DNA from: Burkholderia stabilis
Lineage (GTDB): Bacteria > Pseudomonadota > Gammaproteobacteria > Burkholderiales > Burkholderiaceae
Assembly: GCF_001742165.1 (NCBI RefSeq)
Contig: NZ_CP016444.1
Span: 124,001 to 188,000, forward strand
Direction of reading: 5' to 3'
Length of the DNA stretch: 64,000 nucleotides
Positions 1-64,000 of this stretch are shown here, piece by piece (the stretch's first letter is position 1; every line of letters starts with the position of its first letter). The notes under the pieces are model-generated. The model was not told the origin of the DNA and did no database searches. It saw nothing but the letters and a program-made list of their open reading frames with translations. Made by a program: the position numbers and the translations under genes.

Positions 1-584
1 ATCACGGTCTGGCCGAGTTCCTCGGTGCGCGCGCGCACCTGCGTTTCGAGTTCGGTGTTGAAACGGCGCAGCGCATCGTTCTGCGCCTCCGTCAGCGCGG
101 CCAGCCGGGCCGCTTCGCGGCGCAGGCGCCGCTGCTCCAGCGCCTGCTCGATGGTCAGCAGCAGGTCGTGATCGTCCCACGGCTTGTTCAGGTAGCGATA
201 CACGCCGCCTTCGTTGACGGCCTGCACGATCGACGCGATCTCCGCATAACCGGTCAGCAGAATGCGCATCGTGTCCGGATACAGCGCCCGTGCGCGGGCC
301 AGGAATTCCGCGCCGCTCATGTGCGGCATCCGCATGTCGGACACGATCAGTTCGACTTCGGTCGACGCCAGTATCGCGAGCGCGGCCTCGCCGCTGTCGG
401 CCGTCAGGATGTCGTAGCGCGCGGGCCGGAATACGCGCTTGAGCGCCGACAACACGCCCGGCTCGTCGTCGACCAGCAGGATCGACAGGGCACGACACGC
501 GTCGTCGGATGCCGCTGCCGCCTCGGGTGTCTCGGGTATTTCAGGCGATGCCGCGTCCAGTCCGTTTGTTGCAGATGTCGTCAT
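1..584 (-). CDS. Response regulator, N-terminal part (runs off left edge)
   Basis: The gene starts with ATG at 584 and continues beyond base 1. About 195 residues are visible. After a roughly 38-residue acidic, Ala-rich leader comes a CheY-like receiver domain: the acidic pair lies in LLVDDEPG, the phospho-acceptor Asp in VSDMRMPHMSG, the Thr in LLTGYAE and the Lys in YLNKPWDD. After the receiver is a charged helix (LEQRRLRREAARLAAL, then VRARTEEL) that probably forms a coiled coil joining the receiver to an output domain outside the window. This layout is common in RpfG-like HD-GYP regulators, but the output domain is not visible, so only 'response regulator' is supported. No partner kinase lies on the visible side. 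Confidence 0.88.
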   Translation of the reverse strand, partial: MTTSATNGLDAASPEIPETPEAAAASDDACRALSILLVDDEPGVLSALKRVFRPARYDILTADSGEAALAILASTEVELIVSDMRMPHMSGAEFLARARALYPDTMRILLTGYAEIASIVQAVNEGGVYRYLNKPWDDHDLLLTIEQALEQRRLRREAARLAALTEAQNDALRRFNTELETQVRARTEELGQTV

Positions 585-780
585 AATCGGCCTCGGATCA
601 ATGATTCACACCCTTTCTCTCTGCAACATCGGCGTGCGCGGCAGTTTCCATATTGGGGGAAACGCTAATGCGTTCGTGTTTATCGCAGCCTGGATTCATC
701 GCCGGCCGTTCGAGAATCGATCTCCTCCCGGCCAGCGCCGGGAAGAACGCAATCGTTCATTCTCCGAAGCAATGACGACC

Positions 781-1707
781 TCACTGAGCCAAGCCGCGTC
801 GTTTCCCGGACGCCAGCCTGACGAACCCGGCCAGATCGCGGTTGAAACGATCGGACTCCTCCATGAACGGCGCATGACCTGCGTCGCCGTAGACCTTGCT
901 CACGATGCCCGGATTCAACGCGGTCGCGCGGGCGAGCGTCGCGGGCGTGTCGACCAGCGCATCGCGGCCGCCGTAGATGAACAGCAGCGGCACATGCGCG
1001 TTGCCGAGCCCCTCGGCCGCGGACACGCTCATCGTCGGAATCGCCTTCTGCATGTCCCACGATGCCATCGCGGCGTTGGCGAGCAGCCGGCTGACGATGT
1101 CGGCATCCGGACGACGGTTGAAACACAGCCCGACGAACGTACGCTCGCCGTCGAGATGCGTCTTCAGGTCCGGTGAATTCATGTCCCGATAGACGTCCGG
1201 ATGGTCGACGATCTGACCGGGCGCCAGTTCGACCACGCCGTCGACGTACACGGCGCCGGCGAGACGGCGATCGCCGTACGTCGCGAGGTAGTTCGATATC
1301 ACCGCCCCGCCGAGCGACCAGCCGACCACGACCGGGCGTGTCGCATGCGAGCCGTCGATGACTGCTTCGAGATCGTCGGCCCAACGGCGCCCGTCTTGAT
1401 ACGGCCCGGCGCCGGACGGTTTATCCGACAGGCCGTGTCCGCGCAGATCGTACGTAATGATCCGGTACCGGCGCAGTTCGGGGCTTTGCACCTGCGCGTC
1501 CCAGTTGAGGCGGCTGCCGAGCAGGCCGTGGATGAAAATGATCGGCGGGCCGTCGGGGTTGCCGCTTTCCTGCACCGCAAGCCTGACGCCATCTCTCGAC
1601 GTCACCGTATAGTTTGCGGAGGCGGCCATCGCATCGGGGGGCGACACCCAGAGCGTCGCGAACAGGACCAGGGCAGGCAGCAGACGACCAAGCTTTCGGG
1701 TTTGCAT
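781..1707 (-). CDS. Exported alpha/beta hydrolase
   Basis: A 308-residue protein with an N-terminal signal peptide (about residues 1-28, ending AMA), so it probably acts in the periplasm. It has the alpha/beta hydrolase fold marks: the oxyanion HG in IIFIHGLLG, the nucleophile elbow GWSLGG (Ser near 148), the acid in YGGRDALVD and the catalytic His in GDAGHAPF. The substrate cannot be told; the closest general types are proline-iminopeptidase or haloperoxidase-like esterases. The ATG at 1707 is preceded by GAGGAGT at good spacing. It is transcribed away from the merR-type gene at 1794, and a MerR-type operator sits between them, so it is probably that regulator's target. Confidence 0.85.
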   Translation of the reverse strand: MQTRKLGRLLPALVLFATLWVSPPDAMAASANYTVTSRDGVRLAVQESGNPDGPPIIFIHGLLGSRLNWDAQVQSPELRRYRIITYDLRGHGLSDKPSGAGPYQDGRRWADDLEAVIDGSHATRPVVVGWSLGGAVISNYLATYGDRRLAGAVYVDGVVELAPGQIVDHPDVYRDMNSPDLKTHLDGERTFVGLCFNRRPDADIVSRLLANAAMASWDMQKAIPTMSVSAAEGLGNAHVPLLFIYGGRDALVDTPATLARATALNPGIVSKVYGDAGHAPFMEESDRFNRDLAGFVRLASGKRRGLAQ

Positions 1708-1738
1708 CGGGAACTCCTCGAAGTGAACAGTCCCGATA

Positions 1739-1769
1739 GCGTCAACCCTGACACTGATGTCAGGGTCAA
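1739..1769 (-). promoter_or_regulatory. MerR-type operator/promoter of the hydrolase
   Basis: The perfect inverted repeat CCCTGACACTGATGTCAGGG (1746-1765) lies between the divergent hydrolase and merR genes. Read on the minus strand, TTGACC (1769-1764) is a good -35, and the repeat fills the long 19-20 bp spacer typical of MerR-controlled promoters; the -10 (near 1739-1744) is weak. This is the classical design in which MerR proteins twist an over-long spacer. The site is seen directly; its function is inferred. Confidence 0.7.
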
Positions 1770-1793
1770 GCGGTTTGTGCTAGCCTGCATTTC

Positions 1794-2180
1794 ATGAACA
1801 AGACGCCTTCCCAGGAACTGCTGACGATCGGCGAAGTTTCGCGGCGCACCGGCGCAAGCGTGCGGTCGATCCGGCACTACGACGAACATGGATTGCTCGC
1901 CTCGGTGCGTGCATGCAATGGCTACCGGATGTTCCCCGACAAGGCGGTGACGCAGGTCGGGCAGATCCAGCGCATGATCGCGACCGGTTTCACCATTGAA
2001 GACATCCGGCGCTTCCCGGACTGCATGCTGCTCATCGAAGGCGCCCGTTCGTGCGACCAGATCAGCGATGTCCAGCGGCAGCGCCTCGAAGCCATCGATC
2101 GCCAGATCGCGGATCTCGAACGGCGCCGCAAGCGGCTCGTGAAGACCTTGTCGGAAGGCGCGATTCCACCGGTCGAATAA
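1794..2180 (+). CDS. MerR family transcriptional regulator
   Basis: A 128-residue protein with the MerR N-terminal winged helix (LLTIGEVSRRTGASVRSIRHYDEHGLL, about residues 10-36, quoted here as LLTIGEVSRRTG and IRHYDEHGLL). A recognition wing (NGYRMFPDKAV) and a C-terminal dimerisation helix (IDRQIADLERRRKRL) follow. Cysteines occur at RACNGYR, PDCMLL and RSCDQ, but not in a recognisable metal or 2Fe-2S arrangement, so the inducer is unknown. It is divergent from the exported hydrolase with an 86-bp gap that holds a dyad operator, so it most likely controls that gene and perhaps itself. Confidence 0.9.
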   Translation: MNKTPSQELLTIGEVSRRTGASVRSIRHYDEHGLLASVRACNGYRMFPDKAVTQVGQIQRMIATGFTIEDIRRFPDCMLLIEGARSCDQISDVQRQRLEAIDRQIADLERRRKRLVKTLSEGAIPPVE

Positions 2181-2389
2181 GCGCGGCGGCCCTCGGGTGG
2201 CCGAAACAGCCCGCACGTATCGATTCCCGGGGCCGGCGCATTCAGCGCCGGATCCATTTGCTACCGTCTACCCGCAACGCGTCGTGTCACGGCTGGCCGG
2301 GCGCACCGGCCGGAAGCCGATGCGTGTCACGAACGGCCATATCGCGCCCGGCCCTCAGGCCTCGAGGCGCGTCGACCTCCCTGCGGCCC

Positions 2390-2704
2390 TCATCGTATCG
2401 CCGCCCAGGAACCTTGCCCGGCTCGCGTCGCGCCCGTCCGGGCGAAATCGGAAGTTTTCAGCGGAACCGTATCCGCCTTGGCGCTCGAGCGCGTTTTCCG
2501 CGCGGCGCCCAGGATCGGAGCGAGGTGTTCATAAAAGCACTCGAGCTGTCGCGCATCGGACGCCAATCGCTCGAGATCGAGCGCCTTCTCGAGCACCGTC
2601 CGCGCAATATGAAAACGCTGAAGCCCACGCCCCACGCGAACCTGAAAGACCACGCCATCACTGTTATGCGGCACTCCTGCCCACACAAGCGAACCGCTTC
2701 CCAT
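2390..2704 (-). CDS. Hypothetical small protein
   Basis: An open frame of 104 residues that I do not recognise with certainty. The central part (VVFQVRVGRGLQRFHI, then VLEKALDLERLASDARQLE and FYEHLAPILGAA) reads like a genuine helical small-protein fold, with codon use that fits. The first ~15 residues may not be translated, because there is no clear ribosome site before the ATG at 2704. It stands alone, facing the small gene at 2907. It could be a false ORF in GC-rich DNA. Confidence 0.4.
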   Translation of the reverse strand: MGSGSLVWAGVPHNSDGVVFQVRVGRGLQRFHIARTVLEKALDLERLASDARQLECFYEHLAPILGAARKTRSSAKADTVPLKTSDFARTGATRAGQGSWAAIR

Positions 2705-2906
2705 GACGCCTCCGAAGAATCACAATCGTCACATCAATATGCCAGCAAGCGCTCGCGGCGCATATTGCTATTTCAAAATTGTGACGTTCGGGGATTCGGT
2801 ATTTTTACCGCCACCGAAATATTGCGGCGCAACAAAACTGTCCGTAGACTGGGTTCGCGGCTTCGATGCAGTCGCTCGCAGTCGCCCCATGACGGGAGAG
2901 CACGCA

Positions 2907-3122
2907 ATGACGACTTCTTCATCCCTACTGAGCCAGGCACCGCCTGCCCTCCATGTATTCGAGCAGGACGGTGGCTGGCATTGGGGCATCACGATTCCTC
3001 GCGCCATCGGTTCCGGCTTCAAACTGATCGCATACAGCGAGCACATCTTTTCCGCTGAAGACACGGCCCAACGCGACGGCGACCGGGCGTTGGCTTCCAT
3101 CGTCGCCAGTGACGGGCACTGA
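2907..3122 (+). CDS. Small protein of unknown function
   Basis: A 71-residue protein. The chosen ATG at 2907 follows GGGAGAG by six bases; an in-frame ATG at 2889 lies inside that ribosome site and is less likely. The body (FEQDGGWHWGITIPRAIG, then FKLIAYSEHIFSAEDTAQRDG) has the look of a compact beta-rich domain with many aromatics and no membrane segment or signal peptide. No function is assigned. The next gene, PstS-like, starts 370 bp further on. Confidence 0.55.
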   Translation: MTTSSSLLSQAPPALHVFEQDGGWHWGITIPRAIGSGFKLIAYSEHIFSAEDTAQRDGDRALASIVASDGH

Positions 3123-3491
3123 ACCCGGCGTATCGGGCAATGGCGCGCTCCTTGAGTTTTCGCGCCCGGATGCAATACTCGTATCACCCTTCGACGCGAA
3201 AGCGCCTGAAGATCACCGTCGCGATAACCGCCATACGTTGCGGGACGACGGCCGGCACGTCGAGTTCGACAAACCGGACCTCCGGCTCGAGGCCGGCGTG
3301 TGCGCGTCTCGTTGATGCTTGCTTGTTGCCTATTGCCTGAACCGACGATCGTGGCTGCCCGTTCCGGGCTGTCCGCCGGGTGTCGCCGTGCGGGCAGCGG
3401 CAGGCGACACAACGCGCCGCAAGTCGCGAAACAGTCACAAGCCGGCATTAGCGTGTAGACCAGCATGCCGACAGAAGACAGGAGGTGTTGC
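3123..3491. other. Intergenic, no gene seen
   Basis: Short open frames on both strands here have neither a ribosome site nor a protein-like sequence. The stretch ends with the PstS ribosome site GGAGGTG at 3481. I looked for a Pho box (two CTGTCAT-like 7-mers spaced four bases apart) and did not find a convincing one. Confidence 0.5.
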
Positions 3492-4517
3492 ATGAACGTC
3501 CGGATCCTGGTTCCCTGCGCGCTGGCCCTTGTTGCCGTCGCCGCTCGAGCTGCCGACATCACTGGCGCAGGCAGCACGTTTGCCGCGCCGATTTACACAA
3601 AATGGGCAGATACGTACAAGAAGGCGGGCGGCGGCAGGGTCAACTATCAAGGCATCGGTTCATCGGGCGGCCTGAAGCAGATCGTCGCGAACACGATCGA
3701 TTTTGCCGGTTCGGACGCGCCGCTGAAGGATGACGAGCTCACGAAGCAAGGCCTGTTCCAGTTCCCGACGGTGGTCGGCGGCGTGGTGCCGGTCGTCAAC
3801 GTGCCGGGCGTGAAGGCCGGTGAACTGACGCTGTCGGGCCCGGTGCTCGGCGACCTCTACCTCGGCAAGATCAAGAAGTGGAACGACCCGGCGATCGCCG
3901 CGCTGAACCCGAAGGTCAAGCTGCCGGATACGGACGTCGCCGTGGTGCGCCGCGCGGACGGTTCGGGCACGAGCTTCATCTGGACGAACTACCTGTCGAA
4001 GGTCAACGGCGAGTGGAAATCGAAGATCGGCGAAGGCACGACGGTCAACTGGCCGACAGGCACGGGCGGCAAGGGCAACGACGGCGTCGCGGCGTTCGTG
4101 CAGCGTCTGCCGGGCGCGATCGGCTACGTCGAGTGGGCGTACGCGAAGAAGAACAACATGGTCTACACCGCGCTGAAGAATTCGACGGGCACGGTGGTCG
4201 AGCCGAAAACGGAAACGTTCAAGGCCGCTGCTGCAGGCGCGAACTGGTCGAAGTCGTTCTACCAGATCCTGACGAACCAGCCGGGCAAGGAAGCATGGCC
4301 GGTCGTCGGCGCGACGTTCGTGCTGCTGCACGCGAAGCAGGAGAAACCGGAACAGGGCAAGGAAACGCTGAAGTTCTTCGACTGGGCATTCCGCAACGGC
4401 AATCAGGCTGCGACGGATCTCGATTACATCTCTCTGCCGGATCCGGTCGTGGCCGAGATCCGCAAGCAATGGAAGGCGAAAATCAAGGATGTTTCGGGTA
4501 AGGCGCTGGTGGATTGA
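3492..4517 (+). CDS. pstS: PstS-like phosphate ABC transporter substrate-binding protein
   Basis: A 341-residue periplasmic binding protein with a signal peptide (residues 1-19, ending ARAA). The mature start [14 protein letters not shown] is the PstS hallmark. Phosphate-binding motifs are present: GAGSTF, the SSGGLKQI and FAGSDAPL loops, and RADGSGTSF. The length is normal. ATG 3492 follows GGAGGTG. Unlike the usual pstSCAB-phoU operon, no permease or ATPase gene follows; the next gene is 260 bp away on the other strand. It is therefore an orphan copy that may feed a transporter encoded elsewhere or act as a separate phosphate scavenger. Confidence 0.93.
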
Positions 4518-4775
4518 ATGCGCCGAGGGGACGCGATATCGGACGCATATGTCGCTTGGCGAAGCGGACGCGCCCCTTCAAAAATTCTTCTCCGATGTTC
4601 GTTATTGGTCACGCCAATGATGCGACAGTACCTGCGTCTTGGCTGACAAAGCTTGGCGCGCAAGCCTACGCCAAGACCTACGCTCACGCATTCCGGATCG
4701 GTCGTTGTCGACGGCTTGCATCCGCAACCATTCGGAGACACTCGCCCAATCCCAAGGGGTGCGCTCATGAATTCG

Positions 4776-5060
4776 CTAGTAAGCGGCGCCACGCAGCTGC
4801 TGGAACAGGAAACCAAAAATAATGACGCTACAGAACGCCAGCCCCACCACTCCTTGGAATCTGAATCGCCGAACCATCTTGGCGGACACGATGTCTTCTG
4901 CAGACATGTTGAGCATGAATTTGTACCACCATCGCCAGGCTCTTGATCTGCAATAGAAGGCCAATAATCGCTCTGGACGGAATGCCATGATTGCGGACAT
5001 CACGACGCAGTAGGCGATCACACCAACGCCGAAAATGATGCGGTAGATCGATTCGTTCAC
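4776..5060 (-). CDS. Small two-helix membrane protein
   Basis: A 94-residue protein starting with GTG at 5060. It has two clear hydrophobic segments, IIFGVGVIAYCVVMSAIM (residues 8-25) and GVVGLAFCSVIIFGFLF (about 70-86), separated by a basic and aromatic cytoplasmic or periplasmic loop (YCRSRAWRWWYKF). I do not recognise the family. It is isolated between the PstS-like gene and the DUF1059 gene. The membrane pattern makes a real gene likely. Confidence 0.6.
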   Translation of the reverse strand: MNESIYRIIFGVGVIAYCVVMSAIMAFRPERLLAFYCRSRAWRWWYKFMLNMSAEDIVSAKMVRRFRFQGVVGLAFCSVIIFGFLFQQLRGAAY

Positions 5061-5303
5061 GTAGCAGTCTCAGATCGACACATCGAGGAAATGGACAGAA
5101 CGTCCGAAATTGGCCGAACGCGGAAGTACGAGTTCGGCCGGGCAGCGAGGTATTCGCCCGATAACCGAACTTCCATAGCTGCCCCACCGGACCACACGCA
5201 GAAGAAGATTTCGACAAGGTGAGCAGCGACGGTCAACGCAAATTCGTTGTTGGCAGATGGCCGTCGTGAGGTGGTCGCTGCTCCTCGATCCGTCACGCCA
5301 GTG

Positions 5304-5516
5304 TTACGCGTGGCGCGGTGCTTCAACGGGTGGCGTACCGTCATGAAATAGCGTTTTCAGCTGCGAACGCAACTCCGGTGAATCGGCATGCTTGTGGACC
5401 GTGACCGCATGCTGGACGGCCGCCTCAAGCAACTCGTTTTCGGAATCCGCGGATAGCGCAACGGAACAATTCATTTCGCTCGGGAATTCCCGGCAATCGA
5501 TGTATTTGCGCGTCAT
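5304..5516 (-). CDS. DUF1059 family protein
   Basis: A 70-residue protein matching the small DUF1059 family: an N-terminal KYIDCREF strand, a second Cys in MNCSVAL, a helix rich in acidic residues (SENELLEAAVQHAVTVH) and the C-terminal SPELRSQLKTLF. The two Cys are a family feature. The biochemical role is unknown. ATG 5516 is preceded by GAGG. It stands alone. Confidence 0.8.
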   Translation of the reverse strand: MTRKYIDCREFPSEMNCSVALSADSENELLEAAVQHAVTVHKHADSPELRSQLKTLFHDGTPPVEAPRHA

Positions 5517-6082
5517 GATGTCCTCTTCATACGACAGCAGTCATGGGTCTTGCGTGAATGATCGCGCGGGACGCCGCGCGAAGCACATAGGGCACGATTG
5601 CGCCTCCTTATCGCGAGCGAAATGATTTTGAAAGTATAGGCGGCGTGCAATGAATTCGCGGTCACGCATCGAAATTTGCGGCGTGCCGCGTGCGCCGCCC
5701 GCACGACGTGCCGCAGGTGCCGCCTGCGGTCATGAATGAAACAGGAATGTAATTAACGACCGACTACACGGCTGAAGCAATCCACACACGAAAGGCCCTT
5801 GTCCGGGCGGAAGCGACGCCTGGATGGCAAGTCGAAAGCCGCCGGTTAATCACCCCGCCCTGCCGTTGCATCGCCCCCGTCTCCTCGCCACTTGAGCGCC
5901 CGCACTCGAAAAAATTTTCAACGCAAGTGCATCCGGATACGCACCCGGAACGTACCTGCATTGGCAGACTCCGCGCGCACAGGATCGGGATACGATGCAG
6001 CTATCCACCCTTGCTCTCGCACCGGTTTCGCAATGCATCACCGGCCACCCCGGACTCTTCAGACCACACGACGGAGAATGCA
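5517..6082. other. Intergenic upstream of the sigma factor operon
   Basis: 566 bp with no convincing gene. The right end carries the GGAGAA ribosome site of the sigma gene. A GGAAC motif near 5948 could be a -35 for an ECF-type promoter, but I cannot pair it with a convincing -10. Confidence 0.4.
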
Positions 6083-6682
6083 GTGCAAAAGAGAAGCAAC
6101 CTCGCGTCCGATAGTGATCGGCCGATCGGCGAATCCGACAACCGCCGGCGTGAAGAGCTCAACCAGCTGCTTCTCGGCGCGGGCGCCGGCGATCAAAGCG
6201 CATTCAGCACCCTTTACCGGCGCACCTCCGCGAAACTGTTCGGGGTGTGCCTGACGATGCTGCGCGATCGCGGTGAAGCCGAGGAAGTCTTGCAGGAAGT
6301 CTATGTGACGGTATGGCATCGGGCCGCAACGTTCGATCCGTCATTGGCCAGCGCGATCACCTGGCTCGGCGCCATCGCGCGCAATCGGGCGATCGACCGC
6401 CTTCGGCGTCACCGCGAGGTACAGGCCGACGAGTCGACACTGGAAGAAGCGGTCGACGAACGGCCATCGCCCGCCACCGCGGCCGAGGCCAGCGAGGAAA
6501 GGCGGCGGCTGGAGCACTGTCTGGAAATATTGCCGGCGACGCAGGGTAGCGTCGTACGGGAGGCATTCTTTGCAGGCGCAACGTATGCGGAACTGGCGGA
6601 GCGCCTTCGCGTTCCGCTCGGAACGTTGAAGAGCTGGATTCGGCGAAGCTTGCTTCAACTCAAGGCTTGTCTCGAACGATGA
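6083..6682 (+). CDS. ECF RNA polymerase sigma factor
   Basis: A 199-residue sigma factor of the extracytoplasmic-function class. The likely start is GTG 6083, behind GGAGAA; the frame is open upstream, but that part is not protein-like. Region 2 is FSTLYRRTSAKLFGV through AEEVLQEVYVTVWHR and ITWLGAIARNRAIDRLR. Region 4 is the C-terminal helix-turn-helix TYAELAERLRVPLGTLKSW. Its stop overlaps the start of the anti-sigma gene (ATGA), so the two are translationally coupled, a usual SigK/RskA-type arrangement. The fasciclin gene downstream is a plausible member of the regulon. Confidence 0.93.
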   Translation: MQKRSNLASDSDRPIGESDNRRREELNQLLLGAGAGDQSAFSTLYRRTSAKLFGVCLTMLRDRGEAEEVLQEVYVTVWHRAATFDPSLASAITWLGAIARNRAIDRLRRHREVQADESTLEEAVDERPSPATAAEASEERRRLEHCLEILPATQGSVVREAFFAGATYAELAERLRVPLGTLKSWIRRSLLQLKACLER

Positions 6683-7401
6683 ACACTCCCCTCTCCAGCC
6701 CCGACGATATCCGTTGCGCCGAATACGTATTGGGCGTACTCGACGCGGCCGAGCGCAGACGGATCGAGCAAGCGCTGCAACGCGATCCCCAACTGTCCGC
6801 GAGCGTTTTACGCTGGCAAAAATACTTGATGCCGCTGAACGACGACATCGCCTCGGTCGAGCCTCCACCGCACGTGTGGACACGCATCCAGGCCGACCTC
6901 GGATTCGCGCCCGCCAGCCGGCCGCGGCCGCGCACCGGTTTCTGGAACAACCTGAGCGGCTGGCGCTGGATCGGCATCGGGTCGAGCATCGCAGCCGTCG
7001 CGCTCGCCGTCCTGTCCGTGCTGCCGATCCGCGCGCCCACCATCGCCGAGCCCGGTCACGATGGCTACAAGGTGGCGAGCCTCGTGCGCGATGGCGGCGC
7101 CGCCGGCTGGACCGTGATCGTCGATGTCGAGCGCGCGCGCATGGTCATCGTGCCGGCAGCCGATACGCCCGTCGCGGCCAATCGTTCCACCGAGCTGTGG
7201 CTGATCGCGCCGGGCGCACGCCCCGCCTCTCTCGGCCTGATCGCCGCGGATCGGCCGACCGTCGTGCCGATCCCGCGAACGACGCTCGTCTCGCTTGACG
7301 CCCGCGCGGTACTGGCGGTGTCGCTCGAACCGCGCGGCGGATCGCCGACCGGGCAGCCGACCGGGCCGGTGCTGGCGAAAGGCGCCGTCGGCGGCGCATG
7401 A
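6679..7401 (+). CDS. Anti-sigma factor, RskA-like
   Basis: A 240-residue single-pass inner-membrane protein. The cytoplasmic N-terminus (CAEYVLGVLDAAERRRIEQA) is the anti-sigma domain that should bind the ECF factor encoded just before it. One membrane helix follows (WIGIGSSIAAVALAVLSVL, about residues 99-117). The periplasmic part has the RskA C-terminal pattern (ELWLIAPGARPASLGLI, then VSLEPRGGSPTGQPTGPVL). No HxxxCxxC zinc motif is present. The ATG at 6679 overlaps the sigma stop by four bases. Release probably needs regulated proteolysis, as in the family, but the signal is unknown. Confidence 0.9.
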   Translation: MNTPLSSPDDIRCAEYVLGVLDAAERRRIEQALQRDPQLSASVLRWQKYLMPLNDDIASVEPPPHVWTRIQADLGFAPASRPRPRTGFWNNLSGWRWIGIGSSIAAVALAVLSVLPIRAPTIAEPGHDGYKVASLVRDGGAAGWTVIVDVERARMVIVPAADTPVAANRSTELWLIAPGARPASLGLIAADRPTVVPIPRTTLVSLDARAVLAVSLEPRGGSPTGQPTGPVLAKGAVGGA

Positions 7402-7529
7402 GCCGGCCCCGCGGGGCGTCCGTCCATCACGGCGGGGTGTGCGGCAGTCACACATGCATCCGCCGCCCGGTTCATCTCGTATCTTCGGTTGCTTCCAGCC
7501 GGAAGCATCGATCTTTCGGGAGAACCCAG

Positions 7530-8114
7530 ATGGAATCCTGCAGCAAACTGAAAATGGCCGGCACGATCCTCACCCTCGCGATCGCGCTGGGCGCCACCAC
7601 GCAGGCCGTAACGGCGGGTTCGATGTCCATGGACAAAACCGTCGAGGTCGGCGGCGCCGCGATGTATCCGTCGAAGAACATCATCGAGAACGCGGTGAAT
7701 TCGAACGATCACACGACGCTGGTCGCGGCCGTGAAGGCCGGGGGGCTCGTCGACACCTTGTCGGGCAAGGGGCCGTTCACGGTCTTCGCACCGACCAACG
7801 AGGCATTTGCCGCGTTGCCGGCCGGCACGGTGCAGACCTTGCTGAAGCCGGAAAACAAGGCGACGCTGGTCAAGGTGCTCACGTATCACGTCGTCGCCGG
7901 ACGGCTCACCGCGCACGATCTGGCCAAGGCGGTCGACCAGGGCGGCGGCAAGGCGACGCTCAAAACCGTCGAAGGCGATCCGCTGATCGTCAGCCGCGAT
8001 ACAAAGGGGTGGGCCATCACCGACGACAAGGGCGACGTCGCACACGTGACGATCGGCGACGTGATGCAATCCAATGGCGTGATTCACGTCGTCGACACCG
8101 TGCTGTTGCCCTGA
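7530..8114 (+). CDS. Secreted fasciclin-domain protein
   Basis: A 194-residue protein with a signal peptide (residues 1-30, ending VTA) and one fasciclin (FAS1) domain. The two conserved family motifs are clear: GPFTVFAPTNEAFAAL near residue 85, and NGVIHVVDTVLLP at the C-terminus, with LTYHVVAGRL between. ATG 7530 follows GGGAGA. FAS1 proteins mediate adhesion or matrix contact. It lies 128 bp behind the sigma/anti-sigma pair, a linkage seen often in proteobacteria, so control by that sigma factor is plausible. Confidence 0.92.
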   Translation: MESCSKLKMAGTILTLAIALGATTQAVTAGSMSMDKTVEVGGAAMYPSKNIIENAVNSNDHTTLVAAVKAGGLVDTLSGKGPFTVFAPTNEAFAALPAGTVQTLLKPENKATLVKVLTYHVVAGRLTAHDLAKAVDQGGGKATLKTVEGDPLIVSRDTKGWAITDDKGDVAHVTIGDVMQSNGVIHVVDTVLLP

Positions 8115-8251
8115 CACTCGAGCACGGCTCGGGAGCGGGACGCCATTCGGACGAAGCCGGCCCGTTCTTCCGCATGGCGCACCGTTCCCGATACAAGCCG
8201 TCGCAACACGCTATCCGGCGATCAAGCCGCGACGGCGCCCCTGTTCCTGCA

Positions 8252-9193
8252 TCACATCGGGCGTTGAATCGAATCTGTCTGCTTCATCGATACGAGCGGA
8301 CCCAGGAATTGCTCGAAGTGCGGCAACCAGATGGGTATGGCTTCCTTGACGGCGAACATGCCGTGACCGTTCTTGCCGAAGGGCGGCTCGACGATCATTT
8401 GCCCCTTGCCGCCTGCGGCCTGAAACGCGGCAAACCAGGTCGCCACGACTTCCGGCGCAAAGTATTGGTCGTTTTGAACGTAATGCCAGAGCACCGGAAC
8501 ATGCGTCGTCGCCGCGAATCGCGCAATCGTGTCGGCCATCTGCTGCGGATCGCACGGCATGCCCGGATGCGTCGCCGGATTCCCGCCCCGCCCGCCGGAA
8601 AAGTTGACGACCGCGACCAGCCCATCCGGCGCATAGCTCGCGGCAGCCAGGGACGCGAATCCCCCCGCGGATTGCCCGACCAGAACGACGTGGTCCCGGT
8701 CCACCTGCGGCAATGTCCGCGCATATCTGACGGCCGCGAGCACATCCCGCGCCGCCTGCCGGCCCGCATTCGGGTAATCGGGATGCCGGCAGGAACCCGC
8801 GTCCTCCTCGTCGGTACCGCCGGTCGCTCCGTAGCCACGCCGGATCGGCACGATGACGGCAAACCCCAGCTGGACGAACGTCCGGATCTGCGCAAGATGC
8901 CGATAGCGTCCCACCTTCGGACGGTCACGAGGATCAGGCGGACTGCCGTGACTCAGGACGATCAACGGAAAGGGCCCGGGACCGTCCGGCATATAGGTGG
9001 TCGCCACGATGTCGCGCCCGTACTGCCCGGCGTCGACCGGGATCTTGACGACGGTTTCGTGGAGGTCGGCGGCAAGCGGCTCATCCTGGCTCGCGGTCAT
9101 CGCGCATCCGCTCAACGATGCGATCACCGCGCCGATCGTCAGCAACCGGCGCAGGTGGACGACCCTCTGTTTTCGACGAACGGTGGTGCCCAT
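8252..9193 (-). CDS. Lipoprotein alpha/beta hydrolase (dienelactone hydrolase-like)
   Basis: A 313-residue hydrolase with a basic N-terminus and a lipobox LSGC (Cys near 30), so it is probably anchored in the outer or inner membrane facing the periplasm. The fold is seen in LIVLSHGSPPDPRDR (oxyanion region), the nucleophile elbow GQSAGGF (Ser near 170) and the late His in GKNGHGMFAV. It resembles the dienelactone-hydrolase/acetylxylan-esterase side of the superfamily. The substrate is unknown. It is convergent with the fasciclin gene and stands alone. ATG 9193 has only a weak ribosome site. Confidence 0.82.
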   Translation of the reverse strand: MGTTVRRKQRVVHLRRLLTIGAVIASLSGCAMTASQDEPLAADLHETVVKIPVDAGQYGRDIVATTYMPDGPGPFPLIVLSHGSPPDPRDRPKVGRYRHLAQIRTFVQLGFAVIVPIRRGYGATGGTDEEDAGSCRHPDYPNAGRQAARDVLAAVRYARTLPQVDRDHVVLVGQSAGGFASLAAASYAPDGLVAVVNFSGGRGGNPATHPGMPCDPQQMADTIARFAATTHVPVLWHYVQNDQYFAPEVVATWFAAFQAAGGKGQMIVEPPFGKNGHGMFAVKEAIPIWLPHFEQFLGPLVSMKQTDSIQRPM

Positions 9194-9761
9194 GGGGGAT
9201 CTCCGAAGTCATGCTCGCGAGGACTGTCGCCTCGTCGACGTGCGTGCGCCATCGCCATGAAGGCGTCGGGTCCGCTGCTTTATACGGTCGGCTGACAGCG
9301 TGAAGTCGTCATCGTCTTGCCCGGGGATGCCGACTTCGGCACAAATTGTCGGCGATCCGGGCGACCGTGTCGAACGTCTCGAACCGGTCGCGTACCGTCG
9401 TGCGCTGCGTTGCGTCCATTTGAACGCGGCTTCCGCAGGCGCTTGCGCCTGTGCCTCCGGGTTGCCCGCGGCGTGACGCCCGTGGTCAGGCAACGCTTCG
9501 ACTCGGCCGGGGCGGCGGCGGCACCGGAAAGCGTCTGGCCATCTCGAACCATCATGAACATCCAGCCGCACTTGTGACGGGTCGCGGGCAAAATGCCGAC
9601 GGGATACGGTACATTGCTTCGAGACCGCACATCTGGCTGATCCGGGCGAAGCACCCATCACCACGTCGTGCGCTTTCCTGTCGCAGCGCCAGCCTGGCGC
9701 TGCTGAAATTTGAAGATGAACCGATTTCCGGCCCGTCCGGTTTCATTTCCTGCGACAAGAG
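9194..9761. other. Intergenic, no convincing gene
   Basis: Several open frames exist on both strands (for example 9209-9664 and 9280-9654, minus), but their translations are Arg/Pro/Ser-rich and look like shadow frames. Base composition falls towards the right end, near 9727-9761, where the promoter and the AAGAG ribosome site of the next gene lie. Confidence 0.4.
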
Positions 9762-10442
9762 ATGACGACGTATTCAGAATTGGCGCTAATCAGCGACATC
9801 GCCTTGCCTCCCCTGTTGAAGCAACTGATTGACGCAGGTCTGGCCGACTACGGACCCGACGTCAAAGCATGGGCCGCCGATTGGAAGTCCCATACCCTGG
9901 CGGCACGACCGGTGCTTTCATGCGTGTACGACTTTGAGTGGATCGACGCGGCCGACGCGCAAGAAAACATCGACGAGTGGCTCAATCCGGGCTTTCAGCA
10001 CGGTCGCCGTTTTCTGCCGTTCGCACAGACCGGGGCTGGCGATCTTTATTGCCTGACGCCTCTGGCCAGCGGAGAAACGGGCGTGGCGCTGGTCTGGCAT
10101 GACCGCGACGCCAGCAGGATCGACGCCGCGTCGTTCGATGCCTTTGTTTTCAGCGCGTTGATCGATAGCGCGTCCGATGTCTCGCATCTGACCGACGACG
10201 GCTTGAGTATGGCCGAGGCGGTGCAATGTGTGGATGCGAACATCCGGGCACTCGCCCCGATGCTGCCGCAGCCGATGCAGGCCCAGCTGGAACACATCCG
10301 GCAGTGGGTGCTGTCCGGGGCGGACGCGGAGGGTGACGGGAGGGTTCCGGACGCAGTCGCCCAGACCGCGCTGGGCGTGCTTCCAGTACCGCAGGACCCG
10401 CCGTTCGAGATCGTGCCGCGCTGGGAGTGCGGTCAGGACTGA
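9762..10442 (+). CDS. SMI1/KNR4 (SUKH) family protein, probable immunity protein
   Basis: A 226-residue soluble protein. The core NPGFQHGRRFLPFAQTGAGD, followed by YCLTPL and VALVWHDRDAS, is the SMI1/KNR4 (SUKH) pattern: a loop with a Phe-Pro/Phe-Ala turn, an acidic 'GAGD' and a 'VALVWHD' strand. In bacteria such proteins commonly neutralise contact-dependent or type VI toxins. No toxin gene is next to it. It lies in a run of stand-alone genes (to 13.1 kb) that share this immunity-like look. The function here is inferred from the family. Confidence 0.75.
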   Translation: MTTYSELALISDIALPPLLKQLIDAGLADYGPDVKAWAADWKSHTLAARPVLSCVYDFEWIDAADAQENIDEWLNPGFQHGRRFLPFAQTGAGDLYCLTPLASGETGVALVWHDRDASRIDAASFDAFVFSALIDSASDVSHLTDDGLSMAEAVQCVDANIRALAPMLPQPMQAQLEHIRQWVLSGADAEGDGRVPDAVAQTALGVLPVPQDPPFEIVPRWECGQD

Positions 10443-10611
10443 ATGCCTTCGTCAAACGCGCGTGTGGTCACGCGTAAATGACTCGGCACGTGTCGTTTGC
10501 GTTTGCGGCCGAATCCGGACATTCAGGCATGCTGCGACGGTTTCAACTCGGGCGGCCCTGCCTGCCGCTCGAGGGCAGCAGGCAGGACGACGAACCGCTC
10601 GTCGAGGCCGG

Positions 10612-11133
10612 TCACCGCGACGATGCGACCGGGACATCCGAGTTGAACACGGTGGCCGATGCAAGTTCGAGACTCGTGGCGCCTTCGAATTCCGCTTCCA
10701 TGAAATCAAACATGGCAGGCGTAACTTCGAATGAAAACGTTTCGCCTTTTTCGGCATTTCTTTCCATGACACGACTCCGGCGTATGTCGCGCGGCGCAGT
10801 GACATAGTGAAGACGGCTCGGCAAGCCTGCGCTTCTGGCTTGCTCAGCAAACGCCGAACGATTTCTCTCCTTCATGAAACCGAGATCGAGCACGACACTT
10901 CCACCGTTCTTCGCGATCTGTTCGGCGGTATGCCAGATTTGCCGCTCGCAGCGCTGCACCCGTTCCACGATCCAGGTCAAATTGATCGGATTCGGAAAGT
11001 CCGGGCCGTACAGCTGCGCCATCCATTCGTCGATCGAGAAACGCGTGCCGCCGATTTCTGTCGCGAGTGTACGTGCGTAAGAAGATTTACCCGCACCTTG
11101 CGGACCAAAAACAATATGTATTGCTGCCGTCAA
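10612..11133 (-). CDS. P-loop AAA-type ATP-binding protein (zeta/kinase-like)
   Basis: A 173-residue P-loop protein. The frame is open upstream to 11355, but that part is not protein-like. The TTG at 11133 follows GGGGGAA by six bases and puts the Walker A motif (FGPQGAGKSSYA) near residue 8, as in the AAA_33/zeta-toxin-like small kinases. A Walker-B-like VVLDLGF and a lid with Arg residues (TAPRDIRRSRVMERN) follow. Such proteins phosphorylate small molecules or nucleic-acid ends; the substrate cannot be read. It is convergent with the SUKH gene. Confidence 0.8.
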   Translation of the reverse strand: MTAAIHIVFGPQGAGKSSYARTLATEIGGTRFSIDEWMAQLYGPDFPNPINLTWIVERVQRCERQIWHTAEQIAKNGGSVVLDLGFMKERNRSAFAEQARSAGLPSRLHYVTAPRDIRRSRVMERNAEKGETFSFEVTPAMFDFMEAEFEGATSLELASATVFNSDVPVASSR

Positions 11134-11490
11134 CTTGATTTCCCCCAATGTTGTTGTTGATTTATTTGGCGTAAGGATCTTACGCGATGAAATACGCCGT
11201 CGGGGAAATCCAATCGCCGGTTGACCCGCTTCTGTCCGATTACAACAGCAGGACTGCGCGGCTATCCGTAAAAGCGCCGTTCTTGTATCAAAACGGCTCA
11301 GTTCCCCGTCCCGGCACACGTCGTCGACTACGCGCCAAAACACCTCCAGCGGCACGCAGTTCCGCCAGGATTTTTTCAGCGCCTCGCTTCATCAGATACT
11401 TTTCCGCCAAACAACGTGGTGCGCGAGTCAAAGCATCGAAGCCATGCCTTGGTCAGTCACAACCAACCGACTCGCTCTTTACCGTCGGCA
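11134..11490. other. Intergenic, no gene seen
   Basis: 357 bp of slightly lower GC content upstream of the TTG-started ATPase. The spurious plus frame at 11187-11534 runs antisense into the next gene's 3' end and has no ribosome site. Confidence 0.4.
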
Positions 11491-12318
11491 TCAATCCGGC
11501 TCTTTCCGGCGAGCCTCGAATTGATCGCGATTGAACAGCGTGAAGTACAACGTCTCGCTCCATTCTAGGCCCAGCGGATATTCGGTCGCACGCGTACGCG
11601 TGCTGTCGCAGTGGTCGTCGAAACGCAGGCCGAAAAACGCGTCGAGCGGCGCGCCACCCCGTTCGGCCGCCGCGCGTTGCAGGACGCGCGCCGCCTCCGT
11701 AGGGTCGTTCGGCAACGCGTCGACGGCAGCGCCCACGCGACGGCAGCGGTCGATCTCGGCTTCGACGAGCACACGCAGCGCGTCTGCGTCGCTCTCGGAC
11801 ATGACATCGAGCTCGATGGTTTCGAGCAGCAGGTACGGGTCGCGATGCTGTTCGAGAAATGCGAGGGTCTCGTCCAGCCAGCCCGGCAAATGGTCGACGG
11901 CGGCAGGTGCCGCCGCCGGCGTCAGCTCAGGTGCGGGTTTGGGCGCCGGCGAAGCGGACGCCAGCCCTGCCCAACGCCGCATCCGGTCGATCAGTGTCGG
12001 TTCGGGGGCTTCGGCTGCCGTCGCGGCAGGTTTTTGCGCGGCGTGCCCCGAGATCAGCACCCTGACGATCGCCACGAAACGCCTGACACGCGCGAATCCG
12101 GGATCGAACGGGCTGCTGACGGCATACAGCGGCATCTTCGAGTCGTCCAGGCCATCCGAGACGAGCGACGCGCACAGCTGCGGGTCGCCCGACATGAGCA
12201 ACCGGTACATGAAGGGCACGTCATAGGCCCATTCGGACAGGCCGGAGATGGTCTGCGGACGATCTTCGTACGACGTCGGCCGGTTGCTCAGGCTGTAGAG
12301 ATAAGACCGGTTGGCCAT
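11491..12318 (-). CDS. DUF7822-like protein, possible immunity protein
   Basis: A 275-residue soluble protein. The N-terminus ANRSYLYSLSNRPTSYED, followed by GLSEWAYDVPFMYRLLMSGD, matches my recollection of the DUF7822 pattern, in which a cytoplasmic 'MANRSYLYS' start precedes a 'GLSEW' motif. A Pro/Ala-rich linker (about residues 108-140) separates it from an acidic helical C-terminal half. ATG 12318 is chosen because GGGAG sits just before it; the TTG at 12330 overlaps that site. Relatives are often found with polymorphic toxin loci. No enzyme motif is visible. Confidence 0.65.
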   Translation of the reverse strand: MANRSYLYSLSNRPTSYEDRPQTISGLSEWAYDVPFMYRLLMSGDPQLCASLVSDGLDDSKMPLYAVSSPFDPGFARVRRFVAIVRVLISGHAAQKPAATAAEAPEPTLIDRMRRWAGLASASPAPKPAPELTPAAAPAAVDHLPGWLDETLAFLEQHRDPYLLLETIELDVMSESDADALRVLVEAEIDRCRRVGAAVDALPNDPTEAARVLQRAAAERGGAPLDAFFGLRFDDHCDSTRTRATEYPLGLEWSETLYFTLFNRDQFEARRKEPD

Positions 12319-12443
12319 GCAGGCTCCCAAGTTGACGAGAAGGTTTCCTGGCGCGGTGATGCACCCACTGCGGCGAACGACTCGATGCTGTATCCCGATG
12401 GCCGCCTCACGCGAAATCCGGCGGACTCCAGCGGCCAGAGGCG

Positions 12444-13103
12444 CTAGCGGCCATCCTCGCCCGATTTCGGATAGCCAATCTCTGCGAGATCATCCGCGAG
12501 GGACTCGAAATCGAGTTCGGGATTGAGTCGCCGGACGAGCGCCGCGGTAAGCGGTTCGTGACGATATACCGCCGCGACGTCACCCGGATCGAGCTCACGC
12601 TCGTAATAATCGGCGGCGAATTCGACGTACTGCTCGGGTCGTGCGGACAGAATGCCGAGCAATCGGGCAGAGCCATCCGGGTCTCCCGCATCGGGAAATT
12701 CAATCGGCCCGCACGACCAGCGTGCTTCATGGGCAAGACGCCAGATACAGAATGTACTGTCGTGCGTGGTAAACGCCGGTTCATGCAACAGGCTCGCGTG
12801 AAACACCTCGGGCAGACCGCTGAAGATGGCGGGCCAGGGCTTCCCCGGCCGGAACATCGGCGCCTCACGCAGGACGCCATGGAGTGCCGCGCCCGCCGCA
12901 GAAAATATCGCGAACCATTGATCGCCCGCGCCATTGCGCATCGACGCCATCATTTCCCCGTCCGCCCATGCCTGGTTGAACGAGTAGTACCGGTATTCCC
13001 ATTCCGGCGACAAAACGGCATCGAGGATTGCCAGCGATTGCGTCAGGCGCATCAGTCCGGCAACGTCGGGAAGCGCATTCAGGTTTCTGGTCGAGACGTT
13101 CAT
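12444..13103 (-). CDS. Hypothetical protein
   Basis: A 219-residue soluble, acidic protein that I do not recognise. It is rich in aromatic residues (EWEYRYYSFNQAWADGEMM, then WFAIFSAAGAALHG) and has Gly/Asp loops, with no signal peptide or membrane segment. ATG 13103 is preferred, since the ~75 upstream codons of the open frame are Arg-rich and non-protein-like. It follows the DUF7822-like gene's direction with a 125-bp gap. The context suggests the same immunity-like role, but nothing in the sequence proves it. Confidence 0.65.
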   Translation of the reverse strand: MNVSTRNLNALPDVAGLMRLTQSLAILDAVLSPEWEYRYYSFNQAWADGEMMASMRNGAGDQWFAIFSAAGAALHGVLREAPMFRPGKPWPAIFSGLPEVFHASLLHEPAFTTHDSTFCIWRLAHEARWSCGPIEFPDAGDPDGSARLLGILSARPEQYVEFAADYYERELDPGDVAAVYRHEPLTAALVRRLNPELDFESLADDLAEIGYPKSGEDGR

Positions 13104-13515
13104 GTCATTTGCCCCGGCGGCGCGCGCGTCCGTCCACGGTAACGTAAGCCCGCGCGCGTCATTGTCAATGACGGTCAGGTCATGGACGACGTACTGTCGT
13201 GAGGAGGTTTTCCGGACGGATTGTCGGCGATTCAGGCTCCGATGTCGAACGACTGTCCGTGGCCTGAGGTCGCCGGTCCGTCCTGCGTTTCCCCGGTCAG
13301 CGCAGATCGGCCATGCCGGCGTTGGCAAATGACAGATCCAGCCGACGGAATGGCGGAAACACTCCGGGAGGGGAACCCGTCCCGACTATCCGTCCCGCGC
13401 GCAGCGCGGCATGACAAGCATGCGCGCCGCCGGATCTTCAGCGAGTGATAAGCTCGAAACCGCTGCACACTCGCGCACCCACCCCGACCGCCCATACGAC
13501 CGAACGAGCCCCGTC
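13104..13515. other. Intergenic, divergent promoter region
   Basis: 412 bp between divergent genes. No protein-like frame is seen beyond a weak upstream extension of the gene at 13516. No clear operator dyad was found. Confidence 0.4.
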
Positions 13516-14250
13516 ATGTCCCTTACCGCCTCCGTCCTCCCGGCCTTCACCCCGACCGGCAAGCTGCGCGCATCGATCAATCTCGGCAACCCGATCCTCG
13601 CGAACCGCGATCCGGCGACCGGCGAACCGTTCGGCGTGTCGATCGACCTAGCGCGCGCGTTCGCGGAACGCCTGTCGGCGGAGCTGGAACTCGTCGTGTT
13701 CGACGCCGCCGGAAAATCGGTGCAGGCGCTGACCGAAGAGCGCGCCGATTTCGGCTTCTTCGCGGTCGATCCGCTGCGTGGCGAAACGGTCGCGTTCACG
13801 GCGCCGTACGTGCTGATCGAGGGCTTCTATCTCGTGCGCGACGATTCGCCGATCCGCACGAACGCGGATGTCGACCAGCCGCACAACCGCGTGACCGTCG
13901 GCAAGGGCAGCGCGTACGACCTGTTCCTCACGCGCGAACTGAAGGCCGCGCAGATCGTGCGTGCGCCGACGTCGCAGGCCGTCGTGCAGACGTTCGTCGA
14001 ACAGCAGCTGGAAGTGGCGGCCGGCGTGAAGCAGCAACTCGAAACCGATGCGGCAAAAACGGCAGGCCTGCGCTTGCTCGACGAGCGGTTCATGGTGATC
14101 CGGCAGGCGATGGGCGTGCCGAAGAGCCGCGGCGAAGCGGCCGCGGCGGCATTGAACGCATTCGTCGAGGAAATGAAGGCATCCGGCTTCGTCGCGGATT
14201 CGCTGCGCCGGCATGGCATCACCGGTGCGTCCGTCGCGCCCCCGGCCTGA
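13516..14250 (+). CDS. Amino-acid-type ABC transporter substrate-binding domain protein
   Basis: A 244-residue type 2 periplasmic-binding fold: GKLRASINLGNPILA, SIDLARAFAERLSAELELV, then ADFGFFAVDPLRGETVAFTA and VTVGKGSAYDLFLTREL. This is the SBP_bac_3 pattern for polar amino acids. Oddly, there is no signal peptide: the chain starts almost directly with the first beta strand, and the upstream extension (ATG 13411) does not supply one either. It may be a cytoplasmic member or depend on an unrecognised start. No permease or ATPase gene is adjacent. It is convergent with uvrA. Confidence 0.8.
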   Translation: MSLTASVLPAFTPTGKLRASINLGNPILANRDPATGEPFGVSIDLARAFAERLSAELELVVFDAAGKSVQALTEERADFGFFAVDPLRGETVAFTAPYVLIEGFYLVRDDSPIRTNADVDQPHNRVTVGKGSAYDLFLTRELKAAQIVRAPTSQAVVQTFVEQQLEVAAGVKQQLETDAAKTAGLRLLDERFMVIRQAMGVPKSRGEAAAAALNAFVEEMKASGFVADSLRRHGITGASVAPPA

Positions 14251-14277
14251 TTGGAAACCGCATGACGATGTAAAACA

Positions 14278-14305
14278 GCCCCGGCATCTCGAGCAACGCC
14301 GGGGC
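14278..14305. terminator. Hairpin terminator between convergent genes
   Basis: The inverted repeat GCCCCGGC / GCCGGGGC has a 12-base loop between two convergent genes. Read on the minus strand it is followed by TGTTTTA, so it serves best as the uvrA terminator. It may also stop the solute-binding protein transcript. Confidence 0.7.
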
Positions 14306-14326
14306 CGTTCCTTCGAAGCATCGCCG

Positions 14327-17300
14327 TCAACCGACGCGCGCTTCTCCCTCACGCTCGGATTCACCCTCATCCGAAACCGTACGCGCGAGCACCGGCCTGA
14401 GCGCCTGCCCGGTGTGGCTCGCGCTCACCTGCACGAGCGCTTCCGGCGGCGCCGCCGCGACGATCGTGCCGCCGCCCACACCGCCTTCCGGCCCGAGATC
14501 GATGATCCAGTCGGCTTCCGCGATCACGTCGAGGTCATGCTCGATCACGACGACGCTGTGCCCCGCGTCGACGAGCCGGTGCAGCACGCGGATCAGCTTC
14601 GCAACGTCCGCCATGTGCAGGCCGACCGTCGGTTCGTCGAGCACGTACAGCGTGTGCGGCGCCTTCTGGCCGCGCCGCGTGATGTCGTCGCGCACCTTCG
14701 TCAGCTCGGTGACGAGCTTGATGCGCTGCGCCTCGCCGCCGGACAGCGTCGGCGACGGCTGACCGAGCGTCAGATAGCCGAGGCCGACATCCTTCATCAG
14801 TTGAAGCGGATGCGCGATGTTCGAGATCGGCGCAAAAAACTCCACCGCCTCGTCGATCTCCATCGTCAGCACGTCGCCGATGTTCCGGCCGCGCCACGTG
14901 ACCGCGAGTGTCTCCGGGTTGAAGCGCTGCCCGTGGCACACGTCGCACGGCACCTTCACGTCGGGCAGGAAGCTCATGCCGATCGTGCGCACGCCTTGCC
15001 CTTCGCAAGCCGGGCATCGCCCGTCGCCGGTATTGAACGAGAAACGCGACGCCGTGTAGCCGCGCGCGCGCGCTTCCAGCGTATCCGCGAACAGCTTGCG
15101 GATCGTGTCCCACACGCCGATGTAGGTGGCCGGGCACGAGCGCGGCGTCTTGCCGATTGGCGTCTGATCGACTTCGAGCACACGATCGATCTGCTCCCAG
15201 CCGCTCAACGACTCGCAGCCCTGCCACGCATGCGTGACGCTCAGCGCCGGGCGCGGCGCACTGCGCGCGAGCACGCTCGAGCGGCGGTTGGCCGCCGGCG
15301 CATCCTGCTGCGCGGCCTTGCGCGCACGCCGCGTGGCCGGCGACGACAGCACCGAGCGGCCGACCGCATCGAGCAGGTTCGTCATCAGCACGTCACGCGC
15401 GAGCGTCGACTTGCCCGACCCGCTCACGCCCGTCACCGCGACGAGCCGCGCGAGCGGAATGCCGACCGTGACGTCGCGCAGGTTGTGCAGTCTTGCGCCA
15501 TGCACGGTCAGCCACGCCTCCGGCACCGCAGGTCCGCCCTTCTTGCTCGGCAGGCTCACGGTGCGGCGCGGCTGCAGCGGGTGCGTCATCGGCTGCGCGA
15601 GCAGCCGCCCCGTCACCGAACCGGCCTGCGCGGACAAATCGGCGACCGCGCCCTGCGCAACCAGGGTGCCGCCGCGTTTGCCGGCACCCGGGCCGATGTC
15701 GATGATGTGATCGGCGCGGCGGATCGTGTCCTCGTCATGCTCGACGACGACGAGCGTATTGCCCTTGTCGCCGAGCTTGCGCAGCGCGTCCAGCAGGATC
15801 TGGTTGTCGCGCGGATGCAGGCCGATCGTCGGTTCGTCGAGCACGTAGCAGACGCCCTGCAGGTTGCTGCCGAGCTGCGCGGCGAGCCGGATGCGCTGCG
15901 CTTCGCCGCCCGACAGGCTCGGCGCCGCGCGATCGAGGCTCAGGTAACCGAGCCCCACTTCCTCGAGAAACGCGAGGCGGCTGCCGATCTCGCTGACGAT
16001 GTCGCGCGCGATCTGCGCATCGCGCCCGGTGAGCTGCAGCCCGTCGATCCAGCGGCGCGTGTCCGACACCGTCCACTGCGCGACCTCGACAATCGGATGC
16101 GCGTCGAACGTGACCGCGCGCGCGGACGGGTTCAGCCGCGTGCCGTTGCAATCCGGGCACGGCTCGTTGCCGACGCCTTCCGGTTCCTGCTCGTCCGACG
16201 GCAGCGTCTGCTCGCGGCCGCGATCGTCCCCGGCGAGCACCGTGTCGTCGTAGGCCGCGCGCTGCTCACGCGTGAGCGTGACGCCGGTGCCGACGCAGGT
16301 CGTGCACCAGCCGTGCTTGCTGTTGTACGAGAACATCCGCGGGTCCAGCTCCGGGTAGCTCGTGCCGCACACCGGGCACGCGCGCTTGACCGACAGCACC
16401 TTGACCGTGCCGACGCGCGCGGTCGAATGATCGTTGCGCATCGCATCGTGCAGCCCGTCGAGCGGCGCGAGCAGATGCATCACACCCTTGCCGACTTCGA
16501 GCGTCTCGTCGAGGCGGCGCCGCAACTCGGCCTCGTTGTCCGGCGACACGACGATATCGGCGACCGGCAGCTCGATCGTGTGCTCGCGGAACCGGTCGAG
16601 CTTCGGCCACGGATCGACCGGCACGAATTCGCCGTCGACGCGCAGATGCGTGCTGCCGCGCGCCTTCGCCCACTTCGCGAGATCCGTATACACGCCCTTG
16701 CGGTTGACGACGAGCGGCGCGAGCAGCCCGACGTGCTCGCCGCGATGATCGCGCAGCAACTGCGCGGCGATCGATTCGACGGATTGCGACGTGACCGGCG
16801 TGCCGTCGTGGATGCAGTGCTGCAGGCCGAGCTTCACGTACAGCAGCCGCAGGAAGTGCCACACTTCCGATGTGGTCGCGACCGTACTCTTGCGGCCGCC
16901 CCGCGACAGCCGCTGCTCGATCGCGACAGTCGGCGGAATGCCGTACACCGCGTCGACTTCCGGGCGCCCGGCCGGCTGCACGATCGAGCGCGCATACGCA
17001 TTCAGCGATTCGAGGTAACGACGCTGGCCTTCGTGGAACAGGATGTCGAACGCGAGCGTCGACTTGCCGGATCCCGACACGCCGGTAATCACGTTGAACT
17101 TGCCGTGCGGGATGTCGACGTCGAGCGCCTTCAGGTTGTGTTCGCGCGCGTTGACGATCCGCACGACGTCCTCGCCTTCGATCGCGCGCCGTTCGCGCGC
17201 CGCGTTCAGCACGGACTGGAGCGGCACGCCTTCGTCGGCGAGCGCCGCTTCGCCATCCATCGCGCGGTCGTACTGCAGCAGCGCCACGCCCGTATGCGAT

Positions 17301-20230
17301 TCGGCGCACGCCTTCACGTCGTCGGGCGTACCCGCGCACAGCACGAGGCCGCCGCCATCGCCGCCTTCCGGGCCGAGATCGATCAGCCAGTCGGCCGCGC
17401 GGATCACGTCGAGGTTGTGTTCGATCACGATCAGCGAATGGCCGGCCGCGAGCAGCTTGCCGAACGCCTGCATCAGCTTCGCGATGTCGTCGAAGTGCAG
17501 CCCGGTGGTCGGCTCGTCGAACATGAACAACTTCGCGCGCGCGACGCGCGCCTCTTCCGTGACGACCCGCCGCCCGTTGACGGCCGCCGCCGATTCGGCG
17601 AGGAAGCCGGCCAGCTTCAGGCGCTGCGCTTCACCGCCCGACAGCGTCGGCACCGGCTGGCCGAGCTTCACGTATTCGAGCCCGACGTCGACGATCGGCT
17701 GCAGCACGCGCAGCACCTCGGCGTCGGTCGCGAAAAACGCGGCCGCTTCGCTGACGGTCAGATCGAGCACGTCGGCGATGTTCAGCGCGCGGCCGTCGCG
17801 CTCGATGCGCACTTCGAGAATTTCGGCGCGGTAACGGCTGCCGTCGCAATCCGGGCAGCGCAGGTAGACGTCGCTCAGGAACTGCATCTCGATGTGCTCG
17901 AAGCCCGAGCCGCCGCAGGTCGGGCAACGGCCATCGCCCGAGTTGAAGCTGAACGTGCCGGCGCCATAGCCGCGCTGCAGCGCGAGCGGCGCCTTCGCGA
18001 ACAGCTTGCGGATTTCGTCGAACGCGCCGACGTAGCTCGCCGGGTTCGAGCGCGTGGTCTTGCCGATCGGCGACTGGTCGACAAACACGACGTCGCCCAC
18101 CTGGTCGGCGCCCGCGAGATTGCGGAATGCGCCCGGCGATTCCGTCGCCTTGCCGTGATGCCGCGCCATCGCCGGATAGAGCACGTCCTGCAGCAGCGTG
18201 GATTTGCCGGAACCCGACACGCCCGTCACGCACACGAGCCGCTGCAGCGGAATGTCGACCGTCACGTCGCGCAGGTTGTGTTCGCTCGCGCCTTCGAGCA
18301 CGATGCGCGGCGTGTGCGCGTCGACCGGCCGGCGCGCCCAGTTCGACGCGTGCGCGACATGCTTGCGGCCGCCGAGATACTCGCCCGTCAGCGTGTGCGC
18401 GGAACGGATGTCGCCCGGCGTGCCGTCATAGACGATCGTGCCGCCGCGCTCGCCGGGGCCGGGCCCCATGTCGATCAGCCGGTCGGCCGCGAGCATCACC
18501 GACGGATCGTGCTCGACGACCACCAGCGTATTGCCCGCGTCGCGCAGCCGCTGCATCGCCTCGACGATCCGCGTGAGATCGCGCGGATGCAGCCCGATGC
18601 TCGGCTCGTCGAGCACGAACAGCGTTTTCGTGAGCGACGTGCCGAGCGCCGTCGTCAGGTTGATCCGCTGCACCTCGCCGCCCGACAGCGTGCGGCTCTG
18701 CCGGTCGAGCGTCAGGTAGCCGAGCCCCACGTCGCACAGGTATTTCAGGCGCGTGCGCACCTCGGCGAGCAGCAGCTTCAGCGCATCGTCGAGCAGCGCG
18801 CTCGGCAGGCTGACGCCGTCGAAGAAGCGGCGGATGCGCTCGATCGGCAACAGCATCAGGTCGTGCACGGTCAGGCCCGGCAGCGCTTCGAGCTGCGCGC
18901 GGGTCCAGTCGACGCCGCGCGGCAGGAAACGACCGGCCGGCGCGAGCACCGCGTCGGCGTTCTCCTTCGAGCCGAGCCGCCATTGCAGCGATTCCGTCTT
19001 CAGGCGCGCGCCGCCGCACACGTCGCACGGCGTGTAGCTGCGGTATTTCGACAGCAGCACGCGGATATGCATCTTGTACGCTTTCGATTCGAGGTAGCCG
19101 AAGAAGCGCTTCACGCCGTACCACTGGCTCTGCCACTTGCCGTCCCAGTCCGGCGAGCCGTTGACGACCCAGTCGCGCTCGGTATCCGACAGATCGGCCC
19201 ACGGCACGTCGCGGCGGATACCCGCCTTCGCCGCGTAGCGCATCAGATCGTCCTGGCACTCCTTCCACGCGGGCGTCTGCATCGGCTTGATCGCGCCGCC
19301 GCGCAGCGTCTTGCGCGCATCGGGGATCACGAGGCCGAGATCGACGCCGATCACGCGGCCGAAGCCGCGGCAGGTTTCGCACGCGCCGTAGGCCGAGTTG
19401 AACGAGAACAGCGCCGCCTGCGGCTCCGCGTAACGCAGGTCGCTGTCGGGATCATGAAGCCCGGTGGAAAAGCGCCACACCTGCGGCTCGGCGGCCGCGC
19501 CGCCCGCCGCTTCCGGCTCCGGCGCCAGCACGTACACGTTCACACGCCCGCCGCCGCGCTTCAGCGACGCCTCGATCGCCTCGACGACGCGCACCTTGTC
19601 GGCCTGCTGCACGCGGAAGCGATCGGCCACCACGTCGAGCACCTTGCGCGGCCCGGTGGGCGACGCGACTTCGCGCTGCGCCTGCACGCGCGTGTAGCCG
19701 CTCGCCGACAGCCACTGCGCGACTTCGTCGTCGGACGCGGTTTCCGGCAGCTCGACCGGGAAGGTGACGACCACGCGCGGATCGTCCGCCTGCGTGCGCG
19801 CGACGAGATCCGCGTAGATCGTCTCCGGCGTGTCGTGCCGCACCCGCCGCGCGGTCTTGCGGTCGAACAGCTCGGCCGCGCGCGCGTACAGCAGCTTCAG
19901 GTGGTCGTTCAGCTCGGTCATCGTGCCGACGGTCGAGCGCGAACTGCGTACCGGGTTGGTCTGGTCGATCGCGATCGCGGGCGGCACGCCGTCGACGCGC
20001 TCGACCTGCGGGCGGTCCATCCGGTCGAGGAACTGCCGCGCGTATGCGCTGAAGGTTTCGACATAACGCCGCTGGCCTTCCGCGTACAGCGTGTCGAACA
20101 CGAGGCTCGACTTGCCGGAGCCCGACGGGCCGGTCACGACCGTCATTTCGCCGGTGCGCAGGTCGAGATCGAGGTTCTTGAGGTTGTGCTGACGTGCTCC
20201 GCGAATGCGGATCAGATTGCTGGATGACAA
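14327..20230 (-). CDS. uvrA: Double-length UvrA (tandem excinuclease ABC subunit A)
   Basis: A 1967-residue protein, about twice the normal UvrA length. It carries four ABC ATPase units: Walker A motifs near residues 38 (GPSGSGKSS), 668, 1048 and 1598 (each GVSGSGKST), and signature motifs near 513, 862, 1436 and 1827 (LSGGE). Each half reads as a whole UvrA with its own Cys pairs for zinc (CDVCGGARL and CPTCGGSGF / CPDCDGSRY in the first; [18 protein letters not shown] and CPACEGQG / CDVCHGQRF in the second). UvrA scans DNA for bulky damage and hands it to UvrB; ordinary UvrA is a dimer, so this chain could act as a built-in dimer. A LexA box lies 128 bp upstream, pointing to SOS control. 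A normal single-length UvrA is presumably encoded elsewhere. Confidence 0.95.
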
Positions 20231-20357
20231 TTTGCCTGCCCGTCTGAATGAGTTAGCCGGAATTCACGGTGCCGGAACGCTGCGGCGGATGCCCGCAGGC
20301 GCGGCGCACGGGCCGCAAGGGGTGCACCTGTGCGGCTCGATTTCGACGGCTACTATA

Positions 20358-20373
20358 CTGTATATTCATACAG
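20358..20373 (-). promoter_or_regulatory. LexA (SOS) box upstream of uvrA
   Basis: CTGTATATTCATACAG is a perfect CTGT-N8-ACAG LexA site. On the minus strand it runs directly into TATAGT, a good -10, so LexA would cover the promoter of the tandem uvrA. The site is seen directly; SOS control is inferred from the established LexA consensus. Confidence 0.85.
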
Positions 20374-20439
20374 TTTTCCATGACGACCCTGCGGGCTTCA
20401 TGGGCAGGCGACCGGGGACAGGCCGGGGACGGATCGGCG

Positions 20440-20655
20440 TTATCCGCGTTGGCGGAGCGGCTCCAGCAAGCCTCTCAGGCCGTTGTGATCGATTTCGTGC
20501 ATCAGTGCGAGCTGCCGGCCGAGTTCGCCGCGCGGGAACCCTTCGCGGGCCAGCCAGTTGAGGTAGTTCCCGGGCAGGTCGGCAATGAGTCGGCCCTTGT
20601 ATTTTCCGAAGGGCATCGTGACGGTGACGAGGTATTCGAGGTCTGGGGATTGCAT
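20440..20655 (-). CDS. DUF3820 / QSregVF_b family protein
   Basis: A 71-residue protein with the family core TMPFGKYKGRLIADLPGNYL followed by NWLAREGFPRGELGRQL. Pfam describes this small family as a putative quorum-sensing-regulated virulence factor; its 'FGKYKG' loop is also found in exonuclease-linked proteins. ATG 20655 is chosen because the upstream frame is not protein-like. It lies just upstream of the uvrA promoter on the same strand, but the LexA box sits between them, so it is probably a separate transcript. Confidence 0.85.
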   Translation of the reverse strand: MQSPDLEYLVTVTMPFGKYKGRLIADLPGNYLNWLAREGFPRGELGRQLALMHEIDHNGLRGLLEPLRQRG

Positions 20656-20953
20656 GCGGGTATTGTGCACGGCTTTCTCCCCGCCACCGATCCGTGTCGG
20701 CTGATGATCGCGAAATCGGCCCGACGCGCGATGCGGAATCCAGAAAGCACGCCGGGTTGACGGCCGGCGGGCCGCCAGCCGGCTACCCGTCGAATCGGGC
20801 CCTGGCGAATACCCTGCGAGCCAGCCCGAACGACGCGCGGACAAGCGACGCGGACCTGCCTCCGGCAGGTCTCTCACGGAACGGACAAAGCGGATTGCGC
20901 CCCTTTCCCGCCTGCTAGACTGAAATTTCCCCCTGCACACCCTGGAGGGAATC

Positions 20954-21142
20954 ATGATGTCCATCTACGTCGTGAAGACCGGCGAGCAGTTCCTCTGCAC
21001 CGCCGAGGATGGCGATATCGGCATGGCACCGGCGGTTGAAGATGCCACGTCGTTTCGTTCGTATGAGGAAGCGGAAAAGGCCGCGCACGTGCATGCCGAC
21101 CCCGGATACGAAATCGTGGCCGTTTGCGTGCTCAGACACTGA
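20954..21142 (+). CDS. Small hypothetical protein
   Basis: A 62-residue acidic protein behind a strong ribosome site (GGAGGG at 20944). It starts MMSIYVVKTGEQFLCTAEDG and continues with SFRSYEEAEKAAHVH and YEIVAVCVLRH, a likely small alpha/beta fold. I do not recognise the family. Two ATG codons in tandem (20954, 20957) could each start it. It stands alone between DUF3820 and the adhesin operon. Confidence 0.65.
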   Translation: MMSIYVVKTGEQFLCTAEDGDIGMAPAVEDATSFRSYEEAEKAAHVHADPGYEIVAVCVLRH

Positions 21143-21304
21143 CACGGCGCGCGCTGCCGGGCGCCTTGCTTGTCCGCACGCATTTCAGTCGGCCCTTCCC
21201 GGCCATTGCTGTCTTGCACACCCGGTCGCGACCTCACGCATTCCGTCTCCGTTGAACGGCTGCGTGCGGCCGCGGTGACACCCGCCCGGTAACGCAATGC
21301 AGTG

Positions 21305-21339
21305 GCGGGCGCCGATGGCCCCGCGACATCGGCGCCCGC
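21305..21339. terminator. Strong hairpin downstream of the adhesin operon
   Basis: A perfect 12-bp stem (GCGGGCGCCGAT / ATCGGCGCCCGC) with an 11-base loop lies 30 bp past the lipoprotein stop. No T-tract follows on either strand, so it may block decay or help Rho-dependent ending instead of being a classical terminator. Confidence 0.5.
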
Positions 21340-21368
21340 AAGCCGGCCCGAAGGCCGGCCAGGCAGCG

Positions 21369-21773
21369 TCAGCCCTCCTTGCCCGCCGCCGCGTTCCCGC
21401 CGAAGGCCTCACATTCCGGCTTGTCCCACCGCGTCTTCACGACGCGGTTATCCGAATCGAACCGAACCTGGTACTGGCAGGTCGCGACCTTTCCGGCATC
21501 GCGGAACTGGAACAGGTAGTCCCACGTCCGCACGTGGAAGATCCACTCGTGGAAATGCGGCGGGCCGAGCAGCTCGTACAGCTGGTTCTTCGTCACACCC
21601 GGCCGGACCTGCGCCAGGTTCGCGAGATTCGGATACGTGCCTTCGCGCAGCGTGGCCGTATCGGGCGACGGGAACGGCGGATCGCCCTGCTGCGTGGCGC
21701 ATCCGGTCAGGCCGGCGGCGGCGAGCAGTGCCGCGGCCGCGAACTTTGCAAGATTGGCGTTCATGTTTGGCAT
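21369..21773 (-). CDS. SmpA/BamE-like outer-membrane lipoprotein
   Basis: A 134-residue lipoprotein. The signal peptide ends in LTGC (Cys near residue 24). The mature part has the SmpA/OmlA pattern: VRPGVTKNQLYELLGPPHF, then a WDYLFQF strand and CQYQVRFDSDNRV. BamE proteins help assemble outer-membrane beta-barrels. It begins only 35 bp after the adhesin stop in the same direction, so the two probably form an operon, and the lipoprotein may assist folding or export of the trimeric adhesin, as accessory lipoproteins do in other systems (for example SadB with SadA). The start could be ATG 21773 or 21764; neither has a clear ribosome site. Confidence 0.8.
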   Translation of the reverse strand: MPNMNANLAKFAAAALLAAAGLTGCATQQGDPPFPSPDTATLREGTYPNLANLAQVRPGVTKNQLYELLGPPHFHEWIFHVRTWDYLFQFRDAGKVATCQYQVRFDSDNRVVKTRWDKPECEAFGGNAAAGKEG

Positions 21774-21808
21774 CGTTTGATTGAAAGGGAAACGGCGCGG
21801 GCCGCGGC

Positions 21809-24800
21809 TCACCACTGATACCCGGCGCCGACCACCGCGCCATACGTGCCGCGCGTATTGGTCGAGACGGCCGCCTTGTAGATCCAGTGGTTGTTCTCCG
21901 AGATCGTCGAAATGCCCAGCGCCTGCCCCGACTGGCCGCGATACACGCTGCCGGCCAGCGCAACCATGCTCTTGCCGGGGCCGGACGGTTGCGGCAGGCC
22001 GGCCACGGCCATCGCCGTCGCCGTGCCGCCGTCCGCATCGCGGCGGTAGCTGTCGAGGCTGTTGCGCAGGCTGGCCACCTGGCCGTCCGTGTAGCTGTTC
22101 GCCTGCGACAGCGTATTGCCCACGCTCGCGTTCAGCTGGTTCACGTTGACCGCATCGGTGCCCTGCGTGCCGGCCGCGACGTTGACCACCTGGCGCGCCG
22201 AATCCGCCGAGCCGACCGCGACGACGTTCGACCGCCCGCCGTCGTTGCTGCCCGTGCCGATCGCGGCCGAATTGCTGCCCGACGCGGTCGACCCGACGCC
22301 GATCGCGGTCGATCCGTTGCCGGACGCGAGCGAACCGTTGCCGACCGCCGTGCTGTTCGAACCCGATGCGACCGCGCCCGAGCCGCCCGCCGACGAGTTC
22401 GTCCCCGTCGGCCCCGGCGGCACATTCGAGCCGGCCGGATTCGACGTGTACGAGCCGCCCAGGTTGGACGTGCGCTGGTTGATCAGCGTCGTCAACTGGT
22501 TGGCGACCGAATCGAGCTGCGACACGTTCACCGCGTCGGTGCCGCTCTTGCCGGCCGCGAGGCCGGTGATCTGCCGGTTGCCGACGTTCACTTCACCCGC
22601 CGACGACTGCGGGCTGCTCAGGCCGTACGCGATGTAGTTCGTCTGCGCGCCGACGGTGGTGAGCGAACCCGCGCCGAGCGCGACGCTGTTCGCGTAGGTC
22701 GCCGATGCGCCGGCGCCGAGCGCGAGCGCGTCGGTCGCGTTGCTGCGCGCACCCGAGCCGATCGCGACGCTGCCCACGCTCGCCGCGACCGCGTGGGCGC
22801 CTTGCGCGACCGACTGCGCGCCGGTTGCCGTCGCGCCGCTGCCGAGCGCGAGCGCATCGGCCTGCGCGGCGCTCGCCGCCTGCCCGATCGCCACGCCGCC
22901 GGGCGCGGTGGCGTCGACGATCGCGCCGTTGCCGATGCCCACGCCGTTATCGCCGTTGACGACCGTGGTCGGGCCGACCGCGACGGAATCCGCGCCGACC
23001 GCGAGCGAGTCCACCGCCGTCGAGTTCGCGTGGAAGTACTTCGTGCTCGTCACCGCGAACGACTGCAGTGCGCCCGCCAGCTGCCGCACCGTCACCGCGT
23101 CCTGCTGGCCGGTGCCGTCCGCGACGTTGGTGATCTGGCGATACGTCTTGCTGGTCGCGTCGCCGACCGATACCGCGCCCAGCAACGTCTGGTCGGTCGT
23201 GTTGAACGGAATCGACGCGCTGCCGTTGCGGATCGTGCCGGAAGCCGGCACCGTCGCGCGGTCGGACACCGAACCCGAGCCGAGCGCGATGCTGCCGTCC
23301 ACCTTCGCGATCGCGTTCGGGCCGATCGCGACGCTGTCGACGCCGAGCGCCTGGCTGTCCGGCGCGGTCGAGTTCGCGTGGAAATACTTGGTGCCGTGCG
23401 CGTTGATGTTGTCGATCGCCGATCCGACGTTGTTGTTGACCGTCGTCGAGCCGTTGCTGTTGTACGTCACGTAGGACGGCGCCGAGATCGTCCCGGTCGT
23501 CGGGTTGTAGGTCGCGCCGCCGCCCAGTGCGCCGGCCGTGCTGTTGCCGAGATTGGTGTTGTTCGACGCGATCGAGCTGAGGCCGGTCGACAGCGAACCG
23601 ATGCCCGTCGACGTCGCGGTCGACAGCGAGGTCAGGTTGCTGTTCGTGCTCGACAGTCCGGTGGACAGCGAGCCGATGGTCGTCGACGTGGACGTCGACA
23701 GCGACGTGATCGAGCTCGTCGTCGAACTCAGGCCGGTCGACAGGGAACCGATGCTCGTCGACGTCGCGGTCGACAGCGAGGTCACGTTGCTGTTGGTCGT
23801 GCTCAGGCCGGTGGACAACGAGCCAATACTGGTCGACGTGGACGTGGACAGCGACGTCACGGAACTGTTGGTCGAACTCAAGCCGGTGGACAGCGAGCCG
23901 ACGATCGTCGACGTCGATGTCGACAGCGACGTCAGGTTGCTGTTGGTCGAGCTCAGGCCGGTGGACAGCGAGCCGACGATCGTCGACGTCGACGTGGACA
24001 GCGAAGTCAGGTTGCTGTTCGTCGAGCTCAGGCCGGTCGACAACGAGCCGACGACCGTCGAGGTCGACGTGGACAGGGAAGTCAGGTTGCTGTTCGTCGA
24101 ACTCAGGCCCGTCGACAGCGAGCTGATGCCGGTCGATGTCGACGTGGACAACGACGTGACCGAGCTATTCGTCGACGACAGACCCGTCGACGTGGAGGTC
24201 GACAATGAGGTTACCGAACTGTGCGTCGAACTCAGGCCCGTCGACAACGAACTGATGCCGGTCGACGTCGACGTGGACAACGACGTGACCGCGCTATTCG
24301 TCGACGACAGACCCGTCGACGTGGAAGTCGACAATGAGGTCACCGAACTGTTCGTCGAACTCAGGCCCGTCGACAACGAGCTGATGCCGGTCGATGTCGA
24401 CGTGGACAACGACGTGACCGAACTATTTGTCGACGACAGACCCGTCGACGTGGAGGTCGACAACGACGTCACCGAACTGTTCGTCGAACTCAGGCCCGTC
24501 GACAACGAGCTGATGCCGGTCGACGCCGACGTGGACAACGACGTGACCGAGCTATTCGCCGACGACAACCCCGTCGACGTGGAGGTCGACAACGACGTCA
24601 CCGAACTGTTCGTCGAACTCAGGCCCGTCGACAACGAGCTGATGCCGGTCGACGCCGACGTGGACAACGACGTGATCGCGCTATTCGCCGACGACAACCC
24701 CGTCGACGTGGAAGTCGACAACGACGTCACCGAACTGTTCGTCGAACTCAAACCGGTCGACAACGACGACACGCCCGTCGACAGCGAACTGACGCTCGAT

Positions 24801-26392
24801 GCCGTCGACGTCGACAACGAATTGACCGCCAGGTTTGTCGCATTGAGCTGCGACCCGTTGATTGCATCCGTGCTCGCCGAACTGATGCGCCCGGCCGCGA
24901 CGTTGGTGATCTGGCGCTCGCTGCCCGGCGCGCCGACGCTGACGACGCTGGTCGGGTTCGTGCCCTGGAAGTTGTACGTGACGCCGCCGATGACCGCGCT
25001 TGCCGTCGGATTCGGCGCGGCCGTCGTCGAACCCGAGCCGAGCGCAACGTCGTTCGCATTGTTCGCCACGGCCGACGCGCCGAACGCCACCGCGCCCGCC
25101 GCCGCGGCCGTCGACGTGTTGCCGAGTGCGATCGAGCCGGTGCCCTGTGCGTTGTTCGAATTGCCGATCGCCACCGCGCCATTGCCGTTGGCGGTGTTGT
25201 TCGAACCGGCCGTGACCGCGCCGGTGCCGATCGCGGTGCTCGGGTCGCCGATCGCCACCGCGCCGTTGCCGCTGACCGTCTGGCCTTCGCCGAGCGCGAC
25301 CGCGCCGACCCCCGACAGCACCTTCGAATTGTTGCCGCCGGCAATCGACCCCGCACCCGCGGCGGCCGCGACCAAATTGGTGTCGCCGATGGCGACGGTG
25401 GACCCCGCCGCCGCGACGCTGTTGATGCCGACCGCGGTCGAATTGTTGGCCGACGCCGTCGCACCGGACCCCAATGCGCTCGCCGATATACCGCTCGCGC
25501 GCGAGAGATTGCCCAGCGCGACCGCGAACTGCTGCGTCGCGATCGACTGCACGCCCATCGCGATCGAACTGACGCCCGACGTACTGGCGTTCAGGCCGAA
25601 CGCCATCGACTGGTCGGCGCCGGCCGTCGTGCTCGAGCCCAGCGCGATCGAGCTGATACCGAGCGACTGCGTGCCCGATCCCGGCACGCCGGCCGTGCCG
25701 CCCCAGCCGATCGCGATCGACGTACCGCCTTTCGCACCGCTGTTGACGCCCATCGCGACGCCGGAATTGCCGGTCACCAGCGCGCCGCTGCCCACGGCGA
25801 CACCGGCTGCACCCGAACTGGTCGACTGGTTGCCGATCGCGACCGTGCCCGTATCGGTGGCATGCGACGCATAGCCGAGCGCGATGCTCTGAACCCCGAC
25901 CGCGCTCGCCCCGAGGCCGAGCGCAGCCGCATACTGGCCGGACGCCAGCGCATTGTTGCCGAGCCCGACCGCCGAAATGCCGGTCGCGGCCGCGCCGCTG
26001 CCCATCGCCACCGCGCCGCTCTGGGTTGCGCTCGACAGATTGCCGACGGCAACCGAGTAATCGCCGCTGCCGATCGCCTGCACGCCGAGCGCCGAGCTGT
26101 TGACGCCGGTTGCCTGCGAGTTGATGCCGACGGACGTCGAAGCGTCGCCCATCGCCCGCGCGCCGGGGCCCAGCGCGGTGGCCGAAACGCCCTGCGCCGT
26201 CGCCAGGTTGCCCAGTGCGGTGGAGTTCTGCTGCGCGGCGCTCGAACCGACGCCGATCGAAATCGAAGTCACGCCGCCGTTCGCGGCGCCGCCATCCGCC
26301 GCGTACTGCGCATGCGCGGCGGCATGGAACAAGCCGAGATACGCCGACGCCATCAGCACGGCCAGCCGCCGTAGCGACGGTGGCGAAGGCAT
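21809..26392 (-). CDS. Trimeric autotransporter adhesin (YadA-like), frame-separated from its ESPR
   Basis: About 1527 residues from ATG 26392. The order is: signal peptide (PSPPSLRRLAVLMASAYL to AAHA), a long YadA-type head of 14-residue-like repeats (ALG, AIG, VAVG steps, to about residue 500), neck motifs (RQITNVAAGRISSASTDAI), a very regular Ser/Thr/Leu stalk, a second head/neck block with VNQLNASVG, and the C-terminal membrane anchor (ANSYTDGQVASLRNSLDSY to VVGAGYQW). Such proteins form outer-membrane trimers that bind host or matrix. The frame's upstream part (26393-26563) is not protein-like. The proper N-terminal extension lies in another frame from 26541, one base out of phase. ATG 26392 behind a G5 run could give a version with an ordinary signal peptide. 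Confidence 0.9.
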   Translation of the reverse strand: MPSPPSLRRLAVLMASAYLGLFHAAAHAQYAADGGAANGGVTSISIGVGSSAAQQNSTALGNLATAQGVSATALGPGARAMGDASTSVGINSQATGVNSSALGVQAIGSGDYSVAVGNLSSATQSGAVAMGSGAAATGISAVGLGNNALASGQYAAALGLGASAVGVQSIALGYASHATDTGTVAIGNQSTSSGAAGVAVGSGALVTGNSGVAMGVNSGAKGGTSIAIGWGGTAGVPGSGTQSLGISSIALGSSTTAGADQSMAFGLNASTSGVSSIAMGVQSIATQQFAVALGNLSRASGISASALGSGATASANNSTAVGINSVAAAGSTVAIGDTNLVAAAAGAGSIAGGNNSKVLSGVGAVALGEGQTVSGNGAVAIGDPSTAIGTGAVTAGSNNTANGNGAVAIGNSNNAQGTGSIALGNTSTAAAAGAVAFGASAVANNANDVALGSGSTTAAPNPTASAVIGGVTYNFQGTNPTSVVSVGAPGSERQITNVAAGRISSASTDAINGSQLNATNLAVNSLSTSTASSVSSLSTGVSSLSTGLSSTNSSVTSLSTSTSTGLSSANSAITSLSTSASTGISSLSTGLSSTNSSVTSLSTSTSTGLSSANSSVTSLSTSASTGISSLSTGLSSTNSSVTSLSTSTSTGLSSTNSSVTSLSTSTSTGISSLSTGLSSTNSSVTSLSTSTSTGLSSTNSAVTSLSTSTSTGISSLSTGLSSTHSSVTSLSTSTSTGLSSTNSSVTSLSTSTSTGISSLSTGLSSTNSNLTSLSTSTSTVVGSLSTGLSSTNSNLTSLSTSTSTIVGSLSTGLSSTNSNLTSLSTSTSTIVGSLSTGLSSTNSSVTSLSTSTSTSIGSLSTGLSTTNSNVTSLSTATSTSIGSLSTGLSSTTSSITSLSTSTSTTIGSLSTGLSSTNSNLTSLSTATSTGIGSLSTGLSSIASNNTNLGNSTAGALGGGATYNPTTGTISAPSYVTYNSNGSTTVNNNVGSAIDNINAHGTKYFHANSTAPDSQALGVDSVAIGPNAIAKVDGSIALGSGSVSDRATVPASGTIRNGSASIPFNTTDQTLLGAVSVGDATSKTYRQITNVADGTGQQDAVTVRQLAGALQSFAVTSTKYFHANSTAVDSLAVGADSVAVGPTTVVNGDNGVGIGNGAIVDATAPGGVAIGQAASAAQADALALGSGATATGAQSVAQGAHAVAASVGSVAIGSGARSNATDALALGAGASATYANSVALGAGSLTTVGAQTNYIAYGLSSPQSSAGEVNVGNRQITGLAAGKSGTDAVNVSQLDSVANQLTTLINQRTSNLGGSYTSNPAGSNVPPGPTGTNSSAGGSGAVASGSNSTAVGNGSLASGNGSTAIGVGSTASGSNSAAIGTGSNDGGRSNVVAVGSADSARQVVNVAAGTQGTDAVNVNQLNASVGNTLSQANSYTDGQVASLRNSLDSYRRDADGGTATAMAVAGLPQPSGPGKSMVALAGSVYRGQSGQALGISTISENNHWIYKAAVSTNTRGTYGAVVGAGYQW
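23590..24770 (-). repeat. Tandem repeats coding the adhesin stalk
   Basis: Two nested repeat types. From about 23590 to 24150, 75-bp units code 25-residue blocks (SLSTGLSSTNSNLTS-like). From about 24153 to 24770, 129-bp units code 43-residue blocks; the start GACGTGAC recurs at 24153, 24282, 24411 and 24540 and as GACGTGAT at 24669, exactly 129 bp apart. The 129-bp unit equals the 75-bp unit plus a 54-bp shorter version. Copies are almost identical, so unit number is likely to vary between strains and assemblies. Confidence 0.9.
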
Positions 26393-26541
26393 CCCCCGGG
26401 TGCCGCCGCACACCCGTGTGCGGCCCGCTCCGGCGTGCTGCTCGACGACGCGACACGCTTTCCGCGCGCGCGATCGAGTTCCGAAGCCGCAACCCAGGCT
26501 CCCAATGCTTCGTTCCAGATCGACTTGAACGACTTGTTCAT
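26353..26541 (-). pseudogene. Extended signal peptide region (ESPR) of the adhesin, frame-shifted
   Basis: ATG 26541 opens NKSFKSIWNEALGAWVAASE, an excellent ESPR start (MNK-(S/I)-(F/Y)-(K/R)-(S/V)-IWN...-WVA). ESPRs are the N-terminal extension of large autotransporter signal peptides. This frame ends at 26353 in a TGA and does not join the adhesin. The minus strand reads CACCCGGGGGATG at the switch; one extra G in the G5 run (C5 at 26393-26397) would fuse ESPR, hydrophobic core and adhesin in one frame. It may be a real frameshift, a phase-variable tract or a sequencing error. Confidence 0.8.
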
Positions 26542-27016
26542 CTTGTCTTCCCTCGGTTCTCATGTGCCGGACGACGCAACGGCGAACGCAGCGGCAAGCG
26601 AAGACGCCCCCTTCGCCCGCGTCGCGACGCCCGGCTATTCACTTTGGATGGCTAACTAAACGATCGAACAACGCTGCACGACACTCGCGATCGCCATCGC
26701 GATCACGCGACCGCACGCCGCATGCGTCTTTCGACGCGATGCGCGGCGACGATCGCCGGTTATCGAATCAGGGAGCCGACATCGCCGTCCCGGCGGCGGC
26801 ACGATGCGCAACGCACTGCCAATCCGCGCGCGTGCGCCGTCGCGCCGAACCGGCGGCGACCTCGAATTTCATCGGAAAGCGTCGTTCAGACGCTGGGTGG
26901 ACGGACGCCGGCCCGCAACCCGGGCGGCCCGTCCTGTTTCATTCAGGGGGAGGATGACGTCGTGCGATTCCCGGGGCTGAAGCGTGCGCCGCCGGATCGC
27001 TGACGCTGACAGCCGA

Positions 27017-27038
27017 CACCGGTTCGCTCGAACCGGTG
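27017..27038. promoter_or_regulatory. Perfect 22-bp dyad
   Basis: Arms CACCGGTTCG and CGAACCGGTG surround a central CT. The centre is too short for a good hairpin, so it is more like an operator for a dimeric regulator. It lies 476 bp upstream of the ESPR start. The binding protein is unknown. Confidence 0.45.
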
Positions 27039-27183
27039 CGTTGACCTGCCATGCCTGTTGTACTCATGTTTTTCGTGCCCGCCTGATTCGATAGCGCACC
27101 ACACGCGACCGCCCCGGATGGATCGAACCGCCAGGCTGCCAACGCGACGCCACTCGCCCTTTCCGTTCGGCCGTCAAACGCGC

Positions 27184-27201
27184 TTTCCGGATTTCCGGAA
27201 A
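27184..27201. promoter_or_regulatory. Perfect 18-bp dyad
   Basis: TTTCCGGA and TCCGGAAA flank a central TT. It is an operator-like palindrome in the adhesin control region. No regulator is assigned. Confidence 0.4.
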
Positions 27202-27533
27202 AGCCCGTGACTCGCCGAACGACCCCTGCACCGAATTAATCGATCGAATTTCCTTGACGATTTTTTTGCGCGGCGCATCACACCCGAACAGACCTCACAA
27301 TTCACCGGCTTCTCTTATATACCAACGTATTCGGAAAATTATGAAATTTGCATTACCTCGTGCCAATCATTAACCTGCTACCGTACGCCCGGATTTTGAG
27401 AATGCCATCATTCAATGTGACATTGAATCGCATGTTTCCGGATACGACAGCGGCAGCCATTCTTCTGCGGCCGGCTCACTTCGAAAGAACCGATTCCAAC
27501 CGCGCCGGGGCTAGTGTGGGGGCATTCGTCCAA

Positions 27534-27574
27534 ACAAACCTTTTCCCGGGCGGACAAACCCTTTTCCGGAGCGG
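27534..27574. repeat. 20-bp-period direct repeat
   Basis: ACAAACCTTTTCCCGGGCGG is followed at once by ACAAACCCTTTTCCGGAGCG. The 20-bp period is about two helical turns, so both copies face the same side of the DNA, as for tandem activator sites such as those of AraC-output response regulators. Confidence 0.45.
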
Positions 27575-27996
27575 ACGCCATTTACATTCATACATCCGGG
27601 CCCAAAAAGCCGATTCAGGCGTGAAAGAATTTTTTACCGGACATCCATAAAATCTTAATCAGGTGGATTTCGAATCGGCATGCTCGACCTGGATCGGACA
27701 CCACCATCTTCCCGATACCGGACTCGTTAATTCATTGTTCGGGCCAATTCCCACCTATATCAATTGAGCCGGAAATAAAGACCGATATTAAAATCCAATT
27801 CGGCATGTTTTTCCACCTTCTTTCCGTCCGGCCGCGCGCCGCTGCCGAAGACGCGCACACCCCGACGAAGATGCCCACACCGTCCGCACGGAATCCTCAC
27901 AGCCGCCGCTGTTGTCGACATATAATTTTTCGCAACAATCGTGCCCGACACGATGCTTTCAATCCGACAGCCCATCCTTCCAGCGCGTTTTCAACC

Positions 27997-28822
<826 letters not shown>

Positions 28823-28830
<8 letters not shown>

Positions 28831-31171
28831 GCGATACGCGGCCTGGGCAGCCGGATGTCGCGCGTTGCTGCTGCTCGTGATCGCGATGGCCGTCACCTGC
28901 GCGACGGCCCGGGCCGCGTCGACGCCCGCCCCCGCGCAACTCGACGCGGTATCCCTTCTCGAAGACGCGAGCACGGCGATGACCGTCGATCAGGTCGCCG
29001 CCCGGCTTGCCGCCCCGTCTCACCGCACATCCGCCGCAACGCCGCCCTCGTTCAACATCGCGTTTTCCCGTTCGGCGTGGTGGGTCGGCGCGACGCTGAC
29101 CAATCGCGACAGCACGACTCGCCCGCTGGTGCTGCTGCTTCGCGATGCCCGCGTCGATCACGCCGACTTCTATCTCGACCGCGACGGCAAATGGATGGCG
29201 GCCAGCCGCTTCCCCGCCGCCGACGCGGACGGCGAGGCGGACCGGCAACGATCCCGCTACCCGGTACTCGACGTGTCGTTGCGCGCCGGCGAACAGGTGA
29301 CGGTCCTGATCCGTGTCACGTCTCGCAAGGAAATGCGGCTCGCACCGGCGGCCTACACCCGTGCGGCATGGGCGGCGCAGGAATCGCACGCCGCGATGTG
29401 GGACTTCGGGTTCTTCGGCGGGCTGCTCGCACTCGTGTGGTGCGCGCTTCTGATCGGGTTCTTTTCGCGCGACGGCGTGTTTTACGTGCTGGCCGCGCTG
29501 GCGCTGAACACCACGCTCTTCGAAGCGGCGTACCGCGGTTATGTGGCGCTGGTTCTGTCGCCCGCCGCACGCGAGTGGTCGTCACGCGGCGAGATCGTCT
29601 TCGTCTATCTGGCGGTGGCGTGCTTCATCGTCTTCATTCTGATGGTCGCCCGGCGCGAGCAGGCCAGGATACCGATGCGTGCCGTCTACATGGTGTTCCT
29701 CGCGCTCGAATGCGTCGGCATGGCCGGCGCCGCCTTCGGCGACTTGCTGACCTTCACGTGGTTCTGCCTGCGGCTGAATACCGTGCTGGGGATCGTGAAC
29801 ATCGGCGTCGCGCTGACGCTTGCCATCCGCCGCACGCCGACCGGCCGCGTGATGCTGATCGCGATCGGGTTCGCCACCTTCAACATGCTGATCCGGATAC
29901 TCGACGGCATGGACGCATTGCCGCCGTTCCTGTCCTGGCTCAAATCCGATATCTTTCCGAACCCGGTCATCGCGATCATCGGGCTCGCCACGCACCTGCT
30001 GGTGCTGGCTGCGTGGATCCACCACGTGGGCCGTCAACGCACCGAGGCGAGGAAGCGGCTCGAACACTGGCAGCTCACCGAGCAGGACCGCCTGCGCGAC
30101 GAAGTCGCGCGACGCACGGTCGCGCTCAACGACGCGCTGCAGCAGGTCAGGACGCACATGCAGCAGAAGATCGAGACGCTCGGCTACGTCAGCCACGACC
30201 TGCGCGCGCCGCTGTCGACGATCAACGGTTACGCGAAGCTGCTGCTGCAAAGCGCGACGCGCGGCCAGGCGCGGCTGATCCGGTCGATCGACCGGAGCAT
30301 CCGCTACCAGCTCGCGCTGATCGACGAATTGCTCGCGTACACGAAAGCCGAACTGCAACCGCTCGGCGTTGCGCCGGATACGACCGACCTGCCCGCGCTG
30401 CTCGACGACATCGGCCACTATGCGCTCGCGCTGTGCGCGCAGCAGGACAACCGGTTCGTCTACCGGCCGGCCACGCTGCTGCCGCGCACGGTGTCGATCG
30501 ACGGCATGCGGCTGCAGCAGGTGCTGCTCAACCTGCTGTCCAATGCTTCGAAATTCACGCGCGACGGCACGGTCACGCTGTTGGTGCATGCCGCGCGCGA
30601 AGGCGATGCGTGGCGCCTGCTGTTCGAGGTCGCCGATACGGGCATCGGGATCGACATCGCCGGGACCGGCGACATCTTCCGCGCCTACCAGCAAGTGCAG
30701 GCCGTGAACGGCGGAACCGGGCTCGGCCTGTTCATCGCGCAGCGCATCGTCAGCGCGATGGGCGGCGAGCTGGCCGTTTCCAGCCGGCCGGGCGCCGGTA
30801 CGTCGTTCTCGTTCCCGGTCGTCGCACCGGCCATCGGGCACGCGCTCGTGCCCGTATCGGAGCTCGTCCGGCGGTTTCAGCCGGCGGACGATGCCGAACC
30901 GGAGATCGCCGCACCGTCGCTGCACGGCCCGTCCGACGATGCACTCGACGAACTGATCGTGCTGGCCGGAGATGGCAGGCTCACCGATATCGAGGAATGG
31001 CTCGGCCAGTTTGCGAACGAGCCGGATCATTCGTCGTTCGTGCAAGACGTGCGGGATCGGCTCGATACGCTGGACCTGCATGCGATCGAGAAACTGGCCG
31101 AGTCGCTGAAACGCGCGCGCGCCGCGGATGCGTCATTCGACGCCGATACGAACATGGTCGGGCCCGCGTAA
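28823..31171 (+). CDS. 7TM-DISM sensor histidine kinase
   Basis: A 782-residue membrane kinase. It has a signal/anchor (LLLLVIAMAVTCATARA), a periplasmic beta domain of the 7TMR-DISM type (about 40-190, with FNIAFSRSAWWVGATLTN), then seven hydrophobic helices (about 200-400). The cytoplasmic part has a coiled region, the HisKA phospho-acceptor in GYVSHDLRAPLST (His near 458), the N box LLNLLSNASKF, and the ATP boxes VADTGIGI and GTGLGLFIA. An unusual ~110-residue helical tail (to ESLKRARAAD) follows the ATPase domain and is not a receiver. DISM sensors often detect carbohydrates or other small ligands. It pairs with the upstream regulator. Confidence 0.92.
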
Positions 31172-31337
31172 TGGCGGACGGCGGCTGCGGAAGCGCGCGG
31201 CTGCGAGACGTACCGGCATCCACGACGAGCGCGAGCCGGCGCTTGCGTTCGTCGATGCCGCACATCATGCAAAGACGCCGACCGATTGGCGTACGGCAGG
31301 GCTCCGCGCGGCAGATATCGGCTTGCGCGCCGACGAA

Positions 31338-32186
31338 TCAGCGCATCGTTCCCTTGGTGTGCAGTTCGCAGCCGATGCGCATGATTTCACGCTCGCCCTC
31401 GATCAGCGCGGCAGCGCTCGTGTGTACCGAATAGCGGCCCAGATGCAGATCGTGCGGATGCGGGATGGCCGTGCCGACCACGAAACGCGCATCGGTCACC
31501 GCTTCGAATTCGATCGCTGCGTCGGACGCGTCGAAGACCACCAGTTCGCCTTGACCGACCGGGTCGGGCGTACGCAGGCTGCCGTCCATCACGGCCGTCC
31601 AGCCGACCCGCTCGCCCGGCTGCGGCCGGCAGGTCCAGCGCTCGCCGGCCTTGAGATTCACCACGACGTAGTTGACGCCCAGCGGCGCATCGATCGGGCT
31701 GACCGCCTCACCGCTGCGGCCGAGCAGCACGCGCGCCGGACCGTCCGTCGGGATGTCGTCGATCGACAGGTGACGGCTGAATGCCGGCGCCAGCTCGCGC
31801 CCCGGCGGCAACGCGACCCACAACTGGAACGCCTTGACCGGCGGCACGACCGTGCCCGTGTGCCAGACCCCGCGCCCCGCGCTCATCCACTCGATGTCGC
31901 CAGCCGTGACCGTGCCCTTGTGGCCGGTCGATTCGGCATAAGTGCCTTGTCCGTCGATCATCAGCGTCAGCGTCGCAATGCCCGAGTGCGGATGCCAGCC
32001 GAAGCTCGACTGCGCGATCGGCGCTCGCGTATCAACCAGATCGAGAAAGACGAACGGCTTGATCATTTCACCGACGTCGGACGGGCTGACCATGCGCACG
32101 ACCGGCCCATGTGTATGGCCGCGCGTGCGGAAAACGACGTGACGGCCAGCGACAGCGGTCGGCGAGACAGGATTCGTGGCATGCAT
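31338..32186 (-). CDS. Pirin family protein
   Basis: A 282-residue bicupin. The N-terminal cupin has the pirin metal motif FGWHPHSGIATLTLM with a later His in GRGVWHTGTV, and the family start GPVVRMVSPSDVGEMIKPFV. The C-terminal cupin is present (AFQLWVALP to GYSVHT-like end). Pirins bind iron; some have quercetinase activity and others act as redox-sensitive cofactors. It lies 99 bp downstream of azoR in the same direction, likely part of a yceI-azoR-pirin stress unit under the divergent LysR gene. ATG 32186 has a GGAG site. Confidence 0.93.
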   Translation of the reverse strand: MHATNPVSPTAVAGRHVVFRTRGHTHGPVVRMVSPSDVGEMIKPFVFLDLVDTRAPIAQSSFGWHPHSGIATLTLMIDGQGTYAESTGHKGTVTAGDIEWMSAGRGVWHTGTVVPPVKAFQLWVALPPGRELAPAFSRHLSIDDIPTDGPARVLLGRSGEAVSPIDAPLGVNYVVVNLKAGERWTCRPQPGERVGWTAVMDGSLRTPDPVGQGELVVFDASDAAIEFEAVTDARFVVGTAIPHPHDLHLGRYSVHTSAAALIEGEREIMRIGCELHTKGTMR

Positions 32187-32285
32187 CGGAAATACTCCAG
32201 CGTATCGACGGGCGACAGGCGGCAGCGCCCGGCCGGGCGTCCGCCACGGTTTGTGCGAAATCAGGAAAGCAGCCGGCCGAACACG

Positions 32286-32891
32286 TCAGGCCACGAGCGC
32301 AGCAGCGGCCTGCTTCGCCGATGCGAGTGCGCCGTTGCGCAGGTCATCCCCCATCGCCACGCCTTCGGCGCGAATGAAGGTGATTTCCTTGATGCCCAGT
32401 AGTCCGAATGCTGCCTTCAGATAGGTTTCCTGATGGTCTACGGCAGCCATCGGCGAGCCTTCGCTGTACACGCCGCCGCGCGACGACACGACGACCAGCT
32501 TCTTGCCGCCGCACAGTCCGACCGGCCCGTTCTCGCCATAGCCGAACGTCTTGCCGACGACGGAGACGCGGTCGATCCACGCCTTCAGTTGCGACGGGAT
32601 ACTGAAGTTGTACATCGGCGCACCGATGACCACGATGTCGGCCGCGATAAATTCGTCGAGCGCGCGCTGACCGATCTCGACGTCCGCCTTCAGCGCGTCG
32701 TCGACCGGCGCGCCTTGCGCGGCGGCAAGATGTTCCGCCGTCAGATGGCCGATCGGCGTCGCGGCGAGGTCGAGACGTGTCACGGTGAGGCCCGGATCGC
32801 GGGCGCGGAAGGTTGCAACGGCCTGGGCCGACAGCTCGCGGCTGACGGAGGCTTGCCCGAGGATGCTGGAATCGATGTGCAGCAGTTTCAT
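32286..32891 (-). CDS. azoR: FMN-dependent NADH-azoreductase
   Basis: A 201-residue flavodoxin-fold reductase of the AzoR/AcpD family. The FMN phosphate loop is [15 protein letters not shown], the flavin site is [20 protein letters not shown], and SSRGGVYS is the third loop. It reduces quinones and azo bonds with NADH and is usually induced by electrophiles. It starts 21 bp after yceI, so the two are co-transcribed. The divergent LysR gene at 33608 is the probable regulator, an arrangement common in Burkholderia. Confidence 0.95.
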
Positions 32892-32912
32892 GATGTTGTT
32901 CCCGGAATGGAT

Positions 32913-33491
32913 TTATTGCTTGAGCGCTTCGGCCGTAATGAGCAGGCGCGTCTTCATGCTGAAGCCGTACGCTTTGCCGAGATCGACGCCGAAATCGCTG
33001 CGGTCGAACTCGCCCGCTGCATCGACGCCGCACACTTCGCGCTTGAACATCGGATGCGGCATGCACTTGAACGAATCGATCTTCAGCGTCAGCGGCCGCG
33101 TCACGCCATGCATCGTGAGATTGCCGACGACCGTCGCCGGCCTGTCGCCGTCGAACGTAATCGTGCCCTTGTAGATCGCCTGCGGGAATTTCGCCGCGTC
33201 GAAGAAATCGGCCTTCTGCAGATGCTCGTCGAGCTTCGCGCTGCCGGTGTGGATCGACGTAATGTCGGTCGTCACGTCGACCGTACCCGTCTTCGCCGCG
33301 CGGTCCAGCGTCACGGTGCCGCCCGACTTGTCGAACTTGCCGCGCCAGACCGACAGCCCGGCGAGGTGGTCGGCCTCGAAGCTCGGGTACGTATGGTCCG
33401 GATCGAGCTGGTACGTCGACGCGGCCGCGAATGCGGAAAACGACAGCGACGCGACGAGTGCGCCCGCCGCGATCGTCAGATACTTGTTCAA
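32913..33491 (-). CDS. YceI family periplasmic protein
   Basis: A 192-residue lipocalin-like protein with a signal peptide (residues 1-23, ending AFAAA). The family pattern is [19 protein letters not shown], then [17 protein letters not shown] and [14 protein letters not shown]. YceI proteins bind polyisoprenoids, including ubiquinone-like lipids. A second-half Cys pair (FKCMPHP, REVCGVD) is typical of this subfamily. It is first in the yceI-azoR-pirin set and is divergent from the LysR gene, with a 116-bp gap. Confidence 0.95.
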
Positions 33492-33607
33492 TTCAATCTC
33501 CTCGAGACATCAGGTGCGTTTGTGACGTGACGCCAGTATGGAGACCGGGGCTGCTTTACACTAGACGGATAAATAGGATTTGATTCGTCCATTTTTGGAG
33601 TAATCCG

Positions 33608-34531
33608 ATGCTCGATCTGAATGATCTCGCGCTGTTCGTCCAGGTCGTGCGCGCCGGCAGCTTCTCGGAGGCCGCGCGGCGCCTGCGCATGCCGGCCAAT
33701 ACGCTGAGCCGCCGCATCGACCAGCTCGAAGGGCAACTCGGCACGCGGCTGCTGCACCGCTCGACCCGCAAGCTCGCGCCGAGCACCGAAGGCCAGGCGC
33801 TGTTCGAGCGTTATGCGCCGGCGCTCGACCGGATCTTCGAGATCGAGCGCCAGCATGCGGACGGGCAGGCGCCGTCCGGCACGGTGCGCGTGACGGCGAT
33901 GGCCGGCCTGTTCGAGGTTTTCCGGCTGGAATGGCTGGCCGAGTTCTATGCGCGCTATCCGCAGATCAGCATCGACTTCCTGCTCGACGACACGCCGTCC
34001 GACCTGATCGGCGAGCGCATCGACCTGGCGTTGCGAATGGGGATCGAGACCGGCGGCAGTTTCCGCGTGCGCAGGATCGCAGCGGGCACGACGATCCTCG
34101 CGGCCAGCCCGGCTTATCTGGAACGACGCGGCGCGCCGCGCACGCCGCGCGAACTCGCCGGGCACGATTGCCTGACGGTGTCCAGCCGCCAGGGGCGCAG
34201 CATGTGGCGGCTGCAAGGGCCGCGCGGCAGCCAGGAAATCTCGATCGACAGCCGCTTCTCGGTCAACGACATGCGCGTGGTGGCGCAAGCCTGCATCGCG
34301 GGGCTCGGGATCGCGCTGCTGCCGCAGTTGCTCGCCGAACCGGCGATCGAGCAGGGAAAACTGGTGCGCGTGCTGCCTGCTTATCGACGTTCGGGCACCG
34401 GCCTCGGGCTGCAGCTCGTCTATACGAGCCGCCCGCCGCTGCCGCCGGCCGTCACGGTCTTTGCCGAGTTTCTTCTGGAGAAACTCGGCGAAGCGGTGTG
34501 CGGGCAACCGAACGGCGAAGCCGACCGATAA
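33608..34531 (+). CDS. LysR family transcriptional regulator
   Basis: A 307-residue LysR regulator: winged helix-turn-helix at residues 1-60 (LNDLALFVQVVRAGSFSEAA, then RIDQLEGQLGTRLLHRSTR) and an effector domain from about 90. ATG 33608 follows TTGGAG. The gap to yceI contains GACGGATAAATAGGATTTGA with a partly inverted continuation to CGTCC, a possible LysR site. Divergence from yceI-azoR suggests it controls that electrophile or quinone response unit. The MFS gene 131 bp downstream on the same strand may also belong to its targets. Confidence 0.93.
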   Translation: MLDLNDLALFVQVVRAGSFSEAARRLRMPANTLSRRIDQLEGQLGTRLLHRSTRKLAPSTEGQALFERYAPALDRIFEIERQHADGQAPSGTVRVTAMAGLFEVFRLEWLAEFYARYPQISIDFLLDDTPSDLIGERIDLALRMGIETGGSFRVRRIAAGTTILAASPAYLERRGAPRTPRELAGHDCLTVSSRQGRSMWRLQGPRGSQEISIDSRFSVNDMRVVAQACIAGLGIALLPQLLAEPAIEQGKLVRVLPAYRRSGTGLGLQLVYTSRPPLPPAVTVFAEFLLEKLGEAVCGQPNGEADR

Positions 34532-34661
34532 CGTTTCCTTGTCGCGGTAAACGGAATTTCTTGTTGGACGCGGAATTTCGGCGATCCAACACTGCGGTGC
34601 GTCGCGTCGGGGGTCGACCGACGCCATACGAGGGCCTGGTGCCCCATCGCAGGAGACAGCC

Positions 34662-36050
34662 ATGCCGGCAGCAGGAAAGTCCATCAATGTCCGCGAATTC
34701 ATCGACGAGCGCGCGGTCAGCCCGTTCCAGTGGCTGGTCGGGTTTCTGACGTTCGTCGTCATCTCGCTGGACGGCTGGGATACCGTCATCATCGGCTTCG
34801 TCGTGCCCGAGCTCATCAAGGAATGGGGCGTCACCAAGAGCGCGCTGGCGCCGGTGCTCAGCGCCGCGCTGTTCGGCCTCGCGGCCGGTGCGCTGCTCGG
34901 CGGGCCGATCGCCGACCGGTTCGGACGCAAGCGCGTGCTGGTCGCCAGCGTGGCGATCATCGGCCTCGGGACGCTGGCCACCGCACAGGCGAATTCCCTC
35001 GGGACGATGCTGCCCATCCGCTTCGTCACCGGGCTCGGCCTCGGTGCGGTGATGCCGAACGTCGTGACGCTGTGGTCCGAGTACGTGCCGGAACGCCGGC
35101 GCTCGTTCCTCGTGACCGTCGTGTACAGCGGATTCACGGTCGGCGCCGCGCTGTGCGGCTTCATCGCGGCGTGGATCATTCCGGGCTACGGATGGCGCAC
35201 GATGCTGATGGTCGGCGGCACGCTGGCCGTTGTCTGCGTGCCGCTTCTCATGCTGTGGCTGCCCGAATCGGTCGCATTCCTGACCGTTCAGAACAAGCGT
35301 CCCGACCTGATCGTGAAGATTCTTTCCGCGATCGGCCGCACGCGTGTCGCCGCCGATACGCACTTCTTCCTGCCGGCCCAGCCGAAGGTGAAAGGTGGCG
35401 CGATCGGCACGATCCTGTCGAAGCGCTACGTGGCCGGCACGGTCCTCATCTGGCTGTGCTATTTCGTCGGGCTGTTCGTCCTGTACCTGCTGTACAACTG
35501 GCTGCCGACGATGGCGAAAGACGCCGGCTATACGAGCGCCCAGGGCGCGATCATGGTCGGCTTCCTGAACTGGGGCGGCACGCTGGGTTCGGTCGCGATC
35601 GGCTGGCTGATGGATCGCTTCGACCGCTACCGGGTGATCGCCGTGAGCTTTTGCCTGGCCGCCCTCTCGCTGTGGGCCGTGCACGGGGTGCAATCGACGT
35701 TCGCGGCGTTGCAGGTGCTCGCATTCGCGTGGGGCTGGTTCGTTCCCGGCACGAACACGGGGATGAATGCGCTGACCGCACGCTTTTACCCGACCGTTGC
35801 GCGCTCAACCGGTTTGAGCTGGATGCACGCGTTCGGGCGGCTTGGCGCGATCGGCAGCGCGTTTGCGGGCGCGGCGCTCCTGAGCGCGGGATTGGGGCTC
35901 GGCCAGATTCTCCCGATCATGGCCGTTGCGCCGCTGACCGGCGCGGTGGCCGTGCTCGTGATCGCCGGGCTGGTGAAGCGCTGGGCGCTTGCCGACGAAT
36001 CGGCGGCTTCGGTCGTGCCGGCGGCGACCGAGGTTTCGCCGAATACCTGA
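34662..36050 (+). CDS. MFS transporter, aromatic acid:H+ symporter (AAHS) type
   Basis: A 462-residue carrier with 12 predicted membrane helices. Helix 1 has the AAHS signature LDGWDTVIIGFVVPEL (PcaK/BenK-like acidic residue). Loop 2-3 carries GPIADRFGRKRVLV and loop 8-9 GWLMDRFDRYRV. The substrate is probably an aromatic acid, but this cannot be fixed. ATG 34662 has an AGGAGA site. Upstream, CGGAATTTC occurs twice (34552 and 34571, 19 bp apart), a possible regulator site. No aromatic catabolism gene is adjacent. Confidence 0.92.
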   Translation: MPAAGKSINVREFIDERAVSPFQWLVGFLTFVVISLDGWDTVIIGFVVPELIKEWGVTKSALAPVLSAALFGLAAGALLGGPIADRFGRKRVLVASVAIIGLGTLATAQANSLGTMLPIRFVTGLGLGAVMPNVVTLWSEYVPERRRSFLVTVVYSGFTVGAALCGFIAAWIIPGYGWRTMLMVGGTLAVVCVPLLMLWLPESVAFLTVQNKRPDLIVKILSAIGRTRVAADTHFFLPAQPKVKGGAIGTILSKRYVAGTVLIWLCYFVGLFVLYLLYNWLPTMAKDAGYTSAQGAIMVGFLNWGGTLGSVAIGWLMDRFDRYRVIAVSFCLAALSLWAVHGVQSTFAALQVLAFAWGWFVPGTNTGMNALTARFYPTVARSTGLSWMHAFGRLGAIGSAFAGAALLSAGLGLGQILPIMAVAPLTGAVAVLVIAGLVKRWALADESAASVVPAATEVSPNT

Positions 36051-36238
36051 CGAGGTATTGAAGCCGGCGCGCCGGTGGACCAGGCACGCCCGGAGCGACA
36101 GCGCGTTCGGCACATCGCCCGATGCTTCCCGGCCTGATTGCGATCTCGTCATGTTCGACGATCGGGATTTTTACCGGCTGCCGGCAACGCATTGTGCTGC
36201 CGAGCGACAACGCGACGCAATGACGTCCCCGACGATGC

Positions 36239-36466
36239 TCAGGACCGGCATGCCGTCGCTTTCCTGCCGGTCACGCCTTCGTGATGGGTTACGACGCCGG
36301 CCGGATGCGGCCGCGCGTCGTCGGTCACCCGCGTCGGGTTCAGCTCGCGCAGCACGCTCGCGCGCCCGCCGTCGTCGTCGGGCAGTTGCGGCATTCCGCG
36401 CGCAAAGGCTGGCGCGACCGCCGCCGCGAGCAGCGCGGCGATCGCCAGTCGGGAAAGGACTTTCAT
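36239..36466 (-). CDS. Small exported protein downstream of DUF4148
   Basis: A 75-residue protein with a clear signal peptide (KVLSRLAIAALLAAAVAPAFA) and a short hydrophilic mature part (GMPQLPDDDGGRASVL). ATG 36466 has a GGGAG site. It lies 15 bp behind the DUF4148 gene, so the two form a small operon divergent from the RND efflux genes. The family is not recognised; a role in metal or biocide stress is inferred only from the neighbours. Confidence 0.7.
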   Translation of the reverse strand: MKVLSRLAIAALLAAAVAPAFARGMPQLPDDDGGRASVLRELNPTRVTDDARPHPAGVVTHHEGVTGRKATACRS

Positions 36467-36481
36467 CGTCCGGCTCCCGCC

Positions 36482-36760
36482 TTACTGCGTGCTGACGGAC
36501 GGCACGGACGCCGACGCGGTCGCCGTGCCCGGCTCGCCGTGCGCGATCGCATACAGCTCGGCATTGCGCGCGATCGTCTGCTTGCTCGGCGGATAGTCCC
36601 AGTTCGACGTGGGCACGGTGCCGTCGCGCTGCGCCTGGACCAGCTCGGCGATCACGTCGGCGCGCGTCAGGCCCTGCGACGCGGTTTGCGCGAAAGCGGC
36701 GACCGGCGTGCCGATTGCGAGTGCGAGCAGCGCGGCGGCTGCGATCAGTTTGCGATTCAT
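36482..36760 (-). CDS. DUF4148 family exported protein
   Basis: A 92-residue protein: signal peptide (NRKLIAAAALLALAIG to FAQ), then the DUF4148 pattern GLTRADVIAELVQAQRDG, followed by WDYPPSKQTIARNAELY. ATG 36760 is preferred over the upstream frame because of GGGGAG. It is divergent from the RND efflux operon, with the palindromic box between them. A second DUF4148 protein with the same 'YPPS...IARN.(E/Q)LYAI' ending sits beside the same box at 45531, so both probably belong to one regulon. Confidence 0.9.
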   Translation of the reverse strand: MNRKLIAAAALLALAIGTPVAAFAQTASQGLTRADVIAELVQAQRDGTVPTSNWDYPPSKQTIARNAELYAIAHGEPGTATASASVPSVSTQ

Positions 36761-36886
36761 GATGAAACTCCCCAGAACGGTTCGATGTGGACGCATCGTC
36801 GATGCGCCGCCGGCGGAACCGCGAATGCGATGGCCCGCCTGACACATTCATTCTGGTGACCGTAGCAGGCGCGACGCTGACTGCCG

Positions 36887-36904
36887 GATGACAATTCCGA
36901 AATC
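36887..36904. promoter_or_regulatory. Degenerate second copy of the efflux box
   Basis: GATGACAATTCCGAAATC matches the main box at 36921 (read GATAACAGTTTCGTAATC) at 14 of 18 positions and starts 34 bp before it. It may be a weaker second site for the same regulator. Confidence 0.4.
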
Positions 36905-36920
36905 TGCGGCGCGGCACGCA

Positions 36921-36938
36921 GATAACAGTTTCGTAATC
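36921..36938. promoter_or_regulatory. Palindromic box, probable response-regulator site for the RND operon
   Basis: GATAACAGTTTCGTAATC is, on the other strand, GATTACGAAACTGTTATC, differing at one base from the perfect palindrome at 45422-45439. It lies 93 bp upstream of the RND pump start. The match between both control regions of the cluster makes binding by the OmpR-type regulator at 44654 likely. Confidence 0.7.
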
Positions 36939-37030
36939 TTCGAGTCAGGACCGGGTCAACGCGGCGACGGCAGACTGCACGCTCGTCGCATCGAATGCGG
37001 CGCCCTTGCCCTGCTTCGAGGAACAACATC

Positions 37031-40000
37031 ATGTGGATCGTCAGGCTGGCGTTGCGCCGGCCCTATACGTTCGTCGTGCTCGCGCTGCTGATCTTCATCG
37101 CGGGACCGCTCGCGCTCCTGCGCACGCCGACCGACATCTTCCCGAACATCGACATTCCGGTCGTCAGCATCGTCTGGTCGTACAACGGCTTCTCCGCCGA
37201 GGACATGGCCAAGCGGATCACGTCGAACTACGAGCGCGCGCTCACGTCCGACGTCGACGACATCGAGCACATCGAATCGCAGTCGCTGAACGGCGTGTCG
37301 GTCGTGAAGATCTTCTTCCACCCCGGCGCGGACATCAATCGCGCGATCGCGGAAGCCGCGAGCAATTCCGCGTCGATCCTGCGAATCCTGCCGCCCGGCA
37401 CGCTGCCGCCGAACATCATCACGTACAACGCGTCGACGGTGCCGATCCTGCAGCTCGGGCTGTCGAGCGACACGCTCGCCGAGCAGCAGCTCTACGACCT
37501 CGGCAACAGCTTCATCCGCACGCAGCTCGCGACCGTGCAGGGCGCGGCCGTGCCGCTGCCGTTCGGCGGCAAGATCCGCCAGATCGTCGTCGATCTCGAC
37601 ACGCGCGCGCTGCAGGCGAAGGGGCTCGCGCCGATCGACGTCGTGAACGCGATCAACGCGCAGAATCTGATCCTGCCCGGCGGCACCGCGAAAATCGGCA
37701 CGCGCGAATACAACGTGCAGATGAACGGCAGCACACAAACGGTCGCCGCGCTGAACAACCTGCCGGTGAAAACGATCGGTGGCAACGTGGTGTACGTTCG
37801 CGACGTCGCGCACGTCCGCGACGGCTACGCGCCGCAGACCAACATCGTGCGTGCGGACGGCAAGCGCGCAGCGCTGCTGACCGTCGAGAAGACCGGCAGC
37901 GCGTCGACGCTGACGATCATCGACCAGGTCAAGGCGATGCTGCCGAAGATCGCGGCCGGCCTGCCGAAGGCGCTGCACATCTCGGCGCTCGGCGATCAAT
38001 CGGTATTCGTGAAGGCGGCGATCCAGGGCGTCGTGCGCGAGGCGCTGATCGCCGCGTGCCTCACCGCGCTGATGATCCTGCTGTTCCTCGGCAGCTGGCG
38101 CGCGACGCTGATCATCGCGGTGTCGATCCCGCTCGCGGTGCTGACGTCGCTGCTCGCGCTCGCCGCGCTCGGCCAGACGATCAACATCATGACGCTCGGC
38201 GGGCTCGCGCTCGCATTCGGGATTCTCGTCGACGACGCGACCGTCGCGATCGAGAACATCACGCACCACCTCGAACGCGGCGCGCCGCTCGAAGACGCGA
38301 TCCTGACCGGCGCGGGCGAGATCGCGGTGCCGACCTTCGTATCGACGCTGTCGATCTGCATCGTGTTCGTGCCGATGTTCCTGCTGCAGGGCGTCGCGCG
38401 CTACCTGTTCGTGCCGATGGCCGAAGCGGTGATCTTCGCGATGGTCGCGTCGTATTTCTTCTCGCGCACGCTGGTGCCGACGCTCGCGATGGCGCTGATG
38501 CGCGCGAAGGGGCACGGCCGGCCGCCGCGCGGCATATTCGCGCGGATCGCGCGTTTCCAGGCGGCGTTCGAACATCGCTTCGAAGCGGTACGGCTGCGCT
38601 ATCGCGCGCTGCTGTCCGCGGCGATCGCGCGCCGCCGCCGTTTCACGGCAGTCTTCCTGCTCGCATGCGCCGCATCGACCGGACTGTTCGCGTTCGCCGG
38701 CCAGGACTTCTTCCCGTCGGTCGACACCGGCGAAATCCGCCTGCACCTGCGCGCGCCGACCGGCACGCGGATCGAGGAAACCGCGCGCCTGACCGACGAA
38801 GTCGAAGCGCGCATCCACGACGTGATTCCCGCGAGCGACATCGCGAGCGTGCTCGACAACATCGGCGTGCCCGTGAGCGGGATCAACCTCACGTACGACT
38901 CGTCGGACCCGATCGGCACCGAGGATGCCGACGTGATGATCACGCTGAAGCCGAACCACGCGCCGACCGCCGCCTATGTCGCGAAGCTGCGCAACCTGCT
39001 CGCGCAGTCGTTCCCCGGCGTGACGTTCGCGTTCCTGCCGGCCGACATCGTCAGCCAGATCCTCAACTTCGGGTTGCCCGCGCCGATCGACATCCAGATC
39101 GTCGGCAACAAGCTCGCCCAGAACCGCGTCGTCGCGAACGCGTTGCTCGCGAAGCTGCGCGGCGTGCGCGGCCTTGTCGGCGCGCGCATCCAGCAGCCCG
39201 GCGACGAACCGGCGATCAACGTGAACGTGGATCGCACGAAGGCGATCCAGGCCGGCCTCGAACAGCGCGACGTCGCGCAGAACCTGCTGATCGCGCTGTC
39301 CGGCAGCTCGCAGACGACGCCGAATTTCTGGCTCGACCCGCGCAACGGCGTCAGCTATCCGCTGATGGTGCAGACGCCGCAGTATTCGGTCGATTCGCTG
39401 CAGGCGCTCGCGAACGTGCCGCTGCCGGCGGGCACCGCGCGTTCGCCGCAGACGCCGGCCGGCGGCCCGGCGGCCGGCGCGCCCGCGCAGAACCTGCTCG
39501 GCGCGCTCGGCAGCTTCTCGCGCGCGACGCAGCAGGCGGTCGTGTCGCACTACAACGTGCAGCCGGTGCTCGACATCTTCGCGTCGGTGCAGGGGCGCGA
39601 TCTCGGCGGCGTGACGGCCGACGTGACGAAGCTCGTCGACGATGCGCGCGCGCAGTTGCCGCCCGGCTCGTCGATCGTGCTGCGCGGCCAGGTGCAGGCG
39701 ATGCACGAGTCGTTCGCCGGGCTGCTCGGCGGCCTCGCGCTCGCGATCGCGCTCGTCTACCTGCTGATGGTCGTCAACTTCCAGTCGTGGCTCGACCCGC
39801 TCGTGATCGTCGGCGGCCTGCCCGCGTCGCTCGCCGGCATCGCGTGGATGCTGTTCGTCACGCGCACGACGCTGTCGGTTCCCGCGCTGACCGGCACGAT
39901 CCTGTGCATCGGCATCGCGACCGCGAACAGCATCCTGGTCGTCAACGCGGCGCGCGAGCTGATCGCCAGCGGCACGCCGCCGTGGCAGGCCGCGCTCGAT

Positions 40001-40261
40001 GCGGGCTTCAGCCGCTTCCGCCCGGTCGTGATGACCGCGCTCGCGATGCTGATCGGCATGCTGCCGATGGCGCTGGGCCTCGGCGACGGCGGCGAACAGA
40101 ACGCGCCGCTCGGCCGCGCGGTGATCGGCGGGCTGGCGTTCGGCACGCTGTCGACGCTGCTGTTCGTGCCCGTCCTGTTCGGCTTCGTCCATGCGTGGCT
40201 CGGCCGGCGCCGCGACGCGGCCGCCGCGCGCCGCGCGCAAGACACGCCGGCGTTGTCCTGA
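37031..40261 (+). CDS. RND efflux transporter, inner-membrane permease
   Basis: A 1076-residue RND pump with the usual 12-helix, two-repeat layout: helix 1 (TFVVLALLIFIAGPLALL), a large periplasmic loop, helices 2-6, a second loop and helices 8-12. Helix 4 carries the proton-relay Asp pair in LAFGILVDDATVAIENI (near residue 399), and helix 10 ends in TGTILCIGIATANSILVVN. It matches the AcrB/MdtB-like HAE or metabolite branch better than CzcA, which lacks this DD. ATG 37031 is chosen over the upstream frame. With the adaptor and outer-membrane genes it forms a complete tripartite system under the CusRS-like pair. Confidence 0.94.
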   Translation: MWIVRLALRRPYTFVVLALLIFIAGPLALLRTPTDIFPNIDIPVVSIVWSYNGFSAEDMAKRITSNYERALTSDVDDIEHIESQSLNGVSVVKIFFHPGADINRAIAEAASNSASILRILPPGTLPPNIITYNASTVPILQLGLSSDTLAEQQLYDLGNSFIRTQLATVQGAAVPLPFGGKIRQIVVDLDTRALQAKGLAPIDVVNAINAQNLILPGGTAKIGTREYNVQMNGSTQTVAALNNLPVKTIGGNVVYVRDVAHVRDGYAPQTNIVRADGKRAALLTVEKTGSASTLTIIDQVKAMLPKIAAGLPKALHISALGDQSVFVKAAIQGVVREALIAACLTALMILLFLGSWRATLIIAVSIPLAVLTSLLALAALGQTINIMTLGGLALAFGILVDDATVAIENITHHLERGAPLEDAILTGAGEIAVPTFVSTLSICIVFVPMFLLQGVARYLFVPMAEAVIFAMVASYFFSRTLVPTLAMALMRAKGHGRPPRGIFARIARFQAAFEHRFEAVRLRYRALLSAAIARRRRFTAVFLLACAASTGLFAFAGQDFFPSVDTGEIRLHLRAPTGTRIEETARLTDEVEARIHDVIPASDIASVLDNIGVPVSGINLTYDSSDPIGTEDADVMITLKPNHAPTAAYVAKLRNLLAQSFPGVTFAFLPADIVSQILNFGLPAPIDIQIVGNKLAQNRVVANALLAKLRGVRGLVGARIQQPGDEPAINVNVDRTKAIQAGLEQRDVAQNLLIALSGSSQTTPNFWLDPRNGVSYPLMVQTPQYSVDSLQALANVPLPAGTARSPQTPAGGPAAGAPAQNLLGALGSFSRATQQAVVSHYNVQPVLDIFASVQGRDLGGVTADVTKLVDDARAQLPPGSSIVLRGQVQAMHESFAGLLGGLALAIALVYLLMVVNFQSWLDPLVIVGGLPASLAGIAWMLFVTRTTLSVPALTGTILCIGIATANSILVVNAARELIASGTPPWQAALDAGFSRFRPVVMTALAMLIGMLPMALGLGDGGEQNAPLGRAVIGGLAFGTLSTLLFVPVLFGFVHAWLGRRRDAAAARRAQDTPALS

Positions 40262-40311
40262 TCGCGGATGTACGCCTGCTCCCCTTCGACTCGCCCGACT
40301 TCGAACCCATC

Positions 40312-41658
40312 ATGAACGACTCGACCGAACCTCTCGCCCCGCCGCCGGCCGCCGAAGCGGATACGGCGCCACCCGTTGCAAGCTGTACGACGCCCGAAGC
40401 CGCGCCGCCGCGCCGCCGCCGCAAGCTGACCGTCCCGCTCGCCGCGATCGCGGCGGCCGCCGCGCTGCTGGCGATCGCCATCGTGCCGCGTCTCGACGCG
40501 CGCGCCGCGCAGCGCGTGCAGGTGGCCGCGCAGCAGGCGCTGCCGGTCTCGGTGATCCTGCCGGGCACCGCGCCCGCCGACCAGACGCTGACGCTGCCCG
40601 GCTCGGTGATGCCCTACGCCGAGGCATCGATCTATGCGCGCACGAGCGGCTATATCGCGCACTGGAATGCCGATATCGGCGCGCGCGTGAAGGCCGGCGC
40701 GACGCTCGCACAGATCACCGCGCCCGATCTCGACGCGCAGTTGCGGCAGGCGCGCGCCGACACGGCGACCGCGCAGGCGAACTACGACTACGCGAAATCG
40801 ACCGCGCAGCGCTGGCAGGACATGCTGAAAACGCAATCGGTATCGCAGCAGGACACCGACACCAAGGTCGCGGACATGAACGCGAAGCGCGCGATGCTGG
40901 CCTCGGCGCAGGCGAACGTCGCGCACCTGACCGAGCTGGTGTCGTACGAATCGGTCGCCGCGCCGTTCGACGGCGTGATCACCGCGCGCAACGTCGACGT
41001 CGGCACGCTCGTCACCGCGGGCGGCACGCCGGGCAGCCCCGGGCTGTCGGGCGAACTGTTCCATCTCGAACAGACGGGCACGTTGCGCGTGTTCGTCGAC
41101 GTGCCGCAAGACAGCGCGGCCGGCGTGACAACCGGGACGTCCGTGTACCTGACCACGCAGCAGTATCCGGGGCGGCGCTTCGCCGCGCGCGTCGCGCGCA
41201 GCGCGGGCGCGATCGATCCGGTCACGCGCACGCTGCGGGTCGAGATCGACGTCGACAATCGCGATGGCGCGCTGATGCCCGGCGCGTATGCGCAGGCGCA
41301 CCTGCTCGTGCCGAGCGCGGCCCCGGCGTTCGAGCTGCCGGTCAGCGCGCTGCTGTTCCGGCCGAACGGTGTGACGGTCGCGACCGTCGGCGCGAACGGC
41401 GCCACCGCGCTGAAAACCGTGCAGATCGGGCGCGATTTCGGCACGCGCGTCGAGATCGTGTCGGGGCTCGCCGCCAGCGATCGCGTGATCGACAACCCGG
41501 GCGATTCGATCGCCGCGGGCGAAGCCGTGAAGATCGTGTCGGTCGCGCATGGCGCGACGCCAACCGCGCCAACAGGCTCGGCGGCCGGGGCCACGGCCGC
41601 GTCGGCGACCGCCGCCGTCGCAACGCCGGCCGCAGCTTCCACGCCGGCCCGCGGCTGA
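40312..41658 (+). CDS. RND periplasmic adaptor (membrane fusion protein)
   Basis: A 448-residue HlyD-family adaptor. A Pro/Ala-rich cytoplasmic tail (about 1-38) and one membrane helix (LTVPLAAIAAAAALLAIAIV) replace the lipoprotein signal of AcrA. Then come the barrel-sandwich half (IYARTSGYIAHWNADIGARV), an alpha-hairpin (RQARADTATAQANYDYAKS to AHLTELVSYESV), the second half (APFDGVITARNVDVG) and the beta-barrel. The C-terminus is a low-complexity Ala/Thr tail. It begins 50 bp after the pump gene and links pump to outer-membrane channel. Confidence 0.94.
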   Translation: MNDSTEPLAPPPAAEADTAPPVASCTTPEAAPPRRRRKLTVPLAAIAAAAALLAIAIVPRLDARAAQRVQVAAQQALPVSVILPGTAPADQTLTLPGSVMPYAEASIYARTSGYIAHWNADIGARVKAGATLAQITAPDLDAQLRQARADTATAQANYDYAKSTAQRWQDMLKTQSVSQQDTDTKVADMNAKRAMLASAQANVAHLTELVSYESVAAPFDGVITARNVDVGTLVTAGGTPGSPGLSGELFHLEQTGTLRVFVDVPQDSAAGVTTGTSVYLTTQQYPGRRFAARVARSAGAIDPVTRTLRVEIDVDNRDGALMPGAYAQAHLLVPSAAPAFELPVSALLFRPNGVTVATVGANGATALKTVQIGRDFGTRVEIVSGLAASDRVIDNPGDSIAAGEAVKIVSVAHGATPTAPTGSAAGATAASATAAVATPAAASTPARG

Positions 41659-41689
41659 TCCGCCGATGACAACTCGCGAGATATCCGCC

Positions 41690-43207
41690 ATGTGCTTCTT
41701 TCGTCCGCTTCCGTTCGCCCGCCGTGTCGTCGTGCTCGGCGTGGCCGCCGCTTTGACCGCGTTGTCTGCGTGCTCGACGCTGCCCGCTTATTCACCGCCT
41801 GCCGTCGCCGTCCCCGCGCACTATGCGGGCGCACCCACCGCGCAGCCCGGCTGGAACGTCGCGGCGCCGGCCGACGCCGCGTCGCGCGGCGCATGGTGGA
41901 CCGTCTTCGGCGACACCGACCTGAACGCGCTCGAAGCGCGCGTCGACGTGTCGAACCAGACCGTGAAGAAGGCCGTCGCCGATCTCCAGCAGGCGCGCGC
42001 GATGGTCGACTACCAGCATGCGGGGTTCCTGCCGACCGTGACGGCCGGCGTCGCGCAGAGTCGGGCGCGCGTATCGCAGAACAAGCTCGGCTCGTCGCTG
42101 GCCGGCAAAACGACGCCCGACTACCAGGCCGGCGTCGCCGCGAGCTGGGAGCCCGACGTCTTCGGCCGCGTGCGCGATGCGGTAACGGGCGCGCAGGCGA
42201 ACGCCGACGCAAGCGCGGCCGACCTGCAGGCCGTGAAGCTGTCGGTCACGGCCGAGCTCGCGACCGACTATTTCGCGCTGCGCTCGCTCGATACGCAGAA
42301 GCAGCTGCTCGACGACACGGTGCGCGCATATGCGGATGCGCTGAAGCTGCTGAAGCAGCAGCTCGCGGCCGGCGCGATCGACGCGTCGGCCGTCGCGCAA
42401 GCCGCGACGCAACTGGAATCGACGCGCACGCAGGACACCGACATCGACGCGTCGCGCGCGCAGCTCCAGCATGCGATCGCGACGCTCGTCGGCGAAAGCG
42501 CATCGACGTTCGCGCTGCCGCCTCGCGTGCAGGCGTTCGACGTGCCGGCGATCCCGGCCGGCGTGCCGTCGCAACTGCTCGAACGACGGCCCGACATCGC
42601 GGCGGCCGAGCGCCGCGTCGCGGCCGCGAATGCGCAGATCGGCGAAGCGCACGCCGCGTTCTTTCCCGATCTCGTGCTGTCGGCGAGCGCGGGGCTCGAA
42701 AGCGGCTTCTTCGCGCCGTGGCTCACCGCGCCGAGCCTGTTCTGGTCGCTCGGCTCGCAGCTCGCCGGCACGCTGTTCGACGGTGGGCGCCGCAGCGCGT
42801 CGCTGCGTAGCGCGCATGCGCAATACGACGGCGTAGTCGCCGACTATCGGCAGACCGTGCTCGTCGCGTTCCAGCAGGTCGAGGATCGGCTGTCCACGCT
42901 CGATGCGCTCGCGTCGGAAGCCGGCAGCCAGCAGCGCGCGACCGATGCGGCCGACCTGTCGCTGCGGCTGACGACGAACCGCTTCAACGCGGGCGCGGTC
43001 AGCTACCTGGATGTCGTGACCGCGCAGACGATCGCACTGACGAACCGGCGTCTGGCCGACCAGATCGCCGCCCGCCGGATGGAGGCCGCGGTCGGGTTGC
43101 TGACCGCGCTGGGCGGTGGCTGGCATACGGGTGCAGATGCGGGTGCAAATACGGGTGCGGACGCAACCGCAGCCGGGCTCCCGGCAGCTACGCCGTCGGC
43201 GTCTTGA
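41690..43207 (+). CDS. RND outer-membrane channel lipoprotein (NodT family)
   Basis: A 505-residue TolC-like channel with signal and lipobox LSAC (Cys near residue 28). Family motifs: FGDTDLNALEARVDVSNQ, ASWEPDVFGRVRDAVTGAQA and LERRPDIAAAERRVAAANAQ. The Gly/Ala/Thr-rich C-terminus holds GADAGANTGADATA. Starts at 41690 or in-frame 41666 are possible; 41690 gives the shorter, normal signal peptide. It begins 31 bp behind the adaptor. Its 3' end overlaps the sensor kinase's 3' end by 20 bp on the opposite strand. Confidence 0.94.
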   Translation: MCFFRPLPFARRVVVLGVAAALTALSACSTLPAYSPPAVAVPAHYAGAPTAQPGWNVAAPADAASRGAWWTVFGDTDLNALEARVDVSNQTVKKAVADLQQARAMVDYQHAGFLPTVTAGVAQSRARVSQNKLGSSLAGKTTPDYQAGVAASWEPDVFGRVRDAVTGAQANADASAADLQAVKLSVTAELATDYFALRSLDTQKQLLDDTVRAYADALKLLKQQLAAGAIDASAVAQAATQLESTRTQDTDIDASRAQLQHAIATLVGESASTFALPPRVQAFDVPAIPAGVPSQLLERRPDIAAAERRVAAANAQIGEAHAAFFPDLVLSASAGLESGFFAPWLTAPSLFWSLGSQLAGTLFDGGRRSASLRSAHAQYDGVVADYRQTVLVAFQQVEDRLSTLDALASEAGSQQRATDAADLSLRLTTNRFNAGAVSYLDVVTAQTIALTNRRLADQIAARRMEAAVGLLTALGGGWHTGADAGANTGADATAAGLPAATPSAS

Positions 43208-44657
43208 CGAACGTGAGGATGAAGCGCGTTCCGGCCGCATCGCTTTCGACGCGTGCGGTGCCGCCATGCAGCTCCATCACCGAACGCACGATCGCGAGGC
43301 CGAGTCCGGCCGTGCCGCCGGGCACGCCGCCGCTGCGCGCGGGGTCGCCGCGCACGAAGCGATCGAAGATGCGCGGCAGCAGTGCGGGATCGATCGGCTC
43401 GCCCGGGTTCGACACGACGACGCACACCGCGTCCGCCGTTTCGTCGACGCGCAGCGCGATCACACCGCCCGCCGGCGTGTAGCGCAGCGCGTTCGCGAGC
43501 AGGTTGCTGACCGCGCGGCGAAACAGCTCGAGATCGGCGGTCAGCCGGCCGCGCCCGTCGACGCGCAGCGTCGAGCCGGCCTCGTCGGCGAGCCCTTCGA
43601 AATAACCGGCGATGCGCTCCAGCTCGTCGTGCACGTCGAATGCGCGTTGCCGCGTGACGAAGCCAGGATGCTCGGCACGCGCGAGAAACAGCACGTTCTC
43701 GATCATCCGCGCGAGACGGTCGTATTCCTCGAGATTCGATTCGAGCAGCGCCTGGTACTCGTCGGGCGAGCGCGGCCGTGCCAGCGCCACTTCGGTTGCG
43801 CCGCGCATGTTGTTCAGCGGCGTGCGCAGATCGTGCGCGAGATCCGCGCTGAATTGCGACAGATGCCCGAACGCCTGCTGCAGGCGGCCGAGCATCGCGT
43901 TCTGCGCGTCGACGAGCGCCGTCAGTTCGCGCGGTGCGCGCGACGCGTCGAGCCGCGTATCGAGCTTGTCGACGGTGATCCGGCCCGTGTTCGCGACGAT
44001 CTCGCGCAGCGGCGCGAGCGACGTGCGGATCAGCCAGTAGCTGAGCAGCATCGCGAGCAGCGCGCCGAGGCCGCCGGCGATCTTCAGCTTGTCGCGGTAG
44101 CCGTCGAGCAGTTCGGCGCGATCGCTCATGTTGCGCGCGACCGCGATCCGGATCTTCGCGTGGTCGCGCAACTCGGCTTCGGCCACGACGCCGCGCACGG
44201 ACGTGCCGCCGTCAGCGGCCCACGTGACGATCCGCTCGGCGGTAATCCGTTCGTTCGCGGGCACCGGCGTTGCGTGCGGCGGCAACAGGTCGGCATCGGG
44301 CAACGCCGGCCGCGCGGGCGACGATGCGTCCGGCAGGTCTTCCAGCTCGGTGCGCTCGACGTTGTGGCGCGCGAGCACGTTGCCCTGCCCGTCGACGACC
44401 GCCAGCGACAGCGCCGCGTTGCCGAGTACCTGGCTCGTCAGCCGGTCCGCATGCGCGCGCACGGCGTCGAGCGAATCGAGCTCACCCGCGAGCCGGCGCG
44501 TGTGCCGCGCGGCGAGCACGATGTCGAGGTCGTCCTGCGCGCTCACCTGCCGTTCGAGGCCGGTGTACACATACGCGCCGACGAGCGCGAAGACGGCGAG
44601 CGTGGTCGCGCCGAACGCGAGCGCGAGCGTCGCGCCGAGCGAGCGGCCGAGCGTCAC
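43188..44657 (-). CDS. CusS-like sensor histidine kinase
   Basis: A 489-residue kinase: helix 1 ([20 protein letters not shown]), a periplasmic domain (about 35-185), helix 2 ([18 protein letters not shown]), HAMP, the HisKA motif [18 protein letters not shown] box [14 protein letters not shown] and the G box [19 protein letters not shown]. It starts with GTG 44657 overlapping the regulator's stop (GTGA), so translation is coupled. The length and layout match heavy-metal sensor kinases (CusS, IrlS, CzcS). It lacks obvious His/Met metal clusters in the sensor part, so the signal may be other than metal. Confidence 0.93.
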
Positions 44658-45331
44658 GCGCCGTCCTTCGGTTCGAGCACGTAGCCGACGCCGCGCACCG
44701 TATGGATCAGCTTGACCGCGAAAGCGTCGTCGATCTTCGCGCGCAGCCGCCGGATCGCAACTTCGACGACGTTGGTGTCGCTGTCGAAATTCATGTCCCA
44801 CACGTACGACGCGATCTGCGTGCGGCTCAGCACTTCACCCTGCCGGCGCGCGAGCAACTGCAGCAGCGAGAATTCGCGCGGCGTCAGGTCGATCCGCACC
44901 GTGCCGCGCTTCACGCGGCGGCGCACGACGTCGATCTCCAGATCGCCCACGGCAATGCGCTCCGTCTCGCGCGGCGGCCCGCGGCGCGCCAGCGTGCGAA
45001 TGCGCGCGAGCAGTTCGACGAACGCGAACGGCTTCACGAGGTAATCGTCGGCGCCGAGTTCGAGGCCATGCACGCGGTCCTGTACGTCGTCGCGCGCGGT
45101 CAGGAACAACACGGGCGTCGCGTGCGTGTCGCGCAGCCGTTTGAGCACGCTCCAGCCGTCGAGCACGGGCAGCATCACGTCGAGCACGATCACGTCGTAG
45201 CTTTCTTCCTGCGCGAGCGTCAGCCCTTCGCCGCCGTCCTTCGCGAGATCGACGCTGAAGCCGGACTCCTCGAGCCCTTTCTTCAGGTACGCGCCGGTCT
45301 TCGGCTCGTCTTCGACTATCAGGATGCGCAT
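44654..45331 (-). CDS. OmpR/CusR-type response regulator
   Basis: A 225-residue regulator. Receiver: [19 protein letters not shown], phospho-acceptor Asp in [14 protein letters not shown], Thr in LFLTARDD, Lys in [10 protein letters not shown]. Winged-helix output from about 128 ([35 protein letters not shown]). ATG 45331 is preferred to the upstream frame because the receiver strand begins there. It pairs with the kinase behind it. The palindrome GATTACGAAACTGTAATC, 91 bp upstream, and its near copy before the RND operon are the probable binding sites, so the regulator likely controls itself, both DUF4148 genes and the pump. Confidence 0.94.
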
Positions 45332-45421
45332 GCTCGGCTCCATCGCATTCGGTGGTGACATGCGCCGATGTTACCGGGAAACCGGGCGGGCGAACCGCCT
45401 CGCGCCCGCGCGACACGGCCT

Positions 45422-45439
45422 GATTACGAAACTGTAATC
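45422..45439. promoter_or_regulatory. Perfect 18-bp palindrome between regulator and DUF4148 genes
   Basis: GATTAC-GAAACT-GTAATC lies almost exactly midway, 91 and 92 bp from the two divergent start codons. The same box (one mismatch, opposite strand) precedes the RND operon. A symmetric dimer site of this size fits an OmpR-type regulator of the CusR/IrlR group. Confidence 0.75.
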
Positions 45440-45530
45440 AACGGGTCAGTGTGGTGACTGGCGGCAAAACCAGAATGGGACGTGTGGGCCCACCCCACTC
45501 GCCCGTTCACTCATCCGCCCAGGAGCCATC

Positions 45531-45788
45531 ATGAAACTCGTCGCCGCTTTCGTCCTTGCCGCGCTGAGCCTGCCGTTCGGTACGCAGGCGTTCGCCCAGT
45601 CCACACAGGCGCCGATCACGCGCACCGAAATCCGCCAGCAACTGATCCATGCCGAAGCCGACGGCCTGCTGCCGTCGAACCGGAACGACTATCCGCCGTC
45701 GGCCTCGGAGATCGCTCGCAATCGCCAGCTCTACGCGATCCAGCATCACGACGCGATGCCGACCACGACGGCGTCGACCGAAAATTGA
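45531..45788 (+). CDS. DUF4148 family exported protein
   Basis: An 85-residue protein: signal peptide (KLVAAFVLAALSLPFG to AFA), then DUF4148 pattern ITRTEIRQQLIHAEADGLL and the end YPPSASEIARNRQLYAI. ATG 45531 follows AGGAG. It is divergent from the regulator/kinase genes with the palindrome between them. The role is unknown; small periplasmic proteins of this kind accumulate near metal and biocide regulators in Burkholderia. Confidence 0.9.
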   Translation: MKLVAAFVLAALSLPFGTQAFAQSTQAPITRTEIRQQLIHAEADGLLPSNRNDYPPSASEIARNRQLYAIQHHDAMPTTTASTEN

Positions 45789-45853
45789 TCTCGGCATATT
45801 ACCGACAGCCGGCTGACAGTCCGGTGTCGCGCCTGTCCCGCATGTTTCGGCAT

Positions 45854-45886
45854 ATTCCGCGGCACGCCCAAACGCGTCCGCGGAAT
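45854..45886 (+). terminator. Hairpin downstream of DUF4148
   Basis: ATTCCGCGG and CCGCGGAAT form a perfect 9-bp stem with a 15-base loop, followed by CCTTTTCAAT. It lies 66 bp past the DUF4148 stop and probably ends that transcript. A further dyad (CGTGACGA / TCGTCACG) lies at 45956-45981. Confidence 0.55.
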
Positions 45887-46087
45887 CCTTTTCAATCAAG
45901 CGGTTGTGCGCACCGTCCCGGCGGCAGTAATACCGTTTAACGATCGACCGGCATGCGTGACGACCGCTCTTGATCGTCACGTGCACGATGTCGCTATTTT
46001 TCGAAATCGGACGTTACTCCCGTGTAATGCTCATTCATCGCACCTTCCATTAGATTGAAGGCGTTCCCAGCACAACGAGGTGACAGG

Positions 46088-46405
46088 ATGAATGCGAAAC
46101 AATGGGCCGTCCTCGGCTCGGGCGTGCTGATTGCATGCCTTTCCGTGCAACCGGCGATGGCCGGCATTTCGATCGGTCTCGGCATCGCGGCGCCCGCGCC
46201 CGTTTATGTCGCACCGGCACCCGTGTATGTCGCGCCGCCGCCGCCCGTCGCCTACGCACCGCCCGTGGTGTACGCGCAGCCCGTCGTCGCCGCGCCCGTG
46301 ATGGTGCCCACGGTCGGCATCGCGATCGGCTGGCACAGCGGCCGGTACTGGGACGGCCGCCGCTGGTGGGGCCGGCAGGACTGGGCCGCGCATCACCGCT
46401 GGTAA
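46088..46405 (+). CDS. Proline-rich exported protein
   Basis: A 105-residue protein with a signal peptide (NAKQWAVLGSGVLIACL to AMA). The mature part has a Pro/Val/Tyr low-complexity stretch (PVYVAPAPVYVAPPPP-type) and a Trp/Gly/His-rich end (HSGRYWDGRRWWGRQDW). Such proteins are common in Burkholderia and are thought to sit in the envelope. ATG 46088 follows GAGGTGACAGG. No function is assigned. Confidence 0.8.
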   Translation: MNAKQWAVLGSGVLIACLSVQPAMAGISIGLGIAAPAPVYVAPAPVYVAPPPPVAYAPPVVYAQPVVAAPVMVPTVGIAIGWHSGRYWDGRRWWGRQDWAAHHRW

Positions 46406-46454
46406 GCGCGTTGCCGCGCGGCGGCATCGGTACCGCCGGTGGATCGCCGCCGGC

Positions 46455-46634
46455 GTGCTCGCCGCGCCGATCGTCGCTCACCTGCCGCGGCGGTCGAAGC
46501 CGGCGCACACGGTTCCCGCGCAGGTCGCAAGCGTCGCGACGACGACGCAGTTCGGCGATCTGGGCGGCGGGTGGTCCAATACACAACTCGATGCGCAACA
46601 ACCAGAACAGCAGCCCGAACGCACGCCGGACTGA
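46455..46634 (+). CDS. Possible small protein, no standard ATG
   Basis: An open frame with gene-like third-position GC runs from before 46401 to TGA 46632-46634. A GTG at 46455 gives 59 residues (LAAPIVAHLPRRSKPAHTV, then QVASVATTTQFGDLGGGW), but the hydrophobic stretch begins earlier (YRRWIAAGVLAAPIV), so the real start may be an unusual codon close to 46410. It follows the Pro-rich gene at once. It may be a membrane-anchored partner or the 3' remnant of a longer gene. Confidence 0.35.
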   Translation: MLAAPIVAHLPRRSKPAHTVPAQVASVATTTQFGDLGGGWSNTQLDAQQPEQQPERTPD

Positions 46635-46700
46635 TCACGACTTCGCGACCAATGCGATCGCTGCCCCGAAACCCACCGCGATCACGAGACGTCGGTTCAC
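46635..46700 (-). CDS. Possible 21-residue hydrophobic micro-protein
   Basis: GTG 46700 follows AGGAG by nine bases and opens NRRLVIAVGFGAAIALVAKS, then TGA. This is a short basic-ended membrane helix, as in many bacterial micro-proteins. Its stop abuts the end of the plus-strand frame at 46634. The length is too short to prove coding; it is included because the ribosome site and hydrophobic pattern coincide. The rest of 46701-47079 shows no gene. Confidence 0.3.
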   Translation of the reverse strand: MNRRLVIAVGFGAAIALVAKS

Positions 46701-47079
46701 GCGCCACGGCTCCTGATCGAACGATCACCACCTGAGCCGCCACTTCGCGTGCAGATCCCGCCTTATGCGCGATGACGACCGTCGTCATGCGCTCTCGCGC
46801 ACCGGCGTTTTCATCACCCGCCCACATCTCGCCAACCGCTTCCGGATCAAGCGCGGAAGCAGATCCGCCCGGCAGTGACGCAGACTCTCACTGCCGGGCG
46901 GAAATTTGCACCGGCGCGCCTTTCTCACGATGACGTTTTTTGAGGGTTATACGACCTTTGAGCCTTCAGCGTCGCATTTCATAATTTGCGTGGCAGACGA
47001 AGCCGAAGCAAACGCCCCAGCGTGATTGCGCGTTGAACCTTCGGCCCGATCAATCGTGAAGCAGAGAAAGGAACACAAG

Positions 47080-47826
47080 ATGAGACTCAAGAACAAGTCG
47101 GCTTTGATCACCGGTGGTACGAGTGGCATCGGTCTTGCAACCGCCAAACTCTTCATTGCCGAGGGCGCCCGCGTAGCGGTGACGGGTCGCAACGATGCCG
47201 TGTTCGAACGCGTGCAAGCCGAGCTTGGCGAGCATGCGCTCGTCCTCAAGGGCGACGTCCGTTCGATCGAGGACATGCGGGCGATCGCCGCCGAAGTGAA
47301 AGAAAAGTTCGGCGGGCTGGATGTCGTGTTCGCCAACGCCGGCCGCGCTTTCCCGTCGGCGGTCAACGACATCGACGAGCCACTCTATGACGAGATCATG
47401 GACATCAACGTCAAAGGCGTGGTGTTCACGCTTCAGGCGGTGCTCCCGTACTTGCGCGATTCCTCCTCAGTCATCCTCAATACATCGTTCGTCGCGCAGA
47501 CCGGTGCACATGGCATCTCGTTGACTGCTGCGGCGAAGGCCGCCGTGCGATCACTGGCTCGCAGCTGGTCCTATGAATTTCTCGACCGAAAAATCCGCTT
47601 CAACGCGATCGCACCCGGCGCAATCGACACGCCGCTGATCAGCAAGTGGGGGATGTCCGACGAGTGGGTTCGCGACCGCAAGGCCGAGTTCGCCAAGGCT
47701 ATCCCGGTGGGCCACATGGGCCAGGCCGAGGACATTGCCTACGCGGCGCTCTATCTCGCCAGCGACGAATCCGCCTACGTCGTCGGCACCGAACTGGTCG
47801 TCGATGGCGGCGCCTCGCAGCTTTGA
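47080..47826 (+). CDS. SDR family oxidoreductase lacking the usual catalytic Tyr
   Basis: A 248-residue short-chain dehydrogenase. The NAD(P) loop is ALITGGTSGIGLATAK, with the family motifs FANAGRA (NNAG-like), VILNTSF (catalytic Ser) and the C-terminal YVVGTELVVDGGASQL. At the YxxxK site the text is SLTAAAKAAV: Lys is present but the Tyr position holds Thr. This may reflect a subfamily that uses another residue, or loss of activity. ATG 47080 has a GAGAAAGGA site. It precedes a Tat-exported PfpI protein and a SnoaL-like protein in the same direction. Confidence 0.9.
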   Translation: MRLKNKSALITGGTSGIGLATAKLFIAEGARVAVTGRNDAVFERVQAELGEHALVLKGDVRSIEDMRAIAAEVKEKFGGLDVVFANAGRAFPSAVNDIDEPLYDEIMDINVKGVVFTLQAVLPYLRDSSSVILNTSFVAQTGAHGISLTAAAKAAVRSLARSWSYEFLDRKIRFNAIAPGAIDTPLISKWGMSDEWVRDRKAEFAKAIPVGHMGQAEDIAYAALYLASDESAYVVGTELVVDGGASQL

Positions 47827-47976
47827 GGCTTCGGTTTCCGATTTCCGGACCCTGCACGACATCCCGCTCCCCCCACGTGAATCACGCGCCCGCCGCGCAT
47901 TTCGTCGCGGCGGTTCGGCAATCCGGCCCGACCTGGCTGCGCCCGCAGAGAGAGCCGACATACAAGGAGAAATATC

Positions 47977-48831
47977 TTGACCGACAGTAGCGAAAACACC
48001 TCGTCCGGCCAGCGACCGATCGGCGCCGACCATTCCCGCCGCCATGCCCTCAAGCTCGGAGGCATCGCCACGCTCGGCGCCATCTTCGGAGGCGGCGCCC
48101 TGCTCGGCGGCTCCGCTTCCGCGTTTGCACAGGCCGGCGGCAACGGAATGCTCTCCCCGGACGAGCCGCTCGACATCGTCATCTCGGTTTATCCCGGCGG
48201 AACGCTGCTCGACTTTGCCGGCCCCAGCGAGATTTTTCACCGGCTGCCGAATACGAACGTTCGCTATGCGAGCCTCGATGGGGGTGACGTGACGCTCGAA
48301 TTTGGCGTCGTGTATGGCAAGACCGAACGACTGGCCGATATCAGGAATGCCGGCCTGCTTCTGGTTCCCGGCGGCTCCAATCTGACGGCGCCGATGCAGC
48401 CGGCGTATCAAGCGCAGGTCCGGCGTCTGGCCGCGAGCGCCAAACACGTCACGTCAGTGTGCAACGGATCGCTCGTGCTCGCCGCGGCGGGCGTGCTCAA
48501 GGGTAAGCGCAGCGCCTGCCATTGGGCCTTCATCAACAAGCTGGCCGAATACGGCGCCATCCCCGTTCCGGATCGCTTCGTGGAAGACGACAACGGCCGG
48601 TTCATGAGCGGCGGCGGCGTGACGGCCGGCATCGACTTCGCACTGCGCGTTGCCGCAAAGCTGCGCGGTCAACAGGCTGCTGAATTCACGCAACTCGCGA
48701 TCGAATACGATCCCGCCCCGCCGTTCCATTCCGGCCATCCCAGAGACGCGCGGCCGGAAGTCGTTGCGATGGTCGACAAGGATCTGCCGGGCGCGTCCAA
48801 AGGGCTCGCGCGAATTCCAGGCGTTCGCTGA
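47977..48831 (+). CDS. Tat-exported DJ-1/PfpI family protein
   Basis: A 284-residue protein starting at TTG 47977 behind an excellent AAGGAG site. The N-terminus carries a twin-arginine signal (SRRHALKLGGIATLGAIFGG), unusual for this mostly cytoplasmic family. The DJ-1/PfpI domain follows (about 60-250): IVISVYPGGTLLDFAGP, then the nucleophile Cys in TSVCNGSLVLAAAG and CHWAFINKL. It resembles isonitrile hydratase/GlxA-type glutamine-amidotransferase-like proteins. The GlxA-like regulator at 49657 has a related domain, which suggests a common ligand class. Confidence 0.88.
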   Translation: MTDSSENTSSGQRPIGADHSRRHALKLGGIATLGAIFGGGALLGGSASAFAQAGGNGMLSPDEPLDIVISVYPGGTLLDFAGPSEIFHRLPNTNVRYASLDGGDVTLEFGVVYGKTERLADIRNAGLLLVPGGSNLTAPMQPAYQAQVRRLAASAKHVTSVCNGSLVLAAAGVLKGKRSACHWAFINKLAEYGAIPVPDRFVEDDNGRFMSGGGVTAGIDFALRVAAKLRGQQAAEFTQLAIEYDPAPPFHSGHPRDARPEVVAMVDKDLPGASKGLARIPGVR

Positions 48832-48959
48832 AACGCATCCCCGCGTCGCACTCTAGGCCACATCGCCCGCCTCGATGCAGGCCGCACCGACATCGTTTGC
48901 GCCATTTGCACACTTCGGCACGGCCTCCTCCCACTAAAACCAGGATCGGAAATCATTCA

Positions 48960-49424
48960 ATGCGACAGACACATCGCTATGTTGCGGCGCTTGCCGCCTG
49001 CTTCTCTCTTCTCGCTTATACGGCGCCTGCGAATGCAGGTGACTCACAGCGTCCGCCCGAAGCCGCAATCAAGGCCGAAAACGCACGATGGGCAACAGCC
49101 TTCGGGCGCGGCGACTATGAGGCGATCGGCCATCTCTATACGGAAAACGGTGCACTTTTACCGCCCGGCGGCGACCGAATCACCGGCCCCAAAGCGATCG
49201 TCGAATACTTCACCAAGGGATATGCGGGATCCACGCCTCACACCGTATCCTTCAGCAACTATGAGTTTTACGGAAATGACCGGATGGTGACTGAAGTTTC
49301 TGATGCCGAGATCCACGATCAGAGCGGAAAGCTCACCTATCGCGGCAAACAGATCCTGATCTTCGTGAAGCAGGGCGACACCTGGAAGCTGCATCGCGAC
49401 ATGTGGAACAGTTACGCCCCCTGA
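48960..49424 (+). CDS. Exported SnoaL/DUF4440-like protein
   Basis: A 154-residue NTF2-fold protein with a signal peptide (RQTHRYVAALAACFSLLAY to ANA). The cone-fold pattern is AAIKAENARWATAFGRGDYE, followed by LYTENGALLPPGGDRITG and DTWKLHRDMWNS. The family (SgcJ/EcaC-like, DUF4440) binds or isomerises small organic molecules. It is third in the SDR/PfpI/SnoaL run, with a 128-bp gap, and convergent with the GlxA-type regulator. Confidence 0.88.
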   Translation: MRQTHRYVAALAACFSLLAYTAPANAGDSQRPPEAAIKAENARWATAFGRGDYEAIGHLYTENGALLPPGGDRITGPKAIVEYFTKGYAGSTPHTVSFSNYEFYGNDRMVTEVSDAEIHDQSGKLTYRGKQILIFVKQGDTWKLHRDMWNSYAP

Positions 49425-49656
49425 TACCTGACGCTCATCAACGCCTGTGAACGTCTCCCGGGCGGCGGGTCCGACGGCGGCCGTCTGATCCTGTCGGAAC
49501 AGGACTCGCCGAGTTTCGGCCCGCCGACGAACGAAACCGGCTGGCGCAACGATTACCGATCGGCTGGAAGATGAATCCGGTTCACGATGGCCCCCTGCAA
49601 ACGCCAATGGACCATCGAACGAATACCGATCATGTGACGCGCTGATTGCGAGGCAA

Positions 49657-50604
49657 TCAGCGCTCGCTGTTCAATCTGCTTTCGCGCCGGATCGATTGCG
49701 GCGGATGTCCATGCAATTTGACGAAGGCCCTTCGCATCCGCTCCGGATCGGCGAATCCCACCGCCAGCGCAATCTGTTCGATGGGTTCGCTACCGCCCTG
49801 CAGACGCAGACGCGCGGCTTCGACGCGCAAGCGCTCGACCGCCCTTGCAGGCGTTTCACCCGTTTCCCGACGAAATGCGCGTCCGAATTGCCGCAGGCTC
49901 AATCTCGCGGCATCGGCGAGTCGCTCGACTGGCAACGCTTCGGCCAGATGTTCTCTGGCGAAATTCAGCGCGATGCGGATGCGATCCGACTCCGGCTCCA
50001 TCTGCGACATCTCGGAGAATTGGGATTGACCGCCAGGCCGGCGATATGGAACGACCAAATACCGGGCGACAGTACGCGCGATTTCAGCGCCCATATCCCG
50101 TTCAATCATCGCGAGCGCCAGGTCGATTCCGGCGGCGATGCCGGCCGACGTCCAGATGCGGCCATCTGCGATGTAAATGCTGTCGCACTCGACCCGGATG
50201 CGAGGGAAGCGCGACTGCAATTGCGCTGCGTACAGCCAGTGCGTCGTTGCTCTCAGGCCGTCCAGCAAGCCGGTTTCCGCAAGCAAGAACGCGCCCGTAC
50301 ACACGCTTGCCACGCGTGCAGCTCGCGAGCCCAATTTCCTGGCGGCGGCGATGTTCTCCGGTGTCTGCATCGGATCGATGTCACCGCCCACGAATATGAC
50401 GGTGTCGACCGTGCGCCTCCCGATCGGTTTCGTCTCGATCGGAAGGCCCGCATTGCCTAGAATGGGGCCGCCCGACTGCGAGACGACATGAAGATCATAT
50501 GGAGTATGGCCGGCGGCTTTGATCACCTGATTGAAAGCCGACAAGGGGCCGGCCAGATCGAGCGCATCGTGGCCGTGGCAAACGAAGAATCCAATTCGAT
50601 GCAT
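49657..50604 (-). CDS. GlxA-type AraC family transcriptional regulator
   Basis: A 315-residue regulator: an N-terminal DJ-1/PfpI-like sensor domain (about 1-190; IGFFVCHGHDALDLAGPLSA, with Cys in ASVCTGAFLLAETG and the CDSIYI/WTSAGIAAGIDL loop), then two AraC helix-turn-helix motifs (about 215-310; VERLADAARLSLRQFGRAFR, IEQIALAVGFADPERMRRAF). This is the GlxA/FtrA group. It probably controls the SDR/PfpI/SnoaL genes lying tail to tail with it. The stretch 49425-49656 holds no gene. Confidence 0.93.
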   Translation of the reverse strand: MHRIGFFVCHGHDALDLAGPLSAFNQVIKAAGHTPYDLHVVSQSGGPILGNAGLPIETKPIGRRTVDTVIFVGGDIDPMQTPENIAAARKLGSRAARVASVCTGAFLLAETGLLDGLRATTHWLYAAQLQSRFPRIRVECDSIYIADGRIWTSAGIAAGIDLALAMIERDMGAEIARTVARYLVVPYRRPGGQSQFSEMSQMEPESDRIRIALNFAREHLAEALPVERLADAARLSLRQFGRAFRRETGETPARAVERLRVEAARLRLQGGSEPIEQIALAVGFADPERMRRAFVKLHGHPPQSIRRESRLNSER

Positions 50605-50761
50605 GACGAAGTCGTTATCGAAGCAATCGATTGGCGTATTTTATAGATAACCCTCGATTAACGCCATTCGAATGTCCGAACAACTTGCCGGATGACGGCC
50701 CGCCTATGCCCGATGGCATCACGCTCCGCGACGCGCCTTTTTCGTTCCGCACAGCCGGCGT

Positions 50762-52030
50762 TTACCGCCGCGTCGCCAGGAAGTTGCGCGCGGTGCGCGT
50801 CAACCGCGACCACGGCCCCGGCCGCCTATCCATCGCCTGCTCGGCCAACCCGCCCAGCGCCGCCTTCATCATCGCGAGTTCGCTCGCGAGCACGGCGTCG
50901 CAGCCGAAACTGCCGGCCGCGGCGAGATCCACGATCCGCATCGCCTGATCGACGCACATGTGCGCATAGGCGGCGGTAGCATCCGCATCGGCGCGCGCGC
51001 CCAGCGTCGCCTCGGCCAGCTTGCTCGCCCACAGCGCGAGCGCCTCGACCGGCGCGCTGCCGTCGCGCACGAGCAACTTGCCGACTTCCATCGCGGCGAG
51101 ATGCGCATCCTCGTCATCGGAGAACGACAGCGTCCGGCTGCGCACCGCGTGGTTCCGGTGCGCGGCCCGCATCGACGGCGTCAATCCGGTCAGGTTCGCG
51201 AGCCACGCCTCTGCGGCGCCGAGGTACGCGTGCGACCGGATGGCCAGATCACAATCGAAGATCGCATCCGCGTGGGTCGTTGCATAGCGCATCGCGAGCA
51301 GCCAGCAGCCGAGGAAGGCGCGATAGGTCGCGGCCGGCCCGACATAGGCCGCATGCGCCTTGAAGAATTCGACGCAATGATCGGCCGGCCGCTCGACGAC
51401 GCACGGAAAATCGTCCAGCAGATCGATACGCAGCCCGACGACGACGCGCTCGACCGCCGGCACGCTGCGACCGCACGCGAGCGCGAGGAACGGCAACGCG
51501 ATGCAGTGCGCATCGCGATGCGCGACGAGCCGGTCGCAACACGACTGCCACTGCGCGAGCGGATTGCGCGCGACGACGATATGCACGACATCCGGAAACG
51601 CGCGGCGCATCCATGCGAGCCGGCCGAGCGATTCGCCGAAACGGAATACCGGGATGCGCCCGCGATCGAACGCCTGATCCATCAGCGTGCGCAGAAAGAA
51701 TTCGATGTCGCCTGCGTATTCGGGCGTCGCTTCCTCGAACTGATTGGCGGAAAACGCCATTTCGACGCGCGACATGCCGAGCGTGTCCTGCCTCAGCGAA
51801 TCGGCAATGTTCGTATAAGGCTGCCGGCCGGTTGCTGGCATCGCGGCGAGCGCGCCGTCCGAGCCGGTGCCGGCGTACTGCGCATAATCGACCGATTCGA
51901 CCATCGCACGCAGCGGCTCGTCGTATGCCGTCACGCCGTCAAGATCTCGGAGGCAGGCCCACAGCCAGCCGTCGGTCGCACCATAGCCTGAATGAAGAAA
52001 CACAGCTTGCGTCGCGTTCATGGAAGTCAT
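50762..52030 (-). CDS. Sulfotransferase-like P-loop protein
   Basis: A 422-residue soluble protein. The N-terminus AVFLHSGYGATDGWLWACL has the position and shape of the sulfotransferase 5'-PSB loop, but without its usual basic Lys/Arg-Ser-Gly-Thr form. FPDVVHIVVARNPLAQWQS matches the 3'-PB motif (RxPxxxxxS). The rest is helical. It may be a divergent sulfotransferase or a nucleotide-binding relative. ATG 52030 is chosen; 52021 is the alternative. It stands alone. Confidence 0.6.
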   Translation of the reverse strand: MTSMNATQAVFLHSGYGATDGWLWACLRDLDGVTAYDEPLRAMVESVDYAQYAGTGSDGALAAMPATGRQPYTNIADSLRQDTLGMSRVEMAFSANQFEEATPEYAGDIEFFLRTLMDQAFDRGRIPVFRFGESLGRLAWMRRAFPDVVHIVVARNPLAQWQSCCDRLVAHRDAHCIALPFLALACGRSVPAVERVVVGLRIDLLDDFPCVVERPADHCVEFFKAHAAYVGPAATYRAFLGCWLLAMRYATTHADAIFDCDLAIRSHAYLGAAEAWLANLTGLTPSMRAAHRNHAVRSRTLSFSDDEDAHLAAMEVGKLLVRDGSAPVEALALWASKLAEATLGARADADATAAYAHMCVDQAMRIVDLAAAGSFGCDAVLASELAMMKAALGGLAEQAMDRRPGPWSRLTRTARNFLATRR

Positions 52031-52263
52031 CGGATCGTTGCGTTGAAGTTCGTCCAGCACGTCGATCCAGTGTAGGTTCCGGTGCGGTTACCCGGATTAC
52101 AGCCTTCGTTACCGTGACTTACCGGTCGCATGCGATCGTCGGGCAAGCGAATGTCGTACCGGCGTGAGCGTCGTTCCTTGTCCCGACGCGATTTCCATTA
52201 CGGCATTTGACGAGCGAATGCGTGATCGCGACGCATCGATCAGCAGCTCATCGAACGCAACGA

Positions 52264-52629
52264 CTACGACGGCTCCGAATCGAGGAACACGTAAAGCGCG
52301 GCAATCTTCCCGTCGCGCACGATGATCACGTCCACGCCCGTATATTCGGGCGCTTCGCCGCGCGGGCCGGAACCCCACGTAACGCGGCCGGCATTGTGAA
52401 GCGCCTGCGGCTTGCCGTGCGCGATATAGGCGAAATGAGGATGCGTCGCGCGCAGATCTCCGGCGAACGTGTCGAGCGCGTCGTGCCCGACGAACGTGCC
52501 GGGCGGCACGTAGAGCACACAGTCCTCGGTATAAAGCGCCTCGATCGCGGCGCGGCGGCGTGCCGCGTCGCCTTCGCCGAAGACTTCCTGCAGATTGCGT
52601 TCGAGCAGTTCATGGATACGGTCGTTCAT
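52264..52629 (-). CDS. SnoaL-like (NTF2-fold) protein
   Basis: A 121-residue cytoplasmic protein: RIHELLERNLQEVFGEGD, YTEDCVLYVPPGTFVGHDAL and VDVIIVRDGKIAALYVFLD. This is the SnoaL/NTF2 cone fold used for hydrolases, isomerases and ligand binding. Two ATG codons in tandem (52632 and 52629) follow AGGAG. It lies 49 bp behind the GST gene in the same direction, so they are likely co-transcribed under the divergent LysR gene. Confidence 0.88.
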   Translation of the reverse strand: MNDRIHELLERNLQEVFGEGDAARRRAAIEALYTEDCVLYVPPGTFVGHDALDTFAGDLRATHPHFAYIAHGKPQALHNAGRVTWGSGPRGEAPEYTGVDVIIVRDGKIAALYVFLDSEPS

Positions 52630-52678
52630 CATCGTTCTCCTGATCAAATAAGGTGAATGGTCAAAATACGCAGTTGCA

Positions 52679-53380
52679 TCAGCGTGCGAGCGCCAGTATT
52701 TTCTCGACGGCGGTGACCACCGCCGGGCGCGCGGAAATTTCGTCATACCAGCGCGCGACGGACGGAAAGCGGTCGAGCGTCGCGCCGATCGCCTGATGGC
52801 GCCACAACCAGCCGAAGTGCGCGATGTCCGCGATGCTGTACGTATCGCCGGCCACGTATCGGCTGCGGTCGAGCACGCGATCGAGCACGCGATCGAGCAC
52901 GCCGAGCGTCCGATCGACTTCCGCCAGCGCGCGCGCTTTCGCATCCGGTTCCGGCGACGCGTGGATCGTCACCCGGAAAGCCTGCAGGAATGCCGGGCTC
53001 AACTCTGACGCATGAAAGAACAGTTGCTCGAACACCTTGCCGCGCTGCGGGCCGCTCGCGGGCAGCAGTTGCCCGGTTTTCTCCGCGAGGTAGACCAGGA
53101 TCGCGGCCGACTCGCTCACCACGATATCGCCCTCCCCAGCTGCCGAGCGATCGACGAGCACCGGCACCTTCGCGTCGGGGTTCATCGCCCTGAACGCGTC
53201 GGTCTTCTGTTCGCCGCGGCGCAGGTCGACCGGAACGAGCCGGTATTCGACGCCCATCTCTTCCAGCGCGATGGGCACCTTGACGCTGTTCGGCGTCGCG
53301 AATGCGAACACGTCGAGCGTGCTCGTGCCGGGGTCGCTGCCTGCGTCGACGGCAATCTTTCCTGCGGGTTTGCGTTCCAT
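52679..53380 (-). CDS. Glutathione S-transferase family protein
   Basis: A 233-residue GST. The thioredoxin-like half (residues 18-100) has FAFATPNSVKVPIALEEMG, AKVPVLVD (cis-Pro) and VSESAAILVYLAEKTG; the helical half ends WYDEISARPAVVTAVEK. It is of the Ure2p/YghU-like type by its 'TPNS' start. A perfect 12-bp tandem repeat (52869-52904) codes LDRVLDRVLDR in the helical half, a possible strain-variable linker. It is first in a GST/SnoaL unit divergent from the LysR gene. Confidence 0.92.
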   Translation of the reverse strand: MERKPAGKIAVDAGSDPGTSTLDVFAFATPNSVKVPIALEEMGVEYRLVPVDLRRGEQKTDAFRAMNPDAKVPVLVDRSAAGEGDIVVSESAAILVYLAEKTGQLLPASGPQRGKVFEQLFFHASELSPAFLQAFRVTIHASPEPDAKARALAEVDRTLGVLDRVLDRVLDRSRYVAGDTYSIADIAHFGWLWRHQAIGATLDRFPSVARWYDEISARPAVVTAVEKILALAR

Positions 53381-53464
53381 GATTCATCTCCGTTTCGGTG
53401 AGACAAATTTATGGCGTCGTGCTATTTTTCGAAACAGAAATGATTGCAAACCATCATTGCAAAA

Positions 53465-54400
53465 ATGTCGATGTCGAGATTGCCGGATTTTGAAGGATTC
53501 GCGATGTTCGCGAAGGTTGCGGAAGAAGGCTCGTTCGCCGGCGCGGCGACGGCGATGGGCGTGTCGGTCGCGACGGTTTCGCGTGCGGTGACGCGCCTCG
53601 AGGAACGGCTCGGCGGGCGTCTGTTCAACCGCACCTCGCGACGGCTCGCGCTCACCGATTACGGCCACACGCTCATCGAGCGCGCGGCGAAGCTCTATGC
53701 CGATGCGGAAGACACCGAGGATTTCGCGCGCGAGACGTCGAGCCTGCCACGCGGCCTCGTCAAGCTGGCCGCACCGCTGTCGTTCGGCACGCGCTGGGTG
53801 GCGCCGCTGCTGCCCGAGTTCTTCGGGCTCTATCCGGACATCGCGGTCGACCTGCACCTGACCGATGCGCAATCCGACCTGATCGGCGACGGCTTCGACG
53901 CCGCGCTGCGCATCGCGATCCTGGAAGACTCGTCGCTCGTCGCGCGGCTCATCGCGCCGGTGCGCCGGTTCGTCGTCGCGTCGCCGGCCTATCTGGCGCG
54001 TCATGGCCGCCCTCGGCATCCGCAGGAACTCGGCGCCCATGCGTGCCTCACGTACACGAACAGAAGCCAGCGCGATGTCTGGCGCTTCACCCGCAAAAAC
54101 GGTGAAACGTGCGCGGTCACGCCCGGCGGGATGTTGCGCGGCACCAGCGTGGAAGCGTTGCTGCCGACGGTGCTCGCGGGACTCGCGATCACCGAGCTTC
54201 CCGAGTTCGTCGCGACGCAGTATTTCGCGGACCGGCAACTCGAACCGGTTCTGACCGACTGGCGCCTGCCCGAAGGCGGGCTGTACTTCGTCACGCCGTC
54301 CGCGCGTGCACGACCGGCCAAGGTCGGCGCGCTGGCCGACTTCTTCATCGCCCGGCTGGCCACGGCCGAATGGCGCGCGCCGGCGAAACGAGCGCGCTAG
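53465..54400 (+). CDS. LysR family transcriptional regulator
   Basis: A 311-residue LysR protein: helix-turn-helix at the N-terminus (FAMFAKVAEEGSFAGAATAM, ATVSRAVTRLEERLGGRLFN) and an effector domain of the DsdC/CrgA-like group. ATG 53465 or 53471 can start it. It is divergent from the GST gene with an 84-bp gap holding ATGATTGCAAACCATCATTG, a partly symmetric stretch that may be its site. It likely controls the GST/SnoaL pair. A hairpin terminator follows at 54456. Confidence 0.92.
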   Translation: MSMSRLPDFEGFAMFAKVAEEGSFAGAATAMGVSVATVSRAVTRLEERLGGRLFNRTSRRLALTDYGHTLIERAAKLYADAEDTEDFARETSSLPRGLVKLAAPLSFGTRWVAPLLPEFFGLYPDIAVDLHLTDAQSDLIGDGFDAALRIAILEDSSLVARLIAPVRRFVVASPAYLARHGRPRHPQELGAHACLTYTNRSQRDVWRFTRKNGETCAVTPGGMLRGTSVEALLPTVLAGLAITELPEFVATQYFADRQLEPVLTDWRLPEGGLYFVTPSARARPAKVGALADFFIARLATAEWRAPAKRAR

Positions 54401-54455
54401 GCGCACGTTCCGCGCAACACGCACGGCACAAACGCGTGTCGTTTACAACCGAATT

Positions 54456-54490
54456 ACGGGCGCATGACCGATAGTCGGTTGCGCCCGTTT
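54456..54490 (+). terminator. Rho-independent terminator after LysR
   Basis: ACGGGCGCA...ACCGA pairs with TCGGTTGCGCCCGT around a TAG loop, with a 2-base bulge, followed by TTTCTCT. It lies 55 bp past the LysR stop. Confidence 0.7.
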
Positions 54491-54656
54491 CTCTACACTG
54501 GGTGACACAACAAACCTGCCCGGTGTCGCCTGCTGCGCGCATCACTTCCCCGACATCGAGGCGCCCCCGAGACATCCGCCTTCGCTGTCCATCGGCCCGT
54601 ACTACTCCGCTGCAACGCCATCCGGCCGGCCGCCAAGGCAATTCCAGGAGAGTTCA

Positions 54657-56126
54657 TTGAGCCCGTCGCAAGCGCACCCCGCGAAAGCCCGGTCTTCGCG
54701 CAAGTCCGTCAAGCTGGATGACATCACGATCGTCGATCACGCGGTACTCAAGCGTGCGGTCGGCGCGATGGCGTTCGGCAACGCGATGGAATGGTTCGAT
54801 TTCGGCGTGTACAGCTACATCGCCGTCACGCTCGGCAAGGTGTTCTTCCCGTCCAGCAGCCCCTCCGCGCAGCTGCTCGCCACCTTCGGCACGTTCGCGG
54901 CCGCGTTCGTCGTGCGCCCGCTCGGCGGCATGGTGTTCGGCCCGCTCGGCGACCGCATCGGCCGCCAGCGCGTGCTCGCCGCCACGATGATCATGATGGC
55001 CGTCGGCACCTTCGCGATCGGCCTGATCCCGAGCTACGCGTCGATCGGCATCATGGCGCCCATGCTGCTGCTCGTCGCCCGCCTCGTACAGGGCTTCTCG
55101 ACCGGCGGCGAATACGGCGGCGCGGCCACCTTCATCGCCGAATTCTCGACCGACAAGCGCCGCGGCTTCATGGGCAGCTTCCTCGAGTTCGGCACGCTGA
55201 TCGGCTACACGCTCGGCGCGGCGACGGTGGCGCTGCTCACCGCGACGCTGTCGCAAGAAGCGCTGTTGTCGTGGGGCTGGCGCGTGCCGTTCTTCATCGC
55301 CGGCCCGCTCGGCCTCGTGGGCCTTTACGTGCGACTGAAGCTCGAGGAAACGCCCGCGTTCAAGAAAGAAGCCGAAGCGCGCGAAGCGGAAGAACGCACG
55401 CGGCCGAAGCAAAGCTTCGCGCGGCTGCTCGTCGAACAGTGGAAGCCGCTGCTGCAGTGCGTCGGCCTCGTGCTGATCTTCAACGTGACCGACTACATGG
55501 CGCTGTCGTACCTGCCGAGCTATCTGTCGGCCACGCTGCACTTCCGCGAATCGCACGGCCTGTTCCTGGTGCTGCTCGTGATGGTGCTGATGATGCCGAT
55601 GACGCTCTACGCCGGGCACCTGTCGGACAAGGTCGGCCGCAAGCCGGTGATGATGTTCGGCTGTGTCGGTCTGCTCGTGCTGTCGGTGCCGGCGCTGATG
55701 CTGATCCGCACCGGCGGCATGCTGCCCGTGTTCGGCGGGATGCTGATCTACGGCGTATTGCTGTCGACGTTCACGGGCGTGATGCCGTCGGCGCTGCCGG
55801 CGCTCTTTCCGACGCGGATCCGCTACGGCGCGCTCGCGATCGGCTTCAACGTGTCGGTGTCGCTGTTCGGCGGCACGACGCCGCTCGTCACCGCGTGGCT
55901 CGTCGATCGCACCGGCGACCTGATGATGCCCGCGTACTACCTGATGGGCGCGTCGTTCATCGGCATCGTGTCGGTGCTCGCGTTGCGCGAGACGGCGCGC
56001 CAGCCGCTGCCGGGCTCCGGGCCGTGCGTGTCGAGCCGCGCGGAAGCGCTGAGCCTCGTTCGCGGCGAATCCGTCGTCGCACGCAATCGCGACCGGAAGC
56101 TCGCGCCGCTCGGCGAACGCGCGTAA
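54657..56126 (+). CDS. MFS transporter, ProP/metabolite:H+ symporter type
   Basis: A 489-residue carrier with 12 membrane helices and the MHS-family marks FGNAMEWFDFGVYSYIA (helix 1), GPLGDRIGRQRVLA and ARLVQGFSTGGEYGGAATF. These place it with ProP (proline/betaine), KgtP and related proton symporters; the substrate is not fixed. It starts with TTG 54657 behind AGGAGAG. The C-terminus has a basic 60-residue tail but no clear ProP coiled coil. Isolated gene; convergent with the TRAP operon. Confidence 0.9.
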   Translation: MSPSQAHPAKARSSRKSVKLDDITIVDHAVLKRAVGAMAFGNAMEWFDFGVYSYIAVTLGKVFFPSSSPSAQLLATFGTFAAAFVVRPLGGMVFGPLGDRIGRQRVLAATMIMMAVGTFAIGLIPSYASIGIMAPMLLLVARLVQGFSTGGEYGGAATFIAEFSTDKRRGFMGSFLEFGTLIGYTLGAATVALLTATLSQEALLSWGWRVPFFIAGPLGLVGLYVRLKLEETPAFKKEAEAREAEERTRPKQSFARLLVEQWKPLLQCVGLVLIFNVTDYMALSYLPSYLSATLHFRESHGLFLVLLVMVLMMPMTLYAGHLSDKVGRKPVMMFGCVGLLVLSVPALMLIRTGGMLPVFGGMLIYGVLLSTFTGVMPSALPALFPTRIRYGALAIGFNVSVSLFGGTTPLVTAWLVDRTGDLMMPAYYLMGASFIGIVSVLALRETARQPLPGSGPCVSSRAEALSLVRGESVVARNRDRKLAPLGERA

Positions 56127-56195
56127 CGCGCCGCCGCCGTGCGCGCTCGTTCATGCGCGTTCAAACCGGATGAACGAAACCCCACATGCGAAAAC

Positions 56196-56225
56196 GGCGC
56201 CGGACGACCTGAATCGTCCGGCGCC
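56196..56225 (-). terminator. Terminator between convergent MFS and TRAP genes
   Basis: A perfect 12-bp stem (GGCGCCGGACGA / TCGTCCGGCGCC) with a 6-base loop. On the minus strand it is followed by GTTTTCGC, so it ends the TRAP operon 20 bp after dctM; on the plus strand it may also end the MFS transcript. Confidence 0.85.
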
Positions 56226-56245
56226 GCAACGGGTGAAGCATTCGA

Positions 56246-57598
56246 TCAGAACACCGCGTGCCCGCTGATGACGCTCGGCAGCCACGTCGAGAAGAACGGC
56301 AGGTAGGTGACGATGTTGATCGCGCTGAAGATCGCGAGGTAATACGGCCACGCCATCTTCGTCGTCTCGCCGATCGACACGTTGCCGATCGCGCATCCGA
56401 CGAACTGCACCGAGCCGATCGGCGGGTGCACGAGGCCGAGCGAGCAGTTCAGCAGCAGCATGATCCCGAACTGGACCGGCCCGACGCCGCACGCCATCGC
56501 GATCGGCAGGAACAGCGGCGTCGTGATCAGGATGTGCGCGGCCATGTCGACGAACGTGCCGAGGAACACCTGGATGATGTTGATGTACAGCAGCATCAGC
56601 CACGGCGCGGCGGTCGACTGCTTCAGCAGCCCTTCGATCGCATCCGGAATCTCCAGGTACGACATCTGGAAGCGCAGCATGTTCGACACCGCGATCAGCA
56701 GCAGCACGACACCCGTCGTGCGGGCCGCATGCGACAGCGCGCGGCGCAGCTTTTCGACGGTCAGCGTCCGGTAGACGATCGCGGTCAGCACGAGCGAGTA
56801 GACGACGGCGATCGCGGCGGCTTCCGTCGCGGTCGCAATCCCCTTCGCGACGCACACGAGGATGATCGCGATCACCATCAGCCCGGGCACCGCGCCGACG
56901 AAGCTGCGCAGCACCGCGTACCAGCCGGGAAACGACGGCAGCGCCGACGAACCGTCCGCACGGCGCGGATAACCGTGACGCACGGCCTGCCAGTAAGCGG
57001 CCGCGAGCACGAAGCCCATCACCCACAACACGGGCAGCAGGCCCGAGAACAGCAGGTCGCCGATCGACACGCCGCTCACCGGCTGGCCGTGCAGCATCCC
57101 CGTGATCCCTTGCGCGGCGAACGCGTAGATGATCATGTTGGTCGACGTCGGCATCAGCGCGCCGGCGAGCGACGCGTGCGTCGTCACGTTCACCGCATAC
57201 GCGGCGCTGTAGCCTTCGCGCTTCATCAGCGGAATCACCGCGCCGCCCATCGCCGACGTATCGGCGGTCGGCGAACCCGACACGCCGCCGAACAGCGTAC
57301 AAGCGACGACGTTCGCCATCCCGAGGCCGCCGCGGAAATGGCCGACGCTCGCCTGCGCGAAGCGCAGGATCCGGTCCGCGATGCCGCCGTGCAGCATCAG
57401 CTCGCCGGAGAAAATGAAGAACGGCACCGCGAGGAACGAGAACGCATTCATCCCCGAGATCATCGCCTGCATCGCGGTCGCGATCGGCAGGCCTTCGACC
57501 ATATAGGTCAGCACGCAGGCTATCCCGAGCGCGAACGACACGGGCACGCCGAGCACGAGGAAAATCAGAAAACTGACGGACAGGATCGCGAGTTCCAT
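56246..57598 (-). CDS. dctM: TRAP transporter large permease (DctM)
   Basis: A 450-residue inner-membrane protein with about 12 hydrophobic helices. Family motifs: SGMNAFSFLAVPFFIFSGEL, CTLFGGVSGSPTADTSAMGG and the second-half copy SLGLVHPPIGSVQFVG. It is the sodium-driven permease of a tripartite TRAP system. It begins four bases after the dctQ stop. The substrate is set by the DctP partner, probably an organic or sugar acid. Confidence 0.94.
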   Translation of the reverse strand: MELAILSVSFLIFLVLGVPVSFALGIACVLTYMVEGLPIATAMQAMISGMNAFSFLAVPFFIFSGELMLHGGIADRILRFAQASVGHFRGGLGMANVVACTLFGGVSGSPTADTSAMGGAVIPLMKREGYSAAYAVNVTTHASLAGALMPTSTNMIIYAFAAQGITGMLHGQPVSGVSIGDLLFSGLLPVLWVMGFVLAAAYWQAVRHGYPRRADGSSALPSFPGWYAVLRSFVGAVPGLMVIAIILVCVAKGIATATEAAAIAVVYSLVLTAIVYRTLTVEKLRRALSHAARTTGVVLLLIAVSNMLRFQMSYLEIPDAIEGLLKQSTAAPWLMLLYINIIQVFLGTFVDMAAHILITTPLFLPIAMACGVGPVQFGIMLLLNCSLGLVHPPIGSVQFVGCAIGNVSIGETTKMAWPYYLAIFSAINIVTYLPFFSTWLPSVISGHAVF

Positions 57599-57602
57599 GG
57601 CG

Positions 57603-59185
<1,583 letters not shown>

Positions 59186-59245
59186 TTATTGCGCGGCGAT
59201 CTGCCGGCATGCGCATGCGTCGGCGCCGTGCGCGTTGACCGCAGA

Positions 59246-59262
59246 GTCATACGTCGTATGAC
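59246..59262. promoter_or_regulatory. GntR-type operator upstream of dctPQM
   Basis: GTCATACGTCGTATGAC is a perfect 17-bp palindrome (8+1+8). Its ATACG-N-CGTAT core fits FadR-branch GntR regulators of sugar-acid genes. A second near-repeat GTTAACCGTTTAAC lies at 59285-59298. No GntR gene is in the window, so the regulator must be encoded elsewhere. The rest of 59159-59569 holds no gene. Confidence 0.65.
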
Positions 59263-59569
59263 GTGTTGACGCGAATGTACGTCGGTTAACCGTTTAACTC
59301 ACTTGGTGCATACCCCTATGAGCATTGCCATCAGGGGTTTTCGGCATGATTCAGGGAATCGTTTTCTCTGTTCCGGTGATTTTTAACACGCCGTTTTCCG
59401 AAAACCGACCCGCATTTCGAATCGAACGCCGACGCCGCGGCTTTCCGAGGCCCGAAAGCAGGCTTTCGCCTCGCTTGACACGGTCATAGGATGACTGACT
59501 ACGATGCGAGCGCGCCGGCCGCGCCTCGCACGGGAAGCCCGTTGCGGATTTCCGGCCCGTCCCGGGCCG

Positions 59570-60661
59570 TCACGCCTGCATGACCAGCGCCGTCAGTTGC
59601 GCCGCGCGCGCCACTTCCGTCTTCGCGTAGATCGCCTTGATCTGCGTGCGGACCGTGCCGATCGACACGCCGCGCAGCTCGGCGCACGCCTGCGGCGACA
59701 GCCCGTCGCAACACAGCAGCACCGCGAGATCGGCCTCGGCCAGCGACAGCCCGTAGAACACGCGCAACCGCTGCGCGCGGGCCGACGGCGAACGCAGGTC
59801 GGCGGCCGTCATCAGCGCCGCGACGCCGGGCCGCTCGCGCATCAGGCGCGACCGTTCGGGGACTGGCATCAACGCAAGCGGCAGCGATTCGCCCGTCGCG
59901 CGCCGCAGCAGCAGCCCGCCGCGAGCGAATGCGTGCCGCCATTGCGCATCGTCGACGCAGCCTTCCGGCGCGAAACGCCCGTTCACGATCCGTACCGCGG
60001 GTTCCGCCGCGATCAGTTGGTCGGCCGCGCGGTTCGTGTAGCGCAGTTCGCGCCGCTCGCCGAGCAGGAAAACCGGCACCGGGATCGCATCGAGCGCCGA
60101 TTCGGCGGCGGCCACGCGCGCTTCGAGCAGCCCGATGCGCGCGTGAATCCGCAGCGCCCGGCTGATGTGCGCGCCCATGATTTCGATTGTGTGACGCTGA
60201 TCGTCGGACAGCCCCTGCGATTCGGAGCTGCCCTGGACGCTGAGGAAGGCGCCGCTGCCCTCGCCGCGATGAATGTACAGGCCGGAAATGCTGCCGAGCC
60301 CGTAGGGGCGCATGAACTCCTGATAGAACAGGCCGTGCGTGCGCTGTTCCGGAGACAGGTGCTTGACGTCCTCGAACCAGCGGCCCGCCGGCCAGTTGCC
60401 GGCAACCGGCACGACCGGGTCGTACAGATAGAACTCGGTGTTGTATGCACGCTGGCACGCGGCGACCCATGATGGGTCGTCGCCCGCCGCCTGCTCGATC
60501 GCCGGCAGCTGCGCCGCCTCGTCGAACGACAGCAGCGTGGCCATGCGCACGCCCACCGACGATCGCAGCCCGTCCAGCACCGCTTCCCATCGTTGATCGC
60601 CCAGTGCTGCCGCGTAGATGTCATCGATCCATGCCGATGGAATCAAATCGTTCCGTTGCAT
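59570..60661 (-). CDS. LuxR family transcriptional regulator
   Basis: A 363-residue regulator: a long N-terminal sensory part (residues 1-290; a GAF/PAS-like stretch including LRIHARIGLLEARVAAAESA, then VPVFLLGERRELRYTNRAAD) and a C-terminal LuxR helix-turn-helix (about 300-360; LSLAEADLAVLLCCDGLSPQ, then GVSIGTVRTQIKAIYAKTEV). No receiver domain or autoinducer-binding domain is clear. It is transcribed toward the TRAP genes, 411 bp away. Its targets are unknown. Confidence 0.9.
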   Translation of the reverse strand: MQRNDLIPSAWIDDIYAAALGDQRWEAVLDGLRSSVGVRMATLLSFDEAAQLPAIEQAAGDDPSWVAACQRAYNTEFYLYDPVVPVAGNWPAGRWFEDVKHLSPEQRTHGLFYQEFMRPYGLGSISGLYIHRGEGSGAFLSVQGSSESQGLSDDQRHTIEIMGAHISRALRIHARIGLLEARVAAAESALDAIPVPVFLLGERRELRYTNRAADQLIAAEPAVRIVNGRFAPEGCVDDAQWRHAFARGGLLLRRATGESLPLALMPVPERSRLMRERPGVAALMTAADLRSPSARAQRLRVFYGLSLAEADLAVLLCCDGLSPQACAELRGVSIGTVRTQIKAIYAKTEVARAAQLTALVMQA

Positions 60662-60860
60662 CTGGCCACCCCGCGTCGTGCGTTTTTTTCGAACGCCTTT
60701 CGCGCATCTTACTCACTCGGTGCCCGCGTTCAAATTGTCAACGCGCGTTTGATCCGAAATACCACGCTTCCCGCCGTTTCTCGTCAGACGTAATGGCGAT
60801 GCGTCACACGGCGGTGCATGCGGCGTGGCCGGCTTTGCATCCCGACCGCGCTATGTCATG

Positions 60861-60950
60861 ATGCAACGCATGACGATCCGACCCACCACCAACGCACTGC
60901 ATCATCATCACGGCCGCCCTCCGTTGCGCCGTGGTTCGTTTCGCATCTAG
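60861..60950 (+). CDS. Histidine leader peptide (hisL-like) of an attenuator
   Basis: A 29-codon frame (ATG 60861; in-frame ATGs also at 60858 and 60870) ending in TAG at 60948. It contains four His codons in a row (CAT CAT CAT CAC, 60900-60911), as in the hisL peptides of enteric bacteria. Behind it follow ATCGGGA/TCCCGAT (60958-60964 and 60972-60978) and a strong Rho-independent terminator, then hisC. The whole fits ribosome-mediated attenuation by charged His-tRNA. No ribosome site stands out. Confidence 0.7.
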   Translation: MQRMTIRPTTNALHHHHGRPPLRRGSFRI

Positions 60951-60991
60951 CCATTGAATCGGGATCGACTCTCCCGATCAAGACAACGACC

Positions 60992-61016
60992 AAGGCGCCT
61001 CCGGCGCCTTTTTTGT
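60992..61016 (+). terminator. Attenuator terminator before hisC
   Basis: AAGGCGCC-TCC-GGCGCCTT is a perfect 8-bp stem with a 3-base loop, followed by TTTTGTTTTT. It lies 60 bp upstream of hisC and inside its leader. A terminator inside a 5' leader is best explained as a conditional one. The upstream dyad at 60958-60978 can form the alternative stem. Confidence 0.8.
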
Positions 61017-61075
61017 TTTTTGCCGCCGTAAAAACCTGCTGCACGGATCAATCGATAACGTACGGAGTGTTTTCA

Positions 61076-62188
61076 ATGCAACAACCCTGGAAAGAAGTGT
61101 CCTTGCCGGATTTGCCGCTCAGGGAGGATCTGCGGTTGCAGCACGCGTACGGCGCGCCGCAACTCGATGTGCCGGTCTGCCTGAACGTCAACGAGAATCC
61201 CTATCCGCCGTCGCCGGCACTTGTCGAGCGCATCGCGGCGGCGGTGGCCGACGCGGCGCGAGCGGCGAACCGCTATCCCGACCGCGACTTTGCCGAACTG
61301 CGCACGCATCTGGCGGCCTATCTGACGCACGATACCGGCGTGACGGTCGACGCATCGCGTGTCTGGGCCGGCAACGGCTCGAATGAAGTGATTCAGCAGG
61401 TTCTGCAGGCATTCGGCGGCCCGGGGCGATCGGCGCTGGCCTTTACGCCCGCGTATCCGATGTATGACGAATACTGCCGCACGACCTTCACGCGCCTGCA
61501 TACGTTGCCGCGCACCGAGGATTTCGCGCTCGATCTGAATCAGGCGATCGACAGCATCCGCGCGCATCGGCCGAGCGTGATCCTGCTGACGTCGCCGAAC
61601 AACCCGACCGGGACCGCGCTTCCTGTAGACGATATCCGTGCCATCCTCGACATCGCGCCGGGCGTCGTCGTCGTGGACGAAGCCTATGCGGAGTTTCGGC
61701 GCAAAGGGGTCCGCAGCGCGGTAACGCTGCTGCCCGACCATCCTCGGCTGATCGTCTCGCGCACGTTGAGCAAGGCGTTCAAATTTGCCGGAGGGCGCGT
61801 CGGATATTGCGCGTGCGCGCCGGCAATCGTGGACGCGCTGAAGCTGGTCCGCCTGCCTTATCACCTGTCGGCTTTTACCCAGGCCGCGGCCTGCGCGGCG
61901 CTGGTCGCGCGTGACGAAATGCTGTCGCAGGTCGAAGCGATCAAGACCGAGCGCGATGCCACCGTCGACTGGCTGCGCAGCCTGGGGCTCGCGGTGGCCG
62001 ATTCCGACGCCAACTTCGTGATGTTCGGCAAGTTTGCGGATCGCCACCGGATATGGAGCGGACTCCTGCGCCACGGGGTCCTGATTCGCGAGTCGGGGCC
62101 GCCGGAATACCTGCGCGTGTCGATCGGTACTGCAGCGGAGATGGCCGCGTTTCGTGCGGCATTGCTGGCCGTGATGGCGTCGGCGTGA
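61076..62188 (+). CDS. hisC: Histidinol-phosphate aminotransferase (stand-alone copy)
   Basis: A 370-residue fold-type I aminotransferase of the HisC group. Motifs: LNVNENPYPPSP at the N-terminus, WAGNGSNEVIQQVLQAF, LTSPNNPTGTALP, VVVDEAYAEF and the PLP Lys in SRTLSKAFKFAGGRVGY. HisC converts imidazole-acetol phosphate to histidinol phosphate with glutamate; paralogs may also act on aromatic amino acids. ATG 61076 follows ACGGAG. It is outside any his operon, but the leader with four His codons and a terminator strongly supports a histidine role. Confidence 0.92.
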   Translation: MQQPWKEVSLPDLPLREDLRLQHAYGAPQLDVPVCLNVNENPYPPSPALVERIAAAVADAARAANRYPDRDFAELRTHLAAYLTHDTGVTVDASRVWAGNGSNEVIQQVLQAFGGPGRSALAFTPAYPMYDEYCRTTFTRLHTLPRTEDFALDLNQAIDSIRAHRPSVILLTSPNNPTGTALPVDDIRAILDIAPGVVVVDEAYAEFRRKGVRSAVTLLPDHPRLIVSRTLSKAFKFAGGRVGYCACAPAIVDALKLVRLPYHLSAFTQAAACAALVARDEMLSQVEAIKTERDATVDWLRSLGLAVADSDANFVMFGKFADRHRIWSGLLRHGVLIRESGPPEYLRVSIGTAAEMAAFRAALLAVMASA

Positions 62189-62253
62189 GAAGCCGGCAAG
62201 CGGGGGGTGTTGACGCGATGGAACGCGTTTCAGCGCGATATCCGACGATGCAC

Positions 62254-62505
62254 TTACTTCATCGCCGCGAACCGCGATTCCATCCCGTCGATCTTCGCGA
62301 GAACCGCTTCGCAGAGCTTCCTGACGTGGCGCGGCATATCGGGTGTCGACAGCAACTCCTCGATGCGCCCTCGCCAGTAACTCGGATGCCTCACGCGCCC
62401 CGCGCCCGACATCGACACGTCGTCGGCGAGCGTTTCGCTCTCCAGGAGAGCCACCATTCTCTGTATGTGAGAGAGCTCTCGTTCCACATAGTCTCGTGCC
62501 AGCAT
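62254..62505 (-). CDS. Small hypothetical protein
   Basis: An 83-residue helical protein: YVERELSHIQRMVALLESET, then RHPSYWRGRIEELL and HVRKLCEAVLAKIDGMESR. It has no signal peptide or membrane segment. I do not recognise the family, but the heptad-like helices and codon use look real. It is convergent with hisC. Confidence 0.6.
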   Translation of the reverse strand: MLARDYVERELSHIQRMVALLESETLADDVSMSGAGRVRHPSYWRGRIEELLSTPDMPRHVRKLCEAVLAKIDGMESRFAAMK

Positions 62506-63151
62506 TTTGATTGATGTTCCCCGAAATACGACATCAGGCCTTCCGTCATCAACGCGCCATCGTGTCGCGATGCAAACGACTCACCGCGCACGTTGCCCGT
62601 CAGCGTACGCACAGGCTGTGTCAGTCAACTGCATGGGCACGCCAAGCGCTCGATACGGAACGGCCCGCTTGTCCGTTCGCCCGGATCACGTCTTTCCCCG
62701 ATGCCCTGTTGCTAATCGTAGGCGCACCGGCCCGCGATAGCATCCCCAAAAGTGGGGATACCGGCGCGCCGCGTTTACTGGAAATGACGGGAAATCGCGA
62801 TGCTGTAGCGCTCGGATCAACTCGGCGCGGGCTGCCGACGCCGGGACGCCCGCACGCCGTACCGGACCTCGCCCCACGCATCGGGACGGACGTCAACTTC
62901 GTTCCTGCCGGGAAGCGCCGATTGCATGTAGCCAGCGACGTGTCTGACGAATTCGTTCACACGTTCCGTCGCGTCGTCGTTCATCGATCCGTCTCGATAC
63001 GAGATACGCGGAGCGTCATCGGGCACCGGGCGAAGCGTCGATCACGGCAGCACCTGTCGCGCTTTGCCGGTCGATTGGCGTGCTTTGCGAGTCATTGCCC
63101 CGCGAAAAGTCGGCATCATGTTGGACATCATCCGCAACGGAAGCCAAGAAG
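62506..63151. other. Intergenic with one weak candidate ORF
   Basis: 646 bp without a firm gene. The best candidate is on the minus strand, 62817-62984 (ATG 62984 behind GAGACGG): 55 residues, NDDATERVNEFVRHVAGYMQ then EVDVRPDAWGEVRYGV, which is plausible but short. Other frames are Arg/Ser-rich shadows. Confidence 0.35.
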
Positions 63152-64000
63152 ATGCATACCGATACCGATCTACCGGTCATGGTGACCGGCGCCACCGGCT
63201 ATGTCGCAGGCCAGCTCGTGCAACGGCTGCTCGAAGCCGGCCTGACGGTCCATGCGGCCGTCCGCGACCCCGACAACCCGGACAAGCTGACGCATCTCCA
63301 GCGCATCGCCTCCGGCACGCCCGGCACGATCCGTTATTTTCGCGCCGACCTGCTCGACCCCGGATCGTACGCGGACGCGATGGCCGGTTGCGGGATCGTG
63401 TTCCATACCGCGTCGCCGTTCAACGTCCACGTCCGCGATCCGCAAAAGGAATTGGTCGATCCCGCGCTGCTCGGCACGCGCAACGTGCTCGAAACGGCAA
63501 ACCGTACGCCGTCGGTCCGGCGTGTGGTGCTGACCAGCAGTTGCGCCGCGATCTACGGCGACAACGCCGATCTCGTCGCGACACCGGGCGGCGTGTTCAC
63601 CGAGGCCATCTGGAACACCAGCTCGTCGCTGGCCCATCAGCCCTATTCGTATTCGAAGACCGTCGCCGAGCGCGAAGCATGGAAAATCGCCGGCGGGCAA
63701 GACCGCTGGGATCTCGTGACCGTCAATCCGTCGCTCGTCATCGGGCCGGGGATCAATCCATACGCCACGTCCGAAAGCTTCGAGATCGTGCGGCAGATGG
63801 GCAACGGTACGATGAAAGCGGGTGTACCGGATATCGGCATCGGCGCGGTCGACGTGCGCGATGTGGCGGATGCCCATCTCCGGGCCGCGTTCCTGCCGGG
63901 CGCACACGGCCGCTATATCGTCTCGGGCCATGACACGAGCCTGCTGGCGATGGCGGCAACGCTGCTCGACCGGTATGGCGCCGACTATCCGATCCCGCGG
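63152..64000 (+). CDS. Extended SDR (dihydroflavonol/aldehyde reductase-like), partial
   Basis: The gene begins with ATG 63152 and runs off the right edge after 283 codons. The nucleotide loop is VMVTGATGYVAGQLVQRLL (GxxGxxG), with DLLDPGSYADAMAGCGIVFH (NADP region), TSSCAAIYGD, the catalytic YSYSK (Tyr near 164, with Lys four on) and VNPSLVIGPG. This is the extended SDR pattern shared by dihydroflavonol-4-reductase and bacterial NADPH aldehyde or ketone reductases. The natural substrate is not known. Only the C-terminus is missing. Confidence 0.88.
   Translation, partial: MHTDTDLPVMVTGATGYVAGQLVQRLLEAGLTVHAAVRDPDNPDKLTHLQRIASGTPGTIRYFRADLLDPGSYADAMAGCGIVFHTASPFNVHVRDPQKELVDPALLGTRNVLETANRTPSVRRVVLTSSCAAIYGDNADLVATPGGVFTEAIWNTSSSLAHQPYSYSKTVAEREAWKIAGGQDRWDLVTVNPSLVIGPGINPYATSESFEIVRQMGNGTMKAGVPDIGIGAVDVRDVADAHLRAAFLPGAHGRYIVSGHDTSLLAMAATLLDRYGADYPIPR

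Follow-up and report, generated by a model that had tools for sequence, protein, structure and literature searches.

A single hisC gene in Burkholderia stabilis is preceded by a histidine-rich leader that very probably acts as a ribosome-mediated attenuator, sensing charged His-tRNA and controlling a stand-alone, probably acquired gene. The parts of this leader, their conservation, and the sharing of bases between its two folds are read directly from the window, by which we mean the whole 64,000-nucleotide stretch of NZ_CP016444.1 analyzed here (Table 1). The attenuator is a variant of known attenuation in a distinct leader family; in this betaproteobacterium it would control one hisC, probably an acquired gene, and the family recurs as a module before several genes. 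An earlier note on this DNA had described a frame with four His codons, a dyad, and a terminator directly before hisC; all were located as described and recur in orthologs, and its interpretation, attenuation through His codons at a stand-alone hisC, is still the best reading, the leader being kept in 27 of 27 full-length orthologs. The short open reading frame (ORF) is also real, but its likely start moves to position 60870, as the ATGs near 60860 would fall within the likely promoter. The antiterminator, the actinobacterial gene type, the leader family, and the other target genes are additions to that account.

Table 1. Leader features and hisC in the Burkholderia stabilis window (NZ_CP016444.1; window coordinates)
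Feature	Position	Strand	Detail
Likely promoter	60834-60862	+	-35-like TTTGCA 60834-60839, 17 nt, extended -10 TGT-CATGAT 60854-60862
Leader peptide ORF	60870-60950	+	ATG 60870, TAG 60948-60950, 26 codons, MTIRPTTNALHHHHGRPPLRRGSFRI
His run, putative sensing codons	60900-60911	+	CAT CAT CAT CAC
Antiterminator 5' arm	60926-60940	+	GCGCC GT GGT T CGTT, within leader ORF
Central hairpin (dyad)	60958-60978	+	ATCGGGA 60958-60964 / TCCCGAT 60972-60978, enclosed by antiterminator
Antiterminator 3' arm	60985-60998	+	AACG ACC AA GGCGC; GGCGC is also first terminator arm
Rho-independent terminator	60992-61019	+	Stem AAGGCGCC 60992-60999 / GGCGCCTT 61003-61010, T-rich tail
Likely hisC ribosome site	61064-61067	+	GGAG, by eye
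hisC, actinobacterial type	61076-62188	+	370 aa, NCBIfam matches

The hisC gene and its leader

The gene downstream belongs to the histidine pathway, its product, a predicted histidinol-phosphate aminotransferase, scoring above the NCBIfam cut-offs of both NF002877/PRK03317 (578.9 bits, cut-off 409) and TIGR01141 (291.2 bits, cut-off 276.55). Orthologs were gathered from the genus, where 22 matches in 65 genomes included one truncated copy and thus gave 21 full-length genes, and from the family, where a search of 349 genomes gave 24 matches, 17 of them within the genus and two truncated, and added six. The leader was present at all 27 full-length orthologs found, with the His run, the arms, and the terminator kept in every one, down to 71% protein identity. 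Loss of the His codons or the terminator in close relatives, which the earlier note had named as evidence against attenuation, was seen in none of them; the two truncated copies (L029 and L227, in G033 and G160) begin near residue 96-100 and are without a leader. It is this recurrence that places the leader above chance. The single terminator-like site in 60400-61300 is the leader terminator, and shuffled sequences average 0.9 such sites, so the pattern by itself is not beyond chance. The stretch 60870-61020 folds at -46.9 kcal/mol (z -2.95), a value equaled by 0 of 200 shuffles. The upstream neighbor (59570-60661, minus strand) is divergent, leaving the leader terminator no other upstream transcript to end; it has no NCBIfam match, and by eye its C-terminus resembles a LuxR-type helix-turn-helix.

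This hisC was probably acquired horizontally. The best 80 of at least 590 relatives comprised 5 Burkholderiaceae and 75 sequences assigned by title to Actinomycetota, the latter at 56-64% identity, and a 51-row tree placed its 11 Burkholderiaceae rows in one group (100/100) beside actinomycete rows, with three rows from the window's own genome on very long branches. That genome holds seven weaker hisC matches (26-37%), one of which (L003, 33%) passes TIGR01141 and sits between genes read by eye as hisD and hisB; the hisC of the window is hence an extra single gene. It is not depleted in histidine (9 of 370 residues).

Transcription of the leader is expected to start at or next to 60870. In 57 of 58 leaders the ATG stands 6-7 nt past the end of an extended -10-like motif, TGn-NANNNT, compared with 1.2% of shuffled upstream stretches. 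The comparison allowed one start per leader in the shuffles and all in-frame ATGs in the real test, and the 58 leaders, being kin, are not 58 independent cases. At the remaining leader (L210) the script chose another start, and the motif is present by eye. With the ATG only 6-7 nt past the motif, the leader peptide is probably leaderless, its RNA beginning at the AUG. A consensus sigma-70 scan of 60400-61300 found no promoter; the -35-like TTTGCA was assigned by eye.

Attenuation and its alternatives

The RNA arms 60926-60940 and 60985-60998 can form 12 pairs around the dyad. This antiterminator and the terminator are mutually exclusive since GGCGC belongs to both, the shared bases being 60994-60998, which bears out the exclusivity that the earlier note had proposed to examine by folding. 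From the start of the 5' arm it is 14 nt back to the His run and 22 nt on to the stop codon, and with an assumed ribosome footprint of 13 nt this placement fits an attenuator: a stall would free the arm and a ribosome at the stop would cover it. We propose that a ribosome would translate the leader during its synthesis. When His-tRNA is scarce it would stall at 60900-60911, leaving 60926-60940 free to pair with 60985-60998 around the central hairpin, so that terminator bases would be taken up and hisC transcribed. When His-tRNA is plentiful, a ribosome reaching the stop at 60948 would cover 60926-60940, the terminator would form, and transcription would end in the T tail after 61010. In a leader that is not translated, the 5' arm would pair with the ORF start and the terminator would again form. 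Stalling, folding order, read-through, and the response to histidine are thus predictions from sequence, as is the leaderless start.

Folding was examined in 24 leaders, out of 28 found by pattern among 29 loci, using only the RNA past the assumed 13-nt ribosome edge. As long as the second terminator arm was not yet made, every one of the 24 formed the antiterminator, whether the ribosome stood at codon one or codon four of the His run. Once complete, all 24 leaders gave the terminator when the ribosome stood at the stop, where the assumed footprint hides the arm and the antiterminator is absent by construction, and all 24 likewise gave it with no ribosome. At equilibrium, complete leaders with the ribosome at the first codon favored the antiterminator (22 of 24, terminator 2), and with the ribosome at the fourth codon they favored the terminator (15 of 24, antiterminator 6, neither 3), so the mechanism would rely on the order of RNA synthesis. 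Of 500 shuffles of the window's leader stretch, 147 gave an upstream partner to five or all six of the GGCGCC bases, three of them at equal or lower energy.

A covariance model (R1) matched 28 of 65 genus genomes, 30 of 299 family genomes, and 7 of 399 order genomes, six of the last beyond the family. All 57 loci chosen from leader and protein matches scored E ≤0.01, and 56 of 57 leaders carried a terminator of the form GGCGCC-loop-GGCGCC-T. Four or five consecutive His codons were found in 24 of the 27 hisC leaders (L222 as read from the alignment), the other three having three His in a block of four (L049 HHHY, L038 HHRH, L178 HRHH), and the codons alternate synonymously between CAT and CAC. 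Weaker runs occur in some leaders (L191 HRH, L185 HH, L211 HHLH), and most leaders outside the family have a peptide end unlike the LRRGS type and yet a fold that scores. R1 matched the window's own genome once, and the best other DNA match covered 29 bases (E 0.021); no member of the leader family was thus found before the other hisC. One R1 match (L176, G031 contig 12, E 0.008) was set aside, as it lies at the end of a gene read by eye as porin-like and is without a His run.

Covariation, which the earlier note had suggested looking for, is seen in one alignment and only partly in another. In the model-fitted alignment of 56 distinct leaders, made of R1 matches and therefore leaning towards the model, 8 of 15 pairs changed on both sides and the covariation score was 0.167, against 0.093 for shuffles and at most 0.059 for slid versions; pair 41-163 fails in 26 of the 56 rows, where a bulge shifts. 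In an unfitted alignment of 24 leaders, however, double changes were confined to the central hairpin, with none in the antiterminator stem, and the structure scored 0.097 while one slid version scored 0.104. The outer pairs GCGCC/GGCGC are near-invariant, as they should be when GGCGC has two partners to match, and are by themselves uninformative.

Other readings of these parts fare less well than an attenuator sensing charged His-tRNA. That the ORF is a free-standing gene for a small protein or sRNA, with the hisC promoter within 61020-61075, is improbable: the terminator is strong, the untranslated leader folds into it, and a leader peptide may act in trans, as is described for peTrpL in the available text of PMC7298713, yet the unit is found with hisC, with a HisRS-like gene, and in two cases with a GNAT-like gene, its conserved upstream arm also pairs with a terminator arm, and no sigma-70-like site was found in 60400-61300. 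The alternative pairing would fit any terminator switch, including a T-box or another ligand- or tRNA-binding riboswitch beside which the ORF would be incidental. Against such a switch, which we regard as very unlikely, the His codons are kept through synonymous changes, and no Rfam family, His_leader and T-box included, reached its gathering threshold anywhere in the window. Six matches with E up to 10 were listed in 60800-61080, none of them to His_leader, T-box, or a riboswitch; the best, isrK over the dyad and terminator (E 0.015, 20.8 bits, threshold 50), was taken as chance.

An attenuator that arrived with its cassette and no longer regulates hisC would suit an extra copy in a genome that has another beside hisD- and hisB-like genes, but a relic would hardly have kept every part, from the His run to the arms and the terminator, at all 27 full-length orthologs down to 71% identity, and we give this reading very little credence. 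Attenuation through charged His-tRNA has a familiar counterpart in the enteric hisL leader, which combines a leader ORF with a His run, a terminator, an alternative antiterminator, and a histidine pathway gene downstream. The same elements are present here, as in the Rfam His_leader family. Unlike enteric hisL, the leader described here serves a single hisC, is probably leaderless, and has no Rfam match, and its antiterminator 5' arm lies in the ORF past the His run and encloses a separate hairpin. His attenuation is known in gammaproteobacteria and some Firmicutes, as summarized in the accessible part of PMC9413887. In bacilli, His leaders have been predicted before hisZ and hisS* (PMC2965389, available text) and, like the present family, are shared by HisRS-related genes; they belong to another phylum, whereas the Burkholderiales family also serves hisC and its HisRS-like gene carries a frameshift site. 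The same text reports no similarity between Firmicutes and proteobacterial leaders. Among titles and the beginnings of abstracts in the open-licence literature, no description was found of His attenuation at a lone Burkholderia hisC, nor of a hungry-codon frameshift in a HisRS-like gene.

Sister targets of the leader

The 57 leader loci lie before hisC (26), a HisRS-like gene (28), a GNAT-like gene (2, by eye), and nothing recognizable (1). A protein search found the HisRS-like gene in 20 of 398 family genomes, with the leader at 20 of 20, in L205 without its terminator. Its product passes the PF13393 cut-off and matches TIGR00442 (hisS) at E 1e-28 with 100.5 bits, below the cut-off of 286.75; two HisRS structures align over two stretches of it and not between them. 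Databases name it either 'ATP phosphoribosyltransferase regulatory subunit' or 'histidyl-tRNA synthetase'. Taken together, a portable His-starvation cassette of the Burkholderiales, standing before hisC and the HisRS-like gene, the latter with a frameshift as its second His sensor, is a likely interpretation.

Both GNAT-like acetyltransferase genes behind the leader (L181:1501-1623 and L185:1501-1622) come from two genomes of one genus, L185 having two His codons. The leader copy with no recognizable gene behind it (L175:1501-1623) is in G008, which also has hisC and HisRS-like copies. On a Pseudomonas silesiensis plasmid (L233:900-1100), the region before an in-frame HisRS-like gene shows by eye a short ORF that includes HHHQSH, together with a terminator-like hairpin; R1 gave no match to this upstream region.

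A candidate +1 frameshift at a His codon

Outside the window, the sister HisRS-like genes offer a more novel lead than the attenuator itself, a candidate programmed +1 frameshift at a hungry His codon that we consider probable from comparison of the loci. In 27 of 28 loci (L190-L204, L206-L215, L052, and L057) the gene is split by a conserved prfB-like +1 site about 90 nt past its start codon, made up of an SD-like hexamer, 3 nt, CTT, and a His codon. The gene opens in one frame (e.g., MTMIRGTRFIVGKEAAQIRALETQFRSYLH, then a stop) and goes on in the +1 frame. The site was found by script in 25 loci, where the hexamer was CGGAGC in 22, the codon before CTT was TAT (13), TAC (9), or, in the remainder, TGT, TGC, or TTT, and CTT was followed by CAT (22) or CAC (3) and then by a stop in all 25. 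Two further sites were read by eye: CGGAGT TAC CTT CAT CGA in L208 and AGGAGC TGG CTT CAT TGA in L214. Across the 27 loci, with the hexamers CGGAGC, CGGAGT, AGGAGC, and CAGAGC, the A-site codon was CAT or CAC in every case and a stop came directly next in 26. Among the Leu codons of the +1 parts, 13.5% are CTT.

For the 0-frame part pS/pN was 0.544/0.139 (29 codons, 25 loci) and for the +1 part 0.724/0.137 (23 loci); in both, pS exceeded pN in the part's own frame only, and pN exceeded pS in the wrong frames. Decay of the gene is countered by this pattern, and sequencing error is an unlikely cause with the same shift in 27 of 28 loci. Single loci have decayed: L205 lost the site region along with the terminator, and L206 is further disrupted downstream. 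In an in-frame relative (L233, 41%) the segment bounded by a conserved Gly and a conserved Pro has 29 residues, the corresponding pieces of the split gene measuring 18 and 11 by eye. The database entries viewed of the HisRS-like protein start in the +1 frame; Pseudomonas syringae relatives, seen as protein entries, have an N-terminus resembling what the shift site encodes in its +1 frame.

The +1 parts hold 2 His in 3,837 residues (24 loci). For the best 120 among 1,242 database relatives the figure is 49 in 23,910. In-frame relatives are also His-poor (9 of 1,915 residues, 11 loci), so the depletion is partly a family trait. An almost His-free +1 product would be made mainly when charged His-tRNA runs low.

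By analogy, the site may work like that of prfB, for which the available text of PMC12421855 gives the consensus as AGGGGG three nt before CTTT. Common to the sister genes and to prfB as portrayed in the accessible parts of PMC12421855 and PMC5009743 are a hexamer 3 nt upstream, CTT, a slow A-site codon, and a +1 product. The slow codon differs, being CAT or CAC in the sister genes in place of a stop, and charged His-tRNA would be what is sensed; with a His codon in the A site, the sister-gene site is not a member of the prfB kind. Starvation frameshifting could serve starvation-specific proteins, of which, in the words of the 2016 review (PMC5009743, available text), 'no examples are known'; a search of the open-licence literature for more recent cases also found none. 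In the accessible text of the survey PMC3711429, a 'tRNA synthetase' +1 cluster is marked PV. If true, the present case would show hungry-codon frameshifting put to functional use in nature, and the sister targets make it testable whether cells purposely make a protein by frameshifting at a starved codon.

Related sites occur in contigs of 40-578 kb labeled as viral by their collection (viral_contigs). Counting repeats (L229, L236, L245) once and including L239 by eye, 12 distinct loci (L228, L234, L235, L237-L244, and L249) carry such a site near locus position 1490, and at 11 others (L246-L248, L250-L257) the HisRS-like gene is in one frame, L258 being counted in neither group. The hexamer is AGGGGG, CGGGGG, AGGAGG, or CGGAGG in 10 of the 12 and weak in L234 (CGGGTG) and L244 (CGGAAC). 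Three nt past it stands CTT in 5, as in prfB, and GTT instead in 7. The A-site codon is His in 12 of 12 (CAT 7, CAC 5), and TGA comes next in 10. The site of L249 is placed nine codons earlier in the gene, a position that points to an independent origin. In L228 (1250-1420) the region before the viral HisRS-like gene holds, as noted by eye, a short ORF with two single His codons and, after it, two terminator-like hairpins, possibly an attenuator of another family.
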